IMG/VR virus record: IMGVR_UViG_3300037230_000042
Coordinates: 1-29,134 of that record
Length of the DNA stretch: 29,134 bases
Reading direction: 5' to 3' (one strand)
Source: a virus
Part shown: piece after piece, positions 1 through 29,134 of the stretch
How positions within the stretch are numbered: the first letter of the stretch is position 1
Layout of the letters: every line of letters begins with the position of its first letter
Made by a program: the position numbers and the translations under genes
The notes under the pieces: generated by a model
What the model saw: the letters and a program-made list of their open reading frames with translations, nothing else
What the model was told of the DNA's origin: nothing
Database searches by the model: none

Positions 1-50
1 TCTTGACTTGCCATTCTGTCACCACAACGTATGGTCATATACTTACACCG

Positions 51-199
51 CGCCACCACGTACTGTCACGTTCGGCATCGCGCCACCACGTACTGTCACG
101 TTCGGCATCGCGCCACCACGTACTGTCACGTTCGGCATCGCGCCACCACGTACTGTCACGTTCGGTATGCGCCACCACGTACTGTCACGTTCGGTACGC
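51..199. repeat. Five tandem copies of a 30-bp iteron-like unit
   Basis: Five head-to-tail copies of a 30-bp unit with the core CCACCACGTACTGTCACGTT. They start at about 51, 81, 111, 141 and 170. The first three are identical; the fourth has a T for C change and is one base shorter; the fifth differs at its end. There are no spacers, so this is not a CRISPR array. The 30-bp period is close to three helical turns and would place a bound protein on one face of the DNA, as with replication iterons or operator arrays. All three plus frames stay open through the repeat only because the unit length is a multiple of three. Function is inferred. Confidence 0.85.
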
Positions 200-425
200 G
201 ACCGGGCCCCGCGGCGGAAGCCGCAACCTGCTCGTTCTCCCCTGATTTAGCGCTCTTTTCTTGCGCTTTCGGGCCTGGCTTGAGCTCCAGGTGGTCGCAA
301 AAGCCAAGACCCATGCCCGCCCGCCACCCGCGATTATATATACGGGCGACCGTCCTGTCTACCACCTTGAGTAGTCATTGGGGGGTAGGGGGGTCACTCG
401 ACGGGAAAAGTTAGTTTTTGGTGGT
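200..425. other. Non-coding spacer with a TATATA stretch and paired G runs
   Basis: I see no convincing gene here. An isolated AT-rich stretch, TATATA at 335-340, stands out in GC-rich DNA and could be part of a promoter or melt easily, but no good -35 partner was recognised. At 380-393 two runs of six G are separated by TA, which could form a G-quadruplex. The stretch lies between the 30-bp repeats and the palindrome cluster, so it is probably part of the same control region. Confidence 0.4.
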
Positions 426-535
426 TGGTGAACCAGGGGGGTCGCAAGTCCGCGTAATCACGCAGAATGATCCACGTGGTTCACCAATTGGTTCACCAAA
501 ATACACCGCGATTTTGGTGAACCATTGGTCCACCA
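426..535. promoter_or_regulatory. Cluster of five TGGT-N2-ACCA palindromic operator-like sites
   Basis: Five 10-bp palindromes fit TGGT-NN-ACCA: 426-435 (GA centre), 477-486 (TC), 489-498 (TC), 515-524 (GA) and 526-535 (CC). GA and TC centres are the same site read on opposite strands. Start-to-start spacings are 51, 12, 26 and 11 bp, so two pairs are about one helical turn apart. Such clustering upstream of a rightward late gene block is what binding sites for a dimeric phage repressor or activator look like. The protein that would bind is not identifiable in this window. Confidence 0.7.
489..524. promoter_or_regulatory. Perfect 14-bp inverted repeat with 8-nt loop
   Basis: The arms 489-502 and 511-524 are exact reverse complements (TGGTTCACCAAAAT and its complement) around the loop ACACCGCG. 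Each arm contains one of the TGGT-N2-ACCA palindromes, so the DNA could extrude a cruciform or the RNA could fold into a stable hairpin. No T tract follows, so a standard intrinsic terminator is not supported. It may simply reflect two opposed operator sites. Confidence 0.6.
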
Positions 536-700
536 GTCGACCGTTCGGTCATGCTCGCCCACTGGCGCAGCTATCGCGGGGTTGGGTCTTGGCCGATCCG
601 GCCAACGCTAGACCATCTGGGGGCCGGCGTGCAAGAGTGGAGGGTGAGAGCGTGGCCGCAGCCGTCGCGCGTCGGCTCGGCCCGCTCCCTCACCACGCCC

Positions 701-928
701 ATGTTCAAGCTCCTCCAGATGCGATGCGCCTCGTGTGGGCACGAGCAGGAAGAGCTTGTGCAGCGCGGAGAGGTTGTCGCCTGCGTCCTGTGCCCCGGCA
801 CTATGATCGCGGTCTTCGCATCCAACACCGTGCCGCACAATCCGGAGGTGGAATCCGTGATGCAGGTCCGCGGCGTAAAGCGAGCGAACGTTAGCGACAC
901 GGTACGCCATCGCGTTCGGAACGGCTGA
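701..928 (+). CDS. Small zinc-ribbon protein (Com/FmdB-like)
   Basis: A 75-residue protein with two CxxC pairs, C9/C12 (RCASCGHEQEELV) and C28/C31 (ACVLC), spaced 15 residues apart, typical of a single zinc ribbon. The N-terminus resembles phage Mu Com-like and FmdB-like zinc-ribbon proteins, which bind nucleic acid or act as small regulators; the exact role is unknown. The start is uncertain. The frame is open from 551, and ATG 719 and GTG 644 are alternatives; none has a clear Shine-Dalgarno site. ATG 701 was chosen because the residues just before the first CxxC resemble known family N-termini. It ends seven bases before the terminase start, as expected for a gene in the packaging block. 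Confidence 0.55.
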   Translation: MFKLLQMRCASCGHEQEELVQRGEVVACVLCPGTMIAVFASNTVPHNPEVESVMQVRGVKRANVSDTVRHRVRNG

Positions 929-934
929 CGGCTG

Positions 935-2608
935 ATGGCTCAGTGGCCGAGAAGTAAGACGGCAGAAGAGCGGGCGAAGCTGGCGAAGCCAAGCTACGAC
1001 TGGCTTGGGGACATCAAGCCGACGCCGCAGGTTGAGGATCCGCTGCTCGATGCGGAGGCGCGGGTAACGTCGCGCAAGATCGTCGCGGAGCCAAAGGAGG
1101 TCGAGCCGCTGGAGGGGTTGGCTGCCGTGCGCGCCAGCTTCCGCGCTGCCGTCCCCGGTGCTCGCACCCCATTCGACTACCTCGATGAACTCGATCGCCG
1201 ACTCGTAGCCGCGGGTGGCTGGCCGGAGACGTCGGATTGGTGGAAGGCTGCGCTGGGGCGATTCTACAGCTCGAGCTGCGTCCAATTCGTCGTGCGCGTC
1301 GGTAGGCGCGGAGGAAAATCGTCCTCGCTCTGTCGAGTGGCCGTACTCGAGGCACTCATGGGTGAGTACGAGGTGGCGCCGGGCGACACGGCCACGGTCG
1401 CGATCATCAGCGTCGACACGCGCGAGGCGAAGGACAGGATCGTCACGATCGACGCCATCCTTGGCGTACTCGGGGTCAAGTGCAAGACATTGACGGAGCG
1501 CATCGACCTCGCTGATGCGCCTATCGCGTTCCGTGTGTTCACTGCGACGATCAGCGGCGTCTCCGGATTCAGCGGCATCTGCGTCATCTGTGACGAGGTT
1601 GCGAAGTGGAAGGACTCGAAGGAGCGAGCGAATCCCGCCGAAGCGGTGCTCGCCAGCGTACGGCCCACGATGGCCGGGCTTCCGCACGCGCGCATCTTTC
1701 TTCTGTCGAGCCCGTGGAAACGGAGGGACGCGCATGCGAGGGCGTTCGCGGAAGGTGATACAGCCTTTCAGCGCGTTGCGTTCGCGGAGACGTGGGTCGC
1801 ACGTCCAGCGCTCACGATCGACGATACAAGGCGGCTCGCACCAACGTCGCGCGAATGGGAGCGCGAGTACGCGGCGATCCCGATGGAGGACGAGCCCGAC
1901 GGGCTCTTCACGGCGACCATGCTCGATGCGGTGACGCGCTCCACCCGCGAGCTCCCGCGCGATCCGTCGGTCCGCCAATACGTCGCGGCAATGGGCCCTT
2001 ATCTAGCGCGCAACACGTGGACGCTCGTCATTGCAGGACGACGTCGCGACGAGAAGCGCGTGCGCCGGAGCATCGTCGCATGCCGGGAATGGCGCTCGGG
2101 TGTCCCTCTCGATCCGTCCACCATCCTGCCGCAGATCCGCTCTCTCTGCGCCAGCTACGGCGTCTCCGAGGTCTACTCGGATGCGGCCGGCGCTCCATAC
2201 CGCGATCATCCGGCGCGGGATGGGCTGGCGATCCATGTCCTCCCGCAGCCGCGCATGCTCGAGAGCGCGATGGCGATGCTGGCCCGCGTGTGCGATGGGG
2301 AGGACGAGCTGCCGCCGGATCCGCTATTGAGGGAGGATCTGCTCTCGCTCTGCCTCGACGCTACGCCGCTGGGGCAGTCGCTCCAACTCCCGAACATCGA
2401 CGAGCCGCGCCGCGCCGACTTCGCGCTGCCGGCAATGCTCGCGCTCGACCGATGCCTCGTCGATCCCGTGATGGCGGAGCGGCCACGGAGCGAGGCGGAA
2501 TACTGGGCGCAAGACGAGGCGGCGTGCCAGGCGCGTGACCTTCAGCGGTATGGCGGAGGCGGAGGAGACTGGCTGGAGAAAATGGCGGACGACTTCAATG
2601 GCGGATAA
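935..2608 (+). CDS. terL: Terminase large subunit
   Basis: A 557-residue packaging motor: an ATPase that drives DNA into the prohead plus a nuclease that cuts the concatemer. The Walker A motif is GRRGGKSS (residues 123-130), the Walker B motif is ICVICDE (215-221), and LLSSPW (256-261) fits the coupling motif. The C-terminal RNase H-like nuclease begins near residue 349. D416 in YSDAAGA fits the second acidic position and D495 in RADFALP may be the third. The first acidic residue, usually Asp just after the first strand, appears as Gly in AAMGPYLARNTWTL. Length is normal for the family. No separate small terminase gene was recognised; it may lie left of the window or be too divergent. The ATG follows the upstream stop closely, so translation is probably coupled. 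Confidence 0.93.
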   Translation: MAQWPRSKTAEERAKLAKPSYDWLGDIKPTPQVEDPLLDAEARVTSRKIVAEPKEVEPLEGLAAVRASFRAAVPGARTPFDYLDELDRRLVAAGGWPETSDWWKAALGRFYSSSCVQFVVRVGRRGGKSSSLCRVAVLEALMGEYEVAPGDTATVAIISVDTREAKDRIVTIDAILGVLGVKCKTLTERIDLADAPIAFRVFTATISGVSGFSGICVICDEVAKWKDSKERANPAEAVLASVRPTMAGLPHARIFLLSSPWKRRDAHARAFAEGDTAFQRVAFAETWVARPALTIDDTRRLAPTSREWEREYAAIPMEDEPDGLFTATMLDAVTRSTRELPRDPSVRQYVAAMGPYLARNTWTLVIAGRRRDEKRVRRSIVACREWRSGVPLDPSTILPQIRSLCASYGVSEVYSDAAGAPYRDHPARDGLAIHVLPQPRMLESAMAMLARVCDGEDELPPDPLLREDLLSLCLDATPLGQSLQLPNIDEPRRADFALPAMLALDRCLVDPVMAERPRSEAEYWAQDEAACQARDLQRYGGGGGDWLEKMADDFNGG

Positions 2609-2632
2609 GGTAGAGCTCGTGAGATCTGATCC

Positions 2633-3085
2633 ATGACCGCCGCCGCCGTCTCCTCCGTGTTCGTCGTGCGCCCCGAAGCCTCGGGCGAGCGCGGTTTCGT
2701 CCTCTCTGCCTGGGCGCGCACGAGCCGCGAAGTGTACGAGCGGAACGAGGGCCTGAACTGGAGGGCGTACCAGGATCGGATGATGATCGAGATCCTCCAG
2801 CGCCCCTCGACCTCCGTCCGTGTCATCTCCGTCAATGGCGACGATGCTCTCGCCGGATGCGTGGTGCTCGCCGATGGTCTCCATGGTCCGATGCCGGCGA
2901 TCGTGTACCACCTGTTCGTGCGCAAGGAAGCGCGGCGGATGGGCCTCGCGAGACTGCTGCTGGGGCGCCTGATCGACGCGGACGGCGTAGGCTTTACGGA
3001 GCGGACCCCGGTCGGTATCATCCCCCCACGCCGCTGGCGGTTCGTCCCGAGGGCGAATTTTTTCGACATGACGCAAGGAGCGTAA
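2633..3085 (+). CDS. GNAT-type N-acetyltransferase
   Basis: A 150-residue protein with the acetyl-CoA-binding motif A of the GNAT superfamily: strand VYHLFV followed by RKEARRMGLARLLL (97-110), where the R-x-x-G-x-A/G loop binds the pyrophosphate. A central strand (VRVISVNGDDALAGCVVLAD, 62-81) and a C-terminal segment with aromatic residues complete a small GNAT fold. It sits between terminase and portal. Acetyltransferase-like genes are seen at this position in other podoviruses, but their substrate is unknown. The start has no strong Shine-Dalgarno site. The fold call is fairly secure; enzymatic activity is inferred. Confidence 0.75.
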   Translation: MTAAAVSSVFVVRPEASGERGFVLSAWARTSREVYERNEGLNWRAYQDRMMIEILQRPSTSVRVISVNGDDALAGCVVLADGLHGPMPAIVYHLFVRKEARRMGLARLLLGRLIDADGVGFTERTPVGIIPPRRWRFVPRANFFDMTQGA

Positions 3086-3089
3086 AACG

Positions 3090-3404
3090 ATGCCACCTCC
3101 CGCAGCAACGCCCGGGCCGCGTTTGGCCCTCAACGTGACCTTTCGCGACGGCGTGCGCGTATCGCCCAAGGGTGGCGGCGCGCGGCCGACCCGCGTGTCT
3201 GCAGGCGACCCGAGCTTTCGCGGTGGCCGCATCGAGATCCATGATGACCATGTGGTGCTCGCGAGCCTCGACATCGACATGACGACGGGCGAACTGTTCA
3301 CGGCCTATGTGCCGATGAGCAACGTGGTATACTGGGAACCGCTCAGCGCAAAGATGCGCGAGAAGCTGTACGGCGGCGGCAAGGTCGAGGCGGCGGCCGA
3401 ATGA
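3090..3404 (+). CDS. Small hypothetical phage protein
   Basis: A 104-residue protein I do not recognise. The N-terminus is Pro/Gly/Arg-rich and probably disordered; the middle (RGGRIEIHDDHVVLASLDID, about 45-64) looks like a short beta hairpin domain, followed by a basic C-terminal helix. A good Shine-Dalgarno site, AAGGAG, lies 10 bases before the ATG. It overlaps the next gene by four bases. Its place between terminase and portal suggests a head-assembly or packaging accessory role, but nothing in the sequence shows which. Confidence 0.75.
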   Translation: MPPPAATPGPRLALNVTFRDGVRVSPKGGGARPTRVSAGDPSFRGGRIEIHDDHVVLASLDIDMTTGELFTAYVPMSNVVYWEPLSAKMREKLYGGGKVEAAAE

Positions 3405-3688
3405 CAAGCGTGAGCATCACCCGCGGGCTGGCCCGCATGTGGCTCGAGACGTTTCTGAAGGCGCGCGACCTCGCGAACCTTCAACTCGACATGGCGTACG
3501 TGTTCCGCGAACTGGCGCACGAGTACCGCGAGAAGGCGATCGAGAGTTCCCGAGCGGCCGGAGCGGCGGCGCTGAAGCACGCGCGATTCGTCGACATGGA
3601 GGCGCCCGACGCGCTCGACGTCATCACGCCGAAGATCCTCGCGGCACTCGAGGCGCGGTGCGACGAGGAAGTGGAAGCGGCGCAATGA
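3401..3688 (+). CDS. Small helical hypothetical protein
   Basis: A 95-residue, mostly helical and charged protein. The stretch ARDLANLQLDMAYVFRELA (about 21-39) and the following residues could form a helical hairpin. No known family recognised. It starts in an ATGA overlap with the preceding gene and ends in an ATGA overlap with the next, so its translation is coupled to both. A small helical protein just before the portal could be a packaging or assembly factor, even a divergent small terminase, but there is no helix-turn-helix that I can point to. Confidence 0.72.
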   Translation: MTSVSITRGLARMWLETFLKARDLANLQLDMAYVFRELAHEYREKAIESSRAAGAAALKHARFVDMEAPDALDVITPKILAALEARCDEEVEAAQ

Positions 3689-3924
3689 CCCCCGACGAGC
3701 TGCGCGCCTACGTGGCCGTCATGCGCGATACCGGCGTGGCGCAGCTCCGCATCGGCCCCGACGCGATCGTGCTCGGACCCGCGCCGCGTGTCGCCCAGCC
3801 GACCCCGGCGCCAGACGTGACGCCGACAGAGCGGCCGGCGCCCATCGGGCCGGACGGCAAGCCGATGAGCGAGCACGATCAGATCCTCTTCGGCCACATG
3901 TTCGATGAGGAGGCCGCGCAGTGA
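3685..3924 (+). CDS. Small hypothetical protein upstream of portal
   Basis: A 79-residue protein. The N-terminal 30 residues look structured (MTPDELRAYVAVMRDTGVAQ, then LRIGPDAIVLG), followed by a Pro/Thr-rich linker and a short acidic C-terminal helix (SEHDQILFGHMFDEE). The frame is open further upstream, but ATG 3685 is chosen because it overlaps the previous stop as ATGA and keeps the upstream gene intact. It ends overlapping the GTG start of the portal, and its last codons contain the portal Shine-Dalgarno site. Function unknown. Confidence 0.72.
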   Translation: MTPDELRAYVAVMRDTGVAQLRIGPDAIVLGPAPRVAQPTPAPDVTPTERPAPIGPDGKPMSEHDQILFGHMFDEEAAQ

Positions 3925-5825
3925 GCACGGTCGCCCTCAAGGGCGTCTCCGACCTCAAGTCGCGCGATGCTCGGTGGTACCTCCCCGAGTTCGCCGATAG
4001 GCGCGGCGAGCGCGTGCAGCAAGTTGCCGCCCATTTTTGGCGCGAGTCGAGGCCGCGCCGCGAGAACTATGCGCGCTACTGGTCGCTCTACTCGAACCTC
4101 CCGCTTCCCGGGCTCACCCCGCGCAAATACAGCCAACGCGTTGCGGGGCTCGCGAAGGGCAGGCTTTGCCTGAACGCTTGCTCGTCCGTCGTCGATGCGT
4201 ACGTGGGCATGGTCACGGCGCAGCGGCCCAAGGTGATGTTCGCGACGTCGGGAGCTGACTGGGATCTCCAGCAACGAGCGAAGTCGCTCGAGAAGTTCAA
4301 CGAGGGCGTGCTCTTCGAGAACGACTTCTACGAGATGACGCCGCTGCTAGAGGCGGACGTTGGGATCTTAGGCACCGGCATCGTCAAGACGTACGCCGAT
4401 TCGGACGGGCCCGACGCGCGGATCATCCACGAGCGCCTGATGCCGTTCTACCTTTTTTGCGACGACGAGGAAGCCCAGGCCGGCGACCCGCGTTGGCTCG
4501 GCGAGCGTCGCTACATCGATCGCCTGGTGGCGATGGCGACATGGCCCGAGTTTGCGACCGAGATCGCCACCGCTGCGCGCGAAGCCGAAGATCCGGACGA
4601 GGGCTACGGCGACGATCCGCAGACCGACACCGTGTGCGTGACCGAGATGTTTCACATTCCGAGCGGGCGTGGGCGGTGGGGCCGCGGTGGTCGCGACACG
4701 GGCGACGGCATGCACTGCATCGTCGTCGGTACGACCGTCGTGCTCGAAGAGGATTGCCAGCGATTCCCGTACGAGATGGTCTATGCGCAGCTCCCGGAAA
4801 GCGGGATCTGGGGACGCGGCTTCGTGGAGCAGATCCAGGGCATCCAGTACGAGATCAACGTCATCATGAACATGATCCGCGCGGCCTTCCGGATCGCCGG
4901 CTCGGTCCGTTGGATCACCGAAGCTTCCTGCATGCTCAACTTCCTGCAGGTCTCGGACATCATCGGCGGGCGCATGACGTACACGGGCCCGACCGCGCCG
5001 CAGCCGCTCGTCCCCCCCGCGATCGGGCAAGAGGTTTACTCGCACCTCGATCGACTTTGGCAAAAGGCGTTCGAGGTCCCGGGCATCTCGCTGCTCACAG
5101 CGACGAGCAAGGCGCCACCGGACGAGGAGAGCGGCAAGGCGAAGCAACTCCGTCTCGACACGGAGACCGAGCGCTTCCAGGTCGCCGTCCATCAGTATTT
5201 CAACCTCCCGCTGCGTCTCGCGCGGAATCAGACGATCCCGCTCGCTCGCGAGCTCGGCGAGAAAAACGCGGCCTTCAGCGTCAAGTGCATCACGAAGCGC
5301 ACGATGAGCGTGGTCAAGTGGGCCGACGCGCACCTGTGCGAGAACGACTACGCGATCAAGCTCTACCCGGTCTCCGCGTTCTCCGACGATCCGGAGGCGC
5401 GTATGCAGGACGTCGAGGACGCTCTCAACTCCGCCAGCCCGCTCATCACACCGCAAGAGGGTCGAAGGCTCCTCAACGATCCGGATCTCGAGGAGTTCGA
5501 GAGCCTGGCCGATGCGTCGTATGACCTCACGATGCAGATGGTTACGGACATCCTTACGCGGGGCAAGTACCAGCCGCCCGAACCGCTGATGGACCTCGCC
5601 GATGCCGTCAAGCGGGCGCAAATGGCTTACCTCAAGGGTCGCCGCGCTGGCGCCCCCGAGGATCGGCTGCAGATGCTCCTCGAGTGGATGGAGCAATGCA
5701 AGGGCCTGATGCCCCCGCCGCCGGTCGCGCCTCCGCCTCCGCCGGGGCCGCCCATGCCGCACCCCATGATGAACGGCGCCCCGCCCGGCGCTGGACCGCA
5801 ACCCCAAGCCCAGATGGCAGCATGA
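3921..5825 (+). CDS. Portal protein
   Basis: A 634-residue portal: the dodecameric ring through which DNA is packaged and ejected. The sequence shows the usual arrangement: an N-terminal helical region, the VDAYVGMVTAQRPKVMF segment near residue 90, the clip-side motif GILGTGIVKTYAD near 148, a beta-rich wing, then helical stem and crown segments including a GKAKQLRLDTETERFQ helix near 410. The last 40 residues are almost pure Pro/Met/Gly/Ala, probably disordered. The start is GTG in a GTGA overlap with the preceding stop; the Shine-Dalgarno site GAGGAGG lies just upstream. Length and order (terminase, portal, scaffold, coat) fit podovirus-type portals. Confidence 0.9.
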   Translation: MSTVALKGVSDLKSRDARWYLPEFADRRGERVQQVAAHFWRESRPRRENYARYWSLYSNLPLPGLTPRKYSQRVAGLAKGRLCLNACSSVVDAYVGMVTAQRPKVMFATSGADWDLQQRAKSLEKFNEGVLFENDFYEMTPLLEADVGILGTGIVKTYADSDGPDARIIHERLMPFYLFCDDEEAQAGDPRWLGERRYIDRLVAMATWPEFATEIATAAREAEDPDEGYGDDPQTDTVCVTEMFHIPSGRGRWGRGGRDTGDGMHCIVVGTTVVLEEDCQRFPYEMVYAQLPESGIWGRGFVEQIQGIQYEINVIMNMIRAAFRIAGSVRWITEASCMLNFLQVSDIIGGRMTYTGPTAPQPLVPPAIGQEVYSHLDRLWQKAFEVPGISLLTATSKAPPDEESGKAKQLRLDTETERFQVAVHQYFNLPLRLARNQTIPLARELGEKNAAFSVKCITKRTMSVVKWADAHLCENDYAIKLYPVSAFSDDPEARMQDVEDALNSASPLITPQEGRRLLNDPDLEEFESLADASYDLTMQMVTDILTRGKYQPPEPLMDLADAVKRAQMAYLKGRRAGAPEDRLQMLLEWMEQCKGLMPPPPVAPPPPPGPPMPHPMMNGAPPGAGPQPQAQMAA

Positions 5826-6721
5826 CCCAGCCCGCACCGCAGACCGCAGCGCCGACGACAACCGAGGTCGCCACCACAGAGCAACCCCTCTCGCTTACCG
5901 AGGTCGCCGCCGTTGCCGGTGGCGTCATCGGCGATGCGCCCGCAGCCGAGATCCCGCCGGAGACCGATCCGCTCGCGCACGCTCGCGAGGTCGCCGATAA
6001 GCTCAAGGCGAAACGCGCCGCGAGACGGACGGCCGACGCCGCACGCATCGACGAGTCCCGTCGCAGCGCCGTGCTCGAGTCGCAACTCATCGTCGAGCGA
6101 GAGGCGCGGGTGCGAGCCGAGCGCTCCTCGCAAGCGTTCGACGTCGATCCCGTGGGCGAGATGCGTCGTCGCGGCGTCCCGGCAGCGGAGATCGCCAAGG
6201 CCGCGATCGATCAGGACAGCCCAGAGGCCATCGCGCGCCGGGCCGAGCTGAGAGCCGAACGGCTCGAGCAGCAACTCTACCAGCGCGACCAGCATGCGGC
6301 CCGCCAAGCATTTATTGGCGAGGCAGTGGCCGGATTCGAGCGCTTCCCGAATGTGGCTGCGCACGCGCAAGTGCGGCCCATGGCGATCCTTTCGGAGGCC
6401 GCCCAGGTCATCGCCGAGCGAGGCGGGGCCTTCCATCGCGCACATGGTCGCCCTCCGACGAACCTTGAAGTGCTCGACTTTCTGGAGTATCAGTACGAAC
6501 AGGCGGATCAAGCCCGCGCTGGCAAGAGGCCGGCTCCCGAGACGAAAGAGACGAAGCCCGCGGAAGTGAAGCCCGCGGCACCGGCGCCCGCGTCAGGGGC
6601 CAGAACGTTGACGGGCAAAGTGGCCGAGCGGGCGCAGGTTCCGGTCAATTTTGACGACCTGACGCCGGAGCAGCAGCTCCCCTATTTGGCGAAGCAACTC
6701 CGCGAACGCACGAGCGCGTAA
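5822..6721 (+). CDS. Scaffolding protein
   Basis: A 299-residue protein between portal and coat, the standard place for a scaffold that templates prohead assembly and then leaves. The N-terminal 48 residues are Thr/Ala/Pro-rich; residues 50-105 and 138-165 are strongly charged and predicted coiled coil (DPLAHAREVADKLKAKRAAR; AELRAERLEQQLYQRDQ). A Lys/Pro/Ala-rich linker spans 232-258 and a short C-terminal segment, likely the coat-binding end, follows (TPEQQLPYLAKQLRE). ATG 5822 overlaps the portal stop as ATGA; the open frame upstream is a shadow of the portal. No head-maturation protease was seen, in agreement with a separate scaffold. Confidence 0.75.
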   Translation: MTQPAPQTAAPTTTEVATTEQPLSLTEVAAVAGGVIGDAPAAEIPPETDPLAHAREVADKLKAKRAARRTADAARIDESRRSAVLESQLIVEREARVRAERSSQAFDVDPVGEMRRRGVPAAEIAKAAIDQDSPEAIARRAELRAERLEQQLYQRDQHAARQAFIGEAVAGFERFPNVAAHAQVRPMAILSEAAQVIAERGGAFHRAHGRPPTNLEVLDFLEYQYEQADQARAGKRPAPETKETKPAEVKPAAPAPASGARTLTGKVAERAQVPVNFDDLTPEQQLPYLAKQLRERTSA

Positions 6722-6801
6722 CTCCCCCACGGACGGGGGCATGCCGGTCGTAGGCCACGCAAGCGGCCTCCCCACCCTCGATCCGTTCAGGAGTTGCGCT
6801 C
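6722..6801 (+). promoter_or_regulatory. Scaffold-coat intergenic region with two hairpins
   Basis: This is one of the few real gaps in the structural block. CCCCC (6724-6728) pairs with GGGGG (6735-6739) around a 6-nt loop, and AGGCC (6752-6756) pairs with GGCCT (6765-6769) around an 8-nt loop. Neither is followed by a T tract. Hairpins here could be RNA processing or stabilising elements that raise coat expression over scaffold, or an attenuating terminator. The coat Shine-Dalgarno site AGGAG is at 6789-6793. Confidence 0.4.
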
Positions 6802-8040
6802 ATGTCCCAGATTTTCGACCTCACCGCCGCAGGCCCCATCCTCAAGCAGCGGTACGAGAGCAAAAGGGTTCAGGTCGGGTTTTTCGAGGAGCGCGCCCTT
6901 TTGGCGGACGCCCCGAAGGACGAGACCGCAGGAGGCGCCGCGTTCAACATCGCGATCAAGTACGCGCCGATGAGCACCCGAAATCACACGGTGCCCGGTG
7001 CGCTCGCGAATGGCGCGCCCGACCAGTACACGACGTTCGCCGTCCCGAACGGTCTGTACAACGATTACGCGGTGGTCCAGCTCTCGGGGTCCGCGGTCGA
7101 TCAGGCCAGCGGCGACGAGAATGCGATGATCAAGCTGACCACGGAGGCGTTCGACGGCGCCTACGACAGCGCGTACGAGTCGCAGAGCAAGCAGCTCCAT
7201 GGCAACGGCGGAAGCGCACGCGGACAGGTGGGCAGCATCTCTGGCAGCGTTATCACGCTCATCCAGGTGGGCTCGGCGGTATCGTTCTGGCCCGGCCAGG
7301 TGCTCCAGGCATCGGTCGACGACGGTACCGGCGGCGCTGGCGTTTACACCGGCACCATGACGGTACAGGGCGTCGATTACCAGGGGGGCACGGTGACGAT
7401 GACGGCTGCCCCGACGGCGGGCATCCCGGGCATCGGCGTCAACTCGTATCTCTTCATGGTGAACGACTACGGCATCGGCTTCGTGGGCCTCGCCGGCTGG
7501 AATCCGACGACGGCGCCGACGTTGAGTTCAGCCCTCTTCTTCAACGTCCCTCGCTACATCAACGTGGTCGGTCTCTCGGGCTGGCGAGTCGTCGGCAACG
7601 GCGCCGCGTACGAGGACAGCACGACGGACCTCACCACCCGCATGTGCTCCATGAAGGGCGTGAAGCCGAACCGGATGTACGTGAATCCGATCGACTGGGG
7701 CCAATGGGCGAAGACGCAAAACAGCCGCGTCATCTACGACCGTGCATCGGTGCCCTCGTTCTCGACCCCGGAGCTGATGTTCGAGGCGCTCAAGATGATG
7801 ACGCCCAAGGGCCCGATGGACATCATCGCGGACGTCGACGTGCCGCAAGGGCTCGGGCGCGTCGTGCAGCTCGAGGATCTCTCGCTGATGAGCAACGGGA
7901 AAATCTGCCGGCCGTCGAACAACTGGGCGAACCTGATGTGGCTACCCAGCTACACGGACGACATTATTCAGACGCGACTCGTATCGCGCTCCTTCCTCAA
8001 GTCGATCCGGCCCGCGTCGCTCGGCAATGTGACGTTCTGA
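6802..8040 (+). CDS. Major capsid (coat) protein
   Basis: A 412-residue protein directly after the scaffold, of the size and composition of an HK97-fold podovirus coat. The N-terminal 110 residues (FNIAIKYAPMSTRNHTVPGA and on) fit the N-arm and spine-helix region. A Gly/Ser/Thr-rich beta segment at about 137-215 appears to be an inserted domain. After it come the A-domain strands and helix (NRMYVNPIDWGQWAKTQNSR; SFSTPELMFEALKMMTPKG) and a C-terminal strand ending in SLGNVTF. The Shine-Dalgarno site is AGGAG. The call rests on position, length and overall pattern rather than a catalytic motif. Confidence 0.85.
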   Translation: MSQIFDLTAAGPILKQRYESKRVQVGFFEERALLADAPKDETAGGAAFNIAIKYAPMSTRNHTVPGALANGAPDQYTTFAVPNGLYNDYAVVQLSGSAVDQASGDENAMIKLTTEAFDGAYDSAYESQSKQLHGNGGSARGQVGSISGSVITLIQVGSAVSFWPGQVLQASVDDGTGGAGVYTGTMTVQGVDYQGGTVTMTAAPTAGIPGIGVNSYLFMVNDYGIGFVGLAGWNPTTAPTLSSALFFNVPRYINVVGLSGWRVVGNGAAYEDSTTDLTTRMCSMKGVKPNRMYVNPIDWGQWAKTQNSRVIYDRASVPSFSTPELMFEALKMMTPKGPMDIIADVDVPQGLGRVVQLEDLSLMSNGKICRPSNNWANLMWLPSYTDDIIQTRLVSRSFLKSIRPASLGNVTF

Positions 8041-8050
8041 TCGGAGCCCC

Positions 8051-8485
8051 ATGACCACCTCCGTCAAGCACACGACCACCACCGTCACGCAGACGTACGG
8101 CTTCGAGAAGTTCAATTGGTCGCAAGTCATCGTGTCCGCCGGCAGTGCCGGGCCTCCCACGGTGCAGCTCACGACCGACGCCACGAATCCGCCGTGCGCC
8201 GCGGAGATCGCGAGCATCACGCGCACGTCCGCCGGCATCTACGTCGTGACGATGTACGATGCATATTATGCGGTGGCCTTCGCGCGAGCGGAGATCGACG
8301 ACACCGCCGGACTGGGCCTCCAGGCAACGATCGGCAACTGGACGAACCTCCAGACGGCGACGCCGGCCACGTTCACGATCTACTGCTGGGCATCTGGCGG
8401 CGGATCGAACGTGGATCCGGCGGCAACGACGGCGATCCGACTGAGCGTCATCTTCAAGAAAAGCTTCACGGGTGCAGCCGCATGA
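8051..8485 (+). CDS. Beta-rich small virion protein, possible capsid decoration
   Basis: A 144-residue Thr/Ala/Ser-rich protein with alternating hydrophobic residues, for example IYVVTMYDAYYAVAF (about 65-79) and TPATFTIYCWAS (about 103-114), suggesting a single beta sandwich. It follows the coat gene after ten bases with GGAG as Shine-Dalgarno site. Small beta proteins at this position are often capsid decoration or cement proteins, or head-fibre bases. No specific family recognised, so the role is inferred from position only. It overlaps the next gene as ATGA. Confidence 0.7.
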   Translation: MTTSVKHTTTTVTQTYGFEKFNWSQVIVSAGSAGPPTVQLTTDATNPPCAAEIASITRTSAGIYVVTMYDAYYAVAFARAEIDDTAGLGLQATIGNWTNLQTATPATFTIYCWASGGGSNVDPAATTAIRLSVIFKKSFTGAAA

Positions 8486-8727
8486 AGCCGCCGCGCAAAG
8501 GACCCCCCGCTCTAGCCGTCGTCATGCACGCCGGCCCTCCGCACGACGAGCCTGATGGCGACGAGGGCGATGGCGGCGACGAGGGCACGGCGAAGATGGA
8601 TGCGATGCAGGCGTTCATCGCTGCGGTCAAGTCGGACAAGCCCGAAGCTGCGCTCGAGGCGTACTCGACGTTGCACGATCTGCATGGCGACGACGAAGGC
8701 GATGAGGGCGACGAAGAGGAGGGCTAA
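8482..8727 (+). CDS. Small acidic protein of the head module
   Basis: An 81-residue protein with a basic, hydrophobic N-terminus (MKPPRKGPPALAVVMHAGP), an acidic Asp/Glu/Gly-rich linker, a helix (MDAMQAFIAAVKSDKPEAAL, about 39-58) and an acidic tail. I recall small acidic proteins of this pattern near coat genes of other podoviruses, without a known role. The frame is open upstream, but ATG 8482 is chosen for its ATGA overlap with the preceding stop. It overlaps the adaptor gene by one base (TAATG). Confidence 0.7.
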   Translation: MKPPRKGPPALAVVMHAGPPHDEPDGDEGDGGDEGTAKMDAMQAFIAAVKSDKPEAALEAYSTLHDLHGDDEGDEGDEEEG

Positions 8728-9476
8728 TGGCCTCTCCCGTCACCCTATCCGCGCTCATTCAACAGGTCCGCTGGCGGACAAACTTCGGCGGCGCGACGGC
8801 CTGGATCACGGACGCGGAGATCACGTCGTACCTGAACGCGAGCCTGGCGCACGAGGTTTACGACCTCGTGCGCCAATCGGTCGGCGACCAGTACTACCGT
8901 AAGTCGTTCACGTTCACGACGAACGCTTCGCAGCCGGAGCCCGACATCTACCCGCTGCCAGGGGACTTCCTCGACATCATCTCCGTCGACATTTACCTGA
9001 GCAACACGGTCGGCCAGCAGCAGCCGAAGGTCAATGCGCGCCGGTACATGGAGAGCGAGCGGAACATCTACAGCTATCTGCCGCTGGGGTGGAGCTACGG
9101 CGGAACGATCCTCTACTCGCTTCACGGCCCGAGCCAGATCCGCTTTCAGCCGCCGCCGCTCAACGTCTTCGCGGTGCGACTCAACTACCAGCCCACGTCG
9201 CCTCAGCTTACGAATATGAGCGACACGTGGGATGACATCAACGGCTGGAGCGAGATCGCGATCCTCGATGCCGCGAGCAAGTGCTGTCTGAAGGCAAACC
9301 GACTCGACATGGTGCAGGCGTACGATTCGCGCAAAGCGGTCTTCAAACGGGAGATCGCGATCCTCATCGCCATGCGCCATGCGGGCGAGCCCGAGAGGCC
9401 GAACATCACGGGGCGCAATCAATTTGGCGACGGATGGGAAGGTGGTGGCTGGGGGCCCAGCGGCGGGAGCTGGTAA
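8727..9476 (+). CDS. Head-tail adaptor protein (tail tubular A / gp4-like)
   Basis: A 249-residue protein. The N-terminus is a helical pair typical of podovirus adaptors that bind under the portal (LSALIQQVRWRTNF, DAEITSYLNASLAHEVYDLV). Beta strands follow, with YPLPGDFLDIISVDIYL near 75-90 and a further helical part (WSEIAILDAASKCCLKANR, about 175-193). The C-terminus is Gly/Trp-rich. In this family the protein forms a ring connecting portal to the tail nozzle. Location after coat and before the large tail genes agrees with this. Confidence 0.72.
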   Translation: MASPVTLSALIQQVRWRTNFGGATAWITDAEITSYLNASLAHEVYDLVRQSVGDQYYRKSFTFTTNASQPEPDIYPLPGDFLDIISVDIYLSNTVGQQQPKVNARRYMESERNIYSYLPLGWSYGGTILYSLHGPSQIRFQPPPLNVFAVRLNYQPTSPQLTNMSDTWDDINGWSEIAILDAASKCCLKANRLDMVQAYDSRKAVFKREIAILIAMRHAGEPERPNITGRNQFGDGWEGGGWGPSGGSW

Positions 9477-9479
9477 TCC

Positions 9480-11042
9480 ATGGCCCGGATCCCGGTCGTC
9501 ATCCCGCAGTCGCCATCGCTCGGCCCATCGTCGCAGGTCACTGGACCAGCGCAGCCGCGCATGGTCTACCCTGATCGGCGCGAGAACGACGTCCAGAACT
9601 TCCAGCGTGGCTCGACCGCGCGAGCGAAGGCGCTCCCATTTGGGAACGGCAACTATCTCCAGGGCGTGAGCTTCACGGCTCTCACCCCGATCACGCTCGC
9701 CCACGGGCTTGGGGTTGCGAACGTCGGATTCATGGCCATGAATTTCGTCGGCTCGGTCGGCCGCGTATGGTCAACGGCGCTGTCAGCGGCGCTGTCAGCA
9801 AGCTACATCGCGCTCGAATGTGACACGACGTGCACGTGCGACATTTGGGTCTACCAGCTCGCATCGCCGAACGCGGCGAGTACCGGAACAACCCCAGCGG
9901 GCCCTGGGGTCACGGTGCAGGATGCGGGGACCACCGTCGTCGCCAACGCCACGGTGGAGAATTTTACGGGGTCCGGTGTCACGGTCACTGGCGTGGCTGG
10001 CGTCGCCACGATCAATATTCCAGGCAGCAGCACCGTCGTGCCCGCACAGGTGGGGCTATCGATCGCGAGACCATCGGCCACTGGCTCAGGCAAGCTGTAC
10101 GTGTGTACGGACGTGCCTCTCGTCTATGTGGATGATCCGACCACGGAAGCCTGGCAGCAGTTCACGGTGGCTGACACCGGCAAAGGGACCGCGCCCGGCG
10201 CCATCGCTGGCTGGACAGCCATCGGGTGCAACCTCGTCCAAAAAGCGGACAGTATTCTTGCGCTCCAAAGTCCCGCCGGCCAGCACGCGGCGATACTCAA
10301 GCCGTTCTCTGGCTCCGGGTTTTCTGGATCCGGATCGTGGATCGTCACGGCGGCCCTGGTGCCGTATCTGTGGCCTGTCGTCACAAGCACGGGCCAGGTC
10401 GTGCAGATCGGCGTGTGTGTCTCGAACGGCACCACCTCCGGCACCTCCGTCATGTACGGGTTTGGCCTCTATTGGAACCCGGACTCCAATGCGGGGTCGA
10501 TCCTCATTACCAATGTCACGCTAGGGGGGGGGTCTGGAGGCTGGTCGGCGGCCAGCACCCTCGTGTCGCTCGTGCCGTTCAACGGGGTGCACCACCTGCG
10601 GCTATTGAGCGACGGGACGACCGTGCTCTACCAGGTGTCGAACGATGGTGGCTTTTGGCGGACGCTCACAGCGGTCGCCATCAGCGGGGACATCACCATC
10701 AGCGACTGGGGTGCGGCTATCGACTCTGGAGGGACGTCCGCCCCTAATGCGGGATGGCCCGGGGCGATGGCGGTCGAGAAATTGTTTATTGCGGCCACGA
10801 CCACGTATGCGGTGACGGGCGGCTCCGGCACAACCACAACAACCACGCTTTTCATGGCGTCCACTACAGGCATCGTTGCGGGGATGCTTGTCACCGTGCG
10901 CGGTATGACGGCGTCGAGCGGAACGCCCACCAATGGCGGCGAGTTTATCGTGGAGAGCGTTTCCGCGTTCAACATTACCTACGCCAGTTCTGGCATTTGG
11001 GTATGGGGCTCCGGCGGTACCGTCACCCTGACGAGCGTCTGA
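9480..11042 (+). CDS. Large beta-rich virion protein, fibre-like
   Basis: A 520-residue, Gly/Ser/Thr/Val-rich protein with no recognised enzymatic motif. Residues 1-50 are Pro/Arg-rich and may anchor it to the virion. The middle (about 140-440) looks like repeated beta strands, with a lectin-like stretch (HHLRLLSDGTTVLYQVSNDG). The last 75 residues form a separate small beta domain after a Thr run. Placed between adaptor and nozzle, it could be a head or tail fibre, or a knob-associated protein. The coding strand contains a run of nine G at 10524-10532. It overlaps the next gene as TGATG. Confidence 0.72.
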   Translation: MARIPVVIPQSPSLGPSSQVTGPAQPRMVYPDRRENDVQNFQRGSTARAKALPFGNGNYLQGVSFTALTPITLAHGLGVANVGFMAMNFVGSVGRVWSTALSAALSASYIALECDTTCTCDIWVYQLASPNAASTGTTPAGPGVTVQDAGTTVVANATVENFTGSGVTVTGVAGVATINIPGSSTVVPAQVGLSIARPSATGSGKLYVCTDVPLVYVDDPTTEAWQQFTVADTGKGTAPGAIAGWTAIGCNLVQKADSILALQSPAGQHAAILKPFSGSGFSGSGSWIVTAALVPYLWPVVTSTGQVVQIGVCVSNGTTSGTSVMYGFGLYWNPDSNAGSILITNVTLGGGSGGWSAASTLVSLVPFNGVHHLRLLSDGTTVLYQVSNDGGFWRTLTAVAISGDITISDWGAAIDSGGTSAPNAGWPGAMAVEKLFIAATTTYAVTGGSGTTTTTTLFMASTTGIVAGMLVTVRGMTASSGTPTNGGEFIVESVSAFNITYASSGIWVWGSGGTVTLTSV

Positions 11043-14000
11043 TGCCCTACCAAACACTCCAATATCCCTTCACCGGAGGCATCAGCGAGAGCCTCTCGCC
11101 GGAATACGTCGACCCCAGCTCAAAGCTATTGACGGTGCAGAACGGCACGCTGCTGCATGGCGGGGGCGTCGACAAGCGGTTCGGCGTCTCTGAGCTCGTG
11201 CAGCCGGCCGCTACACCGCTCCGCATCATCACGCGCGAGGCGGAGGTTCTCTGGACGGACGGCTTCTATCTGCGCAGCTACTCCCCGGCCGCATCCGGGA
11301 CGGTGACGCAAAACTATGTCGCCTCGGCGCTCGCCACACGCACGCACCTCGCATCGAACCTTGCGGACGCCTATGTCGGGCATACGCTGGCGGAGGGCAG
11401 CGGCTACCGACTGCTCGTCAATCGCACGTTCGCAGTGACAGGGGCCCCTACAGGCGACGTATACGCGACACTCTACGATGCGACGACGGGCGCCGTCTTG
11501 TGGGAGCAGACGAAGCTTTCGACGGGGGCCAACAACTTCAACCCGATCGGGATCATCGTCGGCGGCAATGCCTATGTCTTCTGGACCAACGGCACGGACA
11601 TCGTCGGCATTGTCGGGACGCTCGGCGCCACCGTTTCATGGGGCTCGGCGACGAACATTGTGACGGACGTCTACAACTCCTATAGCGATGGCGCTGGCGG
11701 CTACAACAACACCACCTCGGTCCTATTCGATGCGTGCCCCTACAGCGATGGCACGGGGATCCTGATCTTCTACGTGGAGTTGGTCGGAACGAGCCCGGCT
11801 TCCGCCAATGCAAGGGCCCTTCGTCTGGAGGCGCTACCCGCATTAACCGTGACGCACAATTTCGTCGTCTTTGGTGGCGCGACGAGCTCTAGGATCGTGC
11901 ATGTCGCATGCTCGCATGACGCCGCCGTTGGCGCGGCGACTTTCGCCTGGGATTACACCGCCAATGACTCGGCATTCGCAACCTATGTCCAGGCATACGC
12001 CTATCCTGCATGGACATCGTATGCAGCAAAGACGACGGTCACGGCCGCAGGGAACGCGGCGTATCTTCAGGGCATCGTGTCGATTCTGCAGGGCGGCGCC
12101 ATTTTTACTACAGTGGTCGGCTACGGCGCGTTCATGGCGGCATCGATCTACGTGGTGGCAAATCTCACGGCCGGGACAGCGACAAGCTTCGGTACGCTAG
12201 CCGGGATCATCGCCTCCAGACCATTCGTTGTGACCTTGACGGGCGCAACGCTATTTCCATTCGTCGCCACCGTCTACGGGTCGCTCCCATTCCTCGCCGT
12301 CTCGAGCGCCGTGCCGCAATGGACGTGCGGGATCATCAATCTAGGCTTGCCTGGCCCGGTCGCCACCTCCGCTGAACGCCAGGTCGACGTGAAGGGATAC
12401 GTCACGTGCCAGTTTTACGAGTGGCGCATGTCCGCCGTTCCGCCAGGGGTAACGAGCACGGCAGGCACCTACCGCGTGCCGCTGCTGGTGAACGCGAGTG
12501 AGGAGTTTGAGCCAGTCGTCCTAAATATCGACTTTCCGTCCGGTTCGTCCTTCTATGACCTGGTCCAACTCGACTTCACCGGGGCAACGTCGTGGAGCTA
12601 CGTCGAGCTGCAGGCCGAGAGCTACATCTCCGGCGGCCTCGGGGCGATGTTTTACGATGGGCTTGTCGCCGCGGAGCCGTCGTTTTTCCAGCCCCCCTAC
12701 CTGAGCGCTGCGGCAACATCGGCCGGCAGCTCAGGGAGCCTTTCGGCGGGCACGTACGGCGTGGCGCTCTTCTATGAGGCGATCGACGGGCAGGGTCTGA
12801 TCCACCGAAGTTCTCCGTTTCAGTTTTCGATCACCGTCACGGCGACGCAAACGATCATGATGAACGTTGCGAACGTGCCTTATTCCTATCGCTACCTGAA
12901 CGCCGGCAGCGTCTCGCTCGTAGAGTACCGCACTGCGGCCAACGGGACATCGTACCAGTTCGTCCAGGCCGTTTCGCTTGCGAACACGGGGCCAAACACG
13001 TTTACGTCGATCGCGGATGGCACAGCCGACTCGGCCATTGCGATCAACGCACTGATGCCGACGACGGGCGGCATTCTTTCGTCGCAGCACCCGCCGTCGT
13101 TCCAATGCGTCGAGCGCTATAGCGAGCGCGTGTGGGGCATCGACGACACAGGGTACAACCTCTACATGTCGACGCAGTTCGGCGGCGGCCCGGAGAGCGG
13201 CGATGCGCCGCTATTCAACGACGAATTGACGATCAGTTTCAGCGACGAGCCTCTTACCGGCATCAAGGCGATGGACGACAAGCTCATCGTCCTCAGCAAG
13301 TCGCATCTCTGGTACATCATCGGCCAGGGGCCGCTCTCGAACGGCACAGGAACGGACATCACGACGGCGACGCAAATCCCTAGCGGCGGCGTGGGCGCAT
13401 CCGACTGGCGGTCGCTTGTGCTCATCCCCTCCGGCGCCACGGCCGGCGGCATCATGTTCCAGGATGCGGCGAGCGGATGGGTCTACCTGCTCGATCGCGG
13501 ACTCAACCTCACGTGGATCGGTCGCGAGGTACAGGACATCATCAATGCGACGAACATGATCGTGAGCGCGTCGCTGTCGCCGAACACAAATCAGGCGCGC
13601 TTCGTGATGGCGCAAAACAACCTTGTCGTCAGCTTCGACTATGCGACGGGCGCGTGGAACGTCAATACGTACTACGGAACGGGGCTCGCTCCGACGTCGG
13701 GCGCGACGTCGCTCACCGGGCAGTGGCTACTCAGCGGCTCGATCACGGGCTCTCCGTCGATCCCGATCGTAGCTGCCGAGAACACGCTGCAAACGAACCG
13801 CCCATGGTGGGACTATTATTCAAACAGCGGGACGCCGACGAAGGTGTGGATCACGCTCTCGATCACAACGGCGTGGGTCAAACCGGCCGGGCTGCAGGGA
13901 TGGGCGATGCTCGGGCAGATGCAGGGGTACGCCGCATGGCTCGACCCGTGCGGCGTCTCGATGCAGGCGAGCTACAACTACAACGTGAGCCAGCAGAATG

Positions 14001-14227
14001 CTTCCTTCTCCTACGCGTCGCTCAGTGCCGCTAACGGCACCGCCGCGCAATGGGCGATGTGGCCGCAAGATGCGAGCGCGCAAGCCGAGTCGGTACAAGT
14101 CACGCTCAGCGACACGCAGGACGCCGCGAGCTCGACGGGCCGCGGGGTCCGGTGGCTCGGGCTCGCGATCGATTTCATGCAGATGGGTCCGCGATGGCCG
14201 AACATTCCCGACGCGGTTCGGGCATGA
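11042..14227 (+). CDS. Tail nozzle / beta-propeller tail protein (tail tubular B-like)
   Basis: A 1061-residue protein that by size and order is the tail nozzle of a short-tailed phage. The region from about residue 685 to 830 carries the recognisable pattern of this family: ERYSERVWGIDDTGYNLYMS, FSDEPLTGIKAMDDKLIVLS, SHLWYIIGQGP, and GIMFQDAASGWVYLLDRG, which read as successive propeller blades. The first 650 residues are beta-rich with repeated strand-turn patterns. The frame is open upstream, but ATG 11042 is chosen because it overlaps the previous stop and begins a typical N-terminus (MPYQTLQYPFTGGI). It works downstream of the adaptor as the channel for DNA exit. Confidence 0.8.
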   Translation: MPYQTLQYPFTGGISESLSPEYVDPSSKLLTVQNGTLLHGGGVDKRFGVSELVQPAATPLRIITREAEVLWTDGFYLRSYSPAASGTVTQNYVASALATRTHLASNLADAYVGHTLAEGSGYRLLVNRTFAVTGAPTGDVYATLYDATTGAVLWEQTKLSTGANNFNPIGIIVGGNAYVFWTNGTDIVGIVGTLGATVSWGSATNIVTDVYNSYSDGAGGYNNTTSVLFDACPYSDGTGILIFYVELVGTSPASANARALRLEALPALTVTHNFVVFGGATSSRIVHVACSHDAAVGAATFAWDYTANDSAFATYVQAYAYPAWTSYAAKTTVTAAGNAAYLQGIVSILQGGAIFTTVVGYGAFMAASIYVVANLTAGTATSFGTLAGIIASRPFVVTLTGATLFPFVATVYGSLPFLAVSSAVPQWTCGIINLGLPGPVATSAERQVDVKGYVTCQFYEWRMSAVPPGVTSTAGTYRVPLLVNASEEFEPVVLNIDFPSGSSFYDLVQLDFTGATSWSYVELQAESYISGGLGAMFYDGLVAAEPSFFQPPYLSAAATSAGSSGSLSAGTYGVALFYEAIDGQGLIHRSSPFQFSITVTATQTIMMNVANVPYSYRYLNAGSVSLVEYRTAANGTSYQFVQAVSLANTGPNTFTSIADGTADSAIAINALMPTTGGILSSQHPPSFQCVERYSERVWGIDDTGYNLYMSTQFGGGPESGDAPLFNDELTISFSDEPLTGIKAMDDKLIVLSKSHLWYIIGQGPLSNGTGTDITTATQIPSGGVGASDWRSLVLIPSGATAGGIMFQDAASGWVYLLDRGLNLTWIGREVQDIINATNMIVSASLSPNTNQARFVMAQNNLVVSFDYATGAWNVNTYYGTGLAPTSGATSLTGQWLLSGSITGSPSIPIVAAENTLQTNRPWWDYYSNSGTPTKVWITLSITTAWVKPAGLQGWAMLGQMQGYAAWLDPCGVSMQASYNYNVSQQNASFSYASLSAANGTAAQWAMWPQDASAQAESVQVTLSDTQDAASSTGRGVRWLGLAIDFMQMGPRWPNIPDAVRA

Positions 14228-14242
14228 TAGGATGGTGATGCG

Positions 14243-17200
14243 ATGACGCAGCCGGCCCCCTCTCTCGCCTCCGTTGGAACGACGTCCGCTGGCGGCGGCA
14301 ACTCCGGCGCGTTCGGCATGAACACGACGGCGGCCGGCGGCGCGCCGGTGCTCAATCAGACGGCGTTTCAGTACGGCGGCTCGCCCACTGGCGCGTCGAG
14401 CCTCGCCCAGTCGTTACAAAACTGGGGTGGGCAGCAGATGGGCGCGGCGGCTCCGAGCAACGCAAACCCGTACGGCGCTCAAGGGCAGGCGCAGTATCAG
14501 CAAGCGTATGGCGGCCTCGCGGCGAACGCGGGCGCCTATGCACCGCTGGCCTCATTCTACCAGGGTGAGGCGCAGGGGACATCGCCGTCTCTCGCGCAGG
14601 CGCAGCTCAACGCGGCGAATCAGCAGGCGACGAATCAGCAATATGCGCTCGCGAACAGCGCGAAGGGGGGCCTTGGTGCCGCGGCGGCGCAGTCGCAAGC
14701 GATGGGCACCGCGGCGCAGCTCGGGCAGCAGAACGCGCAGAACGCGGTCGCGGCGAACATCCAACAGCAGCAGCAGGGCGCCGCCGGCTTGTCGTCCGCC
14801 CTGTCTGGGCAGCAATCCGCTTACGGCAACCTCGGGCAGCTCGGGCAATCGCAGCAGGGGATCTACCAGGGTGCCGCGAACACCCAGGCGGCGCTTGCGG
14901 CGCAGCAAGCGGCCCTCAACTCGCAAAACTACCTCGGGGCGCAAGGGCTCGCGAACACGGTGCAGGGGACGCAGCTTCAGGCCGGGATCGCTGGGCAGCA
15001 GCTTGCGTCTCAGAACGAACTCACCGCACAACAGCAAGCCAATCAGTCGGCGCAATTCAACGCGGGGCAAAACGCGAACAACGTGTCCGGTATCGGCTCT
15101 GCGATCGGGGATATCGGCAAGGACATTACGAGCTTCTTCGATGCGGACCTCATCGAGCCGAAGCCGGGCGGCGCGCACTGGACGATCCGCGAGGAGCCGT
15201 CGTTCTTGCTCGCCAAAAATCAGCTCACTGGAGAGTTGCGGAAGATCGCGACGCAGCCGCTTACGGAGCAGGAACGGCACGAGGCGGTCAACCGCCCGCA
15301 CGCGGCTGGTCCTCTTGGCGCGGACGATCCGCGGCGAATGCGGATGGACGGGCAGACGGGCGCCTATACGGGCCCGCAGCAGTTCAGCGACATGCAGCTT
15401 GGCGGCTCGGGGCTCAGCGCGTTCAGCCTTGGAGGCATTGGCTCGGCAGGTCTCACCGGGTTGCCCATGCCTGGCCAGCCCAATAGCAAGAGCGGTCTCG
15501 GCGGCTTCGCGGCCGGCGTCCAGGCTGCAGCGCCGTCCGGCGGAAAGTCGCCCTTTGGCGGGGGGGGGGGCTCATCCGATCCTGACATGGCGTGGAGTGG
15601 CCAGGATGGGCAAGCGGTCGATCCGTCTGCTGCCGGCATGATGGCCTTCGACATCGATCTCGGCGGCGGAAAGACGATGAGCAATGCCGACTTCATGCGC
15701 ACGTCGGCATCTGATCTCGCAACCGCTATGGAGTCGGCGCGTGATCCGCGGATCCATGCTGTTCAGCGCGCGGAGGCTCGCTATCCCACGATCGATCCGT
15801 CGGCGCCAGGCGCTCAGCCCGCGCGTGACCCCGCCGTCGTCGGCCGCCGCATCGCCCCCGATCTCGACCTCGGTGGCACGCGTCGCCGCATCTACCATGA
15901 TGCGCAGGTGGCCGGCGGCGACCCGACACTGGCGCAGGCTCATGCCCTCCAGCAACAGGCGCTCGCGGGCGGCATCGCCGATCCGACCGTAGGGGGCATG
16001 GCTCCCATGGCGCAGGCGCCGGTCCTGTTCGACCAGTTCGCCGATTGGCTGCGGGCCAAGGCGCAAGGGGCCGGCCCGGGGGGCGGCTTCGCTCGTCCGG
16101 CACCGGCGGCCACGGCGCCAGCTACGGCGGCGGCATCGGGCTCGCCATCCGGACAGGCGCCCATTTTCGCCACGCCGCCGACTCCACAGCATGAGGACGT
16201 TGCGCTGCCGGGCCTCGCTGGCGGCTCGTACAGAACGCCGGTTCGCGAGGTGCCTGCCACGGCGCCGTACCATATCGAGAGCATCAGCGCGGCCGATCAG
16301 GCTGCGGAGAACGCTCAGATGCGGCTGGGCACGGCGAACGCGCAAGCCGTCAAGGAAGAGGGCGCCGGAGATGCCCGTAGTGCCCAGGCCATCGGTGCAG
16401 AGCGCAGTAGAGTCGTCGCTCAGGCCAAGGATCGCGAAGCGTATACGCGCTCGCTCGAAGAGCAGATGCAGACTCTCTCCGATGACGTGGCGAAGCAAAA
16501 GGTGGATCCCGATCGGTGGTGGAAGTCGCAAGGCACCGGCGACCGCATCAAATACGGGGTGGCGTCGCTATTCGGCTCGCTCGGGTCCGCCCTGCAGATC
16601 GCCGGGGGCGACCGTCACGCCGTGAACAAGGTGACCGAGCAGATCAACGCGAACATCGCGCGCGACCTCGATGAGCAGAAGCGCGAGATCGAAGCGAAGC
16701 ATGGCCAGATCGGAGACATGCAGGGGATCCTCGCATCCGCGTATCGACGGTTCGGCAACATGGACAAGGCGATGGATGCGGCTCACATTCTTTCGCTTCA
16801 GCAAATCGACGCCGAGCAGAAGGCGTACGCGGCAGGGACGAAATCGAAGCAAGTGCTGGCGGCGTCGGATCTGACGAGCGCGGATCTTGCGCGTCACGCA
16901 GCCGAGCGGAACGCTAGCTTTTACAAATACGCGCCGGCCTCGACGGGAAGCAGTGCGGCCACGCCGGCGCAGATCAACGCGCTCGCCGCCAAGCTCGTCG
17001 AGGACGGGAAAGCGTCCTCCGTGGAGGGCGCAAAGGGGATGGCTGTCCGTCTCCTTGCCGGCACGACGGCCGACGTTCGGGCACAGCCCGTCATGAAGGC
17101 CGGCAAGGGCGGCGATGCAGTCGGAGATACCGCCGTCGCGAACATCGACGCGTTGCGTGACGCGAGCGGGAAGCTGCCGGTCGCCGGCCTCTGGACGTCG

Positions 17201-17491
17201 CAGAACGTTCCGGGCGGCGGGTCCGTCCCCGGCGGCGGATTCACATCGCAGCAGCGGCAACTCAAGGGGGCCGTGATGGAACTGGCGATGGCGCGGGCCA
17301 AGGCGATGGGTGAGCGGGTCACGCCGCAGTCGATCGATCAGTCCGTGGCGGCCATCATCGGCAACGGCTCGAACGACGACGTGGAGGCGGGGATCGCGCG
17401 GACGCAGGCGTTGCTACGGTCCGCCGCTGGCGGGGGCGGTGGGGCTCCGAGTGGACAGCAGTTCGGGACGCCGGTGGATGACGAGCCGTGA
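14243..17491 (+). CDS. Probable internal virion / DNA-ejection protein 1
   Basis: A 1082-residue protein. Residues 40-290 are extremely Ala/Gln/Asn/Gly-rich and low-complexity, as in ejection proteins that are packed in the head and rebuilt as a trans-envelope channel. A distinct segment follows (DADLIEPKPGGAHWTIREEP, near 300). Then comes a long Pro/Ala/Gly linker and a conserved-looking helical C-terminal region from about 750 to 1000, including DRWWKSQGTGDRIKYGVASL and long charged helices. A run of eleven G at 15560-15570 lies in frame in the linker. The Shine-Dalgarno region is AGGA at 14229. Absence of a tape-measure gene in this phage supports the ejection role, which remains inferred. 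Confidence 0.72.
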   Translation: MTQPAPSLASVGTTSAGGGNSGAFGMNTTAAGGAPVLNQTAFQYGGSPTGASSLAQSLQNWGGQQMGAAAPSNANPYGAQGQAQYQQAYGGLAANAGAYAPLASFYQGEAQGTSPSLAQAQLNAANQQATNQQYALANSAKGGLGAAAAQSQAMGTAAQLGQQNAQNAVAANIQQQQQGAAGLSSALSGQQSAYGNLGQLGQSQQGIYQGAANTQAALAAQQAALNSQNYLGAQGLANTVQGTQLQAGIAGQQLASQNELTAQQQANQSAQFNAGQNANNVSGIGSAIGDIGKDITSFFDADLIEPKPGGAHWTIREEPSFLLAKNQLTGELRKIATQPLTEQERHEAVNRPHAAGPLGADDPRRMRMDGQTGAYTGPQQFSDMQLGGSGLSAFSLGGIGSAGLTGLPMPGQPNSKSGLGGFAAGVQAAAPSGGKSPFGGGGGSSDPDMAWSGQDGQAVDPSAAGMMAFDIDLGGGKTMSNADFMRTSASDLATAMESARDPRIHAVQRAEARYPTIDPSAPGAQPARDPAVVGRRIAPDLDLGGTRRRIYHDAQVAGGDPTLAQAHALQQQALAGGIADPTVGGMAPMAQAPVLFDQFADWLRAKAQGAGPGGGFARPAPAATAPATAAASGSPSGQAPIFATPPTPQHEDVALPGLAGGSYRTPVREVPATAPYHIESISAADQAAENAQMRLGTANAQAVKEEGAGDARSAQAIGAERSRVVAQAKDREAYTRSLEEQMQTLSDDVAKQKVDPDRWWKSQGTGDRIKYGVASLFGSLGSALQIAGGDRHAVNKVTEQINANIARDLDEQKREIEAKHGQIGDMQGILASAYRRFGNMDKAMDAAHILSLQQIDAEQKAYAAGTKSKQVLAASDLTSADLARHAAERNASFYKYAPASTGSSAATPAQINALAAKLVEDGKASSVEGAKGMAVRLLAGTTADVRAQPVMKAGKGGDAVGDTAVANIDALRDASGKLPVAGLWTSQNVPGGGSVPGGGFTSQQRQLKGAVMELAMARAKAMGERVTPQSIDQSVAAIIGNGSNDDVEAGIARTQALLRSAAGGGGGAPSGQQFGTPVDDEP

Positions 17492-19884
17492 TCGTCTACG
17501 ACAAGGACGGCCAACCTCACGAGGTCCCTGACGCGGATGCTAAGGCCGGCATCGTCGCCGGCACTTTCGGGGTCCTTCCCGATCAGAAAGTCCACGCGGT
17601 CACGCCCACCGGCGAGGTCCGCGTGCTCGCGGGCCATGAGGTCGCGCCTGCATTCGCCGCCGGCTACAGCCCCGCCACGCCAGAGCAAGTGCAGGCCGCA
17701 AAGGAGCAGGCGCGGTACGGTGGCGTCGCCGGAAAACTTGCGGTAGGCACGCTCGGCCCGCTCTCCGGAGCGACACTCGGGGCCTCTGACATCGCGCTCA
17801 AGGCGCTCGCTCCCGGGGCCGCTGAGACGCTCGAGCACGCGTACCGCGCGAATCCGACCGAGACGACGGTCGCGAAGCTCGGGGGCGCCGTCATTCCATC
17901 GCTCGTCGCCGGACCGGAGGCCGAGGCGGCGGAGGGCGCGTCGCTCGCTGCTCGAGCCGCGTCGGCCGTCACGGCTCCAGCGCGCGGCGTTGCGGCGGCG
18001 GGTCGCGGCATCGAGGGTGCGGTGTCGTCGCTCATCGGGGCCGGCGGAGAGGGCTCGCTCATCACGCGACTGTCGAAAGCGGCCATCGCGAAGGGGACCG
18101 GCTTCGCGACCGAGGGCGCGCTCTACGGCATGGCCGATCGCGTCTCGGAAGACGTGCTCGGCGACCACGATCTGAACGCGGAAAAGATTCTCGCCAGCGG
18201 CGCGACGGGCGCGCTGCTCGGCCTCGGCCTCGGCGGCGTCATCGGGGCCGGCGGAGAGCTCGGGTCGTCCGTGCTCGGTACGGTCTCGACTCGATTGCCA
18301 GCGCTCGCGGAGGCGATGGGCCTCAAGGCGATCGGAGCCAAGGGCGGCGCATTGCGTGCGCTCGATCGCATCGAAGGCGGCGCGAAGGGCGCCGTTCGCG
18401 AGGCGCTCGACGACGGTGTCTATGCGGCGGGCGATTCGCTCGAGACGCTGGCGCCGAAGCTCGCGAGCGCCCGCGAGGCGGCAGCCGGCGAGGTCGGAAA
18501 GATTCTCGAGACCGCGGACAAGGCCGGCTACGAAGGGCCGAGCGTGGCGGAGCTGTCCAGCGCGATCGATCGCAAGGTGCTCGCCCCGCTGATGGATACG
18601 CCGAAGCTGAACGCGGCGGCTATCGGGAGGGTGAAGAGCATCCTTGAGGATCTCGAGGGCTTCACGGGGCGCGTGCCGAACGAATCGGACGCCGCGGCGC
18701 GCAACGTCGATCGCGATGTGCTGCTCTCCCATGATCGGCTCACGTTCCAAGAGGCGCAGCAGTTCAGCGCCCGCGTGGCGCAGCTCGCCGAGCCGGAAGC
18801 CAAGAAGGCTCACGCGCTCGTTGAGGCCGCGGTGGAAGACGCGGGCGATAAGGCTGCGAAAGGTCTCGGCGGCTCGTTCCGCGAGGACTACCAGCAGGCG
18901 AAGCTCTCGCTTCAGCGGTACGCGGGCCTTGCCGATGGCGCTCAACGTGCGCTCGAGTCGCGGGCCGCGAGTGGGGGTGATGTTGGCGCGGCGGCGATCG
19001 GTGGCGCGGCGCTGCTCGCGCACGGTCTCGGCGGCCCCGCATCGCTCGCGGGGGCCATGGCGGCGGGGCTGACCAGGCACGCGCTCCGAGAGCGCGGGGC
19101 ATCGACGGCGGCCGTGCTGCTCGACAAGCTCGCTTCTCTTCGCGGCGTGGAGCGGGCCGCGGCGCACGTCGATGAGCAAATCGACCGCGGCGTGGCTGGC
19201 ATCGTCGGGGGGGGCCGAGCAATGCCAGCCACGCGCGGCACGAAGGCTACAGGATACGAGGATCGCGTCGAGGCTGTCCAGCAAGCTGTGCAGAATGTCG
19301 AGGGGCACGGCGCCCGGGCGGCGATGGCAGCGCTCCCGATCGCCGAGCATGCGCCAAAAACGGCCCGCGCATTCCAGTCCGCGGCCATGCGTGCCGCGAC
19401 ATACTTGGCCTCACAGGTGCCCAAAACGGCGCCGGTGCCGAGCGTTACGCCGCAATTTGACCGGAAGCTCCCGGCCAGCGACATGGAGCGGGCCGCGTTC
19501 ATCCGGAAATTCGATGCGGTACATGATCCGGCATCCGTGCTAACAGATGCAGCAGCGGGCCGCATGACGGCGGACCAGGTAGACGCGATCCGGGCGGTGT
19601 ATCCGAGGCTCTACGCGGAGATCGTGGAGAAGGCGCGGGCGAAGTTGGCGGACACGAAGCACCCGCTCGACTACGCGGAGAAGCTCCAGGTGGGGCTGCT
19701 GCTCGGGATCCCCGCGGACCCGAGCATGGATCCCGGATTCGTGGCGCTCATGCAGTCGTCCTACGTCGAGCAACCCAAGACGCAGGCGCCGGAAGGGCCG
19801 CCTAAGAAGAGCCGCGAAAGGCATCAGCCCACCGAAGCATCTTCCAAGAACGCCGGACTCCGCATCGGCCGTTCCCCCCCCTGA
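17488..19884 (+). CDS. Probable internal virion / DNA-ejection protein 2
   Basis: A 798-residue, Ala/Gly-rich helical protein starting at GTG in a GTGA overlap. The N-terminal 65 residues form a small domain (MIVYDKDGQPHEVPDADAKA; then AGHEVAPAFAAGYSPATPEQ). Near 209-255 comes EGALYGMADRVSEDVLGD followed by a Gly/Ala/Leu hydrophobic stretch (ASGATGALLGLGLGGVIGAG) that could insert into membrane. Long charged helices fill 280-560. Such helical, membrane-active proteins follow the nozzle in many podoviruses and enter the cell with DNA. A run of eight C sits immediately before the stop codon, and a run of eight G at 19207. Family assignment is inferred from pattern and position. Confidence 0.7.
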   Translation: MIVYDKDGQPHEVPDADAKAGIVAGTFGVLPDQKVHAVTPTGEVRVLAGHEVAPAFAAGYSPATPEQVQAAKEQARYGGVAGKLAVGTLGPLSGATLGASDIALKALAPGAAETLEHAYRANPTETTVAKLGGAVIPSLVAGPEAEAAEGASLAARAASAVTAPARGVAAAGRGIEGAVSSLIGAGGEGSLITRLSKAAIAKGTGFATEGALYGMADRVSEDVLGDHDLNAEKILASGATGALLGLGLGGVIGAGGELGSSVLGTVSTRLPALAEAMGLKAIGAKGGALRALDRIEGGAKGAVREALDDGVYAAGDSLETLAPKLASAREAAAGEVGKILETADKAGYEGPSVAELSSAIDRKVLAPLMDTPKLNAAAIGRVKSILEDLEGFTGRVPNESDAAARNVDRDVLLSHDRLTFQEAQQFSARVAQLAEPEAKKAHALVEAAVEDAGDKAAKGLGGSFREDYQQAKLSLQRYAGLADGAQRALESRAASGGDVGAAAIGGAALLAHGLGGPASLAGAMAAGLTRHALRERGASTAAVLLDKLASLRGVERAAAHVDEQIDRGVAGIVGGGRAMPATRGTKATGYEDRVEAVQQAVQNVEGHGARAAMAALPIAEHAPKTARAFQSAAMRAATYLASQVPKTAPVPSVTPQFDRKLPASDMERAAFIRKFDAVHDPASVLTDAAAGRMTADQVDAIRAVYPRLYAEIVEKARAKLADTKHPLDYAEKLQVGLLLGIPADPSMDPGFVALMQSSYVEQPKTQAPEGPPKKSRERHQPTEASSKNAGLRIGRSPP

Positions 19885-19896
19885 AAGGTTTCTCCC

Positions 19897-20904
19897 ATGA
19901 CCACGGCTCTCACTCCCCTCAACTCGGCGCAGCCCACGATCGGCGCCAACGGTCTCGTGATCCTTCCCGGCCCGCTCACGAGCTGGGCGGGTTACGTCAG
20001 TTCGATCTCCATCATGGAGTTCGGGGCCGCGGGCTCAAACGTCACCGATGACTCGCCGCTCTTCACCGCGGCGGCGACGTTGCTGGCGAACAACCCGGCT
20101 GGGATCGGACTCTATGTGCCGCCCGGCACGTACCTCATCTCGACCGCCGGCGTGAACCTCTCGGGCGTGCAGGTGACGCTGGCGCCGGGGGCAACGATCT
20201 CGCTCAGCGGATCGGGGACGCTGCTCGGATACTCACCGCCGCTCTACGCGCGGAACGTGATGACCACGGTGGCTACGTCGACGACGTATACGGGATCGGG
20301 AACGAACACGCTCACCTTCGGCAGCAACGCCCCGATGGGCGCTCAGGACGGCGTGACCAACGTCGTCGGAGACGTCGTGCTCCTGCAGGGAGGCACGCTC
20401 GGAAGCTGCGCGATCACGGCGAAGGACACCGGCCCCTGGCAGGTCGCCAGCATCGGCGGCGCGAGCGCAAGAGTCGTGCTCGTCCGGCCGGGGTGGTGGC
20501 TCACGGGCGGCACCGTGCCTACGTCCGCATCGATCAAGGTTGGAACGGAAGGAACGCTCTTCCCCGGCACCGTCTGGACATCGTGGGCCGCTCCCGGCGC
20601 CATCATCGGCACGACCGATCCGCAGTTTTACCCCGAGCGCGTCCTCACCTCGGGCACCCTCGTCGCCAGCGCTCTCACCATCGCGACGATCCCGGTCCGC
20701 TCCGCCACCAAGAGCACCATCCTCTGCGAGCTCAACGCGGTCGGCGGCACGACGACGAGCACGATCGGATACGGCACCGTGGTCGCCGCGACGCCTGGCT
20801 ACATCGGGACGGTGACGTTCACGGTGAACGCCATCGCGAGCGGCGGTACCAAGAACGGCACGTCCGACACTTCCGTCCTGAACATCGCCGTCATCAACCG
20901 CTGA
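19897..20904 (+). CDS. Tailspike/fibre-like protein with pectate-lyase-type N-terminal motif
   Basis: A 335-residue protein. Residues about 41-86 match the start of the right-handed beta-helix domains found in tailspikes: MEFGAAGSNVTDDSPLFTAA followed by GLYVPPGTYLIST. The remaining part is Gly/Thr/Ser-rich beta, and much shorter than a complete enzymatic tailspike. It may therefore be a receptor-binding spike without depolymerase function, or a base for the next small proteins. The last 90 residues look like a separate beta domain, perhaps for trimerisation. The Shine-Dalgarno-like GAAAGG overlaps the stop region of the upstream gene. Confidence 0.65.
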   Translation: MTTALTPLNSAQPTIGANGLVILPGPLTSWAGYVSSISIMEFGAAGSNVTDDSPLFTAAATLLANNPAGIGLYVPPGTYLISTAGVNLSGVQVTLAPGATISLSGSGTLLGYSPPLYARNVMTTVATSTTYTGSGTNTLTFGSNAPMGAQDGVTNVVGDVVLLQGGTLGSCAITAKDTGPWQVASIGGASARVVLVRPGWWLTGGTVPTSASIKVGTEGTLFPGTVWTSWAAPGAIIGTTDPQFYPERVLTSGTLVASALTIATIPVRSATKSTILCELNAVGGTTTSTIGYGTVVAATPGYIGTVTFTVNAIASGGTKNGTSDTSVLNIAVINR

Positions 20905-21266
20905 TGGCGATCAACGCCACGGCGATCGTCCAGGTGCAGCTCACCGGAGACGGACTAGGGCAGGGCGGCAATCCGTTCCTGTCCTACCAGTCCGCGACGA
21001 ACACGAGCGCGCCACCACCGGCTACGCTGACGACGGCGAATGGTAGCGTCACGTTGACGGTGCCCAATATTTCCGGATACACGGTGACGGGGATCATGAT
21101 GCTGGCGCCACCCGGCAGCGTGAACAGCAAGACGGTCAAGGGTGTCTCGGGCGATACTGGGCTCCCCAACTGGACGGTCGGATTCGTAGCCTTCCCCGTG
21201 ATCGCCGGGCAAAGCATCGTCGTGACATCGACCGCGATCGAGCCGCTGCAGGTCGCATATTTCTAG
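20904..21266 (+). CDS. Small beta-sandwich tail protein
   Basis: A 120-residue protein I do not recognise, with clear beta pattern (NGSVTLTVPNISGYTVTGIM; VIAGQSIVVTSTAIEPLQVAYF). Its ATG overlaps the stop of the tailspike-like gene by one base (TGATG). Position among tail genes suggests an accessory domain or chaperone-like subunit of the receptor-binding complex. The open frame extends upstream inside the previous gene but that part is a shadow. Confidence 0.68.
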   Translation: MAINATAIVQVQLTGDGLGQGGNPFLSYQSATNTSAPPPATLTTANGSVTLTVPNISGYTVTGIMMLAPPGSVNSKTVKGVSGDTGLPNWTVGFVAFPVIAGQSIVVTSTAIEPLQVAYF

Positions 21267-21275
21267 GAGCCGCCC

Positions 21276-21677
21276 ATGATCAGGATGACACGACCCTTTG
21301 CGAGCACCTACGGCACCCAGGCCGCCGGGCTCGCATTCGTGGGAGGTCCCGGCGTCCTCTCTGGGCTCAGCATCACGAACTACTCGGCCTCCGCGGCCTA
21401 CGCGCTCATCGTGCCAGGGACGTACGGAGCCGCGCCCGCGTCCGCCGCCATTCCGACGGCGATTCCCGGCGCGCCGGGACCGAGCAACATGCTCGGGCAC
21501 ATGATCTACGTGCCGGCCACAACGCAGGTGATCCTGGGTCAGGACATGTTCGGCCAGGGCTGGCAGTTCCAGAACATGGGGATCGCGGTGGGCATGTCGT
21601 CGTCGAGCTCGACGTTTGCCAGCGCGGGCAACAATTTCGATATCACCTTCATCGGCGATTACTTCCGAAACAGCTAG
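21276..21677 (+). CDS. Small tail-associated hypothetical protein
   Basis: A 133-residue, Gly/Ala/Ser/Pro-rich protein with short strands (LSGLSITNYSASAAYALIVPG) and an aromatic C-terminal part (FDITFIGDYFRN). No family recognised. It has a good Shine-Dalgarno site (AGGAG overlapping the upstream TAG stop). It sits between other tail fibre candidates and is likely a virion component, but this is inferred from context only. Confidence 0.68.
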   Translation: MIRMTRPFASTYGTQAAGLAFVGGPGVLSGLSITNYSASAAYALIVPGTYGAAPASAAIPTAIPGAPGPSNMLGHMIYVPATTQVILGQDMFGQGWQFQNMGIAVGMSSSSSTFASAGNNFDITFIGDYFRNS

Positions 21678-21681
21678 GCTG

Positions 21682-22656
21682 ATGTCGGTCATCATCCCCA
21701 GCGCGAGTGGCCTCGCCACAGGGCCCGGCCGCCCGCTCTATATCCCGGCTGGCGGATCGGTCGCTCCGTCCATCTCTGGGATCTCGGTGGGCAGCGGCCC
21801 GATCACGGGCGGCACGGTCACGGTGATTTCCGGGACGAACCTCGGGAGCGCATCGAGCGTCACGCTGGACGGGGTCGCGGCCACGATTGGAAGCAACACC
21901 TCCACGTCCATCACGGTCACGTCGGGCGCTGCGTCCGCTACGGGCACGGGGAACGTGGTGGTCACGACGCCGAGCGGGACCGCCACGCTCGTTGGCGCGT
22001 GGACGTATACGTGGACGCCTGCCCTCTTGCCGGGTCTCGTCGCGTGGTACCGCAGCGATCTGGGCGTCACCCTCTCGGGCTCGACGGTCTCAGCGTGGGC
22101 CACGCAGGGCGGTACCGCGGGCAACGCCACGCAGGGGACTTCGATTTTGCAGCCCGCCTACGCTGCTTCGGGCGGCGTCAACAACCGCCCCTACCTGAGC
22201 GGCACTGGCACGCAGGCGCTGGCGGCGACGATCCCCGTGATAGCGCAACCGTTCGAGTACGTCGCCGTCGTGCAGCCAACTTCGACGTCCGGGGACCAGC
22301 TCTTCGTCGACATGGGCGTCAACGTGCTGCACATGGACATCAACGGAGGCAATTACCAGATCGGATACTCGTCGGCGGTCACGGGGCCAGCCGCCGCGGT
22401 GAATACGCTGGCGACTGTCGACGGCGTGTTCGACAACACGACCAGCACCCTCTCCGTAGACGGCGCTACGCCCATCTCAGGAACGATCGGGAACACGGCG
22501 AGCACCAGCACCACGATGACGGTCATGAACTACGGCGCCGGCGGCTTCGGCCTGAAGGGAAATATGTACGAGCTGATCGTGGTCTCGACCGTCATCTCAG
22601 GCCCCAATCAGACCCTGCTCCAGGCCTACCTCGATACGCTCTACGGGGAACCGTGA
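21682..22656 (+). CDS. IPT/TIG plus lectin-like (concanavalin-type) fibre protein
   Basis: A 324-residue adhesin. Residues 30-108 form an IPT/TIG immunoglobulin-like domain (APSISGISVGSGPITGGTVT, ISGTNLG, VTLDGVAAT, TPSGTATL). Residues about 114-324 fit a LamG/concanavalin-type sandwich (LPGLVAWYRSDLGVTLSGST; FEYVAVVQPTST; VDGVFDNTTSTLSVDGATPI; MYELIVVSTVIS). This combination is common in phage fibres that bind cell-surface glycans. ATG 21682 follows the previous stop by four bases; the frame upstream is a shadow. It overlaps the next gene as GTGA. Confidence 0.78.
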   Translation: MSVIIPSASGLATGPGRPLYIPAGGSVAPSISGISVGSGPITGGTVTVISGTNLGSASSVTLDGVAATIGSNTSTSITVTSGAASATGTGNVVVTTPSGTATLVGAWTYTWTPALLPGLVAWYRSDLGVTLSGSTVSAWATQGGTAGNATQGTSILQPAYAASGGVNNRPYLSGTGTQALAATIPVIAQPFEYVAVVQPTSTSGDQLFVDMGVNVLHMDINGGNYQIGYSSAVTGPAAAVNTLATVDGVFDNTTSTLSVDGATPISGTIGNTASTSTTMTVMNYGAGGFGLKGNMYELIVVSTVISGPNQTLLQAYLDTLYGEP

Positions 22657-23015
22657 CCCAGCCCGCCGCTCAATTCTATGTTTTCGAGGACGAGTCCAGC
22701 GCCGACGCGTGCGCGTCCACGGTCGACGGTGTGCTCGGCTTTCCTGCCGCGGGTGTGGACGTGGGGGGTGGCATCCACGCCCCCGCCGAGGAGAGCGTGA
22801 CCCAGACGTATGCGCTCGTAACGGCCAACTCCGACGCGAGTGAGTGGGCCTACCCCGCGGACGACAACACCACGGCGGCGCTCGCGGCGAATCCCCCAGT
22901 GCTCCCCGTGGTCGCGCCGAAGCATGGCAACATCGCGCCCGTCGCCCAGCTCGTCGCGCTGCCGGCACCCGCACCACTCGACGATTCATTTCAGACGGAT
23001 GTGCCGACGCCGTGA
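22653..23015 (+). CDS. Small acidic hypothetical protein after the fibre gene
   Basis: A 120-residue acidic, Ala/Pro/Val-rich protein starting at GTG in a GTGA overlap with the fibre gene. No signal peptide or membrane segment, and no recognised family. The C-terminal third (PVVAPKHGNIAPVAQLVALP) is Pro-rich and probably extended. Such a protein could cap or chaperone the fibre, but nothing specific supports that. Confidence 0.65.
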   Translation: MTQPAAQFYVFEDESSADACASTVDGVLGFPAAGVDVGGGIHAPAEESVTQTYALVTANSDASEWAYPADDNTTAALAANPPVLPVVAPKHGNIAPVAQLVALPAPAPLDDSFQTDVPTP

Positions 23016-23045
23016 TCGTGTTACTCTCACCGAAACTGGAGCCCT

Positions 23046-23249
23046 ATGAATCTCATCCCGCCCAAGGTCAGCCTCGTCATCGCCCTCGTCCTCGTCGGCG
23101 GACTCGCCGCGCTCAAGGCCCTCGCGCCGCTCGAGCCGGGTTGGGTCTGGACCGCCACGGTCATCCAGCTCCTCACGGTCCTCGGGACGTACCTCGTGGT
23201 CCCCGGCACCCAGGCCCAGCGTGACGCGCACGCGAAGGCGGCATCGTGA
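23046..23249 (+). CDS. Holin-like membrane protein
   Basis: A 67-residue protein with two hydrophobic helices (about 8-26 and 33-53) separated by a short turn with Pro-Gly, and a charged C-terminal tail (AQRDAHAKAAS). This size and topology match class II holins, which form the inner-membrane lesion that starts lysis. It is the first gene of a tightly overlapped cassette carrying lysis-like functions. The Shine-Dalgarno site is GGAG at 23038-23041. Other tiny two-helix membrane proteins look alike, so the call depends on the neighbours. Confidence 0.68.
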   Translation: MNLIPPKVSLVIALVLVGGLAALKALAPLEPGWVWTATVIQLLTVLGTYLVVPGTQAQRDAHAKAAS

Positions 23250-23398
23250 AGCCGCAACGCGAGGGCGCGGGCCTGTTCGTCGACAAGCTCCAGCGGTACG
23301 GCATCACCTCAAAGCGCCAGGCCAAACGCATCGTCCGCACCTTTTCGCGGGCCTCGCGATGGTACGCGGACGCTTCGCGACTGGCGGTGCAGTCGTGA
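23246..23398 (+). CDS. 50-residue basic protein in lysis cassette
   Basis: A 50-residue protein starting at GTG in a GTGA overlap with the holin-like gene and ending in a GTGA overlap with the next. It is rich in Arg and Lys with an amphipathic pattern (SKRQAKRIVRTFSRASRWYA). No membrane segment. It is unlikely to be a chance frame because both ends lock into neighbouring genes. Role unknown; an amphipathic basic peptide could act on membrane or regulate lysis timing. Confidence 0.6.
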   Translation: MKPQREGAGLFVDKLQRYGITSKRQAKRIVRTFSRASRWYADASRLAVQS

Positions 23399-23733
23399 GC
23401 CGCCGTCTCGACCCCGCGGCGGCCCTCTTTGGATCGATGCTCGTGTTCACGGGCGTATGCGGCGCATTCGTGGCGGGGGGCGCGTTGCAGGGCTGCGCGG
23501 CGTTCGCAGCGTCCCCCATCCCCGCTGATACGCAGGCGCTCGAGACGTGCGTCGCGAATCAGCTCCTCGCGAATGACCTCGACCCAGTCACGATCGCGGC
23601 GGCATGCAGTGTCACGGCGACCGCGGAGCTGGCGGATCTCGTCGTCTTCCTGGTCCAGCAGCTCGAGGCAAGCGGCAAGGTCCCGGCGGGGACGAGCGCG
23701 AAGGTCCGGGCGCTGGCGGAGAAGATCCGATGA
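23395..23733 (+). CDS. Possible small lipoprotein of the lysis cassette
   Basis: A 112-residue protein starting at GTG (GTGA overlap). The N-terminus has Arg residues, a hydrophobic stretch (about 9-30) and LQGC with Cys34, a plausible but not ideal lipobox, so it could be an outer-membrane lipoprotein. The remainder is helical and acidic (DTQALETCVANQLLANDLDP; LADLVVFLVQQLEASGK). Cys46 and Cys64 might form a disulfide. A spanin-type role is possible from position, but the mature part lacks the Pro-rich form of Rz1 proteins. Confidence 0.6.
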   Translation: MSRRLDPAAALFGSMLVFTGVCGAFVAGGALQGCAAFAASPIPADTQALETCVANQLLANDLDPVTIAAACSVTATAELADLVVFLVQQLEASGKVPAGTSAKVRALAEKIR

Positions 23734-24518
23734 AGTTCGGGCGCAATCGCCCAGCCCCGCACCTGCGCGCAGGCCACAAGATGGCCGCGCACTACTTCGA
23801 CGCGGCGAACATGCCGCCGGTGCCCGATTCGTTCGACTTCTCCGCGCTGAACGCAACGCCGCTCGCGGACGTCCTCGCAAACGATTCGCTGGGCGACTGC
23901 ACGAGTGCAGGCGCGGGCCACTTGATCGACGTGCTCACCGCTGGCGGCGACGAGCCGATCGCGATCACGGCTGCGCAAGCCATCGCATTCTACTCGCTCT
24001 CGACGGGCTACGTGCCAGGCGATCCGAGCACGGACCAGGGCGGCGACGAGGTCACGGTGCTGACGACGTGGAGGGACAAGGGCTACGACGGCAACGGCCT
24101 TCACGCAATCGCCGGATTCGTCCAGGTCGACTCCAGCAACGCCGCGGAGCTCAAGGCCGCATGCTTCTACTTCGGCGGCCTGTACTTCGGCCTCGAGCTG
24201 CCGGACAGCTATACGAATCCGGAGCCCACCGAGAGCGGCTTCGTATGGGGCACCGGGACGCCGGACCCATCGCAAGGCCACTGCATCGTCGGCGTCGGCG
24301 CGGACGCTACCGGCATCAAGATCGATACGTGGGGCCTACTCGGGACGATTACCTACCCAGCCATCGCCGAGCTTTGCAGCGAGAGCGCGGGCGGGATGGT
24401 GTTCGCCATCGTCAGCAAAGAGTGGGTCAACGCGCAGTCGCAGAAGTCCCCTGGCGCGCTCGACTGGGCGCAGCTCGTGGCGGACTTCACCGCGGACGGC
24501 GGGGTGGTGACGGCATGA
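23730..24518 (+). CDS. Papain-like (C1-type) cysteine peptidase homologue
   Basis: A 262-residue protein with the C1 peptidase layout. Cys57 in NDSLGDCTSAG is the nucleophile candidate, His184 in GHCIVGVG follows a long beta domain, and D199-T-W-G matches the place of papain's N-S-W-G. The oxyanion Gln of papain, six residues before the Cys, is Asn here. No signal peptide. ATG 23730 overlaps the upstream stop as ATGA. It lies inside the lysis cassette. It could cleave peptide bonds in the cell wall, host proteins or virion proteins; the substrate is not visible from sequence. Confidence 0.75.
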   Translation: MKFGRNRPAPHLRAGHKMAAHYFDAANMPPVPDSFDFSALNATPLADVLANDSLGDCTSAGAGHLIDVLTAGGDEPIAITAAQAIAFYSLSTGYVPGDPSTDQGGDEVTVLTTWRDKGYDGNGLHAIAGFVQVDSSNAAELKAACFYFGGLYFGLELPDSYTNPEPTESGFVWGTGTPDPSQGHCIVGVGADATGIKIDTWGLLGTITYPAIAELCSESAGGMVFAIVSKEWVNAQSQKSPGALDWAQLVADFTADGGVVTA

Positions 24519-24868
24519 GTTCCGTCGATTATGAATGCGCCTGTACCGCTTGCGGGTTTCGCAGTTGCCCCGGATGCGCGAGCGCGAGCGCCATCTCTTA
24601 CGACTGCGCATTTTGCGGTGGCCCAGGATCGGTGCATTGGCTCGGGTGCCCACTCGGACCGCTCTGGAGGGCATCGCTGCTCATGCTGATTGCTGCTTGC
24701 GCCCCGACACCCGTCACGCCCGTGCCCGATGCCTCCGACGCGGCTCCCGGAGTCTCACGCTCCTACCGCTGCACCGTGAGCGAAGGGGGAGCGTATTGGA
24801 CGTGCTCTGACGGGGTCACGACGCCTACGGGGACGTGCGCGAGCTACGGTTGCGTGCCGACGCCATGA
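24515..24868 (+). CDS. Cys-rich zinc-ribbon-like protein with internal lipobox
   Basis: A 117-residue protein with thirteen cysteines. The N-terminal 45 residues carry several Cys pairs (C10/C13, C18/C21, C31/C34), like zinc ribbons. Then a hydrophobic stretch with a lipobox-like IAAC (Cys62; LLMLIAACAPTP) is followed by a Pro-rich segment and four more Cys that could form two disulfides. A cytoplasmic zinc domain and a lipid-modified exported part would not normally be one chain. A second start, GTG 24632 with AGGA just before it, would give a separate short lipoprotein in the same frame, resembling Rz1-type spanins. ATG 24515 overlaps the peptidase stop as ATGA. Confidence 0.6.
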   Translation: MSSVDYECACTACGFRSCPGCASASAISYDCAFCGGPGSVHWLGCPLGPLWRASLLMLIAACAPTPVTPVPDASDAAPGVSRSYRCTVSEGGAYWTCSDGVTTPTGTCASYGCVPTP

Positions 24869-25308
24869 CCGAGCTCGACGATCGCCTCAAACGATTCCTC
24901 GACGCATCCGACAGCGAGCGCGAGGCCGGGGTCACGCTGCGGAGCGTGGCCATGGCGCAGCAACGCCTAACGGACGCCTTCGTCGCGCACGAGCAGAAAT
25001 GCGACCTCCGATGGGCGGCGTACGGCGGCGAGGCCAAGAGCGTCCGCATGCGGACGGAGAATCTCGAGAGGGCCGTGACGGACCTCGAGCACCAGGAAGA
25101 GGACACGGGCTCGCACATCATCAAGCTTGCGGGCGAGGTCGGCGAAGTGAAAGGGATCGCGTCGCGTCCGCGCTCGCTGCCGCCCGTGCTCAAGATCGTC
25201 AACTACCTCGGCTCGACCCTGGCCGAGAAAGGCGCATCGCATGCGGTGGTCGCGATCGTGGCCATTGCATGTGCCTATGTGGCGCATTTACTCCACGTGT
25301 ACAAGTAG
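24865..25308 (+). CDS. Coiled-coil protein with C-terminal membrane anchor
   Basis: A 147-residue protein. Residues 1-100 are charged and helical with heptad-like spacing (ENLERAVTDLEHQEEDTGSH), and residues 126-143 (AVVAIVAIACAYVAHLLH) form one C-terminal transmembrane helix. The topology is tail-anchored, the reverse of a classical inner-membrane spanin, which has its helix at the N-terminus. It may regulate the holin or be part of the lysis machinery. ATG 24865 is chosen for its ATGA overlap with the preceding stop; an in-frame GTG 24835 is less likely. Confidence 0.68.
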   Translation: MTELDDRLKRFLDASDSEREAGVTLRSVAMAQQRLTDAFVAHEQKCDLRWAAYGGEAKSVRMRTENLERAVTDLEHQEEDTGSHIIKLAGEVGEVKGIASRPRSLPPVLKIVNYLGSTLAEKGASHAVVAIVAIACAYVAHLLHVYK

Positions 25309-25320
25309 GAGGACCCCATC

Positions 25321-25563
25321 ATGCATTACCGAAACGGACGTGAAGCGAAGAACGGTGACCGCGTCGTGCAACTCGGAAACGACGGCAAGATCATCGGCAC
25401 GGGCATTCTGTACGATGCCACTGCCGGGAACGACTACTGCAACGGCAGCGTCGCGCCCATCGTATGCACCAGCGGCGCATGCCTCATCGACGCCCTGCAC
25501 GTCGATGACGTCGGCGCAATCCTCGCAGAGAAGGGTCTCGACAAGAGACCGGCCGGGAAGTGA
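25321..25563 (+). CDS. Small conserved-type phage protein (MxYRNGREAKNGD)
   Basis: An 80-residue protein that begins HYRNGREAKNGDRVV, a pattern I recall from small phage proteins of unknown function, followed by GTGILYDATAGNDYCNGSVA and a C-terminal helix. Two Cys (C50, C55 region) may matter. The Shine-Dalgarno site AGGAGG at 25307-25312 overlaps the preceding stop and is among the best in the window, suggesting strong expression. Function unknown. Confidence 0.72.
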   Translation: MHYRNGREAKNGDRVVQLGNDGKIIGTGILYDATAGNDYCNGSVAPIVCTSGACLIDALHVDDVGAILAEKGLDKRPAGK

Positions 25564-25602
25564 TCGCGTGACCATCGTCACGCCCTCATCTTCGCCCTCA
25601 TC

Positions 25603-25704
25603 GTGATCGGCGTGGTGCTCTACATCGTCAACTCCGTCATCCCGATGGCGCCGCCCATCAAGATCATCATCAACGCGGTCGTGGTCCTGCTGGTGCTCTT
25701 TTAG
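25603..25704 (+). CDS. Tiny membrane protein (Thivi_2564-like), apparently frameshifted at its start
   Basis: From GTG 25603 a 33-residue hydrophobic peptide can be read (VVLYIVNSVIPMAPPIKIII, then NAVVVLLVLF). It resembles the Thivi_2564-type small membrane proteins, with two hydrophobic segments around a Pro-Met turn. The hydrophobic reading continues upstream in frame (ALIFALIV) but has no start codon before the previous gene's TGA. A GTG at 25568, well placed after GGGAAG, reads MTIVTP and then stops in its own frame; deletion of one base would join the two. Either the real start is GTG 25603 or the gene carries a single-base indel (mutation or sequence error). It is too short for most gene callers. 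Confidence 0.5.
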   Translation: MIGVVLYIVNSVIPMAPPIKIIINAVVVLLVLF

Positions 25705-25713
25705 GGGCCCAAA

Positions 25714-26340
25714 ATGAACCTCGTCGCCGCATCCGCAGGACCGTGGGTCGACACCGCGTGGCCGCTGACGCCCGTCGTCTGCCAGGCCCTCGTCGCCGCT
25801 GGCAAGCGCGGCGTCGGCCGCTACGTATCACTCCCCGGCAACAACTCCGCCGGGGACATCTCCGCCGCGGAGGCCCAGCGCATCACCGGCGCGGGGCTCC
25901 AGCTCCTACTCGTCCAGCACGTGCGCCGACCCGGCTGGAGTCCTCTGCACTGCGACGGTCGCGCGGACGCGACAGCCGCATGCGTCGCCGCGCTCACAGC
26001 AGGGTACCCATCTGGCGCGCACCTGTTTCTCGATCTCGAGGGCATCGCCGGCACCGATGCGCCGTCGTGCGCCGTGTTTGCGCAGGACTGGGCCGTGGAG
26101 GTGCGCCGGTATTTCGCCGCGGGCCTATACGTCGGCTACGACGTGCCTCTATCAGCCGCGCAGCTCTACGCGCTGCCGAGCTTCACGAGCTACTGGAGTG
26201 ACCCTGGGCCGCGCAACGTGGCTACGCGCGGATTCGCGCTCAAACAGGGCGCGGGCGTCGTTATTTCTGGCGTCGGATTCGACCTCGACGAGGTCAGGGC
26301 CGATGAGCTCGGGGACGTGCCGATGGTGGCGGCGGCGTAG
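25714..26340 (+). CDS. DUF1906 glycoside-hydrolase-like protein, candidate endolysin
   Basis: A 208-residue protein with the pattern of DUF1906 (Rv2525c-like) domains, a TIM-barrel type glycoside-hydrolase-like fold: GVGRYVSLPGNN (33-44), helix AAEAQRITGAGLQLLLVQHV, HLFLDLEG (103-110) and FDLDEV (189-194), with acidic residues D107, E109, D190 and D192 at barrel strand ends. The domain makes up the whole protein, with no separate wall-binding part and no signal peptide. As the last plus-strand gene after holin-like and peptidase genes, it is the best candidate for the muralytic enzyme, but cleavage of peptidoglycan is not proven for most DUF1906 proteins. AGGGG precedes the ATG. Confidence 0.75.
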   Translation: MNLVAASAGPWVDTAWPLTPVVCQALVAAGKRGVGRYVSLPGNNSAGDISAAEAQRITGAGLQLLLVQHVRRPGWSPLHCDGRADATAACVAALTAGYPSGAHLFLDLEGIAGTDAPSCAVFAQDWAVEVRRYFAAGLYVGYDVPLSAAQLYALPSFTSYWSDPGPRNVATRGFALKQGAGVVISGVGFDLDEVRADELGDVPMVAAA

Positions 26341-26402
26341 CCGGAGCCGTTCACGTCGGTCCGGCGCGCGCGGCAGTAGTTGCAATCGCATATCTCGGCC
26401 AT
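26190..26402 (-). CDS. Small Cys-containing protein, 3' end antisense to DUF1906 gene
   Basis: A 70-residue reading frame starting MAEICDCNYCRARRTDVNGS. The start is preceded by AAGGAGGATGAG, identical to the site in front of the cytosine methyltransferase, which is the main reason to accept it. C5/C7/C10 could bind metal. The last 50 residues overlap the 3' end of the DUF1906 gene on the other strand and are Ser/Thr/Pro-rich low complexity, so the coding part may be only the N-terminal 20-30 residues and the rest a run-on after loss of the original stop. Unknown function. Confidence 0.42.
   Translation of the reverse strand: MAEICDCNYCRARRTDVNGSGYAAATIGTSPSSSALTSSRSNPTPEITTPAPCLSANPRVATLRGPGSLQ
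26340..26365. terminator. Hairpin at the convergent gene junction
   Basis: GCCGGA (26340-26345) pairs with TCCGGC (26360-26365), and after a bulged G the bases CCG (26347-26349) pair with CGG (26357-26359), giving a nine-pair stem around a 7-nt loop. It lies exactly where plus- and minus-strand transcription meet. There is no T tract on either side, so it may be a weak or Rho-assisted bidirectional terminator, or only an RNA 3' end stabiliser. Confidence 0.35.
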
Positions 26403-26413
26403 CTCATCCTCCT

Positions 26414-27268
26414 TCAGGCGCCCATCGCGACCAGCACTCGCCCGACGACGAGCCCGCACTGCGGCACCACGGCGTTACCGAGCGCCCGCAGCTTGGCCGG
26501 TCGGTCTGGAACCTTCACGTCGCCCCCGACGGCGCGCGGCGCTTCCCACGCGTACTGGGCTTCGCCTCGGCCGGCGGGGAAGGCGTGTCCAGCCACGTCG
26601 AAGGGAAGCCCATGAGCGTCGCCACCCACGCCGGATTGAGGCGTCCCGCGCTCGGTCTCGGGTAGAGCCCCTTCACCGCGTCCGCGAGCGTCGTGCCCGA
26701 GTGCCGCCCGCTCTCCGTCCCGTACGCCGCCGATCCAGCGCTGTGCTGCACCGTCGGTGTCGGCCACAACGAAGATGCGGAGTCGTCGGTGAGGGGCCCC
26801 GACGTCGATGGCGCCGAGAGGTACGGCCCTGGGTCGATAACCTCGATCGACAAGCTCTTGCACCACGCGAGGAAGCCAGCGCTTGGCCCCCGACGCGACG
26901 TTCTCGATTGCGAGGAACCGAGGCTGGATCTCGTCGATGATCCGGAGGAGGTGGTGGAGCGTGAAGCCGCTGCGTGTTTCCTTCCCGAGCCCGGCTCCTT
27001 TGCCGGCGCTCGAGACGTCCTGGCAGGCGAACCCCCCACAAAGGACATCGACGTTTGGTGGGTAGCTGACGGTCGCGACATCGGAGAACCTCTGCACGTT
27101 GGGGAAATGGTGGGCGAGTACGCGGGAGCAGAACGGATCGATCTCGCACTGCCAGGTGATACGCGCAGGCAGACCCGCCTCGGCGAATGCTGCGAGCACG
27201 CCGAGTTCGAGGCCGGCGATGCCGCTATAGAGGGAGCCGATTCGTCTCACTTCGATCTCGATGCCCAT
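26414..27268 (-). CDS. DNA cytosine-C5 methyltransferase
   Basis: A 284-residue Dcm-type enzyme that transfers a methyl group from S-adenosylmethionine to C5 of cytosine. Motif I is SLYSGIAGLELG (12-23); motif IV is GGFACQDVSSAGK (78-90) with catalytic Cys82, Ala replacing the usual Pro before it; motif VI is ENV (122-124); motif VIII is APHRRLRIFVVA (158-169); motif X is RALGNAVVPQ near the C-terminus. The target-recognition region between VIII and X is short, so the recognised site is probably small. The start at 27268 is chosen for AAGGAGG a few bases upstream; the open frame runs 22 residues further. No cognate restriction enzyme is next to it, so it probably protects phage DNA from host restriction. 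Confidence 0.88.
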   Translation of the reverse strand: MGIEIEVRRIGSLYSGIAGLELGVLAAFAEAGLPARITWQCEIDPFCSRVLAHHFPNVQRFSDVATVSYPPNVDVLCGGFACQDVSSAGKGAGLGKETRSGFTLHHLLRIIDEIQPRFLAIENVASGAKRWLPRVVQELVDRGYRPRAVPLGAIDVGAPHRRLRIFVVADTDGAAQRWIGGVRDGERAALGHDARGRGEGALPETERGTPQSGVGGDAHGLPFDVAGHAFPAGRGEAQYAWEAPRAVGGDVKVPDRPAKLRALGNAVVPQCGLVVGRVLVAMGA

Positions 27269-27290
27269 CTCATCCTCCTTCGTGCGCATG

Positions 27291-27572
27291 CTAGCGCGGT
27301 GTCTGTCCGTACCTACGCTCAGCCTTATCCGCACGGTCCCTCAGGTCGTTAGCAAGCGCTGGGTACTTGGACTCGCACGCATCGGCATACGCTCGGGCCG
27401 CAGGTACGGCGAACGGGTCATGCTGCCAGTCGAGTACGAAGTACTCGCAGAACTGATGCTTCATCCCAACTTCGCTTGACCCGTCCACACGTTCGACCTT
27501 GAACTTGTGGTAGACGCCTACGTCCCACCCGACACTGTCAGCGGCACACACGACTCTCGACTCCTCGTCCAC
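27291..27572 (-). CDS. Small hypothetical protein in the minus-strand operon
   Basis: A 93-residue protein, soluble and charged, with FCEYFVLDWQHDPFAVPAAR (about 41-60) followed by a helix (AYADACESKYPALANDLRDR). I recall similar small phage proteins with a 'YFVLDxxHDP' core and no known function. The start is GTG 27572, chosen because AAGGAGG lies five bases upstream; the open frame continues further upstream over the 3' end of the adenine methyltransferase without such a signal. It lies 22 bases before the cytosine methyltransferase and 35 after the adenine methyltransferase, so it is in one operon with both. Confidence 0.65.
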   Translation of the reverse strand: MDEESRVVCAADSVGWDVGVYHKFKVERVDGSSEVGMKHQFCEYFVLDWQHDPFAVPAARAYADACESKYPALANDLRDRADKAERRYGQTPR

Positions 27573-27607
27573 CTGGCCTCCTTCGCGCGCACTCGTCCAA
27601 AGCGCCG

Positions 27608-28183
27608 TCACCGTGGCGGCGCCCACAAGCATGCGCCTAGTTTCGAGAAGGCTCCAGCAAACTTTTGCGGAGACGTGTCGTCGACGCGATTCGGCATGTA
27701 TATGATCGCGTTCGCATGCGTCGGACCACCGCCAACTTTGAGCCGCTTCGAGCCTGCCTCGACGTAGAAAAAGCAAAGGCGCTTGGACGGAATGCAGAAC
27801 GGCAGACTCATCGCGGACAACGGGCAGCCCGCTTGGCTCACCTGCAAAAATTCGACGTTGAAAGCGAGAAAAATCGCCTGCGACACACGCTCCTGCAGAT
27901 ACTCCTCGCAGAGCTTGATCCACCAAAGCTTGGTGCGTGACCGTGCTCGCTCGTCCTTGCCTCCAGGTGGGTTGAGATACACGCGCCCATGCCACGGCTG
28001 AGAGAGACCGTCCGTCTCCTTGGTAAAGAAACGTGTCGCGCCGACTACTTCAGTGTTCGCCTGCTCACAGCTCGCCGGGTCTAGATCGATGCCGCCCATC
28101 GTGTTGCGAGCGGCGCTGATTACGTCCGTTGGCGTGTAGTGCTCCACCGTGGAACTTAAGTGCTTCGCCACTACCTTGAGCAT
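27608..28183 (-). CDS. Phage-type DNA adenine-N6 methyltransferase
   Basis: A 191-residue protein matching the phage Dam-like family that methylates adenine N6: EHYTPTDVISAA near the N-terminus, IDLDPAS (32-38), ATRFFTKETDGLSQPWHGRV (49-68) and the catalytic motif YLNPPGG (69-75), a form of (D/N)PPY with Gly in place of the aromatic residue. The C-terminal part contains conserved hydrophobic strands. It starts 13 bases inside the 3' end of the RecE-like gene, so the two are translationally coupled. Probable role is protection of phage DNA or marking for replication or packaging; target site unknown. Confidence 0.85.
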   Translation of the reverse strand: MLKVVAKHLSSTVEHYTPTDVISAARNTMGGIDLDPASCEQANTEVVGATRFFTKETDGLSQPWHGRVYLNPPGGKDERARSRTKLWWIKLCEEYLQERVSQAIFLAFNVEFLQVSQAGCPLSAMSLPFCIPSKRLCFFYVEAGSKRLKVGGGPTHANAIIYMPNRVDDTSPQKFAGAFSKLGACLWAPPR

Positions 28184-28962
28184 GGCTCATCCCGTTCCCA
28201 CTCCGGCACCTCGAGCGGCTCTGCCATCCGGTCCAGGTACCCAGGCCACACCCCGCTCGCTATGCACTGCCGCACCATCTCCGCCCACCGATGTAGCGAC
28301 CGGCGCCCGGAATCGAGCGCCGCTGCGGACACCGGCAGGATCGTCACGGCATGCGGAGGCGCGGGCTCGACACCGATCAGGTACGCGCGCCGCGCCGGGA
28401 TGTCGAGCGCTTCGCACGCGTCGAGATAGGCCGCTAGCTGCGCGTGCCACAGCATCTTCCACGCGTGCCTCGCGAACGTCGACGGCTCCGTGTCCGTCAC
28501 CTTGAGATCGGCCACAAATGGCTCGCCCTCGGTGAGGTCGCATCCCACGCCGAGCAGATCGATGCCGCCGCGGACGCCATTGATGCCGGCCGCCATCGGG
28601 AGCCCATACGCCTCCCACTGGAGTGCGAGCTGATACGTGCCTCCCACGAGTAGCTGACGCGCGAGCGGATGCGCCAGCACTGCGCGCGAAGCTCCGGCAG
28701 CGTCGTCCCACTCGGATTTGATGCACGTGATCTCTCCGGCATGCGCGGCCGCGAACGCATCCCATCCGGCTCCCTGACGCACCTTGCCCGGATAGAGCGC
28801 ATAGCCTCGGTCGCCGAATACCATGCAGTCGGTCACGGCTCCGACCCGCATGGGCCGCGTGACCTCGCGCGCATCGAGGCACGCTTGGTGGTAGTGGGCC
28901 GGGCTGCGAGCCATCTGCTTTAGCTCGGAGAAATGGACGCGGTTATCGATTGGATTTTTCAT
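28171..28962 (-). CDS. RecE-like PD-(D/E)XK exonuclease
   Basis: A 263-residue protein resembling the C-terminal nuclease domain of exonuclease VIII (RecE) and DUF3799-type phage nucleases, which resect double-stranded ends to give 3' tails for single-strand annealing. The N-terminus has FSELKQMARSPAHYH (11-25). The active-site elements fit E117 in LQWEAYG, D135 in GGIDLLGV, and D152-x-K154 in VADLKVTD, followed by the AWKMLWHAQLAAYLDA helix with Gln175. Residues VGAVTDCMVFGD take the place where a His is often found. ATG 28962 is chosen after GGGGGTTTTT; an in-frame GTG lies upstream in the repeat. No annealing protein partner is seen; it may lie beyond the right end. Confidence 0.78.
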   Translation of the reverse strand: MKNPIDNRVHFSELKQMARSPAHYHQACLDAREVTRPMRVGAVTDCMVFGDRGYALYPGKVRQGAGWDAFAAAHAGEITCIKSEWDDAAGASRAVLAHPLARQLLVGGTYQLALQWEAYGLPMAAGINGVRGGIDLLGVGCDLTEGEPFVADLKVTDTEPSTFARHAWKMLWHAQLAAYLDACEALDIPARRAYLIGVEPAPPHAVTILPVSAAALDSGRRSLHRWAEMVRQCIASGVWPGYLDRMAEPLEVPEWERDEPCSR

Positions 28963-28975
28963 AAAAACCCCCGTC

Positions 28976-29134
28976 CCGACCCCGACCACGACCCCGACCA
29001 CGACCGCCAGTACCGCTGCTTACGACCTCGCGTCATGATGGCACCTCACCGCGACCCCGACCACGACCACGACCCCGACCACGACCCCGACCACGACCAC
29101 GACCGCGACCCCGACCACGACCGCGACCGCGACC
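28976..29134. repeat. NCGACC hexanucleotide repeat in two blocks
   Basis: Five perfect NCGACC units occupy 28976-29005 and fourteen more occupy 29051-29134, reaching the last base of the window. A 45-bp non-repeat insert separates them. In every unit CGACC is constant and only N varies between A, C and G, never T. Both blocks are upstream of the RecE-like gene on the minus strand. The end of the sequence inside the repeat suggests that the array continues and that assembly may have stopped there. Confidence 0.9.

Follow-up and report, generated by a model that had tools for sequence, protein, structure and literature searches.

Five TGGT-N2-ACCA palindromes ahead of the late genes of an IMG/VR phage: a candidate replication origin or initiator-binding array

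What is the role of a tight group of short palindromes standing in the non-coding DNA just ahead of the late genes of a phage? The question is raised by an IMG/VR virus record that was studied as a whole (29,134 bases, hereafter the window) and that is a linear contig representing a genome fragment. The initial annotation had described five TGGT-N2-ACCA palindromes within 110 bp, had noticed no further copies, and had read them as an operator set for a dimeric regulator of the rightward transcript. An exact search of the 29,134 bases has placed all five copies of TGGTNNACCA at positions 426-535 and found no other copy, in agreement with the first two observations. Site 1, TGGTGAACCA with the centre GA, occupies positions 426-435 on the plus strand and is isolated, 51 bp before site 2. 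Sites 2 (477-486) and 3 (489-498) both appear as TGGTTCACCA on the plus strand with the centre TC, are therefore assigned to the minus strand, and form doublet A at 12 bp. Doublet B comprises site 4 (515-524, plus strand), which is again TGGTGAACCA with the centre GA, and 11 bp further on site 5 (526-535, plus strand), which is TGGTCCACCA with the variant centre CC. The start-to-start spacings are 51, 12, 26 and 11 bp, and the two pairs spaced 11-12 bp that had been described were thus recovered. The half sites are identical as claimed, whereas the claim of a variable two-base centre holds only in part. GA on one strand reads as TC on the other, which makes sites 1 to 4 a single 10-mer, TGGTGAACCA, in the orientations +,-,-,+, and leaves the site at 526 as the sole exception.

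The sites, their geometry, their statistics and their confinement to one place in the window were all established by computation. The expected count of TGGTNNACCA in the 29,134-base window is 0.13 +/- 0.37 against five observed, so the motif does not occur at the background rate, and five or more copies were found in 0 of 100 dinucleotide shuffles. In a look-elsewhere control, every palindrome family with 4-base arms and 0-12-base centres was considered in 60 simulated 29-kb sequences; the best 110-bp cluster held two members in 57 runs and three in the other 3 runs, against five here.

Further, the doublets 477/489 and 515/526 mirror each other around position ~506. This mirrored arrangement produces a perfect 14-bp inverted repeat (489-502/511-524) and a strong fold at 477-535, with z values of -5.4 as RNA and -5.0 as DNA. 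The stretch 476-525 has a GC content of 0.44, the lowest among the 50-bp segments of positions 26-1025 (tied by the first 50 bases of the contig), and lies in a genome of 60-70% GC. The identical, two-fold-symmetric sites within one control region make it well supported that the five form a binding array of one dimeric DNA-binding protein. This part of the earlier proposal stands, whereas the regulator gene that it implied was not found among the window proteins scanned.

The array sits in the 5' non-coding stretch preceding an ORF at 551-928 and the terminase gene at 935-2608, which bears out its placement ahead of the late genes. The first rightward ORF (551-928, plus strand) is small and zinc-ribbon-like (CxxC..CxxC), with a weak eS27-like similarity and an uncertain start codon; its protein has no Pfam or PHROGs match and, used as a search probe, gave no matches. 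The terminase large subunit gene (plus strand; phrog_2, 5e-9) begins the packaging and structural genes, and further to the right lie the portal gene, the capsid gene (assigned by similarity to an equally placed protein of relatives), other structural genes and an endolysin-like glycoside hydrolase gene. At the far end of the window, Pfam and PHROGs scans identified an exonuclease VIII/PD-(D/E)XK gene (28171-29001, minus strand), which is followed leftward by a Dam-like DNA methyltransferase gene (27608-28183, minus strand) and then by a C5 DNA methyltransferase gene (26414-27334, minus strand). The methyltransferase pair (26414-28183, leftward) adjoins the exonuclease gene, and upstream of the latter, at 28969-29134, strand-asymmetric ACCACG/ACCCCG hexamer repeats reach the right contig end, where the assembly may have stopped on account of them.

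In the transcriptional surroundings, a strong sigma-70-like promoter was found on the minus strand at 361->333 (TAGACA-N17-TATAAT, 11/12, a consensus match only), and the array sites lie 65-174 bp upstream of its -35 hexamer. On the plus strand no sigma-70-like promoter was found near 400-550, in a scan for the sigma-70 consensus that leaves room for phage-specific promoters. The proposed control of the rightward transcript was therefore not borne out, as no such promoter overlaps or follows the sites and the only strong one nearby points left. Scans for sigma-54 promoters, DnaA boxes and IHF sites gave nothing near the cluster. Downstream of the leftward promoter lie five tandem 29-30-bp repeats (CGCGCCACCACGTACTGTCACGTTCGGCAT, 49-197), each with the palindrome ACGT-N6-ACGT, and minus-strand stops occur in all frames between this promoter and the contig end. 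These leader repeats are possibly a second five-member site array and iterons too; as a probe, the 30-bp repeat gave nothing beyond 19 bases matched by chance within coding DNA. The main window ORFs scanned against Pfam and PHROGs include no transcription regulator, the gntR family included, and the window proteins scanned include no replication initiator, the contig being a fragment without replication genes.

A role in replication, which was absent from the initial annotation, is suggested by the recurrence of both the motif and its 11-12 bp spacing in phage initiator genes. IMG/VR was scanned for TGGTNNACCA doublets 11-12 bp apart, which yielded at least 119 stretches, 108 of them with a covering ORF. 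A control scan used ACCANNTGGT, in which the two half sites are exchanged, and gave 114 covering ORFs among the matches listed. The enrichment counts from both scans are samples, taken among the matches listed, and the 108 loci include some near-duplicates. Among these matches, the DnaD-like helicase loader family phrog_5708 accounts for 29 of 108 ORFs with TGGTNNACCA against 3 of 114 with ACCANNTGGT, and phmmer likewise assigns 30/108 and 3/114 to the DnaD-like type. All three control matches also carry a TGGTNNACCA array, so that the independent controls come to 0/93 among the matches listed. Other initiator families account for further TGGTNNACCA-doublet ORFs among the matches listed; in the control, a few genes of such families are present and portal proteins are the commonest family, again among the matches listed. 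Among non-redundant arrays in initiator genes in the matches listed, the 11-bp spacing was found 12 times and the 12-bp spacing 14 times. As the two are about equally common, the spacing is tied to the helix rather than to codons. Most triple clusters in IMG/VR, with spacings divisible by 3, were set aside because they resemble coding repeats (for example Gly-Gly-Pro and Gly-Thr-Pro).

The arrays in the DnaD-like genes have 2-5 sites and often carry TAGGTAAGGATAG-like strand-asymmetric repeats at their flanks; this combination is likely to be an intragenic origin design. Genes with 2-5 sites 11-12 bp apart are those of loci L014, L022, L078, L097, L118 and L123, and TGGTATACCA arrays are intragenic in the DnaD-like initiators of, for example, L078 and L097. 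In most such phages the motif is confined to the initiator array (for example 2 copies within 45 kb, or 3 within 44 or 50 kb), just as it is confined to one array in the window, and the central bases in this group are mostly AT, TA or CT, against GA and CC in the window. No strand-asymmetric opening repeats of the kind seen beside these arrays adjoin the window array.

Close relatives of the window phage were not recovered. There is no nucleotide relative in the phage collection, nor one of window positions 1-935 in distant mode, and the plasmid collection gave no nucleotide relative other than a single 33-base match to 646-678. Searches with terminase and portal by tblastn against the phage collection gave no matches. 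Terminase relatives share ~35-50% identity with the window terminase, and at this distance the TGGTNNACCA doublet was present in 0 of 10 of their records and genomes. Prophage terminases were found in Myxococcota, and no array was detected in those checked.

Two phages with related terminases have arrays of other palindromes in their replication-initiator genes. In L191, CTCGCGAG occurs at 4575, 4586 and 4617 (array 4575-4624); these are the only copies in 21 kb, and two of the three are 11 bp apart. In L187, the initiator gene has two copies of GAAACGTTTC together with GAAAC repeats at 769-1000. Like the window array, these are tandem palindromes confined to one place, with the same 11-bp step in L191, but they differ from it in sequence and lie inside the initiator gene. 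The most informative relative, G003, has no copy of TGGTNNACCA. Its contig L310 has a helicase/primase-like gene that is interrupted by a frameshift; immediately after it come four 46-bp repeats with CTGAC-N6-GTCAG, which GGTTCC/GGAACC dyads join within 3065-3480, and this region precedes a late operon beginning with the endolysin gene. Repeats and dyads thus crowd the DNA in front of the late genes in G003 as well, with another sequence; G003 seems to have a different replication module. In the same relative, L311 13049-13657 repeats the endolysin gene of L310 3519-4169 in inverted orientation at the contig end, which probably reflects either faulty assembly or an end that is palindromic.

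Taken with the window data, these comparisons lead us to favour, tentatively, a phage replication origin or initiator-binding array (iterons) over a pure transcription operator. The origin reading gains from the identity of the motif, its spacing, its uniqueness in the window and the initiator arrays of the terminase relatives, and is weakened as the initiator gene and an opening repeat are absent from the fragment. The low GC content at the array and the repeat-rich DNA next to the helicase/primase-like gene of G003 also speak for it, whereas the seemingly different replication module of G003 speaks against it. Dimeric binding to semi-palindromic iterons is reported for initiators of the RepA_N/DnaD-like type (PMC7145576; PMC5703833), and tandem palindromes about one helical turn apart, as expected of iterons, are seen in the window in the doublets of 12 and 11 bp. 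The window array shares tandem short palindromes with DnaD-like/RepA_N origins (those of phage DnaD-like helicase loaders, of the plasmids pSK41 and pTZ2162 and of the satellite PLE), and with phage DnaD-like genes it shares the identical TGGT-N2-ACCA at 11-12 bp. It differs from these origins in lying outside an initiator gene, in its mirrored doublets and GA/CC centres, and in the fragment having neither initiator nor opening repeat. The array is not inside any recognisable initiator gene; the contig begins at position 1 and the sequence to its left is missing. In the satellite PLE the iterons are also in a non-coding region (PMC7145576). The window phage would be tied to the DnaD-like group by motif and geometry, and not by homology.

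If the array is an origin, dimers of an initiator winged-helix domain would occupy both doublets, with the two dimers of a doublet roughly a helical turn from each other and facing the same side of the DNA. The mirrored layout would bring the two doublets together and put strain on the A/T-richer DNA that separates and flanks them, and helicase loading may follow. The isolated site at 426, which is nearest to the leftward promoter, may serve transcription control by the same protein. We infer the identity of the protein, its binding, the strand opening and the origin activity from these sequence features.

The next explanation is a transcription operator, in which a dimeric repressor or activator (GntR/FadR, HTH or ribbon-helix-helix) would bind the five sites cooperatively and control the late rightward promoter, the leftward promoter or both. 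This is possible, though we regard it as less probable than an origin. The array is intergenic, with the leftward promoter on one side and the late operon, read rightward, on the other, and the sites have perfect two-fold symmetry. Moreover, regulators of the FadR subfamily of GntR bind TKGT/ACMA boxes, and the GntR, HpxS, HypR, MdcY, PrpR and UxuR groups have 2 bp between GT and AC (PMC4494728); the core TKGT-N2-ACMA is matched exactly by TGGT-N2-ACCA, so that the window sites have the palindrome of this operator type with its 2-bp centre (PMC4494728). These operators are single sites, whereas the window has five, including two doublets 11-12 bp apart, and no GntR gene was found. A literature match to SCO3932/KorSA was dropped, as the matching sequence is a PCR primer. 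Operators of the lambda OL/OR type resemble the window array in that a single intergenic region, close to divergent transcription, contains several dyads. They are 17-bp sites spaced over 20 bp, whereas the window has 10-bp dyads one turn apart and no repressor gene was seen. Against an operator it also counts that the sites are free of any overlapping sigma-70-like promoter in the rightward direction, that the leftward -35 hexamer is as far off as given above, and that the scan of the window proteins turned up no regulator. The spacing of 11-12 bp would be tight for separate dimer footprints of 17-20 bp, and an operator gives no reason for the presence of both motif and spacing in initiator genes. 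Autoregulation is common among initiators, so that origin and operator roles may coexist at the array.

A wider form of the origin reading is that TGGT-N2-ACCA at one-turn spacing is an origin code common to the winged-helix initiators of otherwise unrelated phages, placed here outside the initiator gene, where the packaging genes begin, and coupling the start of replication to the late-gene/packaging switch; on the present comparisons we consider this rather unlikely. 

A start site for packaging (pac/cos-like) read by terminase is very unlikely. It draws on the position of the array, with the terminase large subunit gene 400 bp downstream, and on three phage loci. Non-coding motif doublets lie between the terminase small and large subunit genes at 5570-5591 in L009 and in the related L046, and in L114 a non-coding doublet at 1606-1626 adjoins the terminase small subunit gene, between it and the replication genes. 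However, none of the window genes was recognised as encoding a terminase small subunit, and the doublets between terminase subunit genes in the phages of L009/L097 and of L067/L071 are second ones, as the L009 phage and the related L067/L071 also hold the motif in the initiator gene.

Equally improbable is an RNA element, in which the 477-535 hairpin would act as a terminator, attenuator or leader structure. The fold is very stable as RNA, but it arises because the dyads are mirrored. Each site is palindromic by itself, the isolated site at 426 needs no hairpin, and pairing of 477 with 526 leaves two central mismatches. The hairpin has no T run and received no terminator call, and an intrinsic terminator was dismissed as a GC-rich hairpin with a T run was not found. 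No Rfam family matched at the curated score, the sole Rfam match being a sub-threshold one to the NiCo riboswitch. A chance or mutational repeat without function, for which no supporting evidence was found, is hardly credible in view of the observed count and the simulation maximum of three, of the variant site at 526 which retains both half sites despite its different centre, and of the 379 Myxococcota genomes, in which triple TGGTNNACCA clusters number 2, both of them regular periodic repeats.

No paper linking this motif with initiators was found in the open literature, where such a paper may still exist. Sequence alone seldom suffices to locate a phage origin, least of all in an uncultured phage. 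DnaD-like genes account for about a quarter of the listed IMG/VR matches to TGGT-N2-ACCA repeated every 11-12 bp, and the doublet motif may hence serve as an origin finder. For the phage of the window, the outcome is a defined 110-bp candidate origin or operator.
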